Assembly: GCA_903878085.1 (NCBI GenBank)
Contig: CAIRGJ010000035.1
Location: 37,429-101,428 of the forward strand
Direction of reading: 5' to 3'
DNA: 64,000 nucleotides
Origin: an uncultured Hyphomicrobiales bacterium
Lineage (GTDB): Bacteria; Pseudomonadota; Alphaproteobacteria; Rhizobiales; Xanthobacteraceae
Shown: one piece after another, positions 1-64,000 of the stretch
How the letters are laid out: the number at the start of each line of letters is the position of its first letter
How positions within the stretch are numbered: the first letter of the stretch is position 1
Translations under genes and position numbers: made by a program
The notes under the pieces: model-generated
The model's database searches: none
Told to the model about the DNA's origin: nothing
What the model saw: the letters and a program-made list of their open reading frames with translations, nothing else

Positions 1-222
1 CGTACCCTGGGCGCGAAAATAGTCGCCGACGTGGAAGGCGATTTCATAGGGACCCGGCTTGAACGCCGCGCCGTCCAACAGCGGCTTGTCGACGCGGCCG
101 TCGGCATTGGTCATAGCCTCGGCCAGCACCGCGGCCTCGCCCGGCCGGCGCAGCACCACCCGTATACCGGCCGCCGGTCTGCCTGAGGCGGTATCGAGCA
201 CATGGGTGGTCAGGTGGGGCAT
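1..222 (-). CDS. uraH: 5-hydroxyisourate hydrolase (HIUase, transthyretin-like), C-terminal part outside window
   Basis: The reading frame starts at an ATG (complement of 220-222) and runs off the left edge after 74 codons. The N-terminus reads MPHLTTHVLDTASGRPAAGI, the hallmark of HIUase: the LTTHVLDT strand, whose His helps form the active site, and the G-RPA-GI turn. HIUase opens the ring of 5-hydroxyisourate, the product of urate oxidase, on the way to allantoin in purine breakdown. The family is usually 105-120 residues, so roughly a third is missing, including the C-terminal YRGS motif. Only the N-terminal half of the family can be checked here. Confidence 0.85.
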   Translation of the reverse strand, partial: MPHLTTHVLDTASGRPAAGIRVVLRRPGEAAVLAEAMTNADGRVDKPLLDGAAFKPGPYEIAFHVGDYFRAQGT

Positions 223-235
223 AAATCCGAATGTC

Positions 236-258
236 ATGGCCGGGCTTGACCCGGCCAT
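236..258. repeat. Intergenic palindrome (9-bp arms, 5-nt loop)
   Basis: Arms ATGGCCGGG (236-244) and CCCGGCCAT (250-258) are perfect complements around CTTGA. This is the interspersed hairpin common between genes in Bradyrhizobium-like genomes. It sits just upstream of uraH and downstream of the qor stop. Its reading on either strand gives a spurious ORF. Confidence 0.8.
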
Positions 259-296
259 CCCGATTCAATTGGCACAAATGTGCCTACCTAAGCGGG

Positions 297-319
297 GTCA
301 CCGGGACAAGCCCGGTGAC
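297..319. repeat. Intergenic palindrome (9-bp arms, 5-nt loop), second unit
   Basis: Arms GTCACCGGG (297-305) and CCCGGTGAC (311-319) pair perfectly around ACAAG. It has the same design as the hairpin at 236-258 (GGG...CCC core, 5-nt loop), 38 bp away. The two form a tandem mosaic in the uraH-qor gap and could act as a terminator for the leftward qor transcript. Confidence 0.75.
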
Positions 320-358
320 GACAATGTTGCAGATTGTGCGCGTTGGACGCGCAGCTAG

Positions 359-1336
359 TTACGGAATTAACACCACCGACCCCGTGGTCTTGCGGCCTTC
401 CAGGTCCCTGTGGGACTGGGCGGCGTCCTTGAGCGCGTATTTGTGGCTCGCCGGAATCTTGACCGCACCGGAGCCGACCTTTTCGAACAGGTCCTTGGCG
501 GTGGCGACGAGATCCTCGCGTTTGGCGGCGTAGTGGTTGAGCGTCGGCCGCGTCGCGAACAGCGAACCCTTGTGCTGCAGCAGGTTGATGTCGAAGGCCT
601 TGATCGGGCCCGACGCCGAACCGAAGCTGACGAACATGCCGAGCGGACGAATACAGTCGAGCGACTTCGGGAACGTGTCGTTGCCGATGCCGTCATAAAC
701 CACGTCGCACAGCTTGCCGTTGGTGATTTCCTTCACCCGCGCGGCGAAGTCTTCGTCGCGGTAGAGAATGGTGTGATGCGCACCCGCATTCTTGGCGAGC
801 TCGGCCTTGTCCTTGGAGCCGACGGTGCCGATGACGGTGGCGCCGAGATGGTTGGCCCATTGGCAGGCGATCAGGCCAACGCCGCCGGCGGCGGCGTGGA
901 CCAGACAGATGGTGCCCTTGCCGACCTTGAAGGTGCGGTTGAGCAGATACTGCACGGTCATGCCCTTGAGCATCATCGCCGCGGCCTGCTCGTAACTGAT
1001 GTTGTCCGGCAGCTTCACGGCGCGCTCGGCCGGCAGCAGACGTTCGGCTGCGTAACCACCGAGCGGCACCACGTAGGCGACGCGGTCGCCGACCTTGACG
1101 TCGGTGACGCCGGGGCCGACGGCGATCACTTCGCCGGCGCCTTCATTGCCCGAGACGAACGGCAGGCCGACCGGAGACGGATACATGCCCATGCGGAAAT
1201 AGGTATCGATAAAATTGACGCCGCAGGCGTGCTGCTTGATCTTGATCTGGCCCTGGCCGGGCGCCGGAACTTCGATGTCGTCGAGCGTCAGAACTTCCGG
1301 ACCGCCGGTTTTATGCACGCGCACTGCTGCGACCAT
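359..1336 (-). CDS. qor: NADPH:quinone oxidoreductase, zinc-independent MDR family
   Basis: A 325-residue medium-chain dehydrogenase/reductase. It has the quinone-reductase N-terminus (TGGPEVL), the NFIDTYFR segment, FVSGNEGAGEV, and the dinucleotide-binding motif AAAGGVGLIACQWA at about residues 150-163. The catalytic and structural zinc cysteines of alcohol dehydrogenases are absent, which fits the QOR/zeta-crystallin branch, reducing quinones or enones with NADPH in the cytosol. Length matches E. coli QorA (327). The ATG at 1336 follows AAGGGG on the coding strand, a good ribosome-binding site. It appears monocistronic, 99 bp from the leftward SDR gene upstream. The exact substrate cannot be read from sequence. 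Confidence 0.9.
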   Translation of the reverse strand: MVAAVRVHKTGGPEVLTLDDIEVPAPGQGQIKIKQHACGVNFIDTYFRMGMYPSPVGLPFVSGNEGAGEVIAVGPGVTDVKVGDRVAYVVPLGGYAAERLLPAERAVKLPDNISYEQAAAMMLKGMTVQYLLNRTFKVGKGTICLVHAAAGGVGLIACQWANHLGATVIGTVGSKDKAELAKNAGAHHTILYRDEDFAARVKEITNGKLCDVVYDGIGNDTFPKSLDCIRPLGMFVSFGSASGPIKAFDINLLQHKGSLFATRPTLNHYAAKREDLVATAKDLFEKVGSGAVKIPASHKYALKDAAQSHRDLEGRKTTGSVVLIP

Positions 1337-1435
1337 GTTTCACCCCTTGAATTGATTACGCTTGTTGATTGGGAAGCGTTTCGGCCGGGATCATAGGGAG
1401 CCAAGCGCGAAGCGCAAGCGGGGTGGCGGTTGCGG

Positions 1436-2173
1436 CTAGCGCGCGCCCGAAACCCGCAAATTCGCGCCATTGACGTAGGATGCGGCATCCGAGAGCAGGA
1501 ACAAAATGGCCTCGGCCACCTCGCCGGCGGTGCCCGCCCTGCCCATCGGCAGCATCGGCGTCACCCGGTCGATGCGGCCGGGCGGCTGGATGTCGGTATC
1601 GATCACGCCAGGCGTCACCGCATTGACCCGGACGCCTTCCTTGGCGACTTCGCGCGACACGCCGATCACCATGGAATCGACGCCGGCCTTGGCCGCGGCG
1701 TACCACACGCATTCATTGGCGCCGCCGAGCGGCGCCGCCATCGACGACAGCATCACCACCGCGCCGCCCTTGCCGTTATGCTTGGTCGACATACGCCGCA
1801 CGCAGGCTCGCAGGCACAGCAGCGCACCGAAGGTGTCGACGTCGAGCACGTCGCGGATGGTCTGGGTGTCGGCTTCGTCGAGCCGCGAATTGTCGCCGAT
1901 GATGCCGGCACTGTGGACGAAGTGCGTAATCGGCCCGAGTGCGCGCGCGGCGTCGTCGAAGGTGCGCTCGATATCGGCTTCGATCGCCATGTCGCCCTGA
2001 ACCGCGACGGCGTTACCGCCGGCGGCCTTCACCGCGGCGACCACGGTGGCGGCGGCGTTGGCATTGCTCTTGTAGTTGACAGCGACGTCGTAGCCGCGCG
2101 CGCCGGCGAGCTTTGCGGTCGACGCGCCGATGCCGCGGCTGCCGCCGGCGATCAGAAGAACGGGCCGTGACAT
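1436..2173 (-). CDS. SDR family oxidoreductase
   Basis: A 245-residue classical short-chain dehydrogenase. The N-terminal cofactor motif is IAGGSRGIGAS, the central SAG is present (VHSAGIIG), and the catalytic YAAAK lies at the expected place, with MLSS before it. The C-terminal GANLRVSGAR also fits the family. The upstream in-frame start at 2239 would overlap the neighbouring pcs gene. The ATG at 2173, preceded by GGGGATC, gives MSRPVLLIAGGSRG and is chosen. It follows pcs with a 14-bp gap and is probably co-transcribed with it. NADP preference is likely from the SRG sequence. The substrate is unknown. Confidence 0.88.
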   Translation of the reverse strand: MSRPVLLIAGGSRGIGASTAKLAGARGYDVAVNYKSNANAAATVVAAVKAAGGNAVAVQGDMAIEADIERTFDDAARALGPITHFVHSAGIIGDNSRLDEADTQTIRDVLDVDTFGALLCLRACVRRMSTKHNGKGGAVVMLSSMAAPLGGANECVWYAAAKAGVDSMVIGVSREVAKEGVRVNAVTPGVIDTDIQPPGRIDRVTPMLPMGRAGTAGEVAEAILFLLSDAASYVNGANLRVSGAR

Positions 2174-2187
2174 GAAGATCCCCTGGA

Positions 2188-2874
2188 TTACGCAGGCCGG
2201 CGCAAGAAACCGGCGATAAGGAAATAGCCCCCGATACACGCCAACGGCAAGGTGACATAAGGGCCCGGCTCAAGGTTTAGGAAGATGGCGACCAGGGCGA
2301 GGACGCCCCACAGCGCCATCAGCCCGATATTGAGGACGCGCAGATGCTTGACGCGCAGCGGATGCACGAAACGCATCGGCACAAAGGTCAGCACGCAAAG
2401 CGCCGCGACCATGGCCGCTGCCGCCCACGGTGGCGGCTCCAGCACATAGAGATAGAACGCAGCCAGGTTCCACACCGCCGGAAATCCGCGGAAATAATTA
2501 TCGTTGGTCTTCATCGCGCGGTCGGCGAAATACAATGCGCCGGTGATGACGACCGCCATGCCGGCCGGTATCGCCAACGGCTCCGGCAGCAGACCGCTGG
2601 CGGTAACGGCATAAGCCGGGACGAATACGTAAGTGACGAAGTCGACGACGAAATCGAGCCCCTCACCCGACCAGCGCGGCAGCAGTTCCGCCACCTTGAA
2701 GGCGCGCGCCATCGGCCCGTCGAGCCCATCGACGACCAGCGCCAGGCCGAGGCAGAAAAACATGGCGGCCCATTGCCCGCCGGTCGCCAGAATGAGCGCG
2801 AGCAAGGCCAGCGCCGCGCCGCTGGCGGTGAACACATGAATCGTGAAAGCGCGAACGATCGCAAAGTTCGACAC
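2188..2874 (-). CDS. pcs: Phosphatidylcholine synthase (CDP-diglyceride choline O-phosphatidyltransferase)
   Basis: A 228-residue integral membrane protein with about seven hydrophobic helices. It carries the CDP-alcohol phosphatidyltransferase signature DG-x2-AR-x8-G-x3-D-x3-D in the Pcs variant: DGLDGPMARAFK ... GEGLDFVVDFVTY at about residues 49-85. Pcs makes phosphatidylcholine in one step from choline and CDP-diacylglycerol in the inner membrane, a pathway typical of rhizobia, Brucella and Agrobacterium. Length agrees with rhizobial Pcs (about 230-250). The start is GTG at 2874, abutting the stop of the upstream DUF1326 gene with no spacer, so translation is probably coupled. FADRAMKT-NDNYFRGFPA is also typical of Pcs. 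Confidence 0.93.
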   Translation of the reverse strand: MSNFAIVRAFTIHVFTASGAALALLALILATGGQWAAMFFCLGLALVVDGLDGPMARAFKVAELLPRWSGEGLDFVVDFVTYVFVPAYAVTASGLLPEPLAIPAGMAVVITGALYFADRAMKTNDNYFRGFPAVWNLAAFYLYVLEPPPWAAAAMVAALCVLTFVPMRFVHPLRVKHLRVLNIGLMALWGVLALVAIFLNLEPGPYVTLPLACIGGYFLIAGFLRRPA

Positions 2875-3483
2875 TTACTGGTTGCCCCAATCGAGCTTGA
2901 CGATCTCAGCCGAACGGCCGGTCAGATTCCAGTTGCGGCCGAAGCCGCGGAAGCGCGACTTGTCGGCGCGCGACACGATGACGTCCGGGCCGATCCAGTA
3001 TTCGCTGTTGCGGATGACGACGTTGCCCTCGCCTTTGCCGCGCACCGGCGTGATGGCGCCGTCGACATATTTCTCGATGCGGATGATGCGGGTCTCACCT
3101 TGGGTTTCGTAAGAGATCGGCACCTGGCGCACGCCGAGAAACTGGCCGACCAGGATCGACAGCAGATGCGTGGTGCCGCCGACGCGGCCGGTGAAAATGC
3201 GGGTAAGACCCTTCACCGCCATCGCCGAAGCCTTGTCGTCGACGAACAAAGCCGCGGTCCAGTTGCCGCGCGACATGATGCCGGGCAGATCCATCATCAG
3301 GCCGACTTTGAGGCCGGATAGATCTTCGCTGTCGATATGGCCGTCGTCGATGCGGATGCCGGCCCAGGTCTGGCAGCGGTCTTCGGTCGGCGGATGATCG
3401 CCGAGCGACAGCACGCAGGGGCAGAACACCGTGCAGCTGCACGACAGCGTCATTTCGCCTTTCAACGTCCAAGCTTCAACCAA
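2875..3483 (-). CDS. DUF1326 domain-containing protein
   Basis: A 202-residue soluble protein. The N-terminus is rich in closely spaced cysteines (CSCTVFCPCVLS at about residues 15-26), the diagnostic segment of DUF1326, and the family fold continues through the length. The function is not established. The Cys cluster suggests metal or heme handling, which is inference only. It lies 33 bp downstream of a DUF2182 membrane protein; these two families are often neighbours, so the pair probably works together. It ends exactly where pcs begins. The ATG at 3483 has the weak upstream sequence GGAGGATGCG. Confidence 0.85.
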   Translation of the reverse strand: MVEAWTLKGEMTLSCSCTVFCPCVLSLGDHPPTEDRCQTWAGIRIDDGHIDSEDLSGLKVGLMMDLPGIMSRGNWTAALFVDDKASAMAVKGLTRIFTGRVGGTTHLLSILVGQFLGVRQVPISYETQGETRIIRIEKYVDGAITPVRGKGEGNVVIRNSEYWIGPDVIVSRADKSRFRGFGRNWNLTGRSAEIVKLDWGNQ

Positions 3484-3516
3484 CGCGCATCCTCCCCAAG
3501 CTTTGCATTTTGTAGC

Positions 3517-4371
3517 TTAAATCGCGTGCCCCGGCCAATGGGCGGCGACCGACAGACCGACAAGGGCGACGCCGGTGCCGATCAGGGCGACGCCGAGGGC
3601 ATAAGTGAACCATTTACCGATGCCGATTTTTTCCATCGTCATGACGATGCCGAGCCCCGCCATCCAGACCACGTTCATGACGCCGACGGCAAACATCACC
3701 AGCATCATCGCCCAGCAGCAGCCGAGACAGAACAGCCCCTGGCGCAGGCCAAGCTTGAACACGCCGCGCGGCGTCGTCGACCAATTGGCGAAAAAAAACG
3801 GAAACGGATGCTGGCATTGCGTGAGGCAAGCATGCTTGAGCGCCGAGAATTGATAGACACCGGCGGCGATAAAGATCGCGCCGGAGAACAGTCCGCTTGC
3901 CGAAGCCATGCTGGGATCGAGCAGCGCGGCGCGCGTCAGCGCGAGCTGCGCCAAGGTCGCGGCGGCAGCAAAGCCGAACCACACCACGATATAACCGGCG
4001 GCGATCATGAACGGCGACACCACCGGCTCATCTTTACGTGCGGCGGTGTCGGCGATCTCGGCGTAGGTCAGGATCATCGGCGCGGCGCTCGGCAGCATCA
4101 TGGCCAGCGTCATGGCGCCCCACATTCCCGCCACCAGGGCGATGCCGGACGCGCTTGTGCTGCCGCCAACCATGGCGCTGCACAGCGCGTCGAACATGCT
4201 CATGTTGGCCGCCTGCAGGCCGAGCGTAAACCAACCGAGGCCCGCCAGCGCGATCACGCAGACCACGGCGATCACCTTTGGCCGCGCAAAAGCCGCGCCC
4301 AGCCGGCTGGCGGCGGGCGAAAGACGGTCAAGTTTGGGGCCGGCGGCCTCGGTCATTTCAACATGCTGCAT
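3517..4371 (-). CDS. DUF2182 domain-containing integral membrane protein
   Basis: About 284 residues with six or so membrane helices. The family signature WGAMTLAMMLPSAAP, rich in Met, is present, as are ACLTQCQHPFPFF and CLGCCWAMMLVMFAVG. The frame stays open far upstream through the antisense of the neighbouring hydroxylase, but residues before MQHVEMTEAAG have no membrane or family character, so the ATG at 4371 is used; 4356 is an alternative. Met- and Cys-rich helices hint at copper or another soft metal, but this is inference. It is paired with the DUF1326 gene directly downstream and divergent from the UbiH-like gene. Confidence 0.85.
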   Translation of the reverse strand: MQHVEMTEAAGPKLDRLSPAASRLGAAFARPKVIAVVCVIALAGLGWFTLGLQAANMSMFDALCSAMVGGSTSASGIALVAGMWGAMTLAMMLPSAAPMILTYAEIADTAARKDEPVVSPFMIAAGYIVVWFGFAAAATLAQLALTRAALLDPSMASASGLFSGAIFIAAGVYQFSALKHACLTQCQHPFPFFFANWSTTPRGVFKLGLRQGLFCLGCCWAMMLVMFAVGVMNVVWMAGLGIVMTMEKIGIGKWFTYALGVALIGTGVALVGLSVAAHWPGHAI

Positions 4372-4419
4372 AGCGCATCGGACCGTGCTAGTTAACGCGA
4401 AACAGGATCGAGCATTTTG

Positions 4420-5643
4420 ATGCCGGACAAATATGGCAAAGACGCCGAAAAGCCTGCGGCCATCGTGGTTGGCGGCGGCCCGGCGGGCCTGACTGCGGCG
4501 ATTGCGCTGGCCGCCGGCGGCATCCCGACCGTGCTGGCCGGCAAGCGCCCGGCCCGCGCCGACAACCGCACCACCGCTTTGCTGGGCGGTTCCGTCACCG
4601 CCCTGGAGACACTCGGCGTCTGGCCGCTGTGTGCTGCACAGGCCGCGCCGCTCAAGATCATGCGCATCGTCGACGACACCGGACGGCTGTGGCGTGCGCC
4701 GGAGGTGAAGTTTTCCGCGGATGAGATCGATCTCGACACCTTCGGCTACAACATCGAAAACAGTCATCTGGTCGCGGCGCTGGAACAGCACGCCCGGACC
4801 TTTGCCAATTTGCGGATGATCGAAGACGACGTGGTTGCGGTCGAGCCCGGCGACGAAGCGGTTACTGTGACGCTCAAGAGCGGCGCGACATTGCAGGCGC
4901 CGCTGGCGATCGGCGCCGACGGCCGCCGTTCGCTGTGCCGTGACGCGGCCGGCATCGATATCGACACGCGCGACTACCCGCAGATTGCGCTCACGGTTTG
5001 CCTGAAGCATTCGCGGCCGCATCGCGACACCTCGACGGAATTTCACACCCCGAGCGGTCCGTTCACCTTGGTGCCGCTGCCCGGGCAACGCTCAAGTCTG
5101 GTGTGGGTGCTCGATCCGCATCGCGCCGATGAAATTGCCGAACTCGACGACGCCGCGCTGTCGGATGAAATCGAACGCGCTTCGCATTCAATCCTCGGCA
5201 AGATCGAGATCGAGCCGGGACGCGGGCTATTTACGCTCGGCGCCGCCACCGCGCGGCGTTTCGGCGACAAGCGCATCGCGCTGGTTGGCGAAGCCGCCCA
5301 CGTTTTCCCGCCGATTGGCGCGCAAGGTCTCAATCTCGGCCTGCGTGACGCCGCCGCCATTGGCGAACTCGCCGTCGCGGCGTGGCGCGATGGCAACGAC
5401 ATCGGCGGCGCTGACGTGTTGACGGCCTACGACAAGATGCGCCGTGCCGATGTCGGCAGCCGCACGCTGGCCATCGATCTGCTCAACCGTACGCTGTTGA
5501 CCGATTTCCTGCCGGTGCAGGGGTTGCGCGGCATCGGGCTTTACCTACTCGACCGTATCGGCCCGCTGCGCCGCGCCGCAATGCGCGAAGGCGTGGCGCC
5601 GGCCGCAAGCCAGCCGCGCTTGATGCGCGGCGAGGTGCTCTGA
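4420..5643 (+). CDS. UbiH/UbiF/COQ6-family FAD-dependent hydroxylase
   Basis: A 407-residue class A flavin monooxygenase. The N-terminus has the Rossmann GxGxxG (VVGGGPAGLTAA, about residues 16-27). A central ADGRRS matches the DG motif, and the C-terminal FAD-ribityl motif is GEAAHVFPPIGAQGLNLGLRD, where Glu replaces the usual Asp of GDAAH; this form is usual in rhizobial homologues. Family members hydroxylate the ubiquinone ring at the membrane. The QGLNLG segment favours a ubiquinone role over aromatic catabolism. The start is ATG at 4420, with AGGA at 4403-4406; an in-frame TTG at 4417 precedes it. It converges with the CoA-transferase gene with no gap. Confidence 0.85.
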   Translation: MPDKYGKDAEKPAAIVVGGGPAGLTAAIALAAGGIPTVLAGKRPARADNRTTALLGGSVTALETLGVWPLCAAQAAPLKIMRIVDDTGRLWRAPEVKFSADEIDLDTFGYNIENSHLVAALEQHARTFANLRMIEDDVVAVEPGDEAVTVTLKSGATLQAPLAIGADGRRSLCRDAAGIDIDTRDYPQIALTVCLKHSRPHRDTSTEFHTPSGPFTLVPLPGQRSSLVWVLDPHRADEIAELDDAALSDEIERASHSILGKIEIEPGRGLFTLGAATARRFGDKRIALVGEAAHVFPPIGAQGLNLGLRDAAAIGELAVAAWRDGNDIGGADVLTAYDKMRRADVGSRTLAIDLLNRTLLTDFLPVQGLRGIGLYLLDRIGPLRRAAMREGVAPAASQPRLMRGEVL

Positions 5644-6729
5644 CTAGCCGAGCTTCGGCGCTTTTTTCGCGCTTGGCTTGTCGCGAAACTCGGCCGCAAT
5701 CGGCACCGGCAGTGCCGGCATGATCTTGCCCGACGCGGCGGCGACCTGGTGCGCAAACAATCCGCGCTCGATGAAATGCGGGTCGCGCATCGCTTCTTCC
5801 AACGGCGTCACGATGGTGGCACAGCAATCCGCCGCGGCCAATATCGGCCGCCACGCCTCGGCTGTCCGCGCGAGAATCAACTTGGCGACGGCGTCGCGCG
5901 TTGCCGTCGGATCGCGTAGATCGTTGACGAACGCCTCCGGCAAGCCAATCGCCGCCGTGAAGGCCAGCCAGAATTTCTGTTCGATGGCGCCGCAGGCGAT
6001 AATCTTGCCATCCTTGGTCGGATAAAGCTGATAGCGCGGCGATGCGCCGACCAGCGACAACTCGCCGGGCTTGGGAAATTTCGCCGCCGCCCCCAGTGCC
6101 AGCGCGTACCAGGCGAAAGTGAACATCGCGTCGGTCATGGCGATGTCGAGACGACAGCCCTGCCCGCTTTGATCGCGGGCGCGCAGCGCCAATAGAATAT
6201 TGATCACGGCCGGAAAACTGCCGCCGGCAATGTCGGCAACCAGCATCGGCGGCACCACCGGGCGTTCGATCGGGCCCGGCTGCAAATCGAGCAGTCCGGT
6301 GCTGCCGATGTAATTGATGTCGTGTCCGGCTTCATCGGCGCGCGGTCCGCTTTGGCCGTAGCCTGAGATCGAGCAATAAATCAGCCGCGGATTGAGCGCG
6401 CGCACCGCGTCATAGCCCAGGCCCAGCCGCGCCATGACGCCGGGCCGGAATTGCTCGATCAAAACATCGGCGCGCTTGAGCAGCGGCAGGAGTCTGTCGC
6501 GGTCGGCTTCGCTTTTGAGATCGAGCGTCAGGTTCTGCTTGCCGCGATTGAGCATGGCGAACGGCGCGCTCATCCCGTCGAAGGCCGGCGGAAACCGCCG
6601 CATGTCCTCGCCGCCCGGCCGCTCGATCTTGATGACCTCGGCGCCCGCTTCCGCCAACATGAGCGACGCCAGCGGCCCCGGCAGTAGCGTGGTGAAATCC
6701 AGAACTAATAGCCCGGAAAGCGGTTGCAT
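5644..6729 (-). CDS. CaiB/BaiF family CoA-transferase (class III)
   Basis: 361 residues with the class III CoA-transferase N-terminus (LSGLLVLDFTTLLPGPLASLMLAEAGAE, read in parts), the IERPGG cofactor segment, and GHDINYIGSTG, which carries the catalytic Asp of the alpha-methylacyl-CoA racemase branch. It therefore moves CoA between acids or racemises 2-methylacyl-CoA; which of the two cannot be decided. The ATG at 6729, preceded by GGAAAA, begins the family N-terminus exactly. Longer frames to 6786 would read through an intergenic repeat and are rejected. Confidence 0.87.
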   Translation of the reverse strand: MQPLSGLLVLDFTTLLPGPLASLMLAEAGAEVIKIERPGGEDMRRFPPAFDGMSAPFAMLNRGKQNLTLDLKSEADRDRLLPLLKRADVLIEQFRPGVMARLGLGYDAVRALNPRLIYCSISGYGQSGPRADEAGHDINYIGSTGLLDLQPGPIERPVVPPMLVADIAGGSFPAVINILLALRARDQSGQGCRLDIAMTDAMFTFAWYALALGAAAKFPKPGELSLVGASPRYQLYPTKDGKIIACGAIEQKFWLAFTAAIGLPEAFVNDLRDPTATRDAVAKLILARTAEAWRPILAAADCCATIVTPLEEAMRDPHFIERGLFAHQVAAASGKIMPALPVPIAAEFRDKPSAKKAPKLG

Positions 6730-6741
6730 AGTTTTTCCATT

Positions 6742-6790
6742 GCGCATGATCTTATCCGAAAACCGGTTCCCATTTTTCGGGCTCATGCGC
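6742..6790. repeat. Interspersed palindromic repeat, copy 1 (GCGCATGA ... CCGAAAA ... TTTTCGG ... TCATGCGC)
   Basis: Outer arms GCGCATGA (6742-6749) and TCATGCGC (6783-6790) are perfect complements, as are inner arms CCGAAAA (6756-6762) and TTTTCGG (6774-6780), with ACCGG between. The same elements recur at 13761-13832 and 13907-13957. It fills the gap between the AEC transporter stop and the CoA-transferase start, and may be transcribed as a hairpin. Confidence 0.8.
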
Positions 6791-7752
6791 TACCTAAAAA
6801 GCAGCGGCGGCAGCGTACCGGTTTTCACCATCCACATCACGCTGGTTAGCGTCACTACCGACACCAGCGTGCCGACCAGCACCGCGCCCGACGCCTGCTC
6901 GACCCAGGTATCGTATTGCCGCGCGAACACGAAGACGTTGAGCGCCGGCGGCAAAGCCGCCATCAGCACTGCGGTATTGATCCACAATTGGTCGAACGGC
7001 CCGAACAGCGACAGCAGCAGGAACATCAAGACCGGATGCAGCACCAGCTTCACCGCGGTCGTGAAGGGCACTTCCCAGGGCATCTTCTTCAGCGGCCGTA
7101 GCGCCACCGTGACGCCCAGCGTGAACAGCGCGCAAGGTGCCGCGGCATTCTGCAGGAACTGCATCAGCCGCTCGAGCGCGACCGGCGGCTTGAAATGCAC
7201 CGCCGCCGACAAAATGCCGACCGCGGTCGCGATCACCAGCGGATTGGTGGCGATGCGCTTGACCACCTCGATGGCGGTCTTGCCGAGACTCATCTGCTGC
7301 GGCTTGGCCAGCGCCATCAGGAACGGCACCAGCGTGAACAGCAGCAGCGTGTCGAAGCAAAAGATCAGCGCCACCGGCACCGCCGCCTGCGAGCCCAGCG
7401 TAGCCAGCGCCAGGCCGGGGCCCATATAGCCGATATTGCCGTAGCCGCCGGCCAGCCCGGCGATGGTCGATTCGGCGATATTGCCGCGGCGGATCGCCAT
7501 GCCGATGGCGAACGCCACCGCGAAAGCCCAGAACGTCGACAGCGTCGTGGCGAAGACGAAATCGACCCGGGCCAGTTGCTCCAGCGGGGTCTGCGACAGG
7601 ATATTGTAGAATAAAGCCGGCAGCGCCACGTAGACGATGAAAAAATTCATCCAGGCCAGCGCGGTATCGGGGATCTGCTTGAGCTTGCCGCAGGCAAAAC
7701 CGATGAAAATCAGGCCGAAAAACGGTAGCGCCAGGTTGATGACGTCGATCAT
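6790..7752 (-). CDS. AEC (auxin efflux carrier) family transporter
   Basis: 320 residues, about ten hydrophobic helices, with the family N-terminus PFFGLIFIGFACGK, a middle GGYGNIGYMGPGLALA containing the family's conserved Asn-Gly region, and a C-terminal ALPPALNVFVFARQY resembling the second half of PIN/MdcF carriers. Bacterial members export or import dicarboxylates such as malonate or malate; the substrate here is unknown. Start at ATG 7752 (MIDVINLALPFF) with GGAG upstream; a start at 7785 would add a hydrophilic tail absent from the family. The next gene, rightward, is a malyl-CoA-lyase-like enzyme, which makes a C4-acid substrate thinkable. Confidence 0.87.
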   Translation of the reverse strand: MIDVINLALPFFGLIFIGFACGKLKQIPDTALAWMNFFIVYVALPALFYNILSQTPLEQLARVDFVFATTLSTFWAFAVAFAIGMAIRRGNIAESTIAGLAGGYGNIGYMGPGLALATLGSQAAVPVALIFCFDTLLLFTLVPFLMALAKPQQMSLGKTAIEVVKRIATNPLVIATAVGILSAAVHFKPPVALERLMQFLQNAAAPCALFTLGVTVALRPLKKMPWEVPFTTAVKLVLHPVLMFLLLSLFGPFDQLWINTAVLMAALPPALNVFVFARQYDTWVEQASGAVLVGTLVSVVTLTSVMWMVKTGTLPPLLFR

Positions 7753-7852
7753 TAAAGGCTCCGGCTGCGCCTCAAAGGGTGCCACTTAATCAAGACTTGG
7801 CGCGGCCTTTGCATTCCTCTAAACGGCAATAAGGCCCTTTGGAAGGACTGCC

Positions 7853-8893
7853 ATGAAGCTTCCGCGCCAGTTTTTTCAGCCGCTCGCCATCGGAGCGCCG
7901 GCCCCTATGCGCGACCTGCCGGTCCGGCTGGAACGCATGATCCATTTCGTGCCGCCGCACATGGAAAAGATGCGGGCCAAGGTGCCCGAGATCGCCAAGC
8001 AGGTCGATGTCGTGCTTGGCAATCTCGAGGACGCCATCCCGGTCGAAGCCAAGGAAGCCGCGCGCAAAGGCTTCATCGAAATGGGCAAGTCGGTCGACTT
8101 CGGCCAGACCGGCCTGTGGACGCGGATCAACGCCCTCAATTCGCCTTGGGCGCTCGACGACGTCATCGAGATCGTCGCGGCCATCGGCGACAAGCTCGAC
8201 GTCATCATGCTGCCGAAGGTCGATGGGCCCTGGGACATTCATTATCTCGACCAGTTGCTGGCGCAGCTCGAGGCCCGGCACAAAGTCAAAAAACCGATTT
8301 TGATTCACGCCATTCTGGAAACCGCGCAAGGCGTGAACAATGTCGAAGCGATTGCCACCGCTTCGCCGCGCATGCACGGCATGAGTCTCGGTCCCGCGGA
8401 TCTGGCGGCCTCGCGCGCCATGAAGACGACGCGCGTCGGCGGCGGCCATCCGGAATATAAGGTGCTGGCTGATGCGGCAGGTGAGGCGCCGCGCGCGGCC
8501 TATCAGCAGGATCTGTGGCACTACACGACGGCAAAGATGGTGGACGCCTGCGCCGCCGCCGGCATCAAGCCGTTCTACGGCCCGTTCGGCGATTTCTCCG
8601 ATGCCGCGGCGTGCGAGGTGCAGTTCCGCAATTCATTCCTGCTGGGCTGCGTCGGCGCCTGGACGCTGCACCCGTCGCAGATCGCCATCGCCAAGAAGGT
8701 CTACGCCCCCGATCCGGCCGAGGTCGCCTTCGCCAAGAAGATCGTCGACTCGATGCCGGACGGCGCCGGCGCGGTCATGATCGACGGCAAGATGCAGGAC
8801 GACGCCACCTGGAAACAGGCCAAGGTGCTGCTCGACCTCGCCAAACTGGTCGCCGCCAAAGACCCCGATATGGGCGCGCGCTATGGGCTCTAA
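7853..8893 (+). CDS. HpcH/HpaI aldolase / CoA ester lyase (L-malyl-CoA / beta-methylmalyl-CoA lyase-like)
   Basis: 346 residues. The CitE-like TIM-barrel motifs are visible: GNLEDAIP (metal-ligand Asp/Glu region, about residues 56-63), [30 protein letters not shown] and [12 protein letters not shown]. The C-terminal [13 protein letters not shown] is typical of malyl-CoA lyases. Such enzymes cleave malyl-CoA or methylmalyl-CoA to acetyl- or propionyl-CoA plus glyoxylate with Mg2+, in glyoxylate and C3/C2 assimilation. The ATG at 7853 follows GGAAGGACTGCC. It is slightly longer than well-studied Mcl1. Substrate specificity is inferred by resemblance only. Confidence 0.85.
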
Positions 8894-8939
8894 GTCAGGG
8901 TCTAGCCAAGGACGCAACGATGACCTATCTGGTTCGTCA

Positions 8940-9272
8940 ATGAACAAGATGCGCATGGCGAAATATACGATCGGCCAGGTGGTCAAGCACCGCCTGTTCT
9001 CGTTCCGTGGCGTGATCTTCGACATCGATCCGGTATTCGACAATACCGATGAATGGTACGAGGCGATCCCGGCCGAAGTCCGGCCGCGCAAGGACCAGCC
9101 GTTTTATCATCTGTTTGCGGAAAACGACGACACCGAATACGTCGCCTATGTGTCCGAACAAAATCTGCTGCCCGACACCTCCGACAAGCCGGTCCGTCAT
9201 CCGCAGGTCGCCGAGGTTTTTGTGCGCGACCGCAGCGGCGCCTATCGGCCGCGCAACAATCAGTTGAATTAA
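8940..9272 (+). CDS. hspQ: Heat shock protein HspQ (YccV/hemimethylated-DNA-binding-like)
   Basis: 110 residues. The conserved block AKYTIGQVVKHRLFSFRGVI followed by FDIDP-F-NTDEWYE and QPFYHLFAEND is the HspQ/YccV fold. In E. coli HspQ stimulates Lon and affects DnaA stability. The alphaproteobacterial form is usually about 105-110 residues and ends near YRPRNNQLN, as here. Three nearby ATGs (8940, 8949, 8955) are possible; none has a strong Shine-Dalgarno, so the exact start is uncertain. It lies 47 bp behind the CoA ester lyase and ends before a strong terminator hairpin. Confidence 0.88.
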   Translation: MNKMRMAKYTIGQVVKHRLFSFRGVIFDIDPVFDNTDEWYEAIPAEVRPRKDQPFYHLFAENDDTEYVAYVSEQNLLPDTSDKPVRHPQVAEVFVRDRSGAYRPRNNQLN

Positions 9273-9304
9273 AAATCGGTCGTCACCGAGCTTCCGCAAA
9301 CAAA

Positions 9305-9334
9305 AAAGGCGCGGTCGAAGCCGCGCCTTTCTAA
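9305..9334. terminator. Bidirectional rho-independent terminator between hspQ and ialB
   Basis: Arms AAAGGCGCGG (9305-9314) and CCGCGCCTTT (9321-9330) form a 10-bp perfect stem with loop TCGAAG. A-rich sequence on the left and T-rich sequence on the right make it usable by both converging genes. Confidence 0.85.
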
Positions 9335-9352
9335 TTTGATATCGACGCGACG

Positions 9353-10129
9353 TTATTTCTTCGCGGCCGGCGGTGCGGTCGGAGCCGCCGCTGCAGGCTG
9401 CGAGGCTTCCAGCTTCTTGCGGGCCTCTTCGGCCTTCTTCTGCAGCTCTTCCTGCAACTTGCGCTGCTGCTCTTCGAACGCCTTCGGATCGGTGGCCGGG
9501 CCATCATAGGCCTTGGCGAAATCGGCCAGCGGCAACGGCAGGCTGATCGGCGTGCCCTGCATGTTGATGGCCTGCACGGTAATCATCTGGCCGGTCTTGA
9601 GCTGCTTCATCATTTCGTCGGTGACCGGATAGTCGGACATGCAGCCGACCGGGAAACAAATCTTGTAGGGCTGCTGCGCCGGCGCACCTTGATCGATGAT
9701 CATGCGGGTGCCGTGCGCGATCTGCATGCCGAGCGGCACGGTGATGCGCAGAACCTTCTGGTCGCCTTCCGGCTCGAACAACTGGACGATCGCGACCGGC
9801 ATGCCGTTTTCCAGGCGGCCGTCTTTGGTGACGACGCAAACCTGCTTGTTGTTGGTGTCCGGACCCTTGCCGCAGACCTTCATCCACGGCGAGTACATCA
9901 GCTGCGGCACATCGTTGGCCTGCTGCTGGCCGTTCGGTGCCGGAGCCTGTTGCGCGGCGGGCGCGGCCGGCGCCTGCTTCGGCGCGGCGGGCTTGGGCGC
10001 CTGCTTCTGGGCCGGCGCCGGAGCCGGAGCCTGCGCCAAGGCCGGGGCTGCCATCAGCACTCCCGCCAACAAGCCCGCGGCGGCCAGCGCGCGGCCCAGT
10101 GGCCGGGCCGATGCGATCCGATGATCCAT
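9353..10129 (-). CDS. Invasion-associated locus B (IalB) family secreted protein
   Basis: 258 residues. A signal peptide with core AAAGLLAGVLMAAPALAQA ends near residue 33. A long Ala/Pro/Gln-rich linker (about residues 34-72) follows, then the IalB domain: SPWMKVCGKG, KQVCVVTKDGR, VLRITVPLGM, KICFPVGCMSDYPV, with paired cysteines likely oxidised in the periplasm. A charged coiled-coil tail rich in E/K/Q and an Ala-rich end close the protein. IalB was named in Bartonella, where it is linked to erythrocyte invasion; in rhizobia the family is widespread and its role is unknown. Start at ATG 10129. It is transcribed alone towards the shared terminator. Confidence 0.9.
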   Translation of the reverse strand: MDHRIASARPLGRALAAAGLLAGVLMAAPALAQAPAPAPAQKQAPKPAAPKQAPAAPAAQQAPAPNGQQQANDVPQLMYSPWMKVCGKGPDTNNKQVCVVTKDGRLENGMPVAIVQLFEPEGDQKVLRITVPLGMQIAHGTRMIIDQGAPAQQPYKICFPVGCMSDYPVTDEMMKQLKTGQMITVQAINMQGTPISLPLPLADFAKAYDGPATDPKAFEEQQRKLQEELQKKAEEARKKLEASQPAAAAPTAPPAAKK

Positions 10130-10404
10130 GCAATTAGTCCTTTGTTCGAACCGCTCGCGGGCCCTCGAGGCCCGGCGGTCGCCTTTTAAGAATGGGTCTT
10201 TCTCCGTGAAATACGGCGAGAGCGTGACCCCATTCGCGTGACCCTTGGGCTGCGTGATAGCCCATCTTGCTCCGGCAATAAAGCCACGAATGAGCCGAAT
10301 TGCCGGCCGAAGCGGCCTTTGCCGCGGCCTTGTGTGTTAAATTCCGGCCAAACGGAACGAATCGCATTCGATCTTCGCGCCCAACCCTTTTGAAGGCTGC
10401 CGCC
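10130..10404. other. Divergent intergenic region between ialB and the peptide-binding protein
   Basis: About 275 bp with no convincing gene. It must hold both divergent promoters. No clear operator palindrome was recognised. Confidence 0.5.
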
Positions 10405-12228
10405 GTGTCACGCCTGCGCGCGTCGCGACGTGGATTGCTGCGTGGCGGCCTGGCGACCGTCCTGGCTGCCGGATGGCCGCTCCGGGCGGCTCAAGCGGCA
10501 CCTGCACGCCACGCCATCGCGATGCATGGCGAGCCTGCCTGGGCTGCCGACTTCGCCGGCCCGACTTACGCCAACCCGGCGGCGCGCAAAGGCGGGCAAC
10601 TGGTGCAGGGCGTGCTCGGCACCTTCGACAGCCTCAATCCCTTCATCGTCAAAGGCCTCGCCGCCGCGAATATCCGCGGCTACGTCATCGAGAGCCTGCT
10701 GGCGCGCGGCTATGACGAGCCGTTCACGCTCTACGGCCTGTTGGCCGACACGGTCGAGACCGACGCCGCGCGAACCTACGTCACATTCGCGATCAATCCG
10801 GCGGCGCGCTTTGCCGACGGCAAAGCGGTGACGCCCGCGGACGTAATCTTCTCCTGGGAATTGCTGCGCGACAAAGGTCGCCCGAACTACCGCACCTACT
10901 ACACCAAGGTCGTCAAAGCGGAACCGGTCGGCACGCGCGGCGTGCGCTTCGATCTCACCGGCGCCGATGACCGCGAACTGCCGCTGATCCTCGGCCTGAT
11001 GCCGGTGCTGGCCAAGCACGCGATCAAGCCCGACACCTTCGAGGACACCACGTTCGAGCCTTTGCTCGGCAGTGGGCCTTACACCGTCAGCACGGTAAAG
11101 CCCGGCGAAAGCGTCATCTTCACGCGCGATCCGAATTACTGGGGCCGCGATCTGGCGATCAACCGCGGCCTGTGGAATTTCGACCGCATCAAGTTCGACT
11201 ATTATCGCGACGGCAACACGCATTTCGAAGCCTTCAAGAAAGGCAATTACGACGTGCGCATGGAAACCGATCCGGCACGCTGGCAGACCGCCTATGATTT
11301 CCCCGCTCTGCGCGACGGCCGCGTCGTCAAAGAAGAGTTCCCTTACGGCCTGCCCAAGGGCATGCAGGGCCTGGTGTTCAACACGCGGCGGCCGATCTTT
11401 GCCGACGTGCGCGTGCGCGAGGCGATCCTGCATCTGTTCGACTTCGAATGGATCAACCGCACTTACTTCTTCAATCTCTACAAACGCACTGCCAGTTATT
11501 TCGACGGCTGCGATCTGTCGGCGCATGGCGTGGCGGCCAATGCCCGCGAGCGCGAACTGCTCAAACCGTTTCCGGGACTCGTGCGCTCCGACATCATGGA
11601 CGGCCAATGGGCGCCGCCGGTCAGCGACGGTTCAGGCGGCGACCGCGATGGCTTACGCCGCGCTTTCGCGCTGTTCGCGCAAGCCGGCTATGAACTCAAA
11701 GGCACTGAGCTCACGCATCGCGCCAGCGGCCGGCCCTTCGCGTTCGAGATTCTCACCACCACCCGCGACCAAGAGCGGCTGGCGCTCGCTTTCGTGCGCA
11801 ATCTCAAGCGCGCCGGCATCAATGCCCAGGTGCGCAGCATCGACGCCACCCAATTCGAGCGCCGCCGTATCGGCTTCGATTTCGACATGATGGATTATCG
11901 CTGGGAGCAGTCGCTGTCGCCCGGCAACGAGCAATATTTCTATTGGGGCTCGGCCGCGGCCGGCCAGCAAGGCAGCCGCAATTACATGGGCGTCAAATCG
12001 CCGGCGATCGACGCCATGATCGCGGAAATGCTCAGCGCCACCACGCGTGAGAATTTCGTTGCGGCGACCCGCGCGCTCGACCGGCTGCTGCTGTCGGGCT
12101 TCTTCGTGGTGCCCTTGTACTTCCCGCCCCGGCAATGGGTGGCGCGGTGGAAGCGAATCGAGCATCCCTCAAGCACCTCGTTGTTCGGCTATCTGCCGGA
12201 GACGTGGTGGCACGGGGACGTCCCATGA
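10405..12228 (+). CDS. Family 5 extracellular solute-binding protein (YejA-like peptide-binding), Tat-type signal
   Basis: About 607 residues from the GTG at 10405, preceded by AAGG at 10393-10396. The N-terminus SRRGLLRGG-LATVLAAGWPLRAAQA looks like a twin-arginine signal with an A-x-A cleavage site. The body is SBP_bac_5: KGGQLVQGVLGTFDSLNPFIVKG, then LADTVETDAARTYVTFAINP, FADGKAVTPADVIFSWELL, GSGPYTVSTVKPGES and VREAILHLFDFEWINRT, closest to the YejA/microcin C branch. It would bind oligopeptides for an ABC importer, but no permease or ATPase gene is adjacent. Its TGA overlaps the ATG of the next gene (ATGA), so the two are translationally coupled. Longer in-frame starts exist to 10300 but have no signal-peptide logic. 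Confidence 0.85.
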   Translation: MSRLRASRRGLLRGGLATVLAAGWPLRAAQAAPARHAIAMHGEPAWAADFAGPTYANPAARKGGQLVQGVLGTFDSLNPFIVKGLAAANIRGYVIESLLARGYDEPFTLYGLLADTVETDAARTYVTFAINPAARFADGKAVTPADVIFSWELLRDKGRPNYRTYYTKVVKAEPVGTRGVRFDLTGADDRELPLILGLMPVLAKHAIKPDTFEDTTFEPLLGSGPYTVSTVKPGESVIFTRDPNYWGRDLAINRGLWNFDRIKFDYYRDGNTHFEAFKKGNYDVRMETDPARWQTAYDFPALRDGRVVKEEFPYGLPKGMQGLVFNTRRPIFADVRVREAILHLFDFEWINRTYFFNLYKRTASYFDGCDLSAHGVAANARERELLKPFPGLVRSDIMDGQWAPPVSDGSGGDRDGLRRAFALFAQAGYELKGTELTHRASGRPFAFEILTTTRDQERLALAFVRNLKRAGINAQVRSIDATQFERRRIGFDFDMMDYRWEQSLSPGNEQYFYWGSAAAGQQGSRNYMGVKSPAIDAMIAEMLSATTRENFVAATRALDRLLLSGFFVVPLYFPPRQWVARWKRIEHPSSTSLFGYLPETWWHGDVP

Positions 12229-13766
12229 TTCTGGGCGATGCTCATTTCGAATTAGGCGGCGAAGCGCCCGGCGGCCGCGCGACGCTCGACGACTTTTTCC
12301 GCCGGGCCGCCCTGCGCGACATCGATGCCATCGCTTTGGCCGATCCGCCCAACCGCGAAAGTTTCACCGATGGCGCGCCGCGCCAGCTGACGTATGCGCA
12401 GGCCGACCGGGCCATATCGGCGACGGCCGCCAAGCTGCGGTGGCTCGGCCTGCAGACCGACGCCGTGGTGGCGATGCAGCTGCCCAACACCGTGGAAAGC
12501 ATCATCGTGCTGCTCGGCGTCTTGCGCGCCGGCATGATCGCGGCGCCGCTGCCGCTGTTGTGGCGCAAGCAGGACATTGTCGGCGCGCTCAAGCCGCTCG
12601 GCGCCAAGGCGATCATCACGGCGTCGCGCATCGGCTCGGCCGCGCATGCCGAGATCGCGATGCAAGCGGGCGCCGAATTGTTTCCGGTCCGCTATGTCTG
12701 CGGCTTCGGCCGCGATCTGCCGGATGGCGTGGTGCCGCTCGACGGATTGTTTGCGCCCGCGGCGCCCGGTTTCGAACAGCCGCCGGCGCGCTCGGGCGAC
12801 GCCGCGGCGCATGTCGCGGTCGTCACTTTCGACGAAGGCGCCGGCGGCATCTGCGCCATGGCGCGCAGCCAGCGCCAACTGATCGCCGGCGGCCTCGGTC
12901 CCTATCTTGCGAGCGGCGCGGCGCAAGACGGAAAGCTGCTGTCGGCCATTCCGTCCGCCTCGTTCGCCGGATTGTCGCTGACGCTGCTACCCTGGCTGCT
13001 TGGCGGCGGCACGCTGAACCTGCATCACGCCTTCGATCCCGACACGTTCGCCGAACAGGCCCGCGCGCAAGACGGCGGCAGCGTCGTCGTGCCGGGTCCG
13101 GCGCTGGCCCAGCTCAACGACGCGGACGGCCTCGGCCGGCCGGCGCGCATTATCGCATTGTGGCGGTCGCCGGAACGGCTCGGCGGCGTAGCCAGTTGGC
13201 GTGGCGAGCCTGCGCTGGTGGATGTCGCCAGCTTCGGCGAGGCCGGGCTGATCGCGGCGCGGCGGGACGACGATGGCTTTCCCGCGGCGATCCCGGTTGG
13301 CCTGGTCGGCGCACCGCACGGAGCGCCCGGCGCGGTCACGGTGTGCGAGACGCAGCGAAGTGCCGCCGGCACGCTCATGCTGCGCGGCCCCATGGTGCCG
13401 GCGCAGGCTTTCCCGCCGGGCGCCGAGCAAGGCTTCGAGCCGCACCTCGACGTCGATGAAACGGGCTTCGTCGACACCCGCCTGCCCTGCAGGCTCGAAC
13501 GCGACGGCAACAGTCTCAGCCTCACCGCGCCCCCGGCCGGCATGACCGGAATCGGCGGGTACCGCTTCTTGCAGAGTGCGGTCGATGCGGCGGTTGCCAG
13601 CGTCGATCCCAGCGCCACCATCGTTGCCTTGCCCGACGCCGTTTTGGGCCAGCGGCTGGCCGGCACCGCCAAATACCGCGTCGCGCTCATCGCGGACCTG
13701 CAATTGCGGGGCCTCAATCCGCTGATCGGCGGGGCATTCCGCCCGCGCGCGGTCCGAACCGCATGA
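12225..13766 (+). CDS. AMP-binding (acyl-CoA synthetase-like) protein with degenerate catalytic motifs
   Basis: 513 residues. The N-terminal half is clearly of the adenylate-forming family: LTYAQADRAISATAAKL, GLQTDAVVAMQLPNTVES, VLLGVLRAGMIAAPLPLLWR. Where the phosphate-binding motif TSGTTG-PKG should be, the protein reads VVTFDEGAGGICAMARSQRQL, so the Thr/Ser run and the Lys are gone. The C-terminal TGD motif and the catalytic Lys region are not recognisable either; the end is GLNPLIGGAFRPRAVRTA. It is therefore probably not a normal ligase. The start is the ATG overlapping the upstream TGA. The stop codon falls inside an interspersed repeat (13761-13832), so the C-terminus may have been shortened by repeat insertion. 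Confidence 0.72.
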   Translation: MILGDAHFELGGEAPGGRATLDDFFRRAALRDIDAIALADPPNRESFTDGAPRQLTYAQADRAISATAAKLRWLGLQTDAVVAMQLPNTVESIIVLLGVLRAGMIAAPLPLLWRKQDIVGALKPLGAKAIITASRIGSAAHAEIAMQAGAELFPVRYVCGFGRDLPDGVVPLDGLFAPAAPGFEQPPARSGDAAAHVAVVTFDEGAGGICAMARSQRQLIAGGLGPYLASGAAQDGKLLSAIPSASFAGLSLTLLPWLLGGGTLNLHHAFDPDTFAEQARAQDGGSVVVPGPALAQLNDADGLGRPARIIALWRSPERLGGVASWRGEPALVDVASFGEAGLIAARRDDDGFPAAIPVGLVGAPHGAPGAVTVCETQRSAAGTLMLRGPMVPAQAFPPGAEQGFEPHLDVDETGFVDTRLPCRLERDGNSLSLTAPPAGMTGIGGYRFLQSAVDAAVASVDPSATIVALPDAVLGQRLAGTAKYRVALIADLQLRGLNPLIGGAFRPRAVRTA

Positions 13767-13832
13767 TCCCGAAAAGCATGCCCTCGGGCTTGACCCGTGG
13801 GTGGGCACCGGTTTTCGGGAAAGATCGTGCGC
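13761..13832. repeat. Interspersed palindromic repeat, copy 2 (long form)
   Basis: GCATGATCCCGAAAA at the left and TTTTCGGGAAAGATCGTGC at the right are imperfect complements; a GC-rich middle with its own inverted part lies between. It is the same family as 6742-6790 and 13907-13957. It supplies the TGA stop of the preceding gene. Confidence 0.78.
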
Positions 13833-13906
13833 AGACAAAGAGCCGCGTAATCTTTCATTGTCGTTGACGAGGTATTAAGAGCCGCCCGCTACGGTCACGC
13901 AGCTTG

Positions 13907-13957
13907 GCGCATGCCCCCGAAAAGTGGATACCGGTTTTCGGACAAGGTCATGCGCGC
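13907..13957. repeat. Interspersed palindromic repeat, copy 3
   Basis: GCGCATG-CCCCCGAAAA on the left and TTTTCGG-ACAAGGTCATGCGC on the right frame a central GGATACCGG. The outer arms GCGCATG/CATGCGC match copy 1. It lies just upstream of the degenerate GGDEF gene, so it may form part of that gene's leader. Confidence 0.78.
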
Positions 13958-13986
13958 GTAAAATGTAACAGTGCGTGCGTGCCCCC

Positions 13987-15234
13987 ATGTCGCTTCAAGG
14001 CCCGATGATCGTGGTCGCCGAACACCCGGCGACCGACCTGGTTGCTGCGCTCGGCGCCGCCGGCGCCTTCCCGATCATCGAAGCCAATTGGACCGATGCG
14101 CCGACCGCTTTCGTTTCGGTCAAGCCATCGGCCGTGGTCATCGCCGAGCCCGGCCCGCCGCCAAGTGAATCCTCGTCGCGCATGCTCTGCCTCCAAATCG
14201 CAACGGCGCAAGGCGCGATCGTGCCGACACTGGCGTTCACCGATGCCGGCCACGACCCCGCCCTGCCAATCGCGCTGCCGGCCGACACGTCGTTGCCGGT
14301 GTCGCATGCCATCGCCCGGCTGCAATCGGCGATGCGGGTCCGTGCGCTGCACGCCACCGTGCTTCGCCGCCTCGAATTGGCCGCAGCGCAAGGCGGCAAC
14401 CCGCCGGCGCTGCCGCTCAGCGATGCGCTCGACGACGCCACCGTGCTGATCGCCGGCCGCGGCCCGCATTATGCGGCGCTCAGCGTCGCGATGGGCGAAC
14501 GGGTCAAGATGGTCGGCGCGCTCAGCGTCGAAGGCGCTGCAAGGCTGCTCGACACGCAAGACATCGACGGCATTGTGGTTGGCGATGGCTTCCCCGCCCG
14601 GGCGGTGGAAACCTTCCTGACGATGCTGGCGAACGAACCGCGCTTGCGCGATATCCCGGTCGCCGTGATCGGCGCAGCGCCGGACTTCTCCGACAGCCTG
14701 ACCAATATCGATATCATCGACGACCCGGCCCGTCTGGTGGCACGCATGGTGCCGCTGGTGCGGATGCGGGCCTTCGAGGCGCGGCTGGCGCGCATGCTGG
14801 CGTCGCTCGACGCCGACGGTACCGTCGATCCGGAAACCGGCCTGATGACGCGCGACTCCTTCTGGCACGAGTTCGCCAAGGCCATGGCGGAAGCCACCGA
14901 CCGCAGCCTGTCGCTGTCGATCGCGCGCTATTCGTTCGAGGACGTCATTAGCGAGCGCGCGGCACTCGATGGCGCCCGCCGGCTGACGCGCCTTACCCGC
15001 ACCATCGATTTTGCTTGCCGCGACGACGACGGCGCGATCCTGGTCGTGTTCACCCAGACCAATCTACGCGAAGCCCACGGCGTGGCGCGCCGCATTGCCG
15101 CCGAACTGAAAAACGCGATGACGGCAAGACAGGCCCTCACCGCCAATGTCACTTTGGCCACGCGCAAAGCCGGCGACACTCTCGACAGCCTGATGCAGCG
15201 GGTGCTGGGCAGCCGCATGGTTGCCGCCGAGTGA
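13987..15234 (+). CDS. Receiver-like protein with degenerate GGDEF domain
   Basis: About 415 residues. The first 290 residues look like two receiver-like alpha/beta domains (MIVVAEHPATDLVAAL ... VVIAEPG; TVLIAGRGPHYAALSVAM ... IDGIVVGDGFP). The last 120 residues have the GGDEF-domain pattern: DPETGLMTRDSFWHEF is the DxLTGLxNR entry motif, but at the active loop RDDDGAILVVF replaces R-GGDEF-L, and the metal-binding aspartate segment reads SIARYSFEDV. Diguanylate cyclase activity is therefore unlikely; c-di-GMP sensing or a scaffolding role is possible. Start choice is unsure: ATG 13987, or the in-frame GTG at 13975; neither has a clear Shine-Dalgarno. The upstream gap carries two repeats. Confidence 0.75.
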   Translation: MSLQGPMIVVAEHPATDLVAALGAAGAFPIIEANWTDAPTAFVSVKPSAVVIAEPGPPPSESSSRMLCLQIATAQGAIVPTLAFTDAGHDPALPIALPADTSLPVSHAIARLQSAMRVRALHATVLRRLELAAAQGGNPPALPLSDALDDATVLIAGRGPHYAALSVAMGERVKMVGALSVEGAARLLDTQDIDGIVVGDGFPARAVETFLTMLANEPRLRDIPVAVIGAAPDFSDSLTNIDIIDDPARLVARMVPLVRMRAFEARLARMLASLDADGTVDPETGLMTRDSFWHEFAKAMAEATDRSLSLSIARYSFEDVISERAALDGARRLTRLTRTIDFACRDDDGAILVVFTQTNLREAHGVARRIAAELKNAMTARQALTANVTLATRKAGDTLDSLMQRVLGSRMVAAE

Positions 15235-15272
15235 CAGGATCATTAGGCTAGTCCCAACAGGGAGCTAGCCGC

Positions 15273-15935
15273 ATGTCCGACAATCAGCCGGTCCGCATTG
15301 ACGTCGTCTCCGACGTGGTCTGCCCGTGGTGCTTCATCGGCAAGCACCGCCTGGAAGCCGCGCTAAAATTGAAACCGGACATCGCGGTCGAGGTGCACTA
15401 CCGGCCCTACTTCCTGAACGACTGGATTCCGCGCGAAGGCATTTCCCGCGAGGAATATCTGACCACCAAATTCGGCTCGGTCGAGCGCTACAAGGGCATC
15501 GCCCAACGGGTCGGCGCGGCCGCCGCGGCGGAAGGCCTGGTCTATGATTCCGACAAGATGAAGCGTCAGCCCAACACGCTCGACTGTCACCGCCTGATCC
15601 ATTGGGCCGAAGCCATCGGCAAATCCGCCGCGATGAAGCAGAAGCTGATGGACCTGTATTTCACACAAGGCGCCGATCTTACCCAGTTCGATACGCTGGT
15701 GCAGGCCGCGAGCGACGTCGGGCTCGCTGCCGATACCGTGCGCGCCGATCTGGCGAGCGACAAGGACGTCGGCCTGATCGAGCAGGAAGCCCAGCAGGCC
15801 AAGGAAGCCGGCATCGAGGGCGTGCCCTGCTTCGTCTTCGGCGGCAAGTTCGCAGTGTCGGGCGCGCAGGCGCCGGAATATCTCGCCGACGCCATCGAGC
15901 GTATCGCCACCGGCAAATCCGTCGCCGCCGAATAA
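15273..15935 (+). CDS. DsbA family oxidoreductase (FrnE-like)
   Basis: 220 residues with the DsbA/HCCA-isomerase fold. The N-terminal VVSDVVCPWCFIGKHRLE has a CPWC redox motif at about residues 20-23; the C-terminal half has GIEGVPCFVFGGKFAVSGAQ with the cis-Pro (VPCF) and a further Cys. No signal peptide is present, so it is cytosolic, as in FrnE proteins, which act as disulphide oxidoreductases or isomerases. ATG at 15273 follows AGGGAGCTAGCCGC. It is followed 18 bp later by an alcohol dehydrogenase, likely in one transcript. Confidence 0.88.
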   Translation: MSDNQPVRIDVVSDVVCPWCFIGKHRLEAALKLKPDIAVEVHYRPYFLNDWIPREGISREEYLTTKFGSVERYKGIAQRVGAAAAAEGLVYDSDKMKRQPNTLDCHRLIHWAEAIGKSAAMKQKLMDLYFTQGADLTQFDTLVQAASDVGLAADTVRADLASDKDVGLIEQEAQQAKEAGIEGVPCFVFGGKFAVSGAQAPEYLADAIERIATGKSVAAE

Positions 15936-15953
15936 ACGCCGGGACTTAACGCC

Positions 15954-17057
15954 ATGCAGATCACCGCCGCCGTGGTGCGCGAGCGCTCGGGCCCCTTCAA
16001 CATCGAGCGCATCGATCTGTGCGATTCGCGCGCCGACGAAGTGCTGGTCGAGGTCGTTGCCTCCGGCATGTGCGCGACCGATCTGCACGGCCGCGACGCC
16101 TACTACCCGACCCAGTTTCCGAAGGTGTTCGGCCACGAAGGCGCCGGCATCGTGCGCGCCATCGGCAAGGGCGTCACGACGTTAAAGAGCGGCGACCATG
16201 TCGTCATGTCGTATCCGTTTTGCGGCGAATGTCCGAACTGCCGTACGCACCGCCAAAGCTATTGCGTCGATGCCTTCCCGCTGAAGATGAATGGCACGCG
16301 CGCCGACGGTTCGACGCTGCATTCCAAGGACGGCAAGCCGGTCTACAGCGCCTTTTTCCAGCAGTCCTCGTTCGGCAACTTCACCATCGCCAACGAGCGC
16401 TACGCGGTGAAGGTACGCAACGACGCGCCGCTCGAACATCTTTGTGCGCTGGCCTGCGGCGGCCAGACCGGCGCCGGCGCGGTGTTGAACGTGATGAAGC
16501 CCGCGCCCGGCGACAGCTTCGCGGTGTTCGGCGTCGGTGCGGTGGGTCTGTCAGGGTTGATGGCGGCCAAGATCGCCGGTTGCGACCCGATCATCGCCGT
16601 CGATGTGCACGAGCATCGCCTGGCGCTGGCGCGCGAATTTGGCGCCACCCACACCATCAATCACAGCGGCCGCAGCGACGTGGTCGCCGAAATCCGCAAG
16701 CTGACGGGATTGGGCGTGCGGTTCTCGCTGGAAACCTCGGCGCTGGCGCCGGTGTTCCGCGAAGCCGTCGATGTGCTGATGCCGGCCGGCACCTGCGTGC
16801 TGCTCGGCAGCGCGCGCGCCGGCACCGAGGCCACGTTCGAAACGCCGTTCCTGCAGAACGGCCGCACCGTGCGCGGCGTCATCCAGGGCGACAGCGTGCC
16901 GCAAGAATTCATCCCGCGGCTCGCCGACTACGTCGTCGCCGGGAAATTCCCGGTCGAACGCATGATCACGTTCTACGACCTTGCCGACATCAATCGCGCT
17001 GCCGACGAGTCGAGCAAGGGTAAGACCGTCAAGCCGGTTATCCGGATGCCGCACTAA
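15954..17057 (+). CDS. Zinc-dependent alcohol dehydrogenase (NAD(P)-dependent, aryl-alcohol type)
   Basis: 367 residues of the zinc MDR family. The catalytic zinc residues are visible: SGMCATDLHGRD (Cys, about residue 38) and FGHEGAGIV (His-Glu). The structural zinc loop CGECPNCRTHRQSYC has four cysteines. The cofactor motif is FGVGAVGLSGLMAA, followed by IIAVDVHEHRL, whose Asp predicts NAD. The 20-residue insertion around KMNGTRADGSTLHS and FFQQSSFGNFTIA is characteristic of aryl- or benzyl-alcohol dehydrogenases. It would oxidise alcohols to aldehydes in the cytosol. It lies just downstream of the FrnE-like gene. Confidence 0.9.
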   Translation: MQITAAVVRERSGPFNIERIDLCDSRADEVLVEVVASGMCATDLHGRDAYYPTQFPKVFGHEGAGIVRAIGKGVTTLKSGDHVVMSYPFCGECPNCRTHRQSYCVDAFPLKMNGTRADGSTLHSKDGKPVYSAFFQQSSFGNFTIANERYAVKVRNDAPLEHLCALACGGQTGAGAVLNVMKPAPGDSFAVFGVGAVGLSGLMAAKIAGCDPIIAVDVHEHRLALAREFGATHTINHSGRSDVVAEIRKLTGLGVRFSLETSALAPVFREAVDVLMPAGTCVLLGSARAGTEATFETPFLQNGRTVRGVIQGDSVPQEFIPRLADYVVAGKFPVERMITFYDLADINRAADESSKGKTVKPVIRMPH

Positions 17058-17084
17058 CCGTCACGCGGTAGTAACATCGTACGG

Positions 17085-18395
17085 ATGACGGCAACGTGCA
17101 ATTGCCGTATGTGTATGCGCCAGCTGAGCGCCGCGGACGTCCCGGCCAACGATCGGACGCTACGCATGCAAGACGAGCCAGTCTCGACAGCCGGCATAGA
17201 CCGCGTTCTTGCGACCGGATTTCGGACGCTGCGTTTTCCGCCGGCGCTGGAAGCGTGCTTTGAAAAGGATACCGGCCGCGCGCGCGCTCATTACCTAGCC
17301 GTTTCGGCCGCGATCCTTCTGTCGCTGAACATTTTCTATATCGCACGCGACCGCACCGTGATCGGCGACGTGTATTCGCTGGCGCTCTTCGTACGCTTCG
17401 GCCTTATCATTCCGCTCGGTATTGCCGGCTGCGCTATCGTCTGGTGTAACCCGCGTCCCTGGCTGAGGGAGGGCTTGGATGCCGCCCTTGTCGTCTTCAT
17501 CGTCGGCGCACTTCTCTATCTTTACACCAGTAGCCGAAGTCCGCTCGCCGCCCATGCCCACTATTCGCTGCTGGTATTGTTGATCTTTCCCAACATCATT
17601 CAGCGCCTCCGCTTCTGGTATGCCCTGAGCAGCTCCGTCCTCGCCATCACGCTCTGTGCGGTGGCGATCCCGCGCATCGAGGCGATGCCGGAGCCGGCAG
17701 TCTACGGCGCCATCCTAACGCTTGCGACGGCGACGGCTCTGACCTTGATCGCCAATTGGCAGTTCGAGCACGACGAGCGGCGCAGCTATCTGCTGAATTT
17801 GCGCGACGTTCTGCGGGGTGAGCAATTGACCGCGGTCAATCGCGATCTCACCGCCGTTTCGGTGCTCGATCCCCTCACCGGCCTGGGCAATCGCCGCCGG
17901 CTCGACCAATTCGTCGAGACATTGTGGGTGGCGCGGCATGAACAACACAGGCCGGTTGCATTCCTCATGATCGATGTCGATTTTTTCAAGAGCTTCAACG
18001 ACGAATACGGCCATCAGACCGGCGATTCATGCCTCAAGGCCGTGGCCGAGGTCGTGCAGCAGCAATTGCGCATCGGCACGGACTTGGCAGTTCGCTATGG
18101 CGGCGAGGAGTTTCTTGTCGTGTTGCCGGGCACGTACATGGCCGCCGCCATCGCCGTGGCCGATCGAATTCGCGGCGCAATTGAGCGCCTCGCCATCGCG
18201 CATGTGAAGTCGCCCGCCGCGCCCGTGGTGACGGTCAGCATCGGTGTCTCGGTGGTGTCGCCGGATGAGACCGACGACTGTGCCACGGCCGTCACCGCCG
18301 CCGACATCGCGATGTATACCGCCAAGCAGCTGGGCCGCAATCGCGTCTGGCCCCCTTTGGCAGACGTGCCGGACGAAGTGCCAGAGCCCCACTAA
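17085..18395 (+). CDS. Membrane-bound diguanylate cyclase (GGDEF, GGEEF active site)
   Basis: 436 residues. Six hydrophobic helices span about residues 68-225 (YLAVSAAILLSLNIFYIA; FGLIIPLGIAGCAIVW; AALVVFIVGALLYLY; and others), a MASE-like sensor without a recognised ligand motif. The cytosolic GGDEF domain has DPLTGLGNRRRLD, FLMIDVDFFKSFND and AVRYGGEEFLVVLPG, so all catalytic residues are present. The c-di-GMP inhibitory RxxD site is absent: Ile occupies the Arg position before the Asp, five residues ahead of GGEEF. It should make c-di-GMP without product inhibition through that site. The start is uncertain; ATG 17166 would remove 27 hydrophilic residues. It ends 12 bp from the convergent mfd stop. 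Confidence 0.88.
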   Translation: MTATCNCRMCMRQLSAADVPANDRTLRMQDEPVSTAGIDRVLATGFRTLRFPPALEACFEKDTGRARAHYLAVSAAILLSLNIFYIARDRTVIGDVYSLALFVRFGLIIPLGIAGCAIVWCNPRPWLREGLDAALVVFIVGALLYLYTSSRSPLAAHAHYSLLVLLIFPNIIQRLRFWYALSSSVLAITLCAVAIPRIEAMPEPAVYGAILTLATATALTLIANWQFEHDERRSYLLNLRDVLRGEQLTAVNRDLTAVSVLDPLTGLGNRRRLDQFVETLWVARHEQHRPVAFLMIDVDFFKSFNDEYGHQTGDSCLKAVAEVVQQQLRIGTDLAVRYGGEEFLVVLPGTYMAAAIAVADRIRGAIERLAIAHVKSPAAPVVTVSIGVSVVSPDETDDCATAVTAADIAMYTAKQLGRNRVWPPLADVPDEVPEPH

Positions 18396-18407
18396 AGATG
18401 AGTTTGA

Positions 18408-21400
18408 TCAAGCCGCCTTCGCCCGCTCCGCGATACTGGCGAGCTTGCGGACGATCGCGGCGGTGCCCTTCAATCGCTCTTCCGGGCGTTCCCAATCGTC
18501 GAAGAACACCAACTGCTGGTTCTTGGCGTCCTTCGGATCGGCCCGCATGCGCGCCTCCGAGCCCTGCTCGCGGATATAGGCGATCAGCCCTTCCGGATTG
18601 TTGAAGATATTGTCGCGGAACGCCAGCACCACGCCCTTCGGCCCGGCGTCGAGCTTCTCGACATTGGCGCGACGGCACAGCGCCTTGATGGTGACGATCT
18701 GCAGCAGATGTTCGACCTCGAGCGGCAGCTTGCCGAAGCGGTCGGCCATCTCCGCCGCGAAGCTGTCGATCTCGCGTTCGTCCTCGATCTCCGCCAGCCG
18801 CCGGTACAGCGCCAAACGCACCGACAAGTCCGCCACGTAATCTTCCGGAATGAGCACCGGCGTGCCGATGGTGATCTGCGGCGACCAGTGGTCGGCGACC
18901 TGCGTGGTGATGCCGGCCTTGAGGCTGAGCACCGCCTCTTCCAGCATCTGCTGATACAGCTCGAAGCCGACTTCCTTGATGTGGCCGGATTGCTCGTCGC
19001 CCAAGAGATTGCCGGCGCCGCGAATGTCGAGGTCGTGGGTGGCGATCTGGAACCCGGCGCCGAGCGTGTCGAGCGATTGCAGCACTTTCAGCCGCCGCTC
19101 GGCCTGCGGCGTGATCGGCTTTTGCGCCGGCAGCGTGAACAGCGCATAGGCGCGCAGCTTCGAACGCCCGACCCGGCCGCGCAACTGATAGAGCTGCGAC
19201 AGCCCGAACATATCTGCCCTGTGGACAATGAGTGTATTGGCAGTCGGGATGTCGAGGCCTGATTCGATGATGGTGGTCGACAGCAGCACGTCGTATTTGC
19301 CGTCGTAAAAAGCCGACATAATGTCGTCGAGTACCGTCGGCGGCATCTGACCGTGGGCGACGCAGACGCGCACTTCCGGCACGTTCTTGTCGAGGAAGTC
19401 CTTCGCGCCGGCGAGGTCTTCGATGCGCGGCGCGACATAGAACGATTGCCCGCCGCGGTATTTCTCGCGCAGCAGCGCCTCGCGCACCGTGACCGGATCG
19501 AACGGCGACACGAAGGTGCGCACCGCCAGACGGTCGACCGGCGGCGAGGCAATGATCGACAGATCGCGCACGCCGGTGAGCGCCAGTTGCAACGTGCGCG
19601 GGATCGGCGTCGCCGACAGTGTCAGCACATGCACCTCGGCACGCAGCGTCTTGAGCTTTTCCTTGTGCGCGACGCCAAAGTGCTGCTCCTCGTCGACCAC
19701 CACCAGCCCGAGGTCCTTGAACTTGATGCCCTTGCCGAGAATGGCGTGGGTGCCGACAACGATATCGGCGCGGCCGTCGGCCAGATCGCTCTTGACCTGG
19801 TTGAGTTGCGCGTTCGGCACCAGCCGCGACGCCTGCACCACGTTCACCGGAAAACCGCGGAAGCGTTCGGTGAAGGTCTTGAAGTGCTGGCGTGCCAACA
19901 GCGTGGTCGGCACCACCACGGCGACCTGCTTGCCGTTGATCGCCGTGGCGAAGGTGGCGCGCAACGCCACTTCGGTCTTGCCGAAGCCGACGTCGCCGCA
20001 GATGAGCCGATCCATCGGCTTGCCGGCGCCGAGGTCCTTGAGCGTGGCGTCGATGGCCGCGAGTTGATCCTCGGTTTCCTCATAGGGAAATCCGGCGCAG
20101 AATTCGTCATAGGCGCCCGGCCCAATGCTAAGTTTCGGCGCGTCGCGCAACAGCCGCTCGGCGGCGATCTTGATCAACTCGCTGGCGATCTCGCGGATGC
20201 GGCTCTTCATCCGCGCCTTGCGCGCCTGCCAGTTGCCGCCGCCGAGGCGATCCAGCTCAACCGTGCTCTGCTCGGCGCCGTAGCGCGACAGCAGGTCGAC
20301 GTTCTCGACCGGCAGGAACAGCTTGGCGCCTTCGGCGTAGTGAATTTCCAGGCAGTCGTGCGGCGCGCCGGCCGCGGTGATCGCCTGCAGGCCGACAAAA
20401 CGGCCGATGCCGTGATCGACATGCACGACCAGATCGCCGGCGGCGAGGCTGGTGGCCTCGGCGATGAAATTATCGGCGCGCTTCTGGGCGCGGCGCGGCC
20501 GCACCAGACGGTCGCCGAGAATATCCTGCTCGCTGATAACCGCGACCTCGCCGGTCTCGAAGCCGGATTCGATGCCGAGCACTGCGAGCCCAACGGTATG
20601 CTTGGGCAGCGCCAGCGCCTGCGCCCAGGATCCGACCGGCGACAGATTGTGCAGCTTGTGGTCGGCCAGCACGTGGCCCATGCGCTCGCGCGCGCCTTCG
20701 CTCCACAGCGCGATGGCGACGCGCTTGCCGGATTCCTGCAAGCCGAACACATGCTTGCTGACCGCCTCGAACACATTGGCGTTCGGTGCGGCGCGCTCGG
20801 CGGTGAAGTTGTGCCCGGCGTGGGCGCCGACATCGATCACGTCGCGTTCTTCCGGCACCGAAAAAGGCGTCAGCTTCGCCATCGCCGACGCGCCGAGCCG
20901 CTCTTTCCATTCGGCTTCCGTCAGATAAAGCCGGTCAGGCTTGAGCGGCTTGTAGGACGGCGTCATACCTTCGCTCAGCGCCGTCTTGCGGGTTTCGTAA
21001 TAGTCGGTGATCTGCGTGAAGCGCTCATGCGCGGCGTCCTGGTCCAGATGCTCCAGCGCCAGCGGCGTGCCCGGCAGATAATCGAAAATCGTATCGAGCG
21101 TGTCGTGGAACAGCGCCAGCCAATGCTCCATGCCCGGATAGCGGCGGCCTTCGCTGACGGCCTCGTACAACAGGTCGTCGGGCGTGGTGGCGCCGAACTC
21201 GGCGACATAGCCGGTGCGGAAACGGCGAATGGTGTCGGTGATAAGCTGGAATTCCGCGACCGGCACCAGGTCGAGCCCGCGCATCGTCATTTCGCTACGC
21301 TGGGTCTGCGGATCGAAGGTGCGGATGGTCTCCAGCGAGTCGCCGAAGAAATCGAAGCGCACCGGCATGTCCATGCCGGGCGGAAAGAGATCGAGAATGC

Positions 21401-21938
21401 CGCCGCGTACGGCGTAGTCGCCCGGCTCGCGCACGGTTGAGGCGCGCTGGAATCCATTGAGTTCGAGCCACTGCACGACGCCAGCCATGCCGAGCACATT
21501 GCCCGGCGCGACCGACAGCGCATGCGTCGCGACGAATTCGCGCGCCGGCACCCGCTGCAAGGCGGCGTTGACCGTCGTCAAAAGCACCGACGGCTTGTCG
21601 CGGCCTTTGACGCGCGCCAGCCGCGACAGCGCCGTCATGCGTTGCGCCACCACCGACGCGTTCGGCGACACGCGGTCATAGGGCAGACAATCCCAGGCCG
21701 GGAATTCCATGGTCGTGAGGTCGGGCCCGAAGAACGCCAGGGCACGCGACAGCGCCGCCATGCGCTGGCCGTCACGACAGATCACGCATAGCGAAATCGC
21801 CGGCGCATGCGGCCGGGCCGCGACGCTGCGCGCCAGATCGGCCAGCACCATGCCCTCGGCGCCGTCGGCGACCTGCGACAGCGTCAGCGCCTTACCGGGT
21901 TTCAAAAATTCAGCGGGAGATTTCGCCTTTACACTCAC
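18408..21938 (-). CDS. mfd: Transcription-repair coupling factor Mfd
   Basis: 1,176 residues, the usual Mfd size. In order: a UvrB-homology N-terminus (FPAWDCLPYDRVSPN, RGGILDLFPPG), the RNA-polymerase-interaction domain with DLVVHVDHGIGRFVGL, then a RecG-like SF2 translocase with Walker A GDVGFGKTEVALRA, DEEQHFG (DEEQ box), LSATPIPRTLQLA and QLRGRVGRS, and a TRCF C-terminal domain. It binds RNA polymerase stalled at lesions, removes it and recruits UvrA. ATG 21938 overlaps the TGA of upstream sdhE by four bases, so the two are coupled. uvrA itself is at the right end of the window. Confidence 0.98.
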   Translation of the reverse strand: MSVKAKSPAEFLKPGKALTLSQVADGAEGMVLADLARSVAARPHAPAISLCVICRDGQRMAALSRALAFFGPDLTTMEFPAWDCLPYDRVSPNASVVAQRMTALSRLARVKGRDKPSVLLTTVNAALQRVPAREFVATHALSVAPGNVLGMAGVVQWLELNGFQRASTVREPGDYAVRGGILDLFPPGMDMPVRFDFFGDSLETIRTFDPQTQRSEMTMRGLDLVPVAEFQLITDTIRRFRTGYVAEFGATTPDDLLYEAVSEGRRYPGMEHWLALFHDTLDTIFDYLPGTPLALEHLDQDAAHERFTQITDYYETRKTALSEGMTPSYKPLKPDRLYLTEAEWKERLGASAMAKLTPFSVPEERDVIDVGAHAGHNFTAERAAPNANVFEAVSKHVFGLQESGKRVAIALWSEGARERMGHVLADHKLHNLSPVGSWAQALALPKHTVGLAVLGIESGFETGEVAVISEQDILGDRLVRPRRAQKRADNFIAEATSLAAGDLVVHVDHGIGRFVGLQAITAAGAPHDCLEIHYAEGAKLFLPVENVDLLSRYGAEQSTVELDRLGGGNWQARKARMKSRIREIASELIKIAAERLLRDAPKLSIGPGAYDEFCAGFPYEETEDQLAAIDATLKDLGAGKPMDRLICGDVGFGKTEVALRATFATAINGKQVAVVVPTTLLARQHFKTFTERFRGFPVNVVQASRLVPNAQLNQVKSDLADGRADIVVGTHAILGKGIKFKDLGLVVVDEEQHFGVAHKEKLKTLRAEVHVLTLSATPIPRTLQLALTGVRDLSIIASPPVDRLAVRTFVSPFDPVTVREALLREKYRGGQSFYVAPRIEDLAGAKDFLDKNVPEVRVCVAHGQMPPTVLDDIMSAFYDGKYDVLLSTTIIESGLDIPTANTLIVHRADMFGLSQLYQLRGRVGRSKLRAYALFTLPAQKPITPQAERRLKVLQSLDTLGAGFQIATHDLDIRGAGNLLGDEQSGHIKEVGFELYQQMLEEAVLSLKAGITTQVADHWSPQITIGTPVLIPEDYVADLSVRLALYRRLAEIEDEREIDSFAAEMADRFGKLPLEVEHLLQIVTIKALCRRANVEKLDAGPKGVVLAFRDNIFNNPEGLIAYIREQGSEARMRADPKDAKNQQLVFFDDWERPEERLKGTAAIVRKLASIAERAKAA

Positions 21939-22240
21939 TTGATGGTCTTCCCGCCTTCATGGAATTCGAGCAGGCGGCGAAACAAGGGCGTGTCGTAATC
22001 TGGGTCCAACGGTTGCGCGCCGAACACCCAGTCGAACACCTGCTGGTCGCGCAGTTCCAGCAGCTTTTCGTAGTCGTCCAATTCGGCCTCGCTCAGCGCC
22101 GCAATCTGCGCGTCGGCGAAGCGGCCATAGACCATGTCCATCTCGCGGATGCCGCGGTGCCAGGAGCGGAACAACAGCCGACGCCGGCGCGGATCCAGCC
22201 CGTCGCTCGAAATTCCAGGTCCGCCAGAATTGGTGCTCAT
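21935..22240 (-). CDS. sdhE: FAD assembly factor SdhE (succinate dehydrogenase assembly factor 2)
   Basis: 101 residues with the SdhE/Sdh5 signature: RRRLLFRSWHRGIREMDMVYGRFA contains the RGxxE motif needed for covalent flavinylation of SdhA, followed by DYEKLLELRDQQVFDWVFGAQP, typical of the family. It promotes FAD attachment to succinate dehydrogenase in the cytosol. The stop overlaps the mfd start (ATGA). The sdhE-mfd pair facing recG is the common rhizobial arrangement. Confidence 0.93.
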   Translation of the reverse strand: MSTNSGGPGISSDGLDPRRRRLLFRSWHRGIREMDMVYGRFADAQIAALSEAELDDYEKLLELRDQQVFDWVFGAQPLDPDYDTPLFRRLLEFHEGGKTIK

Positions 22241-22385
22241 TGCCGCGCTCCAACGCCAAAAACCCGGCGCGTGCCGGGTGCGGGGTTTATATAGAGGGCT
22301 TCGCCGCCGATGTCAGCGGCTTGCTTTGCACAGGCGCATTGCGTCCACATTGCTTCTCCCCGGCGCGCAAGCCAGCATGCCGTCT

Positions 22386-24485
22386 ATGCGGCCCGACCTC
22401 CTCAGCCCCCTGTTCGCCTCGCTGACCAGCCTGCCCGGCGTTGGGCCGAAGCTGGACAAGCTCTATGCGCGGCTGCTGGAGCGCGAGACGCCGCGGGTCA
22501 TCGACCTGCTGCTGCATCTGCCATCCGGCGCCATCGACCGCCGCGCCCGGCCGAAGCTCAATGAGGTGGAGCCCGGTCAGGTGGTCACCGTCGCGGTCAC
22601 CGTCCTGGAGCATCGGCCGTCGCCGCCGAACCGGCCGCGCGCGCCATACCGTATCGTCACCGGCGACGATACCGACGCCACCCTGACGCTGACGTTTTTC
22701 CACGCCCGCAAGGACTATCTGGAGAAGCTCCTGCCGATTGGCGAGAAGCGCTACGTCTCGGGCATCGCCGAAGTCTACGACGGCATGCTGCAGATGGTGC
22801 ACCCGGACCGGGTGGTGGACGAGAAAGGCTTCGCCGAGCTGCCGCTGGTCGAGCCGGTCTATCCGCTCACCGAAGGGCTCGCGCTCGGCAATGTCCGGCG
22901 CGCCATGGACGGCGCGGTGGCGCGCCTGCCCGAACTGCCGGAATGGCAAGATGCGGCCTGGATCTCGCGCGAGCGCTTTCCCACTTTCGCCGACGCGCTA
23001 CGCCAATTGCACCGGCCGCATGAGCCGCATGACATCGCGCCGGAAAGCCCGTCCTGGACGCGGCTGGCTTACGACGAATTGCTCGCCGGCCAGCTCGCGC
23101 TCGCTTTGGTGCGCGCCCATATGCGCCGCCAGGCCGGGCGCGGCTCGGCCAGCGAAGGCCGGTTGCGCGCGCGCATCCTCAAGGCGCTGCCCTATTCCCT
23201 GACGCATTCGCAACAGCAGGCGGTCAACGACATCACCAACGATCTCGCGCTGCCGCAGCGCATGCTGCGGTTGCTGCAAGGCGATGTCGGCTCCGGCAAA
23301 ACGGTGGTGGCGCTGGTCGCCTGCGCGACGGCCATCGAGGCCGGGCGGCAGGCCGCCTTCATGGCGCCGACGGAAATTCTGGCGCGCCAGCACCTCAATA
23401 CGATCGCGCCTCTGGCCGAAGCCGCCGGCATTCGCGTCGCCATCCTCACCGGGCGCGAGCGCGGCTCCGCGCGCAAGGAAATCCTCGACCGGCTCATTCT
23501 TGGCGATATCGATCTCTTGATCGGCACCCACGCGCTGTTCCAGGACGACGTCGTGTTCCACGATCTGGCGCTGGCCATCGTCGACGAGCAGCACCGCTTC
23601 GGCGTGCATCAGCGCTTGGCGCTGACGCAGAAAGGCGACGCGGTCGATGTGCTGGTGCTGACGGCCACGCCGATCCCGCGCACGCTGGTGCTGTCTTATT
23701 TCGGCAACATGGACATATCCGAACTGCGGGAAAAGCCGGCCGGCCGCCAGCCGATCGACACCCGCACCATTGCGCTGTCGCGGGTCGAAGAAGTCGAGGA
23801 CGCCGTCGGCCGCGCCATTGCCGAGGGCAAGCGCGCCTATTGGGTCTGCCCGCTGGTCGAGGATTCCGAAAAGATCGATCTCGCCGCTGCCGAGCAGCGC
23901 TACGAAGAACTACGCCAGCGTTTCGGCGCCAAGGTCGATCTGGTGCATGGCCGCATGAAGGGCGCGGAGAAGGACGCCGCGATGGAGCGTTTCGCCGCCG
24001 GTACGACCCAGCTTCTGGTCGCCACCACGGTGATCGAAGTCGGCGTCGATGTGCCGGAAGCCACCATCATGGTGATCGAGCATGCCGAACGTTTCGGTCT
24101 GGCGCAGTTGCACCAGTTGCGCGGCCGCGTCGGCCGCGGCCCCGGCCAGTCCACTTGCCTCCTGATCTACAAAGCCCCGCTCGGCGAGACCGCCAAGGCG
24201 CGGCTGGCGATCTTGCGCGAAACCGAGGACGGCTTCCGCATTGCGGAAGAGGATTTGCGCTTACGCGGCGAAGGCGATGTGCTCGGCACAAGGCAAAGCG
24301 GCTCGCCCGGCTTTCAGGTCGCGCGCATTGACGTGCACGGCAAATATCTCGGCGCCGCGCGCGACGACGCGGCGCTGGTGCTCAATCGCGACCCGGCGCT
24401 CACGACCGAGCGCGGCCAGGCGCTGCGTCACCTGCTCTATCTGTTCGGCAAGGACGAAGCGATCAAGCTGATCCGGGCCGGTTGA
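22386..24485 (+). CDS. recG: ATP-dependent DNA helicase RecG
   Basis: About 699 residues from MRPDLLSPLFASLTSLPGVGPK, the usual rhizobial RecG start; an ATG nine bases upstream (22377) is the alternative. The OB-fold wedge domain (about 60-160) is followed by SF2 motifs: Walker A LLQGDVGSGKTVVALVA, DEQHRFG (DEQH box), LTATPIPRTLVLSYFG, ATTVIEVGVDVPEA and LHQLRGRVGRGPGQS. RecG drives branch migration and remodels stalled forks. Divergent from sdhE-mfd; the frame stays open upstream but the extra residues have no RecG similarity. Confidence 0.97.
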   Translation: MRPDLLSPLFASLTSLPGVGPKLDKLYARLLERETPRVIDLLLHLPSGAIDRRARPKLNEVEPGQVVTVAVTVLEHRPSPPNRPRAPYRIVTGDDTDATLTLTFFHARKDYLEKLLPIGEKRYVSGIAEVYDGMLQMVHPDRVVDEKGFAELPLVEPVYPLTEGLALGNVRRAMDGAVARLPELPEWQDAAWISRERFPTFADALRQLHRPHEPHDIAPESPSWTRLAYDELLAGQLALALVRAHMRRQAGRGSASEGRLRARILKALPYSLTHSQQQAVNDITNDLALPQRMLRLLQGDVGSGKTVVALVACATAIEAGRQAAFMAPTEILARQHLNTIAPLAEAAGIRVAILTGRERGSARKEILDRLILGDIDLLIGTHALFQDDVVFHDLALAIVDEQHRFGVHQRLALTQKGDAVDVLVLTATPIPRTLVLSYFGNMDISELREKPAGRQPIDTRTIALSRVEEVEDAVGRAIAEGKRAYWVCPLVEDSEKIDLAAAEQRYEELRQRFGAKVDLVHGRMKGAEKDAAMERFAAGTTQLLVATTVIEVGVDVPEATIMVIEHAERFGLAQLHQLRGRVGRGPGQSTCLLIYKAPLGETAKARLAILRETEDGFRIAEEDLRLRGEGDVLGTRQSGSPGFQVARIDVHGKYLGAARDDAALVLNRDPALTTERGQALRHLLYLFGKDEAIKLIRAG

Positions 24486-24493
24486 GCTGCGCC

Positions 24494-24847
24494 TTAGACA
24501 GACCCGAGCGGATCGGCGCCAAAGCTGTTCGCTCCGGTCGTTCCTTTGGTGCAGTCCCAGACGATCAATAAAATGATGCCGATGATAGTGAATGCAATGA
24601 GCAGCCACCAACCACTGCGATCGATGTCGTGCAGACGGCGCGCCGAAACTGCGATCCCCGGAAGAAACAGCGCCAGGGATACCAGCAGCCCCACCAAGCC
24701 CAATCCTAAAATACCGTCGACGATCCCGGCGACCAGATTGGCGATGAATGAAAACAGCATCCAATACCAAAATTCCGAACGCGCCGCGCGGCCTGAAAAC
24801 GTGACGTAATTGTTGAAGCCCGATTTAATCGCATCACCGAAACCCAT
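24494..24847 (-). CDS. DUF805 domain-containing membrane protein
   Basis: 117 residues. The DUF805 marks are clear: FSGRAARSEFWYWMLFS near the N-terminus, then hydrophobic helices and SARRLHDIDRSGWWLLI. Four membrane segments are likely. The family is widespread (E. coli YhaH/YhaI) with no established function. Convergent with recG, stop 9 bp from the recG stop. Confidence 0.9.
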   Translation of the reverse strand: MGFGDAIKSGFNNYVTFSGRAARSEFWYWMLFSFIANLVAGIVDGILGLGLVGLLVSLALFLPGIAVSARRLHDIDRSGWWLLIAFTIIGIILLIVWDCTKGTTGANSFGADPLGSV

Positions 24848-24928
24848 AGCCTCGCCCCCCGTTTATTGACCGGCGAATCTAACAGGTTATTGCCGCCGGC
24901 AAGGGTCGCGAATGGCCGATCAACGGGA

Positions 24929-25678
24929 TTATTTCGCGCTTACCGGCGGCCGCGCCGCCTGCGCCATACGCGCCGTGGCGGCGAGCGTGGCGAGTTTCTT
25001 TTGCGCGTCGCCGTCGGGCTGCACCATGCCGGCGGAGATCAGCAGCGTCATCGCGCTTTCGACCGTGATGTCGAGCACGATAATGTCCTTGCGCAACACA
25101 TAGAAGAAAAATCCGGTGGTCGGATTCGGCGTGCAGGGCATGAAAGCCGAGACGTGATCGCCTTCCGGCAATTTCGCCGCCAGATCGCCGCTCGGCGGCT
25201 GCGACAGGAACACCAGCGACCACATGCCGGGCGCCGGAAATTCCACCAGCCCGACCTGCCGGAAGCTCGAACCGGTTTTCGAGAACAACGTCTCGAAAAT
25301 CTGCTTCATGGTCTTGTAGACCGGCCGCACGATCGGCATGCGGTTGAGCAGGCTTTCGCCGAACTCCACCATCGTTCGTCCGACCAAATTCGCGGTCAGG
25401 AAGCCGAGCAGCGTCAGCGTGATGAAGGCGATCACCAGGCCGGTGCCCGGGATCGGCCACGGCAGATAGGTCTCCGGCCGGTACATCGGCGGAATGAACG
25501 GCCGCACCAGATTGTCGACCCAGGTGATGAACGACCAGGTCAGATAGGCCGTGACCAGCACCGGACCCGCGACCACCAGCCCGGTCAGAAAATAATTGCG
25601 GATACGGCCGGCGGCGCTGGTGTGCGACGCCGAACCGTCGGCGTTGGGTAAGCCGTCGGTGGGATCGATCTCGGACAT
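24929..25678 (-). CDS. DUF502 domain-containing membrane protein
   Basis: 249 residues with two long hydrophobic segments: NYFLTGLVVAGPVLVTAYLT at about residues 28-47 and a second around LVIAFITLTLLGFLTA. The rest has the DUF502 pattern: PIVRPVYKTMKQIFETL, VGLVEFPAPGMWSLVFLS and FMPCTPNPTTGFFFYV. The function is unknown; plant relatives are the LCV/COV proteins. Spacing to the upstream glmS stop is 9 bp, so it is probably co-transcribed with glmS in the leftward operon. Confidence 0.9.
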   Translation of the reverse strand: MSEIDPTDGLPNADGSASHTSAAGRIRNYFLTGLVVAGPVLVTAYLTWSFITWVDNLVRPFIPPMYRPETYLPWPIPGTGLVIAFITLTLLGFLTANLVGRTMVEFGESLLNRMPIVRPVYKTMKQIFETLFSKTGSSFRQVGLVEFPAPGMWSLVFLSQPPSGDLAAKLPEGDHVSAFMPCTPNPTTGFFFYVLRKDIIVLDITVESAMTLLISAGMVQPDGDAQKKLATLAATARMAQAARPPVSAK

Positions 25679-25687
25679 GAATTGATC

Positions 25688-27514
25688 TTACTCTACCGTG
25701 ACCGATTTCGCGAGATTGCGCGGCTGATCGACGTCGGTGCCAATCGCCGCAGCCGTATGATAGGCGATCAACTGCACGGCAATGGCATAGACCAAAGGCG
25801 TCACGGTCGAGGCCATGTCCGGCAAAATAATGGTTTCCAGCGACTCGATGGTGGCTTCCTTGGCGCCCTGCGGGTCGGTCACCAGGATGATCTTGCCGCC
25901 ACGCGCCGCGACTTCCTGCATGTTCGACACGGTCTTCTCGAACACCCGGTCGTAGGGCGCGATCACGATCACCGGCATCTTCTCGTCGATCAGCGCGATG
26001 GGGCCGTGCTTGAGCTCGCCGGCGGCATAGCCTTCGGCGTGGATGTAGGAAATTTCCTTGAGCTTGAGCGCGCCTTCCAGCGCGATCGGAAAACTGGTGC
26101 CGCGGCCGAGATAGAGAACGTCGCGCGCCTTGGCGAGGTCGTGCGACAGCCGTTCGATCTGCGGCTCGAGCTTGAGCGCCTCCGACATCAGCCGCGGCAC
26201 TTCGATCAGCGCCCGCACCAGTCTCTGCTCGTCGAGTTCGGACAACTCGCCGCGCGCGCGGCCGGCGGCCAGCGCGACGCAGGCCAGCACGCCGAGCTGG
26301 CAGGTGAAGGCCTTGGTCGAGGCGACGCCGATCTCGGGCCCCGCCAGTGTCGGCATGACGAGATCGCTCTCGCGCGCGATGCTCGAGGTGGTGACGTTGA
26401 CCACCGACATGATGTGCTGCTTGTGCTCGCGCGCGTAACGCAGCGTCGCCAGCGTATCGGCGGTCTCGCCCGATTGCGAAATGAAGATCGCCAGATCGCC
26501 CGGCTCCAGCGGCGCGCCGCGATAGCGGAATTCCGATGCGATATCGATTTCGACCGGCAATTTGGCGAATCGCTCGAACCAGTATTTCGCCACCAGCCCG
26601 GCATAGAACGCCGTGCCGCAGGCCGAGATCGACAGCCGCTTGATCTTCTTCCAGTCGAACGGCAGCGGCTCCGGCAGCGCCACCTTCTCGTCGACCATAT
26701 CGATGTAATGCGCCAGGGTGTGGCCGACCACTTCCGGCTGTTCATGGATTTCCTTGGCCATGAAATGCTTGTGGTTGCCCTTGTCGACCATCTGCGCGGT
26801 GGCGGTCGACTTGATGACCGCCCGCTCGATCGGCTTGTCCTGCGCGTCGAAAATCTCGACACCCTTGCGGGTGAGCACCGCCCAGTCGCCTTCTTCGAGA
26901 TAACTGATGGTGTCGGTGAACGGCGCCAGCGCGATGGCGTCCGAGCCTAAGAACATCTCGCCTTTGCCGTAGCCGATGGCGAGCGGCGAGCCTTTGCGCG
27001 CGCCGATCATGAGATTGTCTTGCCCGGCAAACAGGAAGGCGAGCGCGAAGGCGCCGCGCAATTGCTTGAGCGTCGCGGCCACCGCCTCGACCGGCGATTT
27101 GTCCTTGTTGAGTTCTTCGGTGACCAGATGGGCGACGACCTCGGTGTCGGTCTCGCTGCCGAATTTGGCGCCGTTGGCGATCAGGCGCTCGCGCAATTCG
27201 CGGAAATTCTCGATGATGCCGTTGTGCACGACGGCGACGCGAGCGGTGGCGTGCGGGTGCGCGTTGCTTTCGGTCGGCCGGCCATGCGTCGCCCAGCGGG
27301 TGTGGCCGATGCCGATAGTGCCGCCGAGCGGCTCTTTTTCGAGCTTGGCCACCAGCGCCGCCAGCTTGCCCTCGGCGCGGCGGCGCGCCAGCACGCCATG
27401 ATCGAGCGTGGCGATGCCGGCGGAGTCATAGCCGCGATATTCGAGGCGCTTGAGCGCTTCGACCAGAAGCCCGGCAACCGGGTTAGTCCCTAATATTCCA
27501 ACGATCCCGCACAT
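25688..27514 (-). CDS. glmS: Glutamine--fructose-6-phosphate aminotransferase (isomerizing)
   Basis: 608 residues, the standard GlmS length. The N-terminal Ntn glutaminase begins MCGIVGILG, with Cys2 as nucleophile, and has GYDSAGIA and GHTRWATHG. Two SIS domains follow (SACGTAFYAGLVAKYW; FISQSGETADTLATLR; YLGRGTSFPIALEGALKLKE read in parts), and the C-terminal DQPRNLAKSVTVE closes the active site. It makes glucosamine-6-phosphate from fructose-6-phosphate and glutamine, the first step to UDP-GlcNAc for peptidoglycan and lipid A. glmU lies directly upstream. No glmS ribozyme is seen, as expected outside Gram-positives. Confidence 0.98.
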   Translation of the reverse strand: MCGIVGILGTNPVAGLLVEALKRLEYRGYDSAGIATLDHGVLARRRAEGKLAALVAKLEKEPLGGTIGIGHTRWATHGRPTESNAHPHATARVAVVHNGIIENFRELRERLIANGAKFGSETDTEVVAHLVTEELNKDKSPVEAVAATLKQLRGAFALAFLFAGQDNLMIGARKGSPLAIGYGKGEMFLGSDAIALAPFTDTISYLEEGDWAVLTRKGVEIFDAQDKPIERAVIKSTATAQMVDKGNHKHFMAKEIHEQPEVVGHTLAHYIDMVDEKVALPEPLPFDWKKIKRLSISACGTAFYAGLVAKYWFERFAKLPVEIDIASEFRYRGAPLEPGDLAIFISQSGETADTLATLRYAREHKQHIMSVVNVTTSSIARESDLVMPTLAGPEIGVASTKAFTCQLGVLACVALAAGRARGELSELDEQRLVRALIEVPRLMSEALKLEPQIERLSHDLAKARDVLYLGRGTSFPIALEGALKLKEISYIHAEGYAAGELKHGPIALIDEKMPVIVIAPYDRVFEKTVSNMQEVAARGGKIILVTDPQGAKEATIESLETIILPDMASTVTPLVYAIAVQLIAYHTAAAIGTDVDQPRNLAKSVTVE

Positions 27515-27603
27515 CCGCTTGGGAAGCCCCTTTATTGATGCGATGCTTTAGCTGGCGACAGCTAACAATAGGAAATCAAAACGCATTTCGTTGTGTGACA
27601 GCG

Positions 27604-28956
27604 TTACTTTTTCTTAGCCAGGCCTTTGCCCATCGCCTTAATCTGCCGCAGGCGCTTGGCCCAGCCAACCTTGACCGTCTGTTCGGCGCGCGCAACCACC
27701 AGCGCATCGGCCGGCACGTCCTTGGTCACCACGGACCCGGAGCCAACATAGGCGCCATCGCCGATCTTGACCGGCGCCACCAGCGCCGAGTTGGAACCGA
27801 TAAAGGCGCCAGCGCCGATGTCGGTGTGATGCTTGGCGATGCCGTCGTAATTGCAGGTGATGGTGCCGGCGCCGATATTGGCGCCGGGGCCGACCCGCGC
27901 GTCGCCGATATAGCTCAGGTGATTGGCCTTGGCGCCGGCCTCGATCTTGGCGGCTTTGACCTCGACGAAATTGCCGATGTGTACGTCCTCGCCGAGATCG
28001 GCGCCGGGACGCAAACGCGCGTAAGGTCCGACCCGCGCGCCCTTGCCGACGTGGGCGCCTTCGAGATGCGAGAACGAGCGGATCACCGCGCCGTCGTCGA
28101 CGGTGACGCCCGGCCCAAACACCACGTTCGGCTCGATGATGACGTCCTTGCCGAATTTGGTATCGGCCGACAGAAACACCGTCTCCGGCGCGATCATGGT
28201 GACGCCGGCGTCCATCGCCGCGCTGCGCAGCCGCGTTTGCAACACCGCTTCGGCCTGCGCCAATTGCGCCTTGGTATTGATGCCGAGCACGTCATCCTCC
28301 GCGGTTTCGATCGCGACCGCCTTCAACCCCATATCCCGGGCTATGGCAACCGCATCGGTCAGATAGTACTCGCCTTTGGCGTTGGCATTACCGATGCGCT
28401 GCAAGATCGTCAGCGCGTGTTCGCCCGACAGCGCCATCAGCCCGCCATTGACGAAACCGATCTTGCGCTCGTCGGCGCTGGCGTCGCGCTCTTCGCGGAT
28501 CGCGGTCAGTTCGGCGCCTTGCATCACCAGCCGTCCGTAGCCGGTCGGATCGGCCGGCTTGAAGCCGAGCACCGCGACCGCCGCGCCCGCGCTGAGTGCC
28601 GCGCGCAATTGTGCCAAGGTCTCGGGCCGCACCAGCGGCGTGTCGGCGAACATCACCAGAATGTCGTCGGGCTTGCGCGCGATGGCGTCCTTAGCCGCCA
28701 GCACCGCGTGCGCGGTGCCGAGCCGGTCGCGCTGTTCGAAAATCTGCGCCTTCGGCGCAATCGCCTTTGCCGCGCTCGCCACTGCGCCGTGATCGGGCCC
28801 GACCACGATGGCGATCTCGTCGCCGGCGGCCGCAGTCAGTACATGCTCAAGCAGCGTGCGGCCGCCAATGGCGTGCAGCGCTTTCGGCAGCGACGTGCGC
28901 ATGCGGGTGCCTTCGCCGGCGGCAAGCACGATCGCGAGGCATGTTCGTTGCGACAT
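27604..28956 (-). CDS. glmU: Bifunctional GlcN-1-P acetyltransferase / GlcNAc-1-P uridyltransferase
   Basis: 450 residues. The N-terminal uridyltransferase has [18 protein letters not shown], and [17 protein letters not shown] fits the nucleotide-sugar fold. The C-terminal left-handed beta-helix is built of hexapeptide repeats ([43 protein letters not shown]), which is where acetyl-CoA binds. It completes UDP-GlcNAc synthesis, the step after glmS and GlmM. It is 89 bp upstream of glmS in the same direction, a normal arrangement. The ATG at 28956 gives the standard N-terminus [16 protein letters not shown]. Confidence 0.98.
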
Positions 28957-29139
28957 TCGGTTCGGGCTCAGTGTTGCCGGATTTACAGGCCCCCATAGCC
29001 GAGGCGGCCCAGGGGCAAAAGACTTGGCAAAGATTTGGCCTGTATAGGCCTGCGGCGCCTCCGCGATGAAAGTCAGCTTTGCCGGATTCTGCTAATGTTT
29101 TCAATGATTCGCCGCCGATGAGGAATCCCGAGCAAAACA
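28957..29139. other. Divergent intergenic region glmU / SPOR-like gene
   Basis: 183 bp holding the promoters of glmU (leftward) and the SPOR-like gene (rightward). GAGGAATCCCG before 29140 includes a good ribosome-binding site (GAGGAA). No operator was recognised. Confidence 0.4.
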
Positions 29140-30003
29140 ATGGCGAAAGACACCCCGCCGCCTGGTCCGGAAAAAGCCAAGACCGTGCTTAGCGCGCCCG
29201 TCCGCCTGGTCGGCTGGGGCGGTGCGGCGACGCTGGCGCTCGCAGCCCTCGCGCTGACGCTGCAAAGCGAGTCCGGCAGCGAACGCCTGCAAAGCGCCTT
29301 TGCTCCGGTCGAGCCGCCTCAGCTCGTCGCCAGAGCCGAACCAAAGGCCGAACTGCCTGTGCTGACCCCCGAAAGAGACGCCGAGAACAAGCGCCTGGAA
29401 GCGCTGGTGCTTGCGCTGGCTGCCGACCGCGAGCGCCAGAGCGCCCGGATCGCTTCGCTCGAACGCAATCTCGAAGATATGACCGGCTCGATCAAACAGC
29501 AGGTCGCCACTGCGGCGAAAGCCATGACGCCGCCGCCCGCGCCGCCTCCCGCGCCCGCGGCTCCTGTCATCATGCCGCTGGCGATGCCCGCCGTCTCGCA
29601 ACCGGCAACCGGCGCCTGGCCCGGCACGCAAGGGCAAACCGAGACTCCCGCGGCCGAACTTGTTCCGCTGCCGCCTGAGCGGGTGGTGGCCACCCTGCCC
29701 GTCGCCGAAGCCGCGCCCGAGCCGCCGCGCAAGCCTGAAATCGGTATCGATCTCGGCGGCGCGGCCGACCTGGACGTGTTGAACGCCCGCTGGGTCGCGG
29801 TGAAGGCGAATTTCGGTCCGATGCTGACCGGTCTGTATCCCCGCGCCGCCGAGCGTCACCGGCAAAACGGCTCGGACTACCGTTTGATCGCCGGACCGCT
29901 GCCGACCAACGCCGCCGCCGTGCAGTTGTGCGCCCGCTTCGTCGCCGCCCGCATCACCTGCCGCGCGGTCAAATTCGACGGCGAGCGGCTGGTGCAACGC
30001 TGA
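29140..30003 (+). CDS. Single-pass membrane protein with coiled coil and SPOR-like C-terminus
   Basis: 287 residues, not a named family. A short basic cytosolic tail is followed by one membrane helix (VGWGGAATLALAALALTL, about residues 25-42). A predicted coiled coil comes next (about 75-125, DAENKRLEALVLALAADRE), then a Pro/Ala-rich linker with repeated PPAP units. The C-terminal 75 residues read WVAVKANFGPMLTGL ... DYRLIAGPLPTNAAAVQLCARF ... CRAVKFDGERL. This alternating pattern, with R-IAGPL and a closing strand, resembles a SPOR peptidoglycan-binding domain. An envelope or division role is inferred. It is followed 4 bp later by a small membrane protein gene. Confidence 0.72.
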   Translation: MAKDTPPPGPEKAKTVLSAPVRLVGWGGAATLALAALALTLQSESGSERLQSAFAPVEPPQLVARAEPKAELPVLTPERDAENKRLEALVLALAADRERQSARIASLERNLEDMTGSIKQQVATAAKAMTPPPAPPPAPAAPVIMPLAMPAVSQPATGAWPGTQGQTETPAAELVPLPPERVVATLPVAEAAPEPPRKPEIGIDLGGAADLDVLNARWVAVKANFGPMLTGLYPRAAERHRQNGSDYRLIAGPLPTNAAAVQLCARFVAARITCRAVKFDGERLVQR

Positions 30004-30007
30004 CGTC

Positions 30008-30382
30008 ATGAAATTGTTTTTGCCGAGCGCGCGCGCCACCAACATCCTGCTCATCGTCGGCTTCGTCTCGCTCGGCTATGCGCTCTATATCCGCTACACC
30101 GCGCTCGAACAGTCGACCGTCGGTCTTGCCTGCGGCGCCGGCCTCGACACCTGGCTGTGCACGTCACGGCGCATCGTCACCGTGCTGTTCCAATATTCCG
30201 TGTTCGGCACCGCGGCGCTGATCATCGCCGCGCTCAATCTGCTGCGGCCATCGCTGGTGCTGTTCGCCGTAGCGCTCGCGGCCGCCTGCCTCGGCGTTGT
30301 GCTCTACAACATCGTGCTGTCGTCGCTGGCGATCGGCCTGCTGTTGCTCAGCTTTGCGCGTCGCGAACCTGAGCCAGACTGA
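30008..30382 (+). CDS. Small four-helix membrane protein of unknown function
   Basis: 124 residues, mostly hydrophobic: NILLIVGFVSLGYALYIRYT, LFQYSVFGTAALIIAALNLL, LVLFAVALAAACLGVVLYNI and VLSSLAIGLLLLSFA give four helices. One pair of cysteines, in GLACGAGLDTWLCTSRR, lies between helices 1 and 2, in a loop that may face the periplasm and form a disulphide. No family recognised. It starts 4 bp after the SPOR-like gene, so an operon is likely. Its 3' end overlaps the 3' end of the convergent ndvC-like gene by 35 bp. Confidence 0.75.
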   Translation: MKLFLPSARATNILLIVGFVSLGYALYIRYTALEQSTVGLACGAGLDTWLCTSRRIVTVLFQYSVFGTAALIIAALNLLRPSLVLFAVALAAACLGVVLYNIVLSSLAIGLLLLSFARREPEPD

Positions 30383-31958
30383 AGGCAATCGCCGTCAGCG
30401 CCGCGCACACCCACAGCGAGTGCCAGTTCGCCAAGGTTTCATTGAGCAGAATGTACGGCACCGACAGCGCCAGGATGACGGCGCCGCCGAGTTCGGCCGC
30501 GCCGCGCAGCCCGGATGGCCGCGGCATCAGCAAACTGTGCAGCAGCAACGGCACCGCCGCCGCGGTGAGCGGCGCGAACGGGAAATCCCGGTAACGCGGA
30601 TCGAACACCAGTCCGAGCGCGACGATCAGCGCCAGCAGCATGGTCGCAATCATGATGCCGCCGATCAGCCGCGCCAGCGGATCGCGCGCGCGTTCGGCTG
30701 CCGGCCCGAGCAGGCGCGAAAATCGCGGCAACGGCGTGCCGCGCATCATGGCCACACTGACCGCAATCGGCGCGGCGACCGCAACCGCGGCGAAGGCCAG
30801 AGAGCGCAGCCAGCCGCTGACATAAAGACTCTCGATCGGCACGTTGGCGACGGTCCAGCCGATCAGCAGACCGCCGGCCACCGCGTTACCCGTCACCGCC
30901 AGCCATAGCGGCAGCGGCACCTGGTCGGAACGGCGTCCTGCCCAGGCCGCGCCGAATACGATTAACGCGAACGCGATGCCGCCCGCCGCCTGCAGCTTCC
31001 AGTGCGGATGATCGGACACCGCCTCGCCCCATTCGAATTTCTGTGCGCGATCGGCATCCCGGAAGAAGCCCCAGTGGCCGCCGACGGTGCCTTCCAGCGC
31101 CCGTTTCCACGGCTGGTCGAAAGCCTCGATGACGTTGACGTGGACCTTGTCGCGCTTGGCCAGCGCCAGCACGTCCTGGATGACGCGGGCCTGGTTGGCC
31201 GGCGACGGCAGCGCGCCCTCGCGCATGCGTCCGGCGCTCGGCCAGCCGACCTCGCCGATGATGACCTCTTTGCCGGCAAAGGCATCCGCCATCTGGCGGC
31301 GAATCAGGCCGACATGGGCGCCTGCCTGGCGGGTCGCGATGGGCACGTCCTCCCAATAAGGCAGGATATGGATGGTGATGAAATCGACCGCCGCGGCGAC
31401 ATCGCGGCTGCGCAGCCAGAATTCCCACACGTCGGCATAGGTCACCGGGACTTTTACCCGCGCCTTGACGGCGCGGATTGTCGCCGCCAGGTCGGTCGCG
31501 GACATGTCGCCGCGCAGCAGCACTTCATTGCCGACGACCAGCGCCCGGATCGTGCCGGGATAGCGATTGGCGAGATCGATCGCCGCTTCCATCTGGATCG
31601 CGGTCTTGGCGGCGTTATTGGAGATCCAGAAGCCTTGCAGCACCTTGAGGCCGAGTTTCTGGGCGATCGGCGCCACCTGTTCCAGCCCTTGGTCGGCCGA
31701 ATAGATCCGCACGCACTCGCTTAGCTTAGCGAGCTGGGTGAGGTCTTCCTCGATCTGGGCGGCGGGAATGTAGGTGTTCGGGTCGAACGGCGTCTGCAGG
31801 CCCCGGAACGGCGCGTACGAAATGCAGTACAGCTTTTCCCCGGCGGTTAGCCCGCCCGGCGGCATGGGTATCGGGCTGCCGAGCCAGGCCCAGACGGCGG
31901 CGATCAGCGTCGTCGCAATGGCGAGGCAGGCAAGACCAAGGCGCACGGGGCGTCCCAT
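30348..31958 (-). CDS. ndvC: NdvC-like beta-(1,6)-glucan synthesis protein (GH17 domain + membrane helices)
   Basis: 536 residues. An N-terminal anchor helix (LACLAIATTLIAAVWAWLG) is followed by a glycoside hydrolase family 17 barrel (about 40-310): YCISYAPFRGLQTPFDP, VGNEVLLRGDM with the acid/base Glu, and IIGEVGWPSAGRMREG with the nucleophile Glu. Seven or so hydrophobic helices fill the C-terminal half. GH17-type proteins act here as transglycosylases. In Bradyrhizobium japonicum, NdvC adds the beta-1,6 links of cyclic beta-(1,3)(1,6)-glucan, an osmoregulated periplasmic glucan needed for nodulation. The match rests on architecture and on the neighbouring NdvB-like gene. GGAAA precedes the ATG at 31958. 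Confidence 0.85.
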   Translation of the reverse strand: MGRPVRLGLACLAIATTLIAAVWAWLGSPIPMPPGGLTAGEKLYCISYAPFRGLQTPFDPNTYIPAAQIEEDLTQLAKLSECVRIYSADQGLEQVAPIAQKLGLKVLQGFWISNNAAKTAIQMEAAIDLANRYPGTIRALVVGNEVLLRGDMSATDLAATIRAVKARVKVPVTYADVWEFWLRSRDVAAAVDFITIHILPYWEDVPIATRQAGAHVGLIRRQMADAFAGKEVIIGEVGWPSAGRMREGALPSPANQARVIQDVLALAKRDKVHVNVIEAFDQPWKRALEGTVGGHWGFFRDADRAQKFEWGEAVSDHPHWKLQAAGGIAFALIVFGAAWAGRRSDQVPLPLWLAVTGNAVAGGLLIGWTVANVPIESLYVSGWLRSLAFAAVAVAAPIAVSVAMMRGTPLPRFSRLLGPAAERARDPLARLIGGIMIATMLLALIVALGLVFDPRYRDFPFAPLTAAAVPLLLHSLLMPRPSGLRGAAELGGAVILALSVPYILLNETLANWHSLWVCAALTAIAFSLAQVRDAQS

Positions 31959-32249
31959 TTTCCGTCGATATCAACAAATCCGGCGGATTGGCTTATAGCG
32001 GTGGCTGGCTGCTGCCAAGCGCGGGCACATGCGCGTCGCTCTTTAAGCACACTACGTTGAAATGCTGGACAAAAGCCGTCCAATCAGGCCAAGTTTTGCC
32101 GCTGGGGGATTTTGGGTTGAAGGCCGGGGGTTGGGATTCTGATAAGTAAAACAAAGCGTCGCAGGCGGCATCCATGCCGCATTAGCGTCCCAATCCGGTA
32201 TCAGATGACGCCGGCCAGCGGGTACTCTCAAGCAAACACCGGCGGGAAA
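31959..32249. other. Divergent intergenic region, ndvC-like / ndvD-like
   Basis: 291 bp without a convincing gene. It should hold promoters for the leftward ndvC-like gene and the rightward ndvD-like gene. No operator or repeat recognised. Confidence 0.4.
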
Positions 32250-32744
32250 ATGCCGTTTAGTCTCAAGTTGCGTCACTTTTGCGCCGCCCTGTTCATGACG
32301 GCGTTCATGTTTCCGGCCACGGCTGCTTTCGCCCAGAGCGGCCCCAACGAAAAACCACCGGAAACGCAGAAGCCGGCCGCCGACGCCGTCAAGGAAGGCC
32401 AAAAGAAGATCGACGAAATCGCCGAGGCCACCCGGATGCTGACCGGACCGTCCGGCAATCCGGAATGCGTCTGGCTCGGTCGCCGCGTCGTCAGCCTGCT
32501 ATGGCGGGACGACCTCGACACCGCCTTCCGGCATCTCGACCTCTACGATCGTTTTGGCTGCCCGGGCGCCCATATCCAGGCCACGTTCCGCTGTCTGGTT
32601 CGGCAGGGAAACTTCGACCCGAAGGCCCAGGAAACACTGAACGGCCGCGTTCACGCGTGCTGGCTCAATCCCGGCCTGCCGCCGACCGAGCCGGTCGCGG
32701 CGCAAGCCGCCCCGCCGGCTTCGGACGGAACGACTTCCAAATAG
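32250..32744 (+). CDS. Small secreted or anchored protein in the ndv locus, positional NdvD candidate
   Basis: 164 residues from MPFSLKLRHFC (ATG 32250, GGCGGGA upstream); a start at 32205 would add 15 residues. A hydrophobic segment FCAALFMTAFMFPATAAFAQ at about residues 10-29 is a signal peptide or single anchor. The mature part has a charged linker, then a domain with four cysteines (PECVWLGRRVVSLLWRDD, RFGCPGAHIQATFRCLV, VHACWLNPG), likely two disulphides in the periplasm, and an Ala/Pro tail. In B. japonicum a gene between ndvB and ndvC, ndvD, encodes a protein with one membrane segment and is needed for glucan synthesis in vivo. Position and topology fit, so this is a candidate, though shorter than the reported 26 kDa. 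Confidence 0.7.
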   Translation: MPFSLKLRHFCAALFMTAFMFPATAAFAQSGPNEKPPETQKPAADAVKEGQKKIDEIAEATRMLTGPSGNPECVWLGRRVVSLLWRDDLDTAFRHLDLYDRFGCPGAHIQATFRCLVRQGNFDPKAQETLNGRVHACWLNPGLPPTEPVAAQAAPPASDGTTSK

Positions 32745-32928
32745 CGGCGTTGCCCGTCGTCGAATAACTTTCCGCCGCCATGCGCGTGACAAGAAATTGC
32801 CATGTGCACGGATTACTTGAAATGTGTCCTGATGCCGAGCTATGCTGCGCCGCAGCAGGTCAAGCTTCGGCTGAGCCCAGGGGACGGGTTCGAGGATCTG
32901 CCACTCTGCCCCATTTGGTCGTGAGTCG

Positions 32929-35616
32929 ATGCGCACCGTCGCTGCCGTGGTCGCCCTTGTGGCGTGCGTGCACGGAGGGTTGTGGGCCTTAGCCCGTGAC
33001 CATATTTCCGCTCCCAATTACGATGGCCAACTGGCCAGCGTTTCCTACGCGCCATTCGAAGGCAACGTGAATCCCGACGCAGGCGGCAAAGCCAACGTCG
33101 AGCGCATCCGTGCCGATTTGAAAATGCTGGCGCCGGTGACGCGCGCAATACGTACTTATTCATCCACCGGCGGCGTCGAGCTGGTTCCCGGTGTCGCACA
33201 GGAAGTTGGACTGCGGGTTACGGTCGGCGCCTGGATCGACAAGGACAAGGACCGCAACGAGCGCGAAATCCGCTCCGTCATCGACCTATCCAAGCGCCAC
33301 AGCAACATCAACGGCATCTTCGTCGGCAACGAAACGATCTACCGCGGCGAGCAGAAGGTCTCCGACCTGATCCCGATGATTCAGCGGGTCAAGCGCTCCA
33401 CCAACGTGCCGGTGACGACCGGCGAAATCTGGAACGTCTGGATCGAGCATCCCGAACTGGTTTCGGCGGTGGATTTCATCGCCGCGCACATCCTGCCCTA
33501 TTGGGAAGGCTTCTCGGAAAAGCAGGCGGTCGACCAGGCGATCATCATCTACGACAAGCTGCGCGCCGCCTATCCCGGCAAGCGCATCGTCATCGCCGAG
33601 TTCGGCTGGCCGAGCGCGGGCTACAATCTCAAGAACGCGACGCCCGGCCGCATCGAGCAGGCCGTCGTGCTGCGCGATTTCGTGTCGCGCGCCGAGGCTT
33701 TCGGTATCGACTACAACATCGTCGAAGCCATCGACCAGCCGTGGAAAATATTCGAAGGCGGCGTCGGTCCTTATTGGGGTCTGTTCGACGCCAATCGCCA
33801 GCCGAAATTCGAATGGACCGGTGTCATCACCTCACCCGATTATTGGCGTATTGCCGGCATGGCGCTTCTGGTGAGCGTGCTGCTGTCGATGCCGATGCTG
33901 GCGGGCAGCTCCATGACGCTGTGGCAGACGGTGACGCTCGCCGCCGCCGCCAACATGGCCGGCGCCTGGTTCGCCGCGGTGTTTGCTTATTGGAATGGTC
34001 ATTACTTCGTCTGGGGCTCGGCTTTCGCCCTGGGCCTCGGCACCGTGCTGTTGATTCCGCTGGTTATCATCGCGCTGGCGCGCGTCGAGGAGATCGCGCA
34101 GATCGCCTTCGGCCGTCAGCCGCGGCGTCTGATCTCGTCGCCGCCATTGGCGCCTGACGCAGCGCTGCCGAAAGTCTCGATCCACATCCCGGCCTATCGC
34201 GAGCCGCCGGAAATGCTCAAGCAGACGCTCGACGCCGTCGCGCGGCTGAATTACCCGAACTTCGAATGCGTGCTGGTCGTCAACAACACACCCGACCCGG
34301 CGATGTGGATGCCGGTTGAAGAGCATTGCCGTCTGCTCGGCGATCGCTTCAAGTTTGTGCTGGCGCAGGATCTCGCGGGCTTCAAGGCCGGCGCGTTGCG
34401 GCTGGCGCAGGCGCACACCGCGCCCGACGCCGAAGTCATCGGCATCATCGACGCCGATTACGTCGTGCATCCCGACTGGCTGAAGGATCTGGCGCCGCTG
34501 TTCCTCGACCCCAATGTCGGTCTCGTGCAGGCGCCGCAGGATCACCGCGACAGCGAACGCAGCGTCATGCATCAGGCGATGAACGCCGAATATGCCGGCT
34601 TCTTCGAGATTGGCATGGTGCAGCGGAACGAATTTAACGCCATCGTCGTGCACGGCACCATGTGCCTGATCCGCCGTCAGGCGCTGGACGCTGCCGGCGG
34701 CTGGTCGAGCGACACCATCTGCGAGGACACCGATCTCGGCCTCACGCTGCTCGAGCTCGGCTGGCAGGCGCACTACACCAACACGCGCTATGGCCACGGC
34801 CTGCTGCCCGACAATTTCGAATCCTACAAGAAGCAGCGCGACCGCTGGGCCTATGGCGGCTTGCAAATCCTCAAGAAGCACTGGCGCCGTTTCCTGCCCG
34901 GCGCGAGCCGCCTGACCCGCGATCAGAAGCGCGAGTTCTCGCTCGGCTGGGTGAACTGGCTGGGCGCGGAAAGTCTCGGCGTCGTCGTCGCCATCTTCAA
35001 CATTATCTGGGTGCCGATCATCGCCTTCCTCGACATCGCGGTGCCGGATCGCATTCTGACGATCCCGATCGTCGCGGCCTTCGCCGTGTCGGTCGCGCAT
35101 TTCATCGTGCTCTACCGGCTGCGTGTGCGCGACAATCCGGCGGGCCTGCTGCGCACCATGGTTGCGGCCATGTCGGTGCAATGGACGGTGGCGCGCGCGG
35201 TCGCCATGGGCGTCGTCAAGGATCACCTGCCCTTCGTGCGCACCAACAAAGGCGGCTCGCGGCTGAGCGCCGATTTCCATGCGTTCTGGGAAGCGATCAT
35301 CGCCGGCCTGCTGATCAGTGGCGCGATGGTACTGGTCGCCACCAACATCAAAGAAATCCGCGAGATCAACTTCTTCGCCGCCGTGCTGGTGATCCAGAGC
35401 TTGCCGTTCGTCGCCGCCGTCGGTCTGGCGCTGATCGAGCGCACGCGGCTCAACGACTTCGGCTACTGGCGCAGCCTCGACGCCCGCTTTGCCGAACTGC
35501 TCGGCCGCCGCGCGCCGATCGCTCAGGCCGTCAGCAATGCCATGACGCCGCAGCCGGCGGTGCAGACGGTGCCCGTCGTCGCCCCGGTGTCCGAGCAAGT
35601 GGAACTGGTGCAGTAG
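32929..35616 (+). CDS. ndvB: NdvB-like beta-(1,3)-glucosyltransferase (GH17 + GT2 fusion)
   Basis: 895 residues. Residues 1-20 form a hydrophobic anchor; residues 30-310 are a GH17 barrel with VGNETIYRGE and IAEFGWPSAGY holding the two catalytic glutamates. Two or three membrane helices follow (about 305-395). Residues 415-660 are a family 2 glycosyltransferase: HIPAYREPPEMLKQTLDA, IIDADYVV (DxD), EDTDLG (ED motif) and QRDRWAYGG (QxxRW), then more membrane helices. It builds the beta-1,3 backbone from UDP-glucose and, through GH17, could ring-close the glucan. B. japonicum NdvB has the same size (about 102 kDa) and role. The start at 32929 has a poor Shine-Dalgarno. Confidence 0.88.
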   Translation: MRTVAAVVALVACVHGGLWALARDHISAPNYDGQLASVSYAPFEGNVNPDAGGKANVERIRADLKMLAPVTRAIRTYSSTGGVELVPGVAQEVGLRVTVGAWIDKDKDRNEREIRSVIDLSKRHSNINGIFVGNETIYRGEQKVSDLIPMIQRVKRSTNVPVTTGEIWNVWIEHPELVSAVDFIAAHILPYWEGFSEKQAVDQAIIIYDKLRAAYPGKRIVIAEFGWPSAGYNLKNATPGRIEQAVVLRDFVSRAEAFGIDYNIVEAIDQPWKIFEGGVGPYWGLFDANRQPKFEWTGVITSPDYWRIAGMALLVSVLLSMPMLAGSSMTLWQTVTLAAAANMAGAWFAAVFAYWNGHYFVWGSAFALGLGTVLLIPLVIIALARVEEIAQIAFGRQPRRLISSPPLAPDAALPKVSIHIPAYREPPEMLKQTLDAVARLNYPNFECVLVVNNTPDPAMWMPVEEHCRLLGDRFKFVLAQDLAGFKAGALRLAQAHTAPDAEVIGIIDADYVVHPDWLKDLAPLFLDPNVGLVQAPQDHRDSERSVMHQAMNAEYAGFFEIGMVQRNEFNAIVVHGTMCLIRRQALDAAGGWSSDTICEDTDLGLTLLELGWQAHYTNTRYGHGLLPDNFESYKKQRDRWAYGGLQILKKHWRRFLPGASRLTRDQKREFSLGWVNWLGAESLGVVVAIFNIIWVPIIAFLDIAVPDRILTIPIVAAFAVSVAHFIVLYRLRVRDNPAGLLRTMVAAMSVQWTVARAVAMGVVKDHLPFVRTNKGGSRLSADFHAFWEAIIAGLLISGAMVLVATNIKEIREINFFAAVLVIQSLPFVAAVGLALIERTRLNDFGYWRSLDARFAELLGRRAPIAQAVSNAMTPQPAVQTVPVVAPVSEQVELVQ

Positions 35617-35620
35617 TTTT

Positions 35621-35651
35621 TTCCCTCCCCCGCAAAGCGTGGGGAGGGGAA
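35621..35651. terminator. Hairpin after ndvB (CCCTCCCC / GGGGAGGG repeat family)
   Basis: CCCTCCCC (35623-35630) pairs with GGGGAGGG (35641-35648), with an inner CGC/GCG pair and one bulged T. T-rich sequence precedes it on the + strand. The same design is found at 53562-53598, so it is an interspersed hairpin that probably also ends the ndvB and amidohydrolase transcripts. Confidence 0.65.
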
Positions 35652-35658
35652 CAACGCC

Positions 35659-36825
35659 TCACGCCGGCAGCGCGGTCTCTACCAGCTTGACCCAATACGA
35701 CGTCCCGAACGGGATGACGTCGTCGTTGAAGTTGTAGGCCGGGTGATGCAAGCCGGCGCTGTCGCCGTTGCCGACCCAGATGAAGGCGCCCGGCCGCTCG
35801 TTCAGCATGAACGAGAAGTCCTCCGCGCCCATCATCGGCGGCAGATCGGTATTGACGCGGTCTGTGCCCGCGATCTGGCTCGCCACGGAAGCCGCGAAAT
35901 CGGTCTCGTGCTCGTGGTTGACCAGCACCGGATAATTGCGCCGGTAGTCGAGCGTGGCCTTGGCGCCATAGGCCATTGCCGTGCCTTCCACCACCTGATG
36001 CAGCTTCTTCTCCAGCAAATCGCGCACGCCGGCATCCAGGCTGCGCGCGGTGCCGCGTAAGCGCACCGTCTGCGGCAGCACGTTGTCGGTGTTGCCGGCC
36101 TGGAACATGCAGATCGACACCACCGCCGACTTCAGCGGATCGACATTGCGCGACACGATCGACTGGATGTTGTTGATGATCTGGGCGCCGACCAGCACCG
36201 TGTCGATGCCCATATGCGGCCGCGCCGCGTGGCTGCCGACGCCCTCGATGTCGATGGTGACGAAATCCGCCGAGGCCATGGTCGGACCCGACCGGATGCC
36301 GAACTCGCCGACCGGCATGCCGGGATAATTATGCATGCCGTAGAATTCGCCGATGCCGAAACGCTTGATCATGCCATCGTCGAGCATGGCCTTGGCGCCG
36401 GCGCCGCCCTCTTCGGCCGGCTGGAAGATCACCACCGCGGTGCCGTCGAAATTGCGGGTCTCGGCGAGGTAGCGCGCCGCGCCCAAAAGCATCGCGGTGT
36501 GGCCGTCATGGCCGCAGGCGTGCATCTTGCCCGGCACCGTCGACTTGTACGGCAGGTCGTTGGCCTCCTCGATCGGCAGCGCGTCCATGTCGGCGCGTAG
36601 AGCGATGGTCTTGCCCGAACCACCCTTGCGGCCCTTGATGACACCGACCACGCCGGTCCGGCCGATCCCGGCCACCACCTCGTCGCAGCCGAAGGCCTTG
36701 AGCTTGTCCGCCACCGAGGCCGCCGTGCGGTGCACGTCGTAAAGCAGTTCCGGGTGGGCGTGCAGGTCGTGCCGCCAGCCGGTGATGTCGGCATGCAGGT
36801 CGGCGACGCGGTTGACGATCGGCAT
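35659..36825 (-). CDS. M20 family amidohydrolase (hippurate hydrolase / N-acyl-amino-acid hydrolase type)
   Basis: 388 residues of the M20D branch. Metal-site motifs: MHACGHDGHTAMLLGAA (Cys-Gly-His-Asp-Gly-His) at about residues 98-114, EEGGAGAKAMLDDG with the general-base Glu pair, GMHNYPGMPVG, and MMGAEDFSFML near the C-terminus. A dimerisation domain begins at about IEGVGSHAARPHMGID. These enzymes release amino acids from N-acyl or N-aroyl conjugates such as hippurate, or process indole-amino acid conjugates; the substrate is not known. ATG 36825 follows CAGGAGTCCTGCC and gives MPIVNRVADLHADITGWRHD, the family N-terminus; longer frames are rejected. Confidence 0.88.
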   Translation of the reverse strand: MPIVNRVADLHADITGWRHDLHAHPELLYDVHRTAASVADKLKAFGCDEVVAGIGRTGVVGVIKGRKGGSGKTIALRADMDALPIEEANDLPYKSTVPGKMHACGHDGHTAMLLGAARYLAETRNFDGTAVVIFQPAEEGGAGAKAMLDDGMIKRFGIGEFYGMHNYPGMPVGEFGIRSGPTMASADFVTIDIEGVGSHAARPHMGIDTVLVGAQIINNIQSIVSRNVDPLKSAVVSICMFQAGNTDNVLPQTVRLRGTARSLDAGVRDLLEKKLHQVVEGTAMAYGAKATLDYRRNYPVLVNHEHETDFAASVASQIAGTDRVNTDLPPMMGAEDFSFMLNERPGAFIWVGNGDSAGLHHPAYNFNDDVIPFGTSYWVKLVETALPA

Positions 36826-37062
36826 GGCAGGACTCCTGAGCCTTGGGGCTCCCGGCGCAGGCTTGAGGCCTACGCGCAACAGGTTGTTCGCGGGATAGTC
36901 TAGCAAAAATCGGTCTTTGCGCGAGTTCAACAATAGGGCAGCCGCCTATTGACCGGGCATGGGCGCGCCCGTAAACCCCGGCCCAGCGCATGATCCGGCG
37001 GGGCGGTTTTGAGCCTCCGCCTAACCCGCCACGGCGGGCGACGCAGATCGTATGCATGGTAA
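36826..37062. promoter_or_regulatory. Intergenic region before the tRNA-Lys 5' half; presumed original tRNA promoter
   Basis: About 237 bp with no gene. It carries the divergent amidohydrolase leader and must have held the promoter of the original tRNA-Lys gene now split at 37107. I cannot assign -35 and -10 boxes with confidence. Confidence 0.35.
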
Positions 37063-37107
37063 GGGCGCGTAGCTCAGTTGGTAGAGCACCTGACTTTTAA
37101 TCAGGTG
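37063..37107 (+). pseudogene. tRNA-Lys(UUU) 5' fragment (left half of the split gene, attL)
   Basis: Forty-five bases identical to the first 45 positions of the reconstructed tRNA: acceptor strand GGGCGCG, D-arm GCTC-AGTTGGTA-GAGC, complete anticodon arm CCTGA-CTTTTAA-TCAGG with an uninterrupted TTT anticodon, and the first two variable-loop bases. After position 37107 the sequence departs to unrelated A+T-rich DNA, so no T-arm or 3' acceptor follows. Its last 14 bases (37094-37107) are repeated at 38851-38864. It can still be transcribed but cannot fold as a tRNA. Confidence 0.93.
37094..37107 (+). repeat. Left 14-bp core repeat (attL core), CTTTTAATCAGGTG
   Basis: Identical to 38851-38864. 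It covers the anticodon loop, 3' anticodon stem and start of the variable loop of the tRNA, a usual crossover region for tyrosine recombinases in tRNA genes. Confidence 0.88.
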
Positions 37108-37161
37108 TTTTCGGCCCATAACCATTTGATATTACACAATAATTTTGTTTGAAGTGCGCTG

Positions 37162-37181
37162 TGGGGCCAGTATGGGGCCAG
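37162..37181 (+). repeat. Paired TGGGGCCAG direct repeats (left arm-type sites)
   Basis: TGGGGCCAG at 37162-37170 and again at 37173-37181, an 11-bp period, about one helical turn. A matching pair in the same orientation lies at 38737-38756. Spacing and placement suit integrase arm-binding sites; this is inference. Confidence 0.6.
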
Positions 37182-37375
37182 ACGCGTAAGCCTCTGTAAT
37201 CATTCGCTTATTTTTGATTTTCTGGAACCCGCGACCACCTTATAAATACTCAGGAGGTCCGCTTGGGAAAAAATGCCAAACCGGCTCGTTTAACGTCCAC
37301 AACCTCTTTGAACACATGGTGGTCTTACTGAGGATGTGTCGCTATAAGCGGCCGCGTTGAATGGAAATGATGAGA

Positions 37376-37666
37376 GGGCGCGTAGCTCAGTTGGTAGAGC
37401 ACCTGACTTTTATTGGAGCCATCGGAGGGGAAACCACCGATGGGATGGTGTCAAATTCGGGGAACTCGTCCGCGTAACGGCGACGACAATCCCGAGCCAA
37501 GCCCAGCGATGGGAAGGTGTAGAGACTTGACGGCACCCACCTAAAGCCAAACTGGCCACGGTGAAGAGAAAGTCCAGACTGCAAACTCTTAGAACTAAGA
37601 GGCGGCGAAAGCCGTAGCGGTAAGTTAATCAGGTGGTCCCGGGTTCGAGTCCCGGCGCGCTCACCA
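37376..37666 (+). tRNA. tRNA-Lys(UUU) interrupted by a group I intron
   Basis: Exon 1 is 37376-37409 (34 nt, ends at U34) and exon 2 is 37625-37666 (42 nt, ends in CCA). Joined they give a 76-nt tRNA with acceptor stem GGGCGCG/CGCGCTC (one G-U pair), D-stem GCTC/GAGC, anticodon stem CCTGA/TCAGG, loop CTTTTAA with anticodon TTT, T-arm CCGGG-TTCGAGT-CCCGG, discriminator A and encoded CCA. It is identical to the tRNA rebuilt from the split halves at 37063 and 38851. The intron separates anticodon bases 34 and 35, the position used by cyanobacterial tRNA-Leu(UAA) introns. If no other UUU-lysine tRNA exists in the genome, growth depends on splicing of this transcript. Confidence 0.93.
37410..37624 (+). 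ncRNA. Group I intron (subgroup IC3-like), 215 nt, in tRNA-Lys
   Basis: P1: exon CUU pairs with intron GAG (37416-37418), U-G at the splice site. P2: CCATCGG (37419-37425) with CCGATGG (37437-37443). P3: GGTG-TC (37447-37452) with GA...CACC (37529-37537). P4: TCGGG (37457-37461) with CCCGA (37491-37495). P5: CGTC/GACG (37467-37470, 37482-37485). P7, the guanosine site: GACTT (37524-37528) with AAGTC (37570-37574). P8: CACC/GGTG and GCC/GGC (37538-37563). P9: ACTGC/GCGGT plus a 7-bp hairpin at 37586-37601 and a CGGC-GAAA-GCCG tetraloop hairpin at 37603-37614. The last base is G, as required. The order of conserved blocks (AATCCCGAGCCAAGCC; GTAGAGACTTGACGG; AGAGAAAGTCCAGAC) matches the Anabaena tRNA-Leu intron. 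It has no ORF and resembles the small Azoarcus tRNA-Ile intron in size. Confidence 0.93.
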
Positions 37667-37709
37667 TTCCCCGCCCAGCCGGGCCCAGCTCTAATCTCGG
37701 TAAGAACTG

Positions 37710-38669
37710 GTGTTAAAACTCGACGAAGAACCCGACCTTGTCGAACTTCACACAGGCAATGTGAAGGAAAGCTTGCACCTTGAATACAAGGCTTCCGACG
37801 CGATTGATAAACGCGACGACAAAAAGAAGCTTGAGATGGCGCGTGACATCTCGGCATTTGCCAACGCGGATGGCGGCCAGATCGTGTACGGCATGACCGA
37901 AAAGGATCATGAGCCTGCCGGGTTAGACGCTGGCCTCGATCCAAAAGAATATCCAGAAATCTGGTTTGAACAAGTTCTCCAGCAACACGTCACTCCATTG
38001 CTTGAGGGAGTTCGCCCGCGTCACGTTAAGCTCAAGTCAGGCCGCGTCGCCGTCGTAGTCGATGTACCCGCAAGCAAGAGCGACCCGCATCAGGCCGACG
38101 GCCGATATTATCGCCGACACAATTTTAATCGGCTTGCGATGGAGCATTACGAAGTCCGGGACATGTTTCGTCGCACGACGACGCCCGAACTCAAGGTTTC
38201 GTTGTCATTCGAGCACGGCAGAAAAACTCAGATCGAATTTCCGCACCAATCGGAGCTTTCCAACGCTATCATTCTCAATGTGACAATCGAGAATGTCTCA
38301 GTGCAGCCTGCATTCCACGTCTTTACGGAAGTTTGGGTAGACGAAGGCCTAAATCCTGCGTTTGCATTGCCTAAGTTCACCCACGTGAGACTTGACCCTG
38401 GCCCTCCGAAACTGCGCGTTTATCGGAACGTTTTAACGTCACCGCCTGATCCCCCTATTTTTCGCGAGGGAGATGCGGCAAAACATCTTGGCCAAATAGC
38501 CTTTAATGTCCCTGCCCGCTTCCTCTCCGGCGAGACACTTTTCGATTTAAAAACAATCGTGCAAACACCAGGCTTTGCAAAAACAGAGCATTGGGCGATG
38601 CGCACACGCGCAGGGTGGATTGAAATCCATGGCCCCGGCGGCCCATGGACCGCTCATATTAGATCGTGA
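37710..38669 (+). CDS. AlbA_2 (Schlafen AlbA_2 / divergent AAA-4) domain protein carried by the element
   Basis: 319 residues from the GTG at 37710 (Shine-Dalgarno poor; start uncertain). The first 150 residues are an AlbA_2 domain: ESLHLEYKAS, then ARDISAFANADGGQIVYGMTE, and the closing HQADGRYYRRHNFNRLAMEHYEV. The remaining 170 residues (about 155-319) are a beta-rich region of unknown family, with SLSFEHGRKTQIEF and NAIILNVTIENVSVQPAFHVF. AlbA_2 domains occur in nucleic-acid-associated and Schlafen-like proteins and in some phage-defence genes. It is the only protein gene of the element and has lower GC and more A/T-ending codons than its neighbours. Function here: defence, regulation or element maintenance, all unproven. 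Confidence 0.8.
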   Translation: MLKLDEEPDLVELHTGNVKESLHLEYKASDAIDKRDDKKKLEMARDISAFANADGGQIVYGMTEKDHEPAGLDAGLDPKEYPEIWFEQVLQQHVTPLLEGVRPRHVKLKSGRVAVVVDVPASKSDPHQADGRYYRRHNFNRLAMEHYEVRDMFRRTTTPELKVSLSFEHGRKTQIEFPHQSELSNAIILNVTIENVSVQPAFHVFTEVWVDEGLNPAFALPKFTHVRLDPGPPKLRVYRNVLTSPPDPPIFREGDAAKHLGQIAFNVPARFLSGETLFDLKTIVQTPGFAKTEHWAMRTRAGWIEIHGPGGPWTAHIRS

Positions 38670-38736
38670 GCCCTACCCGTTGCTCCTCTGAAGACATCTT
38701 GGGCACCGTCTGGCCCGATAATAATAAAGGTCTGTT

Positions 38737-38756
38737 TGGGGCCAGCATGGGGCCAC
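38737..38756 (+). repeat. Paired TGGGGCCAG-type direct repeats (right arm-type sites)
   Basis: TGGGGCCAG at 38737-38745 and TGGGGCCAC at 38748-38756, again with 11-bp period and in the same orientation as the left pair. It lies 95 bp inside the right core. Confidence 0.6.
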
Positions 38757-38850
38757 AGAGACACTCAAAACGAGCGTAGGTTCACAAGTTACACCGCGCC
38801 ATTCTTCAGCTTTTATGCGAGGCGCAACACTTAACAACTAAAGCGTGCGC

Positions 38851-38864
38851 CTTTTAATCAGGTG
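38851..38864 (+). repeat. Right 14-bp core repeat (attR core)
   Basis: Identical to 37094-37107. The base before it is C rather than A, so identity on the element side ends exactly here. Confidence 0.88.
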
Positions 38865-38895
38865 GTCCCGGGTTCGAGTCCCGGCGCGCTCACCA
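38851..38895 (+). pseudogene. tRNA-Lys(UUU) 3' fragment (right half of the split gene, attR)
   Basis: Forty-five bases matching tRNA positions 32-76: loop CTTTTAA, 3' anticodon strand TCAGG, variable loop TGGTC, T-arm CCGGG-TTCGAGT-CCCGG, acceptor strand CGCGCTC, A and CCA. There is no 5' half before it: the upstream sequence GCGTGCGC is unrelated to the anticodon stem. Together with 37063-37107, overlapping by 14 bases, it rebuilds the whole tRNA. Confidence 0.93.
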
Positions 38896-38989
38896 AATTA
38901 GTCAATTGATTTGGTGCATAATTGTCGGGTTCTAATAAGGTTACAAGCTAGTGTGAGGCACCTCCGGCGATTGCGGAGAAGGGTTCTAA

Positions 38990-39478
38990 ATGCCGATCGA
39001 CTGGTTGGTATGGCTTCGCGCGGCCGGATCGGCCGCAGTCAACGCTAAGTCAATCTATGATCGCGTTAGAGGAAAATCGCCACGCATAAACTTTGAAGCT
39101 GGCGACAGCGGCGTCGAGCTTCGTATCCACAACCCGCGGGACGAGACCGTCATCGTCGAGAAAATCGACGCGTGGCCGACGGTTCTCGGCTTCACAGCGG
39201 GTGAGGAGTTGGTGGACGTTGTGCGCGCCGTTGTCGCCCAGCGTCAGATTCCAGCCGAACATGCGTTGGCGGTATTAAAACCACAACAGGACGCGTCGGT
39301 CGGTGTAATAACCTTTGATCCGTTTAACGACTCCGCGGCGGAAACGATTATCAAGGTGCGTTTGGACTGGCGGAGCGCAACGCGCGGCATGCTTTCAAAA
39401 GGCAGCGTTACTCGAAAGGTAAGCGTCGCGATATTCGTGACCTGCGACGTGCAGCCGAAAGGAACCAACCAAGGATGA
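38990..39478 (+). CDS. Hypothetical protein next to the element
   Basis: 162 residues, no family recognised. A short N-terminal stretch (IDWLVWLRAAGSAAVNAKSIYDRV) could be a membrane-associated helix. The rest looks like a beta-sandwich (INFEAGDSGVELRIHNPRDETVIVEKIDAW ... VGVITFDPFNDSAAETIIKVRLDW, read in parts). The ATG follows GCGGAGAAGGGTTCTAA. It lies outside the excisable unit, 94 bp after the right tRNA half, but also has lower GC than the core chromosome. It may be cargo of an older, larger insertion at the same tRNA. Confidence 0.6.
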   Translation: MPIDWLVWLRAAGSAAVNAKSIYDRVRGKSPRINFEAGDSGVELRIHNPRDETVIVEKIDAWPTVLGFTAGEELVDVVRAVVAQRQIPAEHALAVLKPQQDASVGVITFDPFNDSAAETIIKVRLDWRSATRGMLSKGSVTRKVSVAIFVTCDVQPKGTNQG

Positions 39479-39525
39479 GAATTTTATAGGATTGCGTGAC
39501 ACCGAGGTGAAGCAACTCGCCTCGT

Positions 39526-39810
39526 TCACCGCCTCTTCTTCTTGCTCTTCTTCCCGAAGATCGCGTTCCAGTTATCCTTGTAGGCTTGCGACACCGGCTT
39601 CTGGCCCTCGCCGCGGCTGTAGCTCGACGGCGCGGCAGCTTCGGGCTTCGCTTCAGTCTTGGCGTCGACCTTGGCGTCGGTCTTTGCCTCAGTCTTGGCG
39701 TCAGCCTTCACTTCGCTCTTGGCTTCGCCCTTCACCGGGGCTTTATCCTTCGCCGGCGCCTTCTCCTTGGCGGCAGATTTCGGGGCAGATTTTTTGTCAT
39801 CGCCGGCCAT
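39526..39810 (-). CDS. Small Lys/Ala-rich repetitive protein
   Basis: 94 residues from MAGDDKKSAPK (ATG 39810 with TAGGAAAAATA upstream). The first 60 residues are near-repeats of K-A-E/D/P units (AKDKAPVKGEAK; TEAKTDAKVDAKTEAK), extended and highly charged, like histone-H1 tails. The C-terminal 30 residues, SRGEGQKPVSQAYKDNWNAIFGKKSKKKRR, look like a conserved functional tail with a basic end. It may bind nucleic acid or an acidic partner; this is inference. Similar small proteins occur in Bradyrhizobium genomes. Confidence 0.65.
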   Translation of the reverse strand: MAGDDKKSAPKSAAKEKAPAKDKAPVKGEAKSEVKADAKTEAKTDAKVDAKTEAKPEAAAPSSYSRGEGQKPVSQAYKDNWNAIFGKKSKKKRR

Positions 39811-39944
39811 TATTTTTCCTAACGCTGCTGTGTCGCTTAGCTGTCTCAAGCGCGGTCTGGCTTGGCAAGGCCGTGTCGCCGCACGGTTACCGATTTGTTA
39901 ACTCTTTACCCGCAAACGTACCCATAGTGGGGGCGGAGCACGTC

Positions 39945-40292
39945 ATGCAATTGAACGAAGAATCCTGTCCTGTACCCGAGAGCGTTCTCGGCCAGTTGTA
40001 CCGCGCCAGCCCGCAAGGGCTGGCCGTGCTCATCGACACCGTCTCGCCGAACGTCCGCGCCTTGCTCGCGGTCTATTGCTATCGCCGGGCACATCTGGCC
40101 TCGATCGGGCTTGCGATCGCTGCGAGCTGCGAAGAGGACGATCTCGCCATGCACGGCGGCAATCTCGGCGTCGACCTGTTCGTGAAGTCCCGCAGCACGA
40201 CGGCGGTCGCGGAAAGTTCCCGCGGCCAGCGCCAGAAAATCTCGCTGTCCAAGGGCGCACTGATGACGGTCATCGCGCAGGATTTGATCTAG
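39945..40292 (+). CDS. Conserved hypothetical protein
   Basis: 115 residues starting MQLNEESCPVPESVLG (ATG 39945, GGCGGAGCACGTC upstream). The middle is helical: GLAVLIDTVSPNVRALLAVYCYRRAHLASIGLAIAASC, read in parts. The end reads RGQRQKISLSKGALMTVIAQDLI. No signal peptide or membrane anchor. I do not recognise the family. The frame is open further upstream but that part is antisense to the Lys/Ala-rich gene. Confidence 0.65.
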   Translation: MQLNEESCPVPESVLGQLYRASPQGLAVLIDTVSPNVRALLAVYCYRRAHLASIGLAIAASCEEDDLAMHGGNLGVDLFVKSRSTTAVAESSRGQRQKISLSKGALMTVIAQDLI

Positions 40293-40321
40293 CGCCGGCC
40301 GCGGCGTTCGAAGCGGCTAGC

Positions 40322-40528
40322 TCACAACGTCTTCTGCTTCTGCCCGCATTCTTTGCAGGTGAATTCCACGCGGGTTTGCCCGGGCGCGGCCTGGACGCGA
40401 TTGGGCGCGCCGCATTTGCCGCATTTGGTCTCGATCCGGGTCTGGCCCTGCTTCACCGAGAGGGCTTTCTTTTCCATCGCCTCACGGATCAACCGTTCGG
40501 TCTCTTCGCGCATTTCTTGTTTCGACAT
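40322..40528 (-). CDS. Small zinc-ribbon protein
   Basis: 68 residues. The N-terminal helix is charged (MSKQEMREETERLIREAMEKK); then CGKCGAPNRV and CKECGQKQKTL give two CxxC knuckles 23 residues apart, a zinc ribbon. Its size and the QGQTRIETKCGKCG segment suggest a nucleic-acid- or RNA-polymerase-binding adaptor, but the role is unknown. Confidence 0.72.
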   Translation of the reverse strand: MSKQEMREETERLIREAMEKKALSVKQGQTRIETKCGKCGAPNRVQAAPGQTRVEFTCKECGQKQKTL

Positions 40529-40727
40529 CGCAGTCCTTTTTGGCAGTCCTTTTGGGCAGTCCCTTTGACAATCTTTTGTGGCAATCCTTTTGGCCTGCCC
40601 GGCCTCAACCGACGCCCATTTAGCAGAGATTCCGCCGTCTGCGAGCGCCGTAAATCGAACTTTTTTGCATGTTTTGAATTAAGGCTTGGGCATAAAGCCC
40701 GTAAAAACGCCGTTACGGGAGGCCTTC

Positions 40728-40916
40728 ATGGACACCAATATTTCGGCCGCCGGGCTGCGGCGCTGGGCGGCACAATGCGACGCGCGCGCCCAAGACCCAA
40801 TGACCACGGGCCCCGAATACGAGCGCCTGATGACGATGAAAAACGCGCTGCTCGATCTCGCCGCGACCCAGGAATGGCTGGACGGCCAGAAGCCGCCGCT
40901 TGACCGCGCCGGCTAA
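40728..40916 (+). CDS. Small hypothetical protein
   Basis: 62 residues. ATG 40728 is preceded by ACGGGAGGCCTTC, a strong ribosome-binding site. The protein is helical and soluble: AAGLRRWAAQCDARAQDP, EYERLMTMKNALLDLAATQEW. Such short proteins with this LRRWA ... ERLMTMKNALLDLA pattern are frequent in Bradyrhizobium-like genomes; function unknown. Confidence 0.65.
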   Translation: MDTNISAAGLRRWAAQCDARAQDPMTTGPEYERLMTMKNALLDLAATQEWLDGQKPPLDRAG

Positions 40917-41178
40917 AAATTTATCGGTGCGTGGCGCCTTGAGGGCTTTTAACTAAATCGTCGAAACCGTGGTTGCCGCAACGCAATGGCGCGCCGGCTT
41001 GCCGCGTTTGCGCGCCAATTCGACGCTTTAGCGGCGCGAATGCTGCGGCGCACGCCAGTTCTCCGTCATTAAATCTTATCCTGCCGGACACCACAGTTCC
41101 ACCAAGACGTCGCACCATCGCCATGGTTGGGTTCTACTAACGAGCATGGACGGCGATTCAAAGAGGAGGCCTTAGATC
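40917..41178. other. Intergenic stretch without recognised gene
   Basis: 262 bp. One leftward 67-codon frame (40921-41124) lacks a ribosome-binding site and family features. GAGGAGGCC before 41179 is the leader of the next gene. Confidence 0.4.
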
Positions 41179-41376
41179 ATGACGCTCCATGTCAACACGG
41201 CCAAGCTCTCAGCCCTTCGCACCTTTGCCGCGCCTGCGCACTGCCCGCACTGCGGCGACCTGATGGTGGCGCCGCTGATGTCCGAGTTCGTCGAGGGTGG
41301 CGAAATCCGCCATCATTGGGAATGCGAGGCGTGCGGCGAACTCTCCCACACCTCGATTCCGCTCTCGACCCATTGA
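41179..41376 (+). CDS. Small zinc-finger-like protein (two CxxC)
   Basis: 65 residues; AGAGGAGGCC precedes ATG 41179. CPHCGDLMVAP and WECEACGELSHTS form two CxxC pairs about 28 residues apart, a zinc ribbon. The LMVAPLMSEFVEGGEIRHHW segment between them is conserved in rhizobial relatives as far as I recall. Probably a regulator or adaptor; function unknown. It is 79 bp from the CHRD gene and 650 bp from the other zinc ribbon. Confidence 0.72.
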   Translation: MTLHVNTAKLSALRTFAAPAHCPHCGDLMVAPLMSEFVEGGEIRHHWECEACGELSHTSIPLSTH

Positions 41377-41455
41377 GCTCAAGCCGCGGAATAGCCGCAC
41401 CGGTGTGGTGTTGGCTGTATGCGGCTGAACACAGCCGCTTCCGAGGAGGAGCCCG

Positions 41456-41878
41456 ATGAAAATCACGATTCTGGCGCTGACCGCTCTTGCCGGCGTGTTC
41501 GCGCTCGCGAGCCCGTCGATGGCGGCGACCATCACTCTCAAGGCCAGCCTGAGCGGTAAAGCCGAAGTGCCGCCCAACACCGTGCCCGCCACCGGCGCGG
41601 TGACCGCGACCTACGACGATGCCACCAAAAAGCTGACCTGGAAGGGCAGCTACAAGGACCTCTCAGGTCCGGCAACCGCCGCCCATTTCCACGGTCCGGC
41701 CTCCGAGGGAAAGAACGCTGGCGTAGCGATTCCGATCATGCCGAACGGTCCGGAGTTCGAAGGCGCCGCCACGCTGACCGACGCCCAGGCCCAGGAAGTG
41801 CTGGCCGGCGACTGGTACGTCAACATCCACACCGCCGCCAACAAAGCCGGAGAAATCCGCGGTCAGTTGACCAAATAA
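41456..41878 (+). CDS. CHRD domain-containing secreted protein
   Basis: 140 residues. Signal peptide MKITILALTALAGVFALASPSMA, cut near residue 23. The mature part is a single CHRD domain: LSGKAEVPPN, GAVTATYDDATKKLTW, AAHFHGPASEGKNAG, WYVNIHTAANKAGEIRGQLTK. CHRD (chordin) domains in bacteria are periplasmic or secreted; their role is not known. GAGGAGCCCG precedes the ATG. A strong terminator follows. Confidence 0.92.
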   Translation: MKITILALTALAGVFALASPSMAATITLKASLSGKAEVPPNTVPATGAVTATYDDATKKLTWKGSYKDLSGPATAAHFHGPASEGKNAGVAIPIMPNGPEFEGAATLTDAQAQEVLAGDWYVNIHTAANKAGEIRGQLTK

Positions 41879-41903
41879 CCGCACGATGCGTCATCGCCAA
41901 GCA

Positions 41904-41931
41904 GCCCGCCGGTCCGCCGGCGGGCTTTTTC
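41904..41931 (+). terminator. Rho-independent terminator after the CHRD gene
   Basis: GCCCGCCGG (41904-41912) pairs with CCGGCGGGC (41917-41925) around TCCG, followed by five T (41926-41930). Confidence 0.9.
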
Positions 41932-42073
41932 TTGCGCGCGCCGGGAATTAGTTACACAAGCACCCGGGCTTTTAGTTGCGGTCGCAACGCATTATCGTCC
42001 CGCCGGTAATTCCGAACTGCAATCGACAACAGTCCGGCCCAAACGGCCGCGAAAATCAGGCGAGGTCACATTC

Positions 42074-43246
42074 ATGTCCGGCAGCAACCCTATCCTCATT
42101 TCCGGCGGCGGCATTGGCGGCCTGGTCACGGCCTATGCGCTGGCGCAAAAGGGTTTTGCTGTGCGCGTGTTCGAGCAGGCGCCTGAATTCAAAGAGGTTG
42201 GCGCCGGTATCCAGCTCGGGCCCAATATTTTCCGCGTACTGGAAAAGATCGGCCTCAAGGACGAGGTGCTGGCCGACGCGCATATTCCGCCGTCGCAGGA
42301 AATGCGCGACGCCGTCACCGGCAAGCTCATCACCAACATTCCGCTCAATGGCGCGTTCCGGGAACGCTTCGGCCAGCCTTATGCCGTCATCCATCGGGCC
42401 GACATTCACAGCCGATTCCTTAAAGCCTGCCAGTCCAGCAAGCTGATCACGCTGGAGACCAGCCGCCGCGTCGATAGCTATGAAGATCACGGCGATCGCG
42501 TCACCGTGACGCTGGAAGGCGGCGAGCGCGCCGACGGCTGCGCGCTGATCGGCTGCGACGGTATGTGGTCGAAGATCCGCGAACGCATCGTCGGCGACGG
42601 CAGGCCGCGCGTCTCCGGTCACATCGCCTATCGCGGCGTGCTGACGCGCGACCAGGTGCCTGCCGATCTGTGGCGGCCCGACGTGGTGTTGTGGGCAGGT
42701 CCCCGCTGCCACTTCGTGCATTACCCGCTGCGCCGGGGCGAACTTTATAATTTGGTCGCGGTGTTTCATTCCGACCAGTACGAGGAAGGCTGGAACACCG
42801 AAGGCAACAAAGAGTTGCTGTGGAATCACTTCAAGGGCCTGCGGCCGGAAGTGCTGCGCCTGCTCGAACTGATCGACACCTGGCGGATGTGGGTGCTGTG
42901 CGACCGCGAGCCGGTGAAGAACTGGACGCAAGGCCGTGTCGCCCTGCTCGGCGATTCCGCGCATCCGATGCTGCAATATCTGGCGCAAGGCGCCTGCATG
43001 GCGACCGAGGACGCCGTGGTGCTGGCGGAGAAGGTCGCGGCGCAGCCCAACGATCTGCCGGCGGCGTTCAAGGCCTACCAGCAGGAGCGCTATCTGCGCA
43101 CCGCGCGCGTGCAAATCATGGCACGCGTCTATGGCGAATTCTACCACGCCCGCGGCGTCACCGCGGAGTTGCGCGACATGGCCGTTGGCGGCCGCACCGC
43201 CGAACAAAGCTATGACGGCATCGCCTGGCTGTACGGCGGGCCGTGA
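42074..43246 (+). CDS. FAD-dependent monooxygenase, 3-hydroxybenzoate 6-hydroxylase-like
   Basis: 390 residues, class A flavin hydroxylase. GGGIGGLVTAYALAQKG is the Rossmann motif, GADGM-type DG motif reads GCDGMWSKIR, and GDSAHPMLQYLAQGACMATEDA binds the FAD ribityl; the MLQYLAQGA form is typical of 3-hydroxybenzoate 6-hydroxylases and related salicylate hydroxylases. It would make gentisate from 3-hydroxybenzoate with NADH. Substrate assignment is by resemblance. The next genes leftward (TctC-type binding protein and PDC-lactonase-like amidohydrolase) are also aromatic- or carboxylate-related. Confidence 0.85.
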   Translation: MSGSNPILISGGGIGGLVTAYALAQKGFAVRVFEQAPEFKEVGAGIQLGPNIFRVLEKIGLKDEVLADAHIPPSQEMRDAVTGKLITNIPLNGAFRERFGQPYAVIHRADIHSRFLKACQSSKLITLETSRRVDSYEDHGDRVTVTLEGGERADGCALIGCDGMWSKIRERIVGDGRPRVSGHIAYRGVLTRDQVPADLWRPDVVLWAGPRCHFVHYPLRRGELYNLVAVFHSDQYEEGWNTEGNKELLWNHFKGLRPEVLRLLELIDTWRMWVLCDREPVKNWTQGRVALLGDSAHPMLQYLAQGACMATEDAVVLAEKVAAQPNDLPAAFKAYQQERYLRTARVQIMARVYGEFYHARGVTAELRDMAVGGRTAEQSYDGIAWLYGGP

Positions 43247-43265
43247 CGCATGTGTCCGGCGCGCG

Positions 43266-44255
43266 TTACTTCTTCGGAATGCCGGCCTTCACGATGACGG
43301 CGTCCCATTTCTTGATGTCATCGACCAGGCGTTTCATCAGCTCGTCCGGCGTACTGGCCTGCGCGATCACGCCGACCTTGGCGTAGCTCGCCTTGACGTC
43401 CGGCATCGCCATCACTTCGGTGATCGCCTTGTTCAGAGTGGTGATGATTTCTTTCGGCGTATCTTTCGGCGCGCCGACGCCGTTCCACGACACCACCTCG
43501 TAGCCTTTCACGCCGGCCTCGATAGCGGTCGGAATGTTCGGCATGAGGGACGTCCGCTTTGGCGACGAAGTCGCCAGAATCTTGAGCTTGCCGTCATTGA
43601 CCTGGCCCTGCACCGCCGGCGGGAAGTCGACCATCATCTGTATGTCGTTGCGCAACAGTGCGATGACGATATCCGGCGAGGTTTTGTAGGGCACGACCTG
43701 CACATTGAGATCGGCGACCGACTTGAACAATTCGCCACCGAGATTCTGCGTGCCGCCGACCGCGATGGTGCCGATATTGAGCTTGCCGGGATTGGTCTTC
43801 GCCGCTTTGACGAAATCGGCCAGCGTCTTGAATTCGGAGTCCGGATTGACGACAAGCACCAGATCGAAGGTGCCGACCATCGACACCATGGCGAAGTCCT
43901 TGACCGGATCGAACGGCAACGCGTTGAAGGCGCCGACGCTGATCGCGGTGCCGTTGGTGACGTAAGCCAGCGTATAGCCGTCGGGCGCGGCCGAGATCAC
44001 GGCGCGGGCGGCGGCGATGCCGCCGGGCCCCGGCAGGTTCTCGACATAGACGCGCTGTCCGAGTTTCTCGCTCAGCTTGTCGGCCATGATGCGCGCGGTG
44101 ACGTCGGCGACGCCGCCGGCCCCGAACGGCAGCACCAGCCGGATCGGCTTTTCCGGATAGGCCGCCTGTGCCGGCGCGGCCAGCGCCATCGTCAATGCGG
44201 CCGGCAAAGCGAGCAGCGCGAACCGCCGCGCGCGATCGAAAATCGTCCTGGCCAT
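43266..44255 (-). CDS. Tripartite tricarboxylate transporter substrate-binding protein (TctC/Bug family)
   Basis: 329 residues with a signal peptide (ARRFALLALPAALTMALAAPAQA) and the Bug fold: YPEKPIRLVLPFGAGGVADVTAR, VENLPGPGGIAAARAVISAAPDGYTLAY, KTNPGKLNIGTIAVGGTQNL, GVGAPKDTPKEI. It binds a carboxylate in the periplasm; no TctA/TctB permease is adjacent, as with most orphan Bug proteins. ATG 44255 is chosen because GGAGG lies six bases before it, whereas an ATG at 44261 directly abuts the GGAGG. Downstream of the amidohydrolase by 33 bp, same strand. Confidence 0.88.
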   Translation of the reverse strand: MARTIFDRARRFALLALPAALTMALAAPAQAAYPEKPIRLVLPFGAGGVADVTARIMADKLSEKLGQRVYVENLPGPGGIAAARAVISAAPDGYTLAYVTNGTAISVGAFNALPFDPVKDFAMVSMVGTFDLVLVVNPDSEFKTLADFVKAAKTNPGKLNIGTIAVGGTQNLGGELFKSVADLNVQVVPYKTSPDIVIALLRNDIQMMVDFPPAVQGQVNDGKLKILATSSPKRTSLMPNIPTAIEAGVKGYEVVSWNGVGAPKDTPKEIITTLNKAITEVMAMPDVKASYAKVGVIAQASTPDELMKRLVDDIKKWDAVIVKAGIPKK

Positions 44256-44288
44256 CGTCATCCTCCGTGGGCTCATCAGCGCCGTTTC

Positions 44289-45149
44289 TTATGGTTCGAA
44301 ACCATAAAGCTTTGCCGGGTTGTCCACCAGCAAGAGCTTTTGCGCCGCCGGGTCCGCGACAAATTGCGGCACCAGATCGACCAGATCGCCTTCGTCCGCC
44401 TCGTGGGTGGCATTCGGGTGTGGGAAATCGGTGCCCCACAGCACCCGCGTCGGCGACGCCGCAACGATGGCGTGCGCGATCGGCACCGCCGCCGCATAAG
44501 GCGGCACCGAGATACGCTCGGAGCCGCAGACCTTGATCCAGCAGTTATCGCGCTTGGCCAGTTCGAGCAGCGCCCGCAGCGGCGGCTGATCGACGCCGGC
44601 GGCCGACGGCACCCGCCCCATATGATCGACCACGAAAGGCAGCGGCAGCTTCTTCATCATCTCGGACAGCGGAACAATGTCGGGCGCATCCATATGCAAC
44701 ACGACGTGCCAGCCGCGGCCTTTGACGCGGTCCATGACGCGGTTGAACACCGCCATGTCCGGGGTGCCACCGAGATGCTTGACGAAGTTGAAGCGTACGC
44801 CGCGCACGCCGCCAGCGTGCAGCTTGTCGTAATCGGCCTCGGTGAAGTCGTCATTGACGATGGCGACGCCGCGGTAGCGCTTGGGGTCCGACGCGATGCA
44901 ATCGAGCATCGCCGCATTGTCGATGCCGTGGCAGCTGGCCTGCACGATCACGGCGCGGTCGATGCCGAGATGGTCGTGGAGCGCGCGCAGCATCTCCTTT
45001 GGCGCGTCTTCCGGCGTGTAGCGCCGGTTCGGCGCGTAGGGGAAAATGGCGCCGGGGCCGAAGACGTGACAATGCGCGTCGCAACTGCCGGGCGGCAATT
45101 TGAAGCGCGGCTTATGGCGTTTGGCGAGGAATTCGGGTCGGATGTTCAT
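44289..45149 (-). CDS. Amidohydrolase family protein (2-pyrone-4,6-dicarboxylate lactonase LigI-like)
   Basis: 286 residues. The TIM-barrel hydrolase marks are CDAHCHVFGPG (HxH), IVQASCHGIDN, VRGVRFNFVKHLGG, HVVLHMDAPDI, FVVDHMGRVP and VLWGTDFPHPN with the catalytic Asp. The FGPG and GTDFPHPN segments are close to LigI, which opens 2-pyrone-4,6-dicarboxylate in protocatechuate 4,5-cleavage. No other lig genes lie nearby, so substrate remains open. The neighbouring Bug protein may deliver the substrate. Confidence 0.85.
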   Translation of the reverse strand: MNIRPEFLAKRHKPRFKLPPGSCDAHCHVFGPGAIFPYAPNRRYTPEDAPKEMLRALHDHLGIDRAVIVQASCHGIDNAAMLDCIASDPKRYRGVAIVNDDFTEADYDKLHAGGVRGVRFNFVKHLGGTPDMAVFNRVMDRVKGRGWHVVLHMDAPDIVPLSEMMKKLPLPFVVDHMGRVPSAAGVDQPPLRALLELAKRDNCWIKVCGSERISVPPYAAAVPIAHAIVAASPTRVLWGTDFPHPNATHEADEGDLVDLVPQFVADPAAQKLLLVDNPAKLYGFEP

Positions 45150-45265
45150 GCGGGTGGCCTTAACACGGCAAAAGGTGGGACGGAAAGTCGGCCGCAGGCC
45201 ATATCGAATGGCGATGCCGCGCCAGTTGCGAACATCGCCCTAGCCAAATATTTCCGCCGGCACAA

Positions 45266-46159
45266 TCAGGCCTCCGCATCCGCGGAACTTCGCCCGGCTT
45301 TCGTGGCATTCGATACAACCGCCTGTCCGGCCGCGGTCGCCATTTCGGCCATCGACATCTGGCCGATTCTTTCGATCAGGCGGGCCTTCAGCGCGGCTTC
45401 ATGCGCGGCCTTTTCGGCGTCAGCTAGCCGCGTGAACGGCACCCGGAACATTTCGTCTTCTGGCAATTGCCGCAGCAGCGCTTCGACCGCGTGCCAGCCG
45501 GTCGGCGCATTGAGCATCAGCGCTACGTGAAACGAACGGCCGGGGCCGTTGTCGCAATGATGCCAATAGCCCCCGGGCATGAACAGAAGATCTCCGGGCT
45601 TGAGCGTCTCGTCGAACAGCGGGGCGGTCTCCGGCGGCGTTTGCGCCGGCATTCCCTTGATCGGATAAGTGACCGGTGGACCGTAAATCCGCCAGCGCTT
45701 GCTGCCCTCTAATTGAAGGACGATGATATCGACCAAATCGAAATGCAGCGTGATGGCGCCGCCGGCGCCGGTCGTCATTACCGCGTCGGCCCGCGTCACC
45801 TCGCCGGTGCGCGCGGTGATATCGGCACACAAGGTTTTCAATCCAGGAATATGAGATTGTATCGGATCGGTGACCACACTGACGCCTTGGGCGATCAGGC
45901 TTGCGAGATTGGCCGCATTGACTTTGCCCTTCTCGATATAAAACAGTTCGGGCACTTTATGCGTACGATGCGTTAGCCGATATTTTCTGGGCGGGATGAC
46001 ACCGCTCTCGATCAGGCCGCGAAGCGTGTTCCAATCGAGCAGACCCTCAAACCGACTTCCGCCAGAACTGCGGCGAAAGCTGAGCGTGCGATTGCGCAGA
46101 AGCTCAAAAAAATCCCGCTCGCCGAGAGGCGCGATCAGTTCCTGAAGCGTCGAAATCAT
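45266..46159 (-). CDS. JmjC/cupin-4 domain protein (Fe(II)/2-oxoglutarate oxygenase-like)
   Basis: 297 residues from MISTLQELIAPL (ATG 46159 with GTGGAGAGAGCGATCG upstream). The cupin core has ITLHFDLVDIIVLQLEGSKRWRIY, with the HxD iron ligands, and FMPGGYWHHCDN with the distal His; DLLFMPGGYWH is typical of the ROXA/MYCB-like ribosomal-protein hydroxylases. It would hydroxylate a protein side chain using 2-oxoglutarate; the target is unknown. A C-terminal helical region follows. An upstream in-frame start (46270) adds residues with no family match. Confidence 0.78.
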   Translation of the reverse strand: MISTLQELIAPLGERDFFELLRNRTLSFRRSSGGSRFEGLLDWNTLRGLIESGVIPPRKYRLTHRTHKVPELFYIEKGKVNAANLASLIAQGVSVVTDPIQSHIPGLKTLCADITARTGEVTRADAVMTTGAGGAITLHFDLVDIIVLQLEGSKRWRIYGPPVTYPIKGMPAQTPPETAPLFDETLKPGDLLFMPGGYWHHCDNGPGRSFHVALMLNAPTGWHAVEALLRQLPEDEMFRVPFTRLADAEKAAHEAALKARLIERIGQMSMAEMATAAGQAVVSNATKAGRSSADAEA

Positions 46160-46334
46160 CGATCGCTCTCTCCACTCCGACTGAAGAACACTCCGCGCAA
46201 CAATGCAGCCCCACAATTTGTGACGCGTTTCCGCGGGGCCGAGACGGAACTGGCAGTGTTGATTTAGCAACCGCGGCCTGGGTCGGCAAGCATAGGGCGA
46301 TGGCGACGGCCTCTACCACCATGGCGTTCAGCCG

Positions 46335-47468
46335 TCACAGCGCCGGCAAATCGCCCTGCTCCCAGCCGGCCGTTGTGGCCAAGCGGAAATTGGCAAACTC
46401 GCCCATAGCGATAGCCTCGCGCATGCCAGCCATAAGCGTTTGGTAATAGGCGATGTTGACGGTCGACAGCAGCACCTGGCCAAGGATTTCGTTGGCCTTG
46501 GTCAGATGATGCAGATAGGCGCGCGAATAGGTCCGCGCCGTCGGGTGCGGGCTCGCTTCGTCGAGCGGGCGCGGATCGTTGGCGTGGCGCGCATTCGACA
46601 GATTGATCGAGCCGAACCGCGTGAACGCCGTGCCGTGGCGGCCGTTGCGGGTCGGCATCACGCAATCGAACATGTCGACGCCGCGCGCCACCGCTTCGAG
46701 CATGTCGTGCGGCGTGCCGACGCCCATCAGATAGCGCGGCGCTTCCGCCGGCAGCACCGGCGCCGTCTCTTCGACGATTCTGAGCATGACGTCCTGCGGC
46801 TCGCCGACCGCCAGGCCGCCGATGGCGTAGCCGTCAAAGCCGGTATTGACCAAAGCCCGCGCACTCTGTTGGCGCAGCGCGACGTCGTCGCCGCCCTGCA
46901 CGATACCGAAGAGGGCTCGCCCTCCGCGCACGCCCTCAAATGCCCGCTTGCTCCGCTCGCCCCAACGCAGCGACAGCTGCATGGCGCGTTCGATCTCATC
47001 GCGCGATGCCGGCAGCTTCAGGCACTCGTCGAGCTGCATGGTGATGTCGGCGCCGAGCAGCGTCTGAATCTCGATCGAGCGCTCCGGCGACAACTCAAAC
47101 ATCGCGCCGTCGAGATGCGATTTGAAGGTCACGCCCTGCTCGGTCAGCTTGCGCAATTGCGACAGCGACATCACCTGGAAGCCGCCGCTGTCGGTCAAGA
47201 TCGCGCGCGGCCAGTTCATGAACTTGTGCAGGCCGCCGAGCGCGGCGATGCGCTCGGCCGTCGGCCGCAGCATCAGGTGATAGGTGTTGCCGAGCACGAT
47301 CTCGGCGCCGGTTGCGGCCACCGCTTCGGGGTGCAGCCCCTTCACGGTCGCCTGGGTGCCGACCGGCATGAAGGCCGGCGTCTGCACTTTGCCATGCGGG
47401 GTCACGACCTCGCCGCGGCGCGCCGTGCCGTCGATGGCAATCAACTTGAATGAAAAAGAGTCGGCCAT
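46335..47468 (-). CDS. tgt: tRNA-guanine transglycosylase (queuine tRNA-ribosyltransferase), zinc cysteines absent
   Basis: 377 residues. Active-site motifs are intact: ILTDSGGFQVMS (general Asp), LDECLKLP, FGIVQGGDD, GGLAVGEP and DMFDCVMPTRNGRHG (nucleophile Asp). It exchanges G34 for preQ1 in tRNAs with GUN anticodons. Where Tgt normally has the zinc loop CxCxxC before the H of SRAYLHHL, this protein reads LDEASPHPTARTYSRAYLHHL, with no cysteine. ATG 47468 after AACAGGACTC begins the normal MADSFSFKL N-terminus; longer frames are rejected. The next step enzyme queA is 1.4 kb upstream on the same strand. Confidence 0.94.
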   Translation of the reverse strand: MADSFSFKLIAIDGTARRGEVVTPHGKVQTPAFMPVGTQATVKGLHPEAVAATGAEIVLGNTYHLMLRPTAERIAALGGLHKFMNWPRAILTDSGGFQVMSLSQLRKLTEQGVTFKSHLDGAMFELSPERSIEIQTLLGADITMQLDECLKLPASRDEIERAMQLSLRWGERSKRAFEGVRGGRALFGIVQGGDDVALRQQSARALVNTGFDGYAIGGLAVGEPQDVMLRIVEETAPVLPAEAPRYLMGVGTPHDMLEAVARGVDMFDCVMPTRNGRHGTAFTRFGSINLSNARHANDPRPLDEASPHPTARTYSRAYLHHLTKANEILGQVLLSTVNIAYYQTLMAGMREAIAMGEFANFRLATTAGWEQGDLPAL

Positions 47469-47511
47469 GAGTCCTGTTGCGTCATGGCCGGCTCGTTCCG
47501 GTCCCGACGAT

Positions 47512-48759
47512 TTACGCCCTGCGCACCATGGCGGGAACCAGATGCTTGACGGTCGGCGCACCGACCTGCTGCATCGCTCCGTACAACTCGTCGCGCATCA
47601 GTTCAAGCACGCGCTCGACGCCGGGCTGGCCGAAGGCGCCGAGGCCCCAGATATAGGGCCGCCCGATGCAGACCGCGGTCGCGCCCAGGCACAGCGCCTT
47701 GACGATGTCGGTGCCGCGGCGGAAGCCGCTATCGACCAAAATCGGCATACGGCCTTTGACCGCCTCGGCGATCTCCGGCAGCGCGTCGATGCTCGATCGC
47801 CCGCTATCCTCGCTACGGCCGCCGTGGTTGGAGACGATGATGCCGTCGACGCCGGCGTCGGCGGCCAGCACGGCGTCCTCATAAGCGAGGATGCCCTTGA
47901 GCACGATCTTCATTTTGGTGGTGTCGCGCAGCCGCTTGATGAAGTCCCAGGTCATGGCTGACGACTGAGTATTCTTCATCCCGGACAGATCGATGCCCTG
48001 GTACATCGAGCGCCGCGCCTGGCCCGCCGCAAGACTGCTGCGATCGTGGCAGCCGTTGCAGTCGCGCGTGTCGGTCTGCCGCAGCCGGAACAGCGTTTCT
48101 TGATTGCGTCCGCCGGAGCGGTCCACGGTCACTGCGACCACCGGACAGCCGGCCTTTTCGGCGCGCAGCACCATGGTCTTGGCCAGGTCCCAATTGTTGG
48201 ACGCATAGAGCTGGTACCAGATCGGCGCGCCGCGGGCGTCGGTGACGTCCTCAACGCCCGTTGTCGTGGCCGTGGACAGAATTTGCAGGTGGTTCGCCGC
48301 CTTCGCCGCCTTGGCGACGGCTATTTCGCCTTCCGGGTGGAACATCCTATGCCCGCCGACCGGCGCGATCACGATCGGGCTCGGATACTTCACGCCGAGG
48401 ATATCGACGCTCATGTCGACCTTGCTGACATCGACCAACCGGCGCGGCCGCAACTGAAACTTCAGGAAGCCCTCGCGGTTGGCGCGCAACGTAACTTCGT
48501 CGTCGATGCCGGACGCCATGTAGCCGAAGTGCGCCGGCGGCACGTTGACCCGGCACGGCGGCTCGAAATCGAAGACGTTGATCGCTTCCTTCGGCGACTT
48601 GATCAGCTTGTCGGCCTGGAACGGCGCCCAGATCAGCGGATCGTTCGGCTTGATCGGCACCGCCGGCACGTCGCCGGCAAAGGCGCTGGAGGCAAACAGC
48701 GGCGACGCCGCCATGAATTGCAAAAACTTGCGGCGGCTCTGCTCGGTGATCGGCGACAT
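47512..48759 (-). CDS. Tat-exported FMN-dependent alpha-hydroxy-acid oxidising enzyme with CxxCH motif
   Basis: 415 residues. A twin-arginine signal, SRRKFLQFMAASPLF, is followed by an A-x-A site (SAFAGD). The FMN TIM barrel has SPIVIAPVGGHRMFHPEGE, STATTTGVED, WYQLYASNNWD, VTVDRSGG, LKGILAYEDA and VSNHGGRSEDSG with the catalytic His. Inserted at about residues 228-242 is TRDCNGCHDRSS, containing CNGCH, a c-type heme-binding motif. It would oxidise L-lactate or another 2-hydroxy acid in the periplasm and pass electrons to a quinone or cytochrome. Located between queA and tgt; stop 43 bp before the tgt start. Confidence 0.85.
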   Translation of the reverse strand: MSPITEQSRRKFLQFMAASPLFASSAFAGDVPAVPIKPNDPLIWAPFQADKLIKSPKEAINVFDFEPPCRVNVPPAHFGYMASGIDDEVTLRANREGFLKFQLRPRRLVDVSKVDMSVDILGVKYPSPIVIAPVGGHRMFHPEGEIAVAKAAKAANHLQILSTATTTGVEDVTDARGAPIWYQLYASNNWDLAKTMVLRAEKAGCPVVAVTVDRSGGRNQETLFRLRQTDTRDCNGCHDRSSLAAGQARRSMYQGIDLSGMKNTQSSAMTWDFIKRLRDTTKMKIVLKGILAYEDAVLAADAGVDGIIVSNHGGRSEDSGRSSIDALPEIAEAVKGRMPILVDSGFRRGTDIVKALCLGATAVCIGRPYIWGLGAFGQPGVERVLELMRDELYGAMQQVGAPTVKHLVPAMVRRA

Positions 48760-48822
48760 GATTTTCCCTCCCCAGGGAGCGCCCGCCGGATTTATTCCGG
48801 TCGAGCCTTATGCGGGGGAAGG

Positions 48823-49908
48823 CTATACCCCGGGCGCGGCCGGGAACAGCAGGCAGGCGTCGCCGTAGGAATAGAACCGATAGCCGCTGTGAATGGCGTG
48901 GGCATAGGCGCGCTGCATGGTGGAAAGCCCGCTGAAGGCCGACACCAGCATGAACAGCGTCGAACGCGGCAGGTGGAAATTGGTCAGCATCAGGTCCACC
49001 GCCTTGAAGCGATAGCCGGGGGTGATGAAGATCGCCGTGTCGCCGGCAAAGGCGTGCAATTGGCCGTCGTCGCTCGCCGCGGTTTCCAGCGTGCGCAACG
49101 CCGTCGAGCCGACCGCCACGATCCGCCCGCCTTTGGCCCGCGCCGCGTTGAGGGTGGCGGCAGTCTCGGCCGTGAGGACGCCGAATTCGGCATGCATTTT
49201 GTGATCGGCGGTATCGTCCACCTTCACCGGCAGGAACGTGCCGGCGCCGACGTGCAGCGTGACCTTGTGGACAGCGATGCCTTTGGCCGCGAGGCGCTCC
49301 AGCAAGGCCGGGGTGAAGTGCAGCCCCGCCGTGGGGGCGGCCACGGAGCCTTCCGGCTCGGCGAAAACGGTCTGGTAGTCGGCTTTGTCCTGTTCGTCGG
49401 TCGGCCGCTTGGACGCGATATAGGGCGGCAGCGGCATTGCGCCACGTTCGGCAATGGCCTGATCCAGGACCGGACCATGGAAGGAAAATGAAAGGGTTAC
49501 CTCACCGCCTTCATCTTTTTGTGAAACCTGAGCATCAAGCTGATCGAGGAAACAGACCCGGCCTTCCGAGCCAAACCGCAGCGTGTCGCCGGCCTGGACC
49601 TTCTTGGCGCCGAGGATGAACGCCCGCCAGGTCGAGCCGTCGATGCGCTTGTGCAGCGTGGCCTCAATCCCAGGCTCGGCATCGCCCCGCCCGATGCGGC
49701 GGCCTTTCAGCCGCGCCGCGATCACCCTGCTGTCATTGACCACCAGACAGTCACCCGCCAGCAGCAGGTCCGGCAGATCGGCGATCGCGCGGTCGTCCAG
49801 CCCTTCGCCGGGCTTCACGACCAGAAGCCGCGACGCGGCGCGCGGAACGGCCGGCCGCAACGCAATGCGGTCGGCCGGCAGCTCGAAGTCGAAGAGATCG
49901 GTGCGCAT
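48823..49908 (-). CDS. queA: S-adenosylmethionine:tRNA ribosyltransferase-isomerase QueA
   Basis: 361 residues. The N-terminus [35 protein letters not shown], the [12 protein letters not shown] loop, [11 protein letters not shown] and [15 protein letters not shown] are all diagnostic. It transfers ribosyl from SAM to preQ1 in tRNA, giving epoxyqueuosine, the step after Tgt. Length is normal. In order upstream are two cyclophilins and coaD, the common rhizobial coaD-ppi-queA-tgt neighbourhood, here with a flavoprotein gene inserted before tgt. Confidence 0.97.
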
Positions 49909-49937
49909 GGGTTTGCTTTACCCTGCGCGGGGACGAA

Positions 49938-50393
49938 TTACGCCCCCATCGTCGCCTTGACGATCTTGTCGGGGTTCTTGACTGGCTCGCCGCGCTTGAT
50001 CTTGTCGACGTTGTCCATGCCTTCGATGACGTTGCCCCAGGCGGTGTACTGGCCGTTGAGGAAACCCGCGTCGTCGAAGCAGATGAAGAACTGGCTGTCG
50101 CCGGAATCAGGGCTCGCGGCGCGCGCCATCGACACGGTGCCGCGCACGTGCGGCTCCTTGTTGAACTCCGCTTTGAGCTTCTTGCCCGAGCCGCCGGTGC
50201 CGGTGCCCTGCGGACAGCCGGTCTGCGCCATGAAGCCGTCGATGACGCGGTGGAACACGATGCCATCGTAGAAGCCTTCCTTGACCAGTTCCTTGATGCG
50301 CGCGACATGGCCGGGCGCCAGATCCGGCCGCATGGCGATCACGACGTTGCCTTGGGTGGTCTCTAGAGTGAGTGTGTCTTCGGGTTTTGCCAT
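49938..50393 (-). CDS. Cytoplasmic peptidyl-prolyl cis-trans isomerase (cyclophilin)
   Basis: 151 residues, no signal peptide. Cyclophilin motifs: FHRVIDGFMAQTGCPQGTGTGG with the catalytic Arg, ARAASPDSGDSQFFICFDD, and LNGQYTAWGNVIEGMDNVDKIK, all in order. It speeds Xaa-Pro isomerisation during folding. The gene lies 29 bp upstream of queA and 31 bp downstream of the secreted paralogue, one likely operon. Confidence 0.94.
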   Translation of the reverse strand: MAKPEDTLTLETTQGNVVIAMRPDLAPGHVARIKELVKEGFYDGIVFHRVIDGFMAQTGCPQGTGTGGSGKKLKAEFNKEPHVRGTVSMARAASPDSGDSQFFICFDDAGFLNGQYTAWGNVIEGMDNVDKIKRGEPVKNPDKIVKATMGA

Positions 50394-50424
50394 GGGCTTG
50401 TCTTTCTGGGTTCGAGAATTGAAA

Positions 50425-50979
50425 TTATTTCGCGTCGGCGGCGACGGACATCTTCACGATCTTGTCGGGGTCGCTGACCGAGCCGTTATTGCCGGCCGAG
50501 CCTTTCTTGATCTTGTCGACCACGTCCATGCCCGACACCACCTGCCCGATCACGGTGTACTGGTTGTTCAGGCTCGCCGCGTCGCCGTACATGATGAAGA
50601 ACTGCGAATTGGCCGAATTCGGATCGGACGTGCGCGCCATACCGACAATGCCGCGTGTGAACGGCACGGTTGAGAACTCCGCTTTCAGCGCCGGATATTT
50701 CGAGCCGCCGGTGCCGTCGCCGCGCTGGCCGTCGCCGGTCTGCGCCATGAAGCCGGGGATGACACGGTGGAACGGCACGTTGTTGTAGAAGCCCTCGCGC
50801 GTCAGTTGCTTGATGCGCGCGGCGTGAGCAGGTGCCAGGTCGTTGCGCAGCTTGATGACGACGCGGCCGTCCTTGGTGTCGAGATAAACCGTGTTCTGCT
50901 GATCGGTCGCCGCCGGCGCCTGCGCCAAAGCCGGTACGGCGCAGCCAAGCGCGAGGACGAAAGCAAGAATGCGGATCAT
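50425..50979 (-). CDS. Periplasmic peptidyl-prolyl cis-trans isomerase (cyclophilin)
   Basis: 184 residues. Signal peptide MIRILAFVLALGCAVPALAQA, cut after ALA/QA. The cyclophilin domain has FHRVIPGFMAQTGDGQRGDGTGG, ARTSDPNSANSQFFIMYGDA and LNNQYTVIGQVVSGMDVVDKI. It works on proline bonds in the periplasm, the exported counterpart of the adjacent cytoplasmic enzyme. CTTCCGGGAGACTTC precedes the ATG at 50979. Stop is 31 bp from the next start. Confidence 0.95.
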   Translation of the reverse strand: MIRILAFVLALGCAVPALAQAPAATDQQNTVYLDTKDGRVVIKLRNDLAPAHAARIKQLTREGFYNNVPFHRVIPGFMAQTGDGQRGDGTGGSKYPALKAEFSTVPFTRGIVGMARTSDPNSANSQFFIMYGDAASLNNQYTVIGQVVSGMDVVDKIKKGSAGNNGSVSDPDKIVKMSVAADAK

Positions 50980-51003
50980 GAAGTCTCCCGGAAGTGTTGA
51001 GCG

Positions 51004-51501
51004 CTAACGCGCGAATTTCTTCTTCAGCAGCGCGGCGACCGAGGCCGGCACGAAGGCGGAAACGTCGCCGCCCATGCCGGCGATCTGGCGCACCAATGTG
51101 GCGGTGATCGGGCGCACCGGAGGTGACGCCGGCAGGAACACCGTCTGCACACCCGGCGCCATGGCCTCGTTCATGCCCGCCATCTGCATTTCGTAGTTGA
51201 AATCGGTGCTATCGCGTAAGCCCCGCACCAGCAGCGTGGCGCCGGCGGTCTTTGCCGCCTCGATCGCCAGCCCGGAAAAGGTCACGCAAGCCAGCTCGCA
51301 TTTGGCGGCTTTCGCCAGCGGCCCGCAGATGTCCTGCAGCATAGCCAGCCGGTCTTCGGTCGAGAACAGCGGGGCTTTGCCGGGGTTGACGCCGACCGCC
51401 AGCACCAATTTGTCGGCCAGCCCCACGGCGTGGCGCACCACGTCGAGGTGGCCGTTGGTGACGGGGTCGAAAGATCCCGCATAAAGGGCAATCCGCGGCA
51501 T
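51004..51501 (-). CDS. coaD: Phosphopantetheine adenylyltransferase
   Basis: 165 residues. The nucleotidyltransferase motif [17 protein letters not shown] has the TxGH signature, with [38 protein letters not shown] and [17 protein letters not shown] typical of CoaD. It makes dephospho-CoA from 4'-phosphopantetheine and ATP, the penultimate step of CoA synthesis. First gene of the leftward coaD-ppi-ppi-queA cluster. Confidence 0.97.
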
Positions 51502-51668
51502 AGGCCGGGTCTACCCCGCCGTTTTGCACCCCGCAAGGCCGCCTTGGCGTCCCGCCGCGCTGAACCTTTTGCCCGTTCGCGGGTTAGTGCGGCGAACCCT
51601 CTGCGACGTTGAACCTTTCGCCTGGCAGGCACGACGAAAAGTCGAGCCTTCAAGGATTGGGGACTGCC

Positions 51669-51890
51669 ATGCTCAAAGCGATCTCAGCCATCGTCAGCGC
51701 CGCCGCCGTTGCCGCCGTCTTCACCTTCGCCTTGCCGGGCGTTCAGGTCGACGCCGGCCCCTTGCCGAAGCCCGCCGAAGCCACACTGAAGGCCTGCACC
51801 CAGCAGGCCTGGCCGTATCTCAATTGCGTCGGCACCGAAGTTGGCAACCCGCGCATCCGTTTGGTGACCACCGATAGATTGGCCCGCTAA
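51669..51890 (+). CDS. Small secreted protein of unknown function
   Basis: 73 residues. A signal peptide, ISAIVSAAAVAAVFTFALPG, ends near residue 29. The mature peptide is about 45 residues with one Cys pair (LKACTQQAWPYLNCVG) and ends NPRIRLVTTDRLAR. ATG 51669 follows GGATTGGGGACTGCC. The ACTQQAWPY-NC pattern recurs in small secreted rhizobial proteins as far as I recall; no function is known. Confidence 0.7.
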   Translation: MLKAISAIVSAAAVAAVFTFALPGVQVDAGPLPKPAEATLKACTQQAWPYLNCVGTEVGNPRIRLVTTDRLAR

Positions 51891-51963
51891 CCGGTTTACC
51901 CGCCAACGGCCCGCGCGCTAGGCTCTCCCCCAAGGGACACTGAGATCCCCTCAGGGAGAGAAC

Positions 51964-52920
51964 ATGCGCCGGGTCATTTTTGCGGCCGCCGCGATGCTGT
52001 GGGCCGCCTCCGCTGTTGCCGAAACCTACCCGAGCCGTCCCATCAGGATCATCGTGCCGACGCCGCCCGGCGGGCCGGTCGATGTGATGGCGCGGCTCTT
52101 GGCCAATGCCCTGCCCGCCACCCTCGGCCAGCCGGTCTTCGTCGAGAACAGACCGGGCGCCGGTAACACCATCGGCTCGCGCCAGGCAGCTAGCGCCGAT
52201 CCCGACGGCTACACACTGATGGTGTCGGCCTCGAGCGGCCTGATCATGAGCCCCTTGATCTACAAGACCGCCGGCTATGACGCGTCGAGCTTTGCCGCCG
52301 TGGCGCTGATCGCCGAGACGCCGCAGGTGCTGGTGGTCAATCCGCAATTTCCGGCGAAATCGGTCGCCGAACTGATTGCCGCGGCCAAGGCCAATCCGGG
52401 CAAGCTGAATTACTCGACCGGCGGCGCCGGCACGCTGCCGCATCTCAACGCCGAATTGTTCAAGACGCTCAGCGGCGCCAACATCCAGCACGTGCCGTAC
52501 AAAGGCGGCGGCCCCTCGCTCACCGCCGTGATGGCGGGTGAGGTGCAGATGACCTTCGACACCGTGAGCACCTCGCTGCAATTGATCCGCGAGGGCAAAG
52601 TGCGCGCGCTCGCCATCGTCGGCCCGAAGCGGTCGCCGGAATTGCCCGATGTGCCGACCATGCTGGAAGTTGGCTTCCCGGCGGTGACCAGCGGCGCCTG
52701 GACCGCGCTGTTGGCCCCGCGCGACACGCCGCCCGAGATCGTCGCCAAGCTCAACGCCGCCACCAACGCGGCCTTGCATAGTGAGCCAATGAAAGGCGTG
52801 CTCGCCAAACTCGGCGCCGAGCCGCGCGGCGGCACGCCGCAACAGCTCGCCGAACACATGGCGAAGGAAACCAAGAAGTGGGCCCCGATCGTCGCCGGGC
52901 TCGATCTAAAGGCGGATTAA
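51964..52920 (+). CDS. Tripartite tricarboxylate transporter substrate-binding protein (TctC/Bug family), second copy
   Basis: 318 residues. The signal peptide is MRRVIFAAAAMLWAASAVA. The Bug fold follows: YPSRPIRIIVPTPPGGPVDVMARLLA, VENRPGAGNTIGSRQAASADPDGYTLM, KANPGKLNYSTGGAGTLPHL and VPYKGGGPSLTAVMAGEVQ, each read in parts. It is a paralogue of the gene at 43266-44255, also without TctA/B. CAGGGAGAGAAC precedes the ATG. Its TAA overlaps the end of the convergent lysE pseudogene. Confidence 0.9.
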   Translation: MRRVIFAAAAMLWAASAVAETYPSRPIRIIVPTPPGGPVDVMARLLANALPATLGQPVFVENRPGAGNTIGSRQAASADPDGYTLMVSASSGLIMSPLIYKTAGYDASSFAAVALIAETPQVLVVNPQFPAKSVAELIAAAKANPGKLNYSTGGAGTLPHLNAELFKTLSGANIQHVPYKGGGPSLTAVMAGEVQMTFDTVSTSLQLIREGKVRALAIVGPKRSPELPDVPTMLEVGFPAVTSGAWTALLAPRDTPPEIVAKLNAATNAALHSEPMKGVLAKLGAEPRGGTPQQLAEHMAKETKKWAPIVAGLDLKAD

Positions 52921-53532
52921 CCCGGCCTTCTTGCCAGCGACAGCCAGAGGCCGCCGCCGATCAGCACGGCGCCGGACAATCGGCCAAGGAGCTTGTTGTG
53001 CTTCGGCTTGATGAACCAGGCACGGCCAAAACCCGCGGCCACCGCCCAGCCGCTATCGAGCACGGCCCCCCAGCGTCACCGAGCAGATGCACATAATGAG
53101 CAACTGCCGTTCGACCGGCAGCGTGGCGTCGATGAACTGCGGCAGGAACGCGGTGAAAAAGGCGATGGTCTTGGGATTGGTGAGAGCGACGATAAAGCCG
53201 CGCCAGGCATGCACATGCGCGCCCGGCCGGACGGTTTCGCTTTTGCCGCCCGCATGACGCCACGCTTGAATGCCGAGCCAGATCAAATAGGCCGCGCCCA
53301 CCCAGCGCAGCACCTCAAACACGTCCGATGACGCTTTCAAAATCCAGCTCAGGCCGAAGGCGATACCGGCGAGCAGCACGGCATTGCCGGCACTGGCGCC
53401 GGCCACCGTCGAAAGCGCGGCGCGGGTGCCCTGCCGCGCGCCGGTCGCCAGGATCAGCGTGACGATCGGCCCCGGCGTCAGAAACAGCACGACGGTGATG
53501 AGCAGGAAGGCGGTGAAGAGTTCGAGGTTCAT
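52917..53532 (-). pseudogene. LysE family amino-acid exporter, +1 frameshift in a six-G run
   Basis: The first 159 codons give a normal LysE/RhtB protein: FLLITVVLFLTPGPIVTLILATGARQG, SAGNAVLLAGIAFGLSWIL, YLIWLGIQAWRHAGG, NPKTIAFFTAFLPQFID. The frame then ends at TAG after CSVTLGGRAR. Removing one base from the six-C run at 53066-53071 (six G on the coding strand) restores LGAVLDSGWAVAAGFGRAWF, LSGAVLIGGGLWLSLARRPG and a stop at 52917, giving about 204 residues, the exact family length. So the gene has one extra base: an assembly error, a recent loss, or a slippage switch. LysE proteins export amino acids or homoserine lactones. Confidence 0.85.
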
Positions 53533-53561
53533 GGTCCTTGTCCCGCATCGCGCGCTTTATT

Positions 53562-53598
53562 CCCCTCCCCCGCGAGCTCTTGCGAGTGTGGGGAGGGG
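53562..53598. repeat. Interspersed hairpin (CCCCTCCCC / GGGGAGGGG)
   Basis: CCCCTCCCC (53562-53570) pairs with GGGGAGGGG (53590-53598); an inner CGC/GCG pair follows the same plan as the hairpin after ndvB at 35621-35651. It lies directly upstream of lysE. Confidence 0.7.
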
Positions 53599-53709
53599 TC
53601 AGGGGTGGGGGAACGAAATCGGTCGCGCGCAGAAGCTCAATAGCAATATCGAAGCGCCCCCACCCCGGTTCGTCTTGCTACGCAATCCGAACCGACCCTC
53701 CCCACGCAT

Positions 53710-53735
53710 CCGAACTCGGGTTCACCCGAGTTCGG
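53710..53735. repeat. 26-nt palindrome, unit 1 (CCGAACTCGGGT arms)
   Basis: Arms CCGAACTCGGGT (53710-53721) and ACCCGAGTTCGG (53724-53735) are perfect complements around two bases. It lies 12 bp from a second 26-nt palindrome of similar design and close to the gyrA stop. Confidence 0.82.
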
Positions 53736-53747
53736 CGTTTTGAGTGG

Positions 53748-53773
53748 CCGAAGTCGGATATATCCGACTTCGG
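53748..53773. repeat. 26-nt perfect palindrome, unit 2 (CCGAAGTCGGATA arms)
   Basis: Arms CCGAAGTCGGATA (53748-53760) and TATCCGACTTCGG (53761-53773) match over all 26 bases. It shares CCGAA-TCGG and the CCGA-TTCGG closing pattern with unit 1. It may be an interspersed repeat, a terminator of gyrA, or a protein-binding site. Confidence 0.82.
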
Positions 53774-53791
53774 TTGGGGGAGGGAAAGCAA

Positions 53792-56530
<2,739 letters not shown>

Positions 56531-56745
56531 AAATGGCTTCCTGCGGGTTCGCTAATGCCTGATTTATGTAACTGATTCACCCCTGCTTTGCCACCCGAAA
56601 GGGCGCTCTGAACACGCTAATTTCGAACGTATTTTCAATAGCTTATCGGGGCTCTTTGGGCTCCTGTGGCAACCCCGTGACAAGGGCCTGGTAGCCGTCA
56701 TTTTTGCACGCCGTTGCGGCGGCAATGGAGTACGGTCGGCCGGCC

Positions 56746-57375
56746 ATGATGCCGCTCGAATTCCTCATCTCAGCCTTTGTGACGCTGCTGGTCGTGGTCG
56801 ATCCGCTCGGCCTGGTGCCGGCTTTCGTCGCCATCACCGGTGGCCTGCCGGCGCAAGCCCGCCGCAGCGTGGCGCTGCGCGCCTGCCTGATCGCGGCCGC
56901 GATCCTGGCCGGCAGCGCGCTCGGCGGCGACTGGCTGCTGCGCACCATGTCGATCACGCTTCCTGCCTTTAGAATTGCCGGCGGCCTGCTGCTGTTCTCG
57001 ATCGCCTCGGAAATGGTGTTCGGCGTGCGTATTGCGCGTCAGTCGAAAACTGCCGAGAACGTGATCGAGGATCACGTCCGCAATATCGCCGCCTTCCCGC
57101 TCGCCATCCCGCTGATGGCCGGCCCCGGCGCCATTACCGCCACCGTGCTGCTGGCCGGACGCAGCGGCGGCGATCCCGTGCGGCTCGGCATTCTGCTCGG
57201 CGTCATCGCCGCGGTGCTGGCGATTTGCCTGCTGGTGTTTACGCTGGCCGGGCGCATCGGCAAGCTGATCGGCATTACCGCCAATGTGGTGATGTCGCGC
57301 CTCCTCGGCGTGCTGCTGGCAGCCCTCGCCGTGCAGTTCGTCATCGACGGCGTGCGCGCGGCGCTGGCGGGCTAA
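56746..57375 (+). CDS. MarC family integral membrane protein
   Basis: 209 residues from MMPLEFLISAFVTLLVVVDP (ATG 56746); earlier in-frame ATG at 56704 adds no family sequence. Six hydrophobic helices are visible, with DPLGLVPAFVAIT, FPLAIPLMAGPGAITATVLL and LLGVLLAALAVQFVIDGVRA, as in MarC/YhgN/YchE proteins. Function is not established; earlier antibiotic-resistance links for MarC were not upheld. The gene lies divergently between gyrA and ssb. Confidence 0.88.
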   Translation: MMPLEFLISAFVTLLVVVDPLGLVPAFVAITGGLPAQARRSVALRACLIAAAILAGSALGGDWLLRTMSITLPAFRIAGGLLLFSIASEMVFGVRIARQSKTAENVIEDHVRNIAAFPLAIPLMAGPGAITATVLLAGRSGGDPVRLGILLGVIAAVLAICLLVFTLAGRIGKLIGITANVVMSRLLGVLLAALAVQFVIDGVRAALAG

Positions 57376-57466
57376 AGCGCTTGCGGCCCGCCAGCCGCTC
57401 AGCACGATGCCTGAGGCGCGCGCGCCTCAGGCTGTCCGGTCGGTGTCCCTGTATCGCCGCGGCAAC

Positions 57467-57952
57467 TCAGAACGGAATCTCGTCGTCCATGTCGTCGCGC
57501 TTGCCGGCGCCGGCAAAGGCAGGCTTGCGTTCGCGCGACGCGGTCGGACCGGGCGAGCCGAAATCGCCGTCGTCGCTAGGGCCTGCGCTCGCGCCGCCAC
57601 CGCGGGTGTCGAGCATGGTGAGCGTCGAGTTGAAGCCCTGCAGCACCACTTCGGTCGAGTATTTGTCGTGGCCGTCTTTGTCGGTCCATTTGCGCGTCTG
57701 CAGCGCGCCCTCGAGATAGACCTTGGAGCCCTTCTTCAGATACTGCTCGATGACCTTGCAAAGACCTTCGTTGAACACCACGACGCGGTGCCATTCGGTC
57801 TTCTCTTTGCGCTCGCCGGTGGTCTTGTCGCGCCAGCTTTCCGAGGTGGCAACGCTGAGATTGGCGATCGGCCGGCCGTCCTGGGTGCGGCGAATTTCCG
57901 GATCCTTGCCGAGATTGCCGACCAGAATCACTTTGTTGACGCTACCCGCCAT
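57467..57952 (-). CDS. ssb: Single-stranded DNA-binding protein
   Basis: 161 residues from [20 protein letters not shown] (ATG 57952, TGGAGAGCATC upstream). OB-fold with [39 protein letters not shown] (read in parts) and [13 protein letters not shown] Gly/Ser/Ala-rich linker leads to the acidic tip DDMDDEIPF, the docking site for repair and replication proteins. An upstream in-frame start at 57988 lacks family similarity. A GTTC-N7-GTTC sequence lies 211 bp upstream. Confidence 0.97.
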
Positions 57953-58025
57953 GATGCTCTCCACTGGGCGCCTCAGGGCATCGTCCAAAACATGGTCGAT
58001 GCCGCCGCCGGTCGCCGGTAAGAGA

Positions 58026-58320
58026 CCGCCTGCCGCGGGCGATCCCGAAAATTAACTTTTGACACTAGACCTCAGCCGCCGCGCGGCAAGCGCGTTTGGC
58101 CTTAATCCACAGGGGCTTGCGAACGATAATGTAGCCTCGATCGGACAATCTCGCAAGTATTTGTTCTTTTTTTGTTCTTATTGATATTAACCAATTAGGC
58201 GCTTGATATGATTGGACATTTTGCTCTATTGTTGCGTATATATCACAGCCCGAATCAACCATAAGCGATAGACTCACCTCCAGTTCCCGTGTTCGGCCGA
58301 AAAAACCTGGAGGTTATCTG
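58026..58320. promoter_or_regulatory. A+T-rich region between ssb and the outer-membrane gene, with a possible LexA box
   Basis: 295 bp, A+T-rich compared with the rest, with no convincing gene. At 58163-58177 it holds GTTC-TTTTTTT-GTTC, which fits the alphaproteobacterial LexA pattern GTTC-N7-GTTC; ssb is LexA-regulated in some bacteria, but the T-run makes chance likely. TTGGAC (58212-58217) and TATATA (58237-58242) could be a promoter for the rightward gene, with a rather long 19-bp spacer. GGAGG before 58321 is its ribosome-binding site. Confidence 0.35.
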
Positions 58321-59002
58321 ATGAAGCGTTTTCTACTTACGATAGGTGCGGGTCTGATGGCGGTATCGATGGCTTCGCCATCGTTCGCGGCCGATATGCC
58401 CCCGCCCCGCCTATAAGGCGCCCATGTATGTCGCCCCGTTTAGCTGGACCGGCTTCTACGTCGGTATCAACGGCGGCTACGGCTGGGGCAAATCGAACTG
58501 GACCGCTGGTGCAATCACCACCGGCGACTTCAACGTCAAGGGCCCGCTGGTCGGCGGCACCCTCGGCTACAACCTGCAGACCGGCGCCTGGGTGTTCGGC
58601 CTCGAAGCCGATGCCGATGCCGAGGCCAGCTGGATCAAGGGCTCGACCACCGTCAATTGCGGTGGTGGCGGTTGCGAAACCAGCAACCGCTGGCTCGCAA
58701 CCGGCCGCGGCCGTATCGGCTACGCCTGGGATCGCTTCCTGCCCTACATCACGGGCGGCGTAGCGGGCGGCGACATCAAGATGGGAGCGGTGAACGGCAC
58801 CGTTTCCGAAACCAAAACGAAGCTCGGCTACACTGTCGGCGGCGGCGTCGAATACGCCTTCCTCGGCGCCTGGTCGGCGAAGATCGAATATCTCTATGTC
58901 GATCTCGGCAAGGCGTCGTGCAGCGCGGCCACTTGCGGCCTCACCACCGACGTCAAGTTCAACGCCAACATCGTCAAACTGGGCGTGAACTACCGCTTCT
59001 AA
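58321..59002 (+). pseudogene. Outer-membrane beta-barrel protein, +1 frameshift in a five-C run
   Basis: Starts MKRFLLTIGAGLMAVSMASP-SFAADMPPPRL after a strong GGAGG and then meets TAA at 58414. The signal peptide is thus separated from its barrel. From 58412 the +1 frame continues YKAPMYVAPFSWTGFYVGIN, GGYGWGKSNW, GYNLQTGAWVFGLEADADAE, GRGRIGYAWDRFLPYITGGV and NIVKLGVNYRF, a small porin-like barrel of the rhizobial Omp25-type with the usual aromatic C-terminus. One base too many in CCCCC (58399-58403) accounts for the shift; corrected, the protein has about 226 residues. Assembly error or a slippage switch cannot be told apart here. Confidence 0.85.
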
Positions 59003-59048
59003 TCGCGCGGACCAAGCCGCAGGACGCGGCTCCGCACCAAAATCTTAC

Positions 59049-59080
59049 AAGGGCCGGCCATTGCGCCGGCCCTTTGCTTT
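59049..59080 (+). terminator. Rho-independent terminator after the outer-membrane gene
   Basis: AAGGGCCGGC (59049-59058) pairs with GCCGGCCCTT (59065-59074) around CATTGC, followed by TGCTTTT. It faces the end of convergent feoB and can serve both. Confidence 0.85.
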
Positions 59081-59111
59081 TGGGCCCTACGCATCCTTTG
59101 TCCGCAGCGCC

Positions 59112-60995
59112 TCAACCCGCGCCGAGCGCGACGGCGACATTGTAGGTGATCAATGCGCCAAGGTAGGCGAGCGCCAACATGTAGGCGAAGGTGATCGCCA
59201 TCCACTTCCAGCTGCCGGTCTCGCGCTTGATCACCGCCAGCGTCGACGCGCATTGCGGCGCGAAAATATACCAGACCAGTAGCGCCAACGCGGTTGCCAG
59301 ACTCCACTTGCCGGCCAGCGCCTGGCCGATCTGTTCCGCCGCTTCCTTGCCGCCCTCGATGGCATAGACCGTGCCGAGCGCCGCGACCGCGACCTCGCGC
59401 GCCGCCATGCCTGGGATCAAGGCCACGCTAATCTGCCAATTGAATCCGATCGGCGCCAGCAATGGCTCGATCGCATGGCCGAGGATAGCGGCCAGGCTGT
59501 AATTGATCGCCGGCTCGGTCGCGCCCGCCGGCGGGCGCGGAAACGAAGCCAGGAACCAGATCAGCACCATCATCGAGAAAATCGTGGTGCCGGCCCGATG
59601 CAGGAACATCTTGGCCCGCATGATGACGCCGATGACGATGCTGCGCGGCTGCGGTAGCTTGTAGTCCGGCAATTCCAGCATGAAAGGCGGTGTCGGATTG
59701 TCACGCCAGAAAAAATATTTGGCGAGGAAAGAGACGCCGAGCGCGCTGACGATGCCGGCCGCATAGAGACCGAACATTACCAGCCCCTGCAGGCTGACGA
59801 GGCCCCACACTTGCGTGTTGGGAATGAAGGCGGAAATGATCAGCGTATAGACCGGAATGCGCGCCGAGCAGGTCATCAGCGGCGCCACCATGATCGTGGT
59901 CAGCCGGTCGCGCGGATTGTCAATCACCCGCGTCGCCATGATGCCGGGAATGGCGCAGGCAAAACTCGACAGCAGCGGGATGAAAGCGCGGCCGTGCAGT
60001 CCGGCACCGCCCATGATGCGGTCCATCAGGAAGGCAGCGCGCGCCATGTAGCCGAGATCTTCCAGCAGCAAAATGAACAGAAACAAGATCAGGATCTGCG
60101 GCAGGAACACGACGACGCTGCCGACACCGGAGATGACGCCGTCCTGGATGAAGCTGCGCAATAGGCCGTCGGGCAGACTATTGTGGACGCCGGCGCCAAG
60201 CGCGGCGAAACCGGACGAAATAATATCCATCAGCGGCTGCGCCCAGCTGAACACCGCCTGGAACATCACGAACAGGATGCACAACAGGATGACGAGACCG
60301 ATGACCGGCTGCAGCAGCACAGCATCGAGCCGGGTTGTCAGGTTGTCCGGTTTCGCCGGCATGCGCACGGCAAGCTTGATGATGCGGTCGGCCTCGCGCT
60401 GGGCCGCCCGCAATTCGGTGATGGTCGGCGCCTGCCAGCCGTGTTCGCCCGGCGCCGTCAGATCGGTCGCGGCCAGTTCATCGAGCCGGCGCAACAGATC
60501 GTCGGTGCCGCCGCGGCGCACCGCCGCCGCCGTGATGACCGGCACGCCGAGTTCGGCCGACAAGCGCTCAAGATCGATCTCGACGCCGCGCCGATGCGCA
60601 ATATCGATCATGTTGAGCACGAGCAGCAATGGCCGGCCGACGCGCTTGAGCTCGAGCACGAGACGCATGGACAGCCGCAGATTGGTGGCGTCGGCGACGC
60701 AGACCAGCAGGTCGGGCGGCGTTTCGCCGGCCAGCCGGCCGAGCACGGCGTCGCGGGTGACTTCTTCATCGGGGCTGCGCGCCCGCAGTGAATAGGTGCC
60801 GGGCAGATCGACCAGGCTGACGCTGCGGCCCGATGGCATCGGCAGCGTGCCGCTCTTGCGCTCGACGGTCACGCCGGGATAGTTCGCGACTTTCTGCCGG
60901 CTGCCGGTCAAGGCGTTGAACAACGCGGTTTTGCCGCTGTTCGGCGTGCCGATCAGGGCAAAACGTCGCGTGCCCGTTGCGGCCACTACATTCAT
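59112..60995 (-). CDS. feoB: Ferrous iron transporter FeoB
   Basis: 627 residues from ATG 60995; an in-frame TTG two codons upstream is possible. The N-terminal G domain has GTPNSGKTALFNALTG (G1), VDLPGTYSLRARSPDEEV (G3), LNMIDIAHRRG (G4). The membrane part has two Gate-type repeats: AFLMDRIMGGAGLHGRAFIPLLSSFACAIPGIMATR (read in parts) and a second with LIPGMAAREVAVAALGTVYAI. It imports Fe2+ across the inner membrane, driven by or regulated by GTP. It is shorter than E. coli FeoB (773), common in alphaproteobacteria. Start lies 11 bp downstream of the feoA stop. Confidence 0.96.
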   Translation of the reverse strand: MNVVAATGTRRFALIGTPNSGKTALFNALTGSRQKVANYPGVTVERKSGTLPMPSGRSVSLVDLPGTYSLRARSPDEEVTRDAVLGRLAGETPPDLLVCVADATNLRLSMRLVLELKRVGRPLLLVLNMIDIAHRRGVEIDLERLSAELGVPVITAAAVRRGGTDDLLRRLDELAATDLTAPGEHGWQAPTITELRAAQREADRIIKLAVRMPAKPDNLTTRLDAVLLQPVIGLVILLCILFVMFQAVFSWAQPLMDIISSGFAALGAGVHNSLPDGLLRSFIQDGVISGVGSVVVFLPQILILFLFILLLEDLGYMARAAFLMDRIMGGAGLHGRAFIPLLSSFACAIPGIMATRVIDNPRDRLTTIMVAPLMTCSARIPVYTLIISAFIPNTQVWGLVSLQGLVMFGLYAAGIVSALGVSFLAKYFFWRDNPTPPFMLELPDYKLPQPRSIVIGVIMRAKMFLHRAGTTIFSMMVLIWFLASFPRPPAGATEPAINYSLAAILGHAIEPLLAPIGFNWQISVALIPGMAAREVAVAALGTVYAIEGGKEAAEQIGQALAGKWSLATALALLVWYIFAPQCASTLAVIKRETGSWKWMAITFAYMLALAYLGALITYNVAVALGAG

Positions 60996-61006
60996 TGTCA
61001 ACCCGA

Positions 61007-61294
61007 TCAGATCACCAGGATCGCCATCGCCTCGCGCCGGCGCAGCGCCACGGTCGCATCGTTGATGCGCACCGCGATGGGGTCGCGGCCGAAAGCGCCT
61101 TCGTGAAGAATTTGAATCGCCGCGCCCTCGGTGAAGCCGAGTTCGATCAAGCGCCGCTCAAGTTCTCCCTCCGGCAGGCCGGAGGTCTCGTTGCCGACCG
61201 CGATGGCATCGATCCGGCCGCGGAACCCGCGCGGGGCATGCCCCAAAGGCGAACTTGCTGCTGGCTTGGCGGGGTGTCCGTTCTTGACCGTCAT
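61007..61294 (-). CDS. feoA: Ferrous iron transport protein A (FeoA)
   Basis: 95 residues with the SH3-like FeoA domain: GLPEGELERRLIELGFTEGAAIQILHEGAFGRDPIAVRINDATVALRRREA, read in parts. The N-terminal 25 residues are a flexible tail. CGAGGGATCGA precedes ATG 61294. FeoA is a small cytosolic partner needed by FeoB. Gene order feoA-feoB is conserved; no feoC is visible. A palindrome like an Irr box lies 114 bp upstream. Confidence 0.92.
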   Translation of the reverse strand: MTVKNGHPAKPAASSPLGHAPRGFRGRIDAIAVGNETSGLPEGELERRLIELGFTEGAAIQILHEGAFGRDPIAVRINDATVALRRREAMAILVI

Positions 61295-61407
61295 TCGATC
61301 CCTCGTGTGGGTGGGCTGACGCAGTTGCGAAGCATTTGCTTCTTATGCCGCATCTATGTGACCCCGGTCTTGATTAAGGTCAACTGAAAAGATCAATATA
61401 TTCAATA

Positions 61408-61426
61408 CCTTAGAAACATTCTAAGG
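61408..61426. promoter_or_regulatory. Irr-box-like palindrome upstream of feoAB
   Basis: CCTTAGAA (61408-61415) and TTCTAAGG (61419-61426) are perfect inverted repeats around ACA. The rhizobial Irr (iron control element) consensus is close to TTTAGAA-N3-TTCTAAA, so the inner TTAGAA-N3-TTCTAA matches. Irr is the heme-responsive iron regulator of Hyphomicrobiales. The site lies 114 bp before the feoA start and would let iron status control feoAB. Confidence 0.6.
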
Positions 61427-61546
61427 AAGCCGGGTGTCCGCTGACGGCTTTAAATCGCGGCACGCGTGTCCCTCTTCTGCCGCGCCCGTCCGGTTATCCC
61501 CATTCCTCCCATCGTGCGGCGCTTCCAGGGCTAGCGAAACTGGCTC

Positions 61547-61561
61547 GTTCTACCTACGTTC
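61547..61561 (+). promoter_or_regulatory. LexA box (GTTC-N7-GTTC) upstream of uvrA
   Basis: GTTC (61547-61550), TACCTAC, GTTC (61558-61561): the alphaproteobacterial SOS box exactly. It lies 73 bp before the uvrA start, a place that suits repression by LexA. Confidence 0.75.
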
Positions 61562-61633
61562 CTGGTTGAAGATTTCCCGGCGTCGGCGCTTTCCGGCGCA
61601 TTTTGCTGTGCAAAGCTCCGCGAAAGCCCTGCA

Positions 61634-64000
<2,367 letters not shown>

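Follow-up and report, generated by a model that had tools for sequence, protein, structure and literature searches.

The arrangement described here is closest to tRNA-dependent lysogeny, in which, according to Guerrero-Bustamante and Hatfull (2024; PMC10865867), phages break the tRNA-Lys-TTT gene, a main target, through a core of about 10 bp, and the resulting prophages persist by carrying a tRNA of the same kind. Our locus likewise points to integration in a tRNA gene via a short core and without rebuilding, but it differs from the cases presented in that account in two respects: the putative rescue tRNA has a group I intron in the attachment core, and the design is also found in two elements with relaxase or integrase genes, which are not phages as far as seen. 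The excerpts of that paper considered here contain the word "intron" solely in a reference title, and also contain the speculation that tandem integration may target the plasmid's own tRNA gene. Islander-type tRNA islands, as presented in excerpts of PMC4383910, are similar in that a displaced gene fragment marks one end; in contrast to them, neither end of the present segment rebuilds the gene, and a separate whole copy lies inside.

A role of introns in this context has been proposed by Randau and Soll (as cited in the part of PMC4390854 considered), namely that tRNA introns protect genes against site-specific integration. Their proposal, in the cited form, concerns archaeal and eukaryotic host genes, with introns spliced by proteins, whereas here a group I intron would lie on the gene of the element. 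What is likely to be new is the intron in the attachment core of a rescue gene, tRNA-dependent integration itself being already known. Two so far separate subjects, tRNA-dependent integration and bacterial tRNA introns, are thus brought together, and the old proposal of tRNA introns guarding against integration would gain a bacterial case open to experiment.

A broken tRNA-Lys gene and an intron-bearing copy

The window, by which we mean the whole stretch of 64,000 nucleotides that was analysed, belongs to a draft genome of 64 contigs, with an estimated completeness of 99.3%. The features of the segment of interest are as follows.

37063..37107, + strand: 5' half (positions 1-45) of the original intronless tRNA-Lys(UUU), putative attL side; 100% identity over 45 nt to the intact gene of genome G009
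37094..37107, + strand: left copy of the 14-bp core CTTTTAATCAGGTG
37162..37180, + strand: arm-like tandem repeat TGGGGCCAG TA TGGGGCCA, 54 bases past the left core
37376..37409, + strand: 5' exon of the intron-bearing (candidate rescue) tRNA-Lys(UUU), ending at U34 (ARAGORN)
37410..37624, + strand: group I intron of 215 nt, last base G at 37624 (RF00028, 51.2 bits; covariation)
37447-37452/37532-37537 and 37524-37528/37570-37574, + strand: intron pairings P3 and P7, respectively
37625..37666, + strand: 3' exon of the candidate rescue tRNA-Lys(UUU), CCA encoded
37710..38669, + strand: ORF of 319 aa with a Schlafen AlbA_2 domain (PF04326, E 1.6e-14), a passenger gene
38737..38755, + strand: arm-like tandem repeat TGGGGCCAG CA TGGGGCCA, 95 bases ahead of the right core
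38851..38864, + strand: right copy of the 14-bp core
38851..38895, + strand: displaced 3' half (positions 32-76) of the original tRNA-Lys(UUU), putative attR side; 100% identity over 45 nt

A first-pass annotation of the window had reported a tRNA-Lys(UUU) at 37376-37666, broken after U34 by 215 nt, and these coordinates hold. With introns allowed, ARAGORN reads a tRNA-Lys(ttt) with a 215-nt intron at the locus; without introns, it finds no tRNA in the window. The two exons, joined without the intron, fold as tRNA-Lys(ttt), the same anticodon type as the broken target, and the exon-core-exon pattern occurs once in the window and in none of 100 shuffles. A promoter scan found no promoter.

The same annotation had seen the intron but missed the two broken copies of the same tRNA which flank the intron-bearing one, and it is these halves that change the meaning of the find. 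They overlap by the 14-bp core, located in the anticodon arm; CTTTTAATCAGGTG is found twice in the window and nowhere else there. When the core is counted once, 5' half and 3' half together reproduce the intact gene of G009, a congener, letter for letter. The target gene is rebuilt at neither end, as halves 1-45 and 32-76 are found and neither end corresponds to a whole tRNA. Upstream of the 5' half the sequence matches the host flank, and the 268 bases between this half and the intron copy contain no ORF of at least 80 aa.

Both cores are accompanied by an arm-like repeat. Left and right repeats share 18 of 19 bases (E 4e-5) in one orientation, and their place and repetition suggest that both are integrase arm sites. 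The exact motif TGGGGCCAGNATGGGGCCA is found twice in the genome under study and in none of the 247 other genomes of the family; allowing one mismatch adds 2 hits in the 248 genomes, both inside long ORFs. Used as a tag in these 248 genomes, the motif led to no complete version of the element.

Of 29 congener loci retrieved with the adjoining amidohydrolase gene, 28 show an intronless tRNA-Lys(TTT) next to it, and in the 29th the contig stops within the gene. The genome under study yields 42 tRNA matches, 40 of which were typed by ARAGORN, the remaining two being the 5' half in the window and a fragment at a contig end. No second intact tRNA-Lys(UUU) was found among these matches in the 64-contig draft. 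Since the only other lysine tRNA typed is a tRNA-Lys(CTT), the intron copy seems, judging from the sequence, to be the sole reader of AAA codons within the draft.

We regard it as probable, at roughly three chances in four (0.74), that an integrative element broke the host tRNA-Lys gene, that the intron-bearing tRNA-Lys(UUU) serves as its rescue gene, and that the intron would shield this rescue gene. Recombination of the element would have taken place within the anticodon arm of the host gene, presumably by means of a tyrosine integrase, and its integration would have left the broken halves at 37063-37107 and 38851-38895. The intron-bearing tRNA-Lys(UUU), having presumably arrived with the element, intron included, would replace the broken host gene. 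The group I intron is predicted to leave the RNA by self-splicing; in the DNA it would interrupt the core of the attachment site, and a rescue gene with its core so divided would be no target for the element's integrase.

A plain tandem duplication of tRNA-Lys, followed by decay of two copies and acquisition of the intron by homing, would also account for the identical exons. We consider this very improbable and rejected it: the halves are complementary rather than randomly truncated, their break points lie in the anticodon arm and overlap by 14 bp, and both ends bear arm-like repeats.

No integrase was recognised within the 1757-bp segment, either in the ORF list or by Pfam analysis of 37710-38669 and 37387-37944, and for this reason the segment is likely to be a remnant. 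The integrase may have been lost from a single element, or else the middle may have been lost between two elements; the interpretation of the intron copy as a rescue gene is kept in both cases. The second course is possible, if somewhat less than even in our judgement: an older element, with a tRNA 3' half and the AlbA_2 gene, would have been followed by a second one with the intron tRNA, whose middle, integrase included, would have been lost between the two 42-nt 3' halves. Besides accounting for the absent integrase, such a sequence of events is suggested by a stretch resembling the start of the AlbA_2 ORF behind the intact G009 tRNA, on a contig which ends 464 bases past the tRNA, as if a decayed copy lay there. 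However, the G009 arrangement could also have arisen through loss of the DNA between the 11-bp repeats TTAATCAGGTG, and a single element having both arm repeats is the simpler account.

The AlbA_2 protein has relatives in 15 plasmid records, with 37% identity at best, and none was found in phages. An ORF of 162 aa at 38990-39478, to the right of the displaced 3' half, has no Pfam match and was not found beside tRNA-Lys in congener loci. A tRNA-Lys 3' half starting from the anticodon core is also present in another genome (G022:C33:96-143, L149), about 115 bases behind a tRNA-Pro, with a normal tRNA-Lys elsewhere.

Fold, hosts and kinship of the intron

By its sequence, the insert is a group I intron located after U34 of tRNA-Lys(UUU). 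Position 34/35 is the usual place of bacterial tRNA group I introns. A cmscan search gives an RF00028 match at 37399-37602, scoring 51.2 bits where the gathering score is 50 (E 4.4e-10). The fold was evaluated on an alignment of 38 introns, chosen from those found and inserted in tRNA-Lys (26), tRNA-Leu (11) and tRNA-Thr (1). Overall, 90.9% of the cells pair, against 74.9% in shuffles; pairing falls to 32.9-45.6% when partners are slid by 1-3 columns, a control in which the window structure is favoured, as the counted structure was drawn on the window sequence. Changes on both sides are found in 45 of the 61 pairs. P3 and P7 are paired in 100% of the cells, with both-side changes in 4 of the 6 P3 pairs and 1 of the 5 P7 pairs, while P2 is paired in only 64.8% and P5 in 71.5%. 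All 38 rows retain the U-G pair at the 5' splice site, and the window intron has its terminal G at 37624.

These results agree with the P1-P9 fold of the first-pass annotation, including P7 and the terminal G, and both cmscan and the alignment bear out the order of conserved blocks, which had been likened to that of tRNA-Leu(UAA) introns. The guide ahead of P1 varies with the 3' exon: in 24 of the 26 rows from tRNA-Lys, GA before GAG faces the UU of that exon, and T-rich letters face the AA of Leu. The window has TG at the guide position, and a simple P10 can be drawn with one U-U mismatch. Bacterial tRNA group I introns of the cyanobacterial tRNA-Leu(UAA) type (RF00028) thus share with the window intron the 34/35 site, the P1-P9 fold, the P3 and P7 pairings and the terminal G; the difference lies in the host, here a tRNA-Lys(UUU) placed between the halves of the original gene.

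The idea that tRNA-Lys is a host seen only in the window had to be abandoned. One pattern search returned 50 genome contigs, 43 of which carry the intron in tRNA-Lys(UUU) and 7 in tRNA-Leu (scripted typing gave 44 tRNA-Lys contigs, one of which, L015, was assigned to tRNA-Leu by eye). The 43 contigs comprise 41 from Actinomycetota and 2 labelled Alphaproteobacteria. The same search returned 16 viral contigs, 14 of them with tRNA-Lys(UUU). A literature search indicated that group I introns in tRNA-Lys are hardly described in print. The excerpt of PMC5733544 considered claims one in a cyanobacterial tRNA-Lys(CTT), which, at 49 nt, is far too short for a group I intron.

Within the order, group I intron matches (RF00028) are present in 42 of 397 genomes, and the Lys intron pattern in only one of the 397, that of the window. 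Seven of 100 relatives have an RF00028 match, four of the seven being congeners with tRNA-Leu introns, and the search found a tRNA-Lys intron in none of 42 congeners.

In a tree of the introns, which has weak support at 18 of its 35 inner branches and several long rows in the window's clade, the window intron groups with introns in a tRNA-Lys of a contig labelled Alphaproteobacteria (L052), a tRNA-Leu(CAA) (L002) and a tRNA-Thr(UGU) (L170), with support 97/89, and tRNA-Leu(UAA) introns fall outside this clade. A transfer from a Leu to a Lys anticodon, as suggested by the first-pass annotation, cannot be told from this tree. No gene halves were found near L002 (34 kb), L170 (42 kb), L052 and L011. 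Among members of the clade, the tRNA-Leu(CAA) intron belongs to genome G088 and the tRNA-Thr(UGU) intron to a plasmid of Tritonibacter mobilis. Viral tRNA-Lys(UUU) introns form, for 10 of the 11 rows in the tree, a separate clade, apart from that of the phage Daredevil.

Similar arrangements in other genomes and in phage Daredevil

The same design was found in two other genomes of the genus. In G008, a broken tRNA-Leu(UAA) 5' half (C74:20067-20107) is followed by an integrase gene, by an intron-bearing tRNA-Leu(UAA) at 21461 and, at 49949, by the 3' half. The element is 29852 bp long (span G008:C74:20067-50005, L324-L326), and its cargo includes a coupling protein, a relaxase, Wadjet JetA and JetD and AbiEi domains; its integrase scores above the cut-off for PF13102 and below it for PF00589. 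G029 features the same layout over 29356 bp, with an integrase 63% identical to that of G008, to which no Pfam family could be matched on its own. For both genomes the joined halves read as tRNA-Leu(taa). The 3'-part pattern of the intronless tRNA-Leu(UAA) in G008, as well as ACTTAAAATC in G029, has one match in the whole genome, which is the 3' half; since this match is the sole one, the intron copies seem, on this pattern evidence, to be the only copies of tRNA-Leu(UAA) in the two genomes.

An artefact of assembly, which a draft of 64 contigs might invite, was rejected as extremely improbable, more so even than the tandem duplication, because G008 and G029, which were assembled separately, show the same architecture, as does the finished genome of phage Daredevil.

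A total of 34 intron loci were examined in or near the order, 27 of them new from the RF00028 search of the 397 genomes and 7 known from earlier. A relative of the four query integrases lies within the locus in four cases (G008, G029, G220 and G108), and none is found within about 1.5 kb at the other 30. G220 and G108, from two other families of the order, carry an intron tRNA-Leu and integrases 72% and 69% identical to that of G008, respectively, with a tRNA-Leu 5' half, or a stretch resembling one, ahead of the integrase; no 3' half was found before the contigs end. Relatives of the G008 integrase were detected at 2 viral loci and in 25 plasmid records, and in no phages. Eight of these loci (the 2 viral ones and 6 from the plasmid records) show no tRNA or intron signature in the stretch fetched. 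In the Bradyrhizobium ISRA443 plasmid, an integrase remnant lies just ahead of an intron tRNA-Leu.

Two further loci may be mentioned here. Nesterenkonia alba (L036) carries two displaced tRNA-Lys 3' halves, at 3047-3091 and 3961-4000, behind an intron tRNA-Lys; they start in the anticodon loop, and repeated CCGACGTC motifs are present. In G011 (L007), an intron tRNA-Leu lies directly behind a gene which, by eye, looks like the one preceding the broken tRNA-Leu half in G029 (L004); this tRNA is perhaps a rescue gene left after loss of an element.

The Gordonia phage Daredevil is listed, in the portion of PMC10865867 considered, as not rebuilding the gene, lacking a tRNA and forming clear plaques. 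Its 930 bases ahead of the integrase gene (NC_048021.1, 41768-42697) have no feature in the public record. We found there an attachment-like core, GGACTTTTAATCCGC, preceded at 92 bases and followed at 47 bases by arm-like tandem repeats (95 and 54 in the window) and, 176-180 bases further, an unannotated intron-bearing tRNA-Lys(UUU) (L173, L194). Once spliced, this tRNA is read as tRNA-Lys(ttt) by ARAGORN, with an unusual T loop, ATCGAAA. It may not work, since the phage is published as devoid of a tRNA and with clear plaques. Three loci with relatives of the Daredevil integrase were found in viral contigs, one being Daredevil itself. tRNA finders run without introns overlook rescue genes of this kind: in this mode ARAGORN missed the one in the window, and the published survey lists Daredevil as having no tRNA.

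The intron and the attachment core

With the intron in place, the attachment site and the rescue DNA agree over at most 11 consecutive bases in the window, 9 in Daredevil, 6 in G008 and 8 in G029. With the intron removed, these values become 14, 16, 10 and 10, respectively, and in the three integrated cases (window, G008 and G029) they equal those of the host gene. For phage Whirlwind, with its intronless rescue tRNA-Lys, the sequence common to this gene and the region on the integrase side amounts to just 9 bases. We infer that a rescue gene must not resemble its target, and that a self-splicing intron would let the DNA differ while the RNA stays the same.

The cutting of the core may also be incidental, because 34/35 is the usual site of such introns. 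The intron would then be a passenger with no protective part, on a rescue gene which is nonetheless real, intron alleles being common and simply picked up. We hold this to be rather unlikely. The ordinary insertion site, the presence of group I intron matches in 42 of 397 genomes from the order and the 30 of 34 checked loci with no related integrase nearby speak for it; against it, the rescue gene would match the core in full without its intron in all four measured cases, which are different elements and involve two tRNA species. Because the integrase-bearing elements were detected by way of their introns, the frequency of intronless rescue genes cannot be read from their number.

A junction of 14 nt was found elsewhere at 4 of 155 loci, and at none in the control; the four are the window, Daredevil twice and L216, the last rejected as an A-rich chance match. 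At 12 nt the screen gives 13 loci against 10 in the control, and at 10 nt 92 against 82. In Microbacterium, the intron is found in 18 of 217 genomes and gene scars in 1 of 217, so that this test of a population effect had no power.

A wider role can be proposed only as a speculation which we ourselves find doubtful: bacterial tRNA group I introns might be attachment-site shields, protecting the spare genes of elements against their own and rivals' integrases, and the spare might outlast the decayed element as the only gene. If this were true, decay of elements leaving an intron-bearing spare would account for the scattered tRNA introns of bacterial chromosomes.

Introns of this group are also met in other settings. 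According to ARAGORN, tRNA-Thr(GGT) genes carry group I introns in six genomes, all from a single genus of the order (L346, L348, L352, L356, L358 and L359); we know of no report of this tRNA as a host of group I introns. In the plasmid collection, 1265 of 1394 records match a 681-base query at 60-80% identity. Among the matches listed (20 rows), all fall on the intron part, many of them in plasmids of Escherichia, Klebsiella and Salmonella, and in the one plasmid examined (L172) the intron lies beside tRNA-Leu(UAA).
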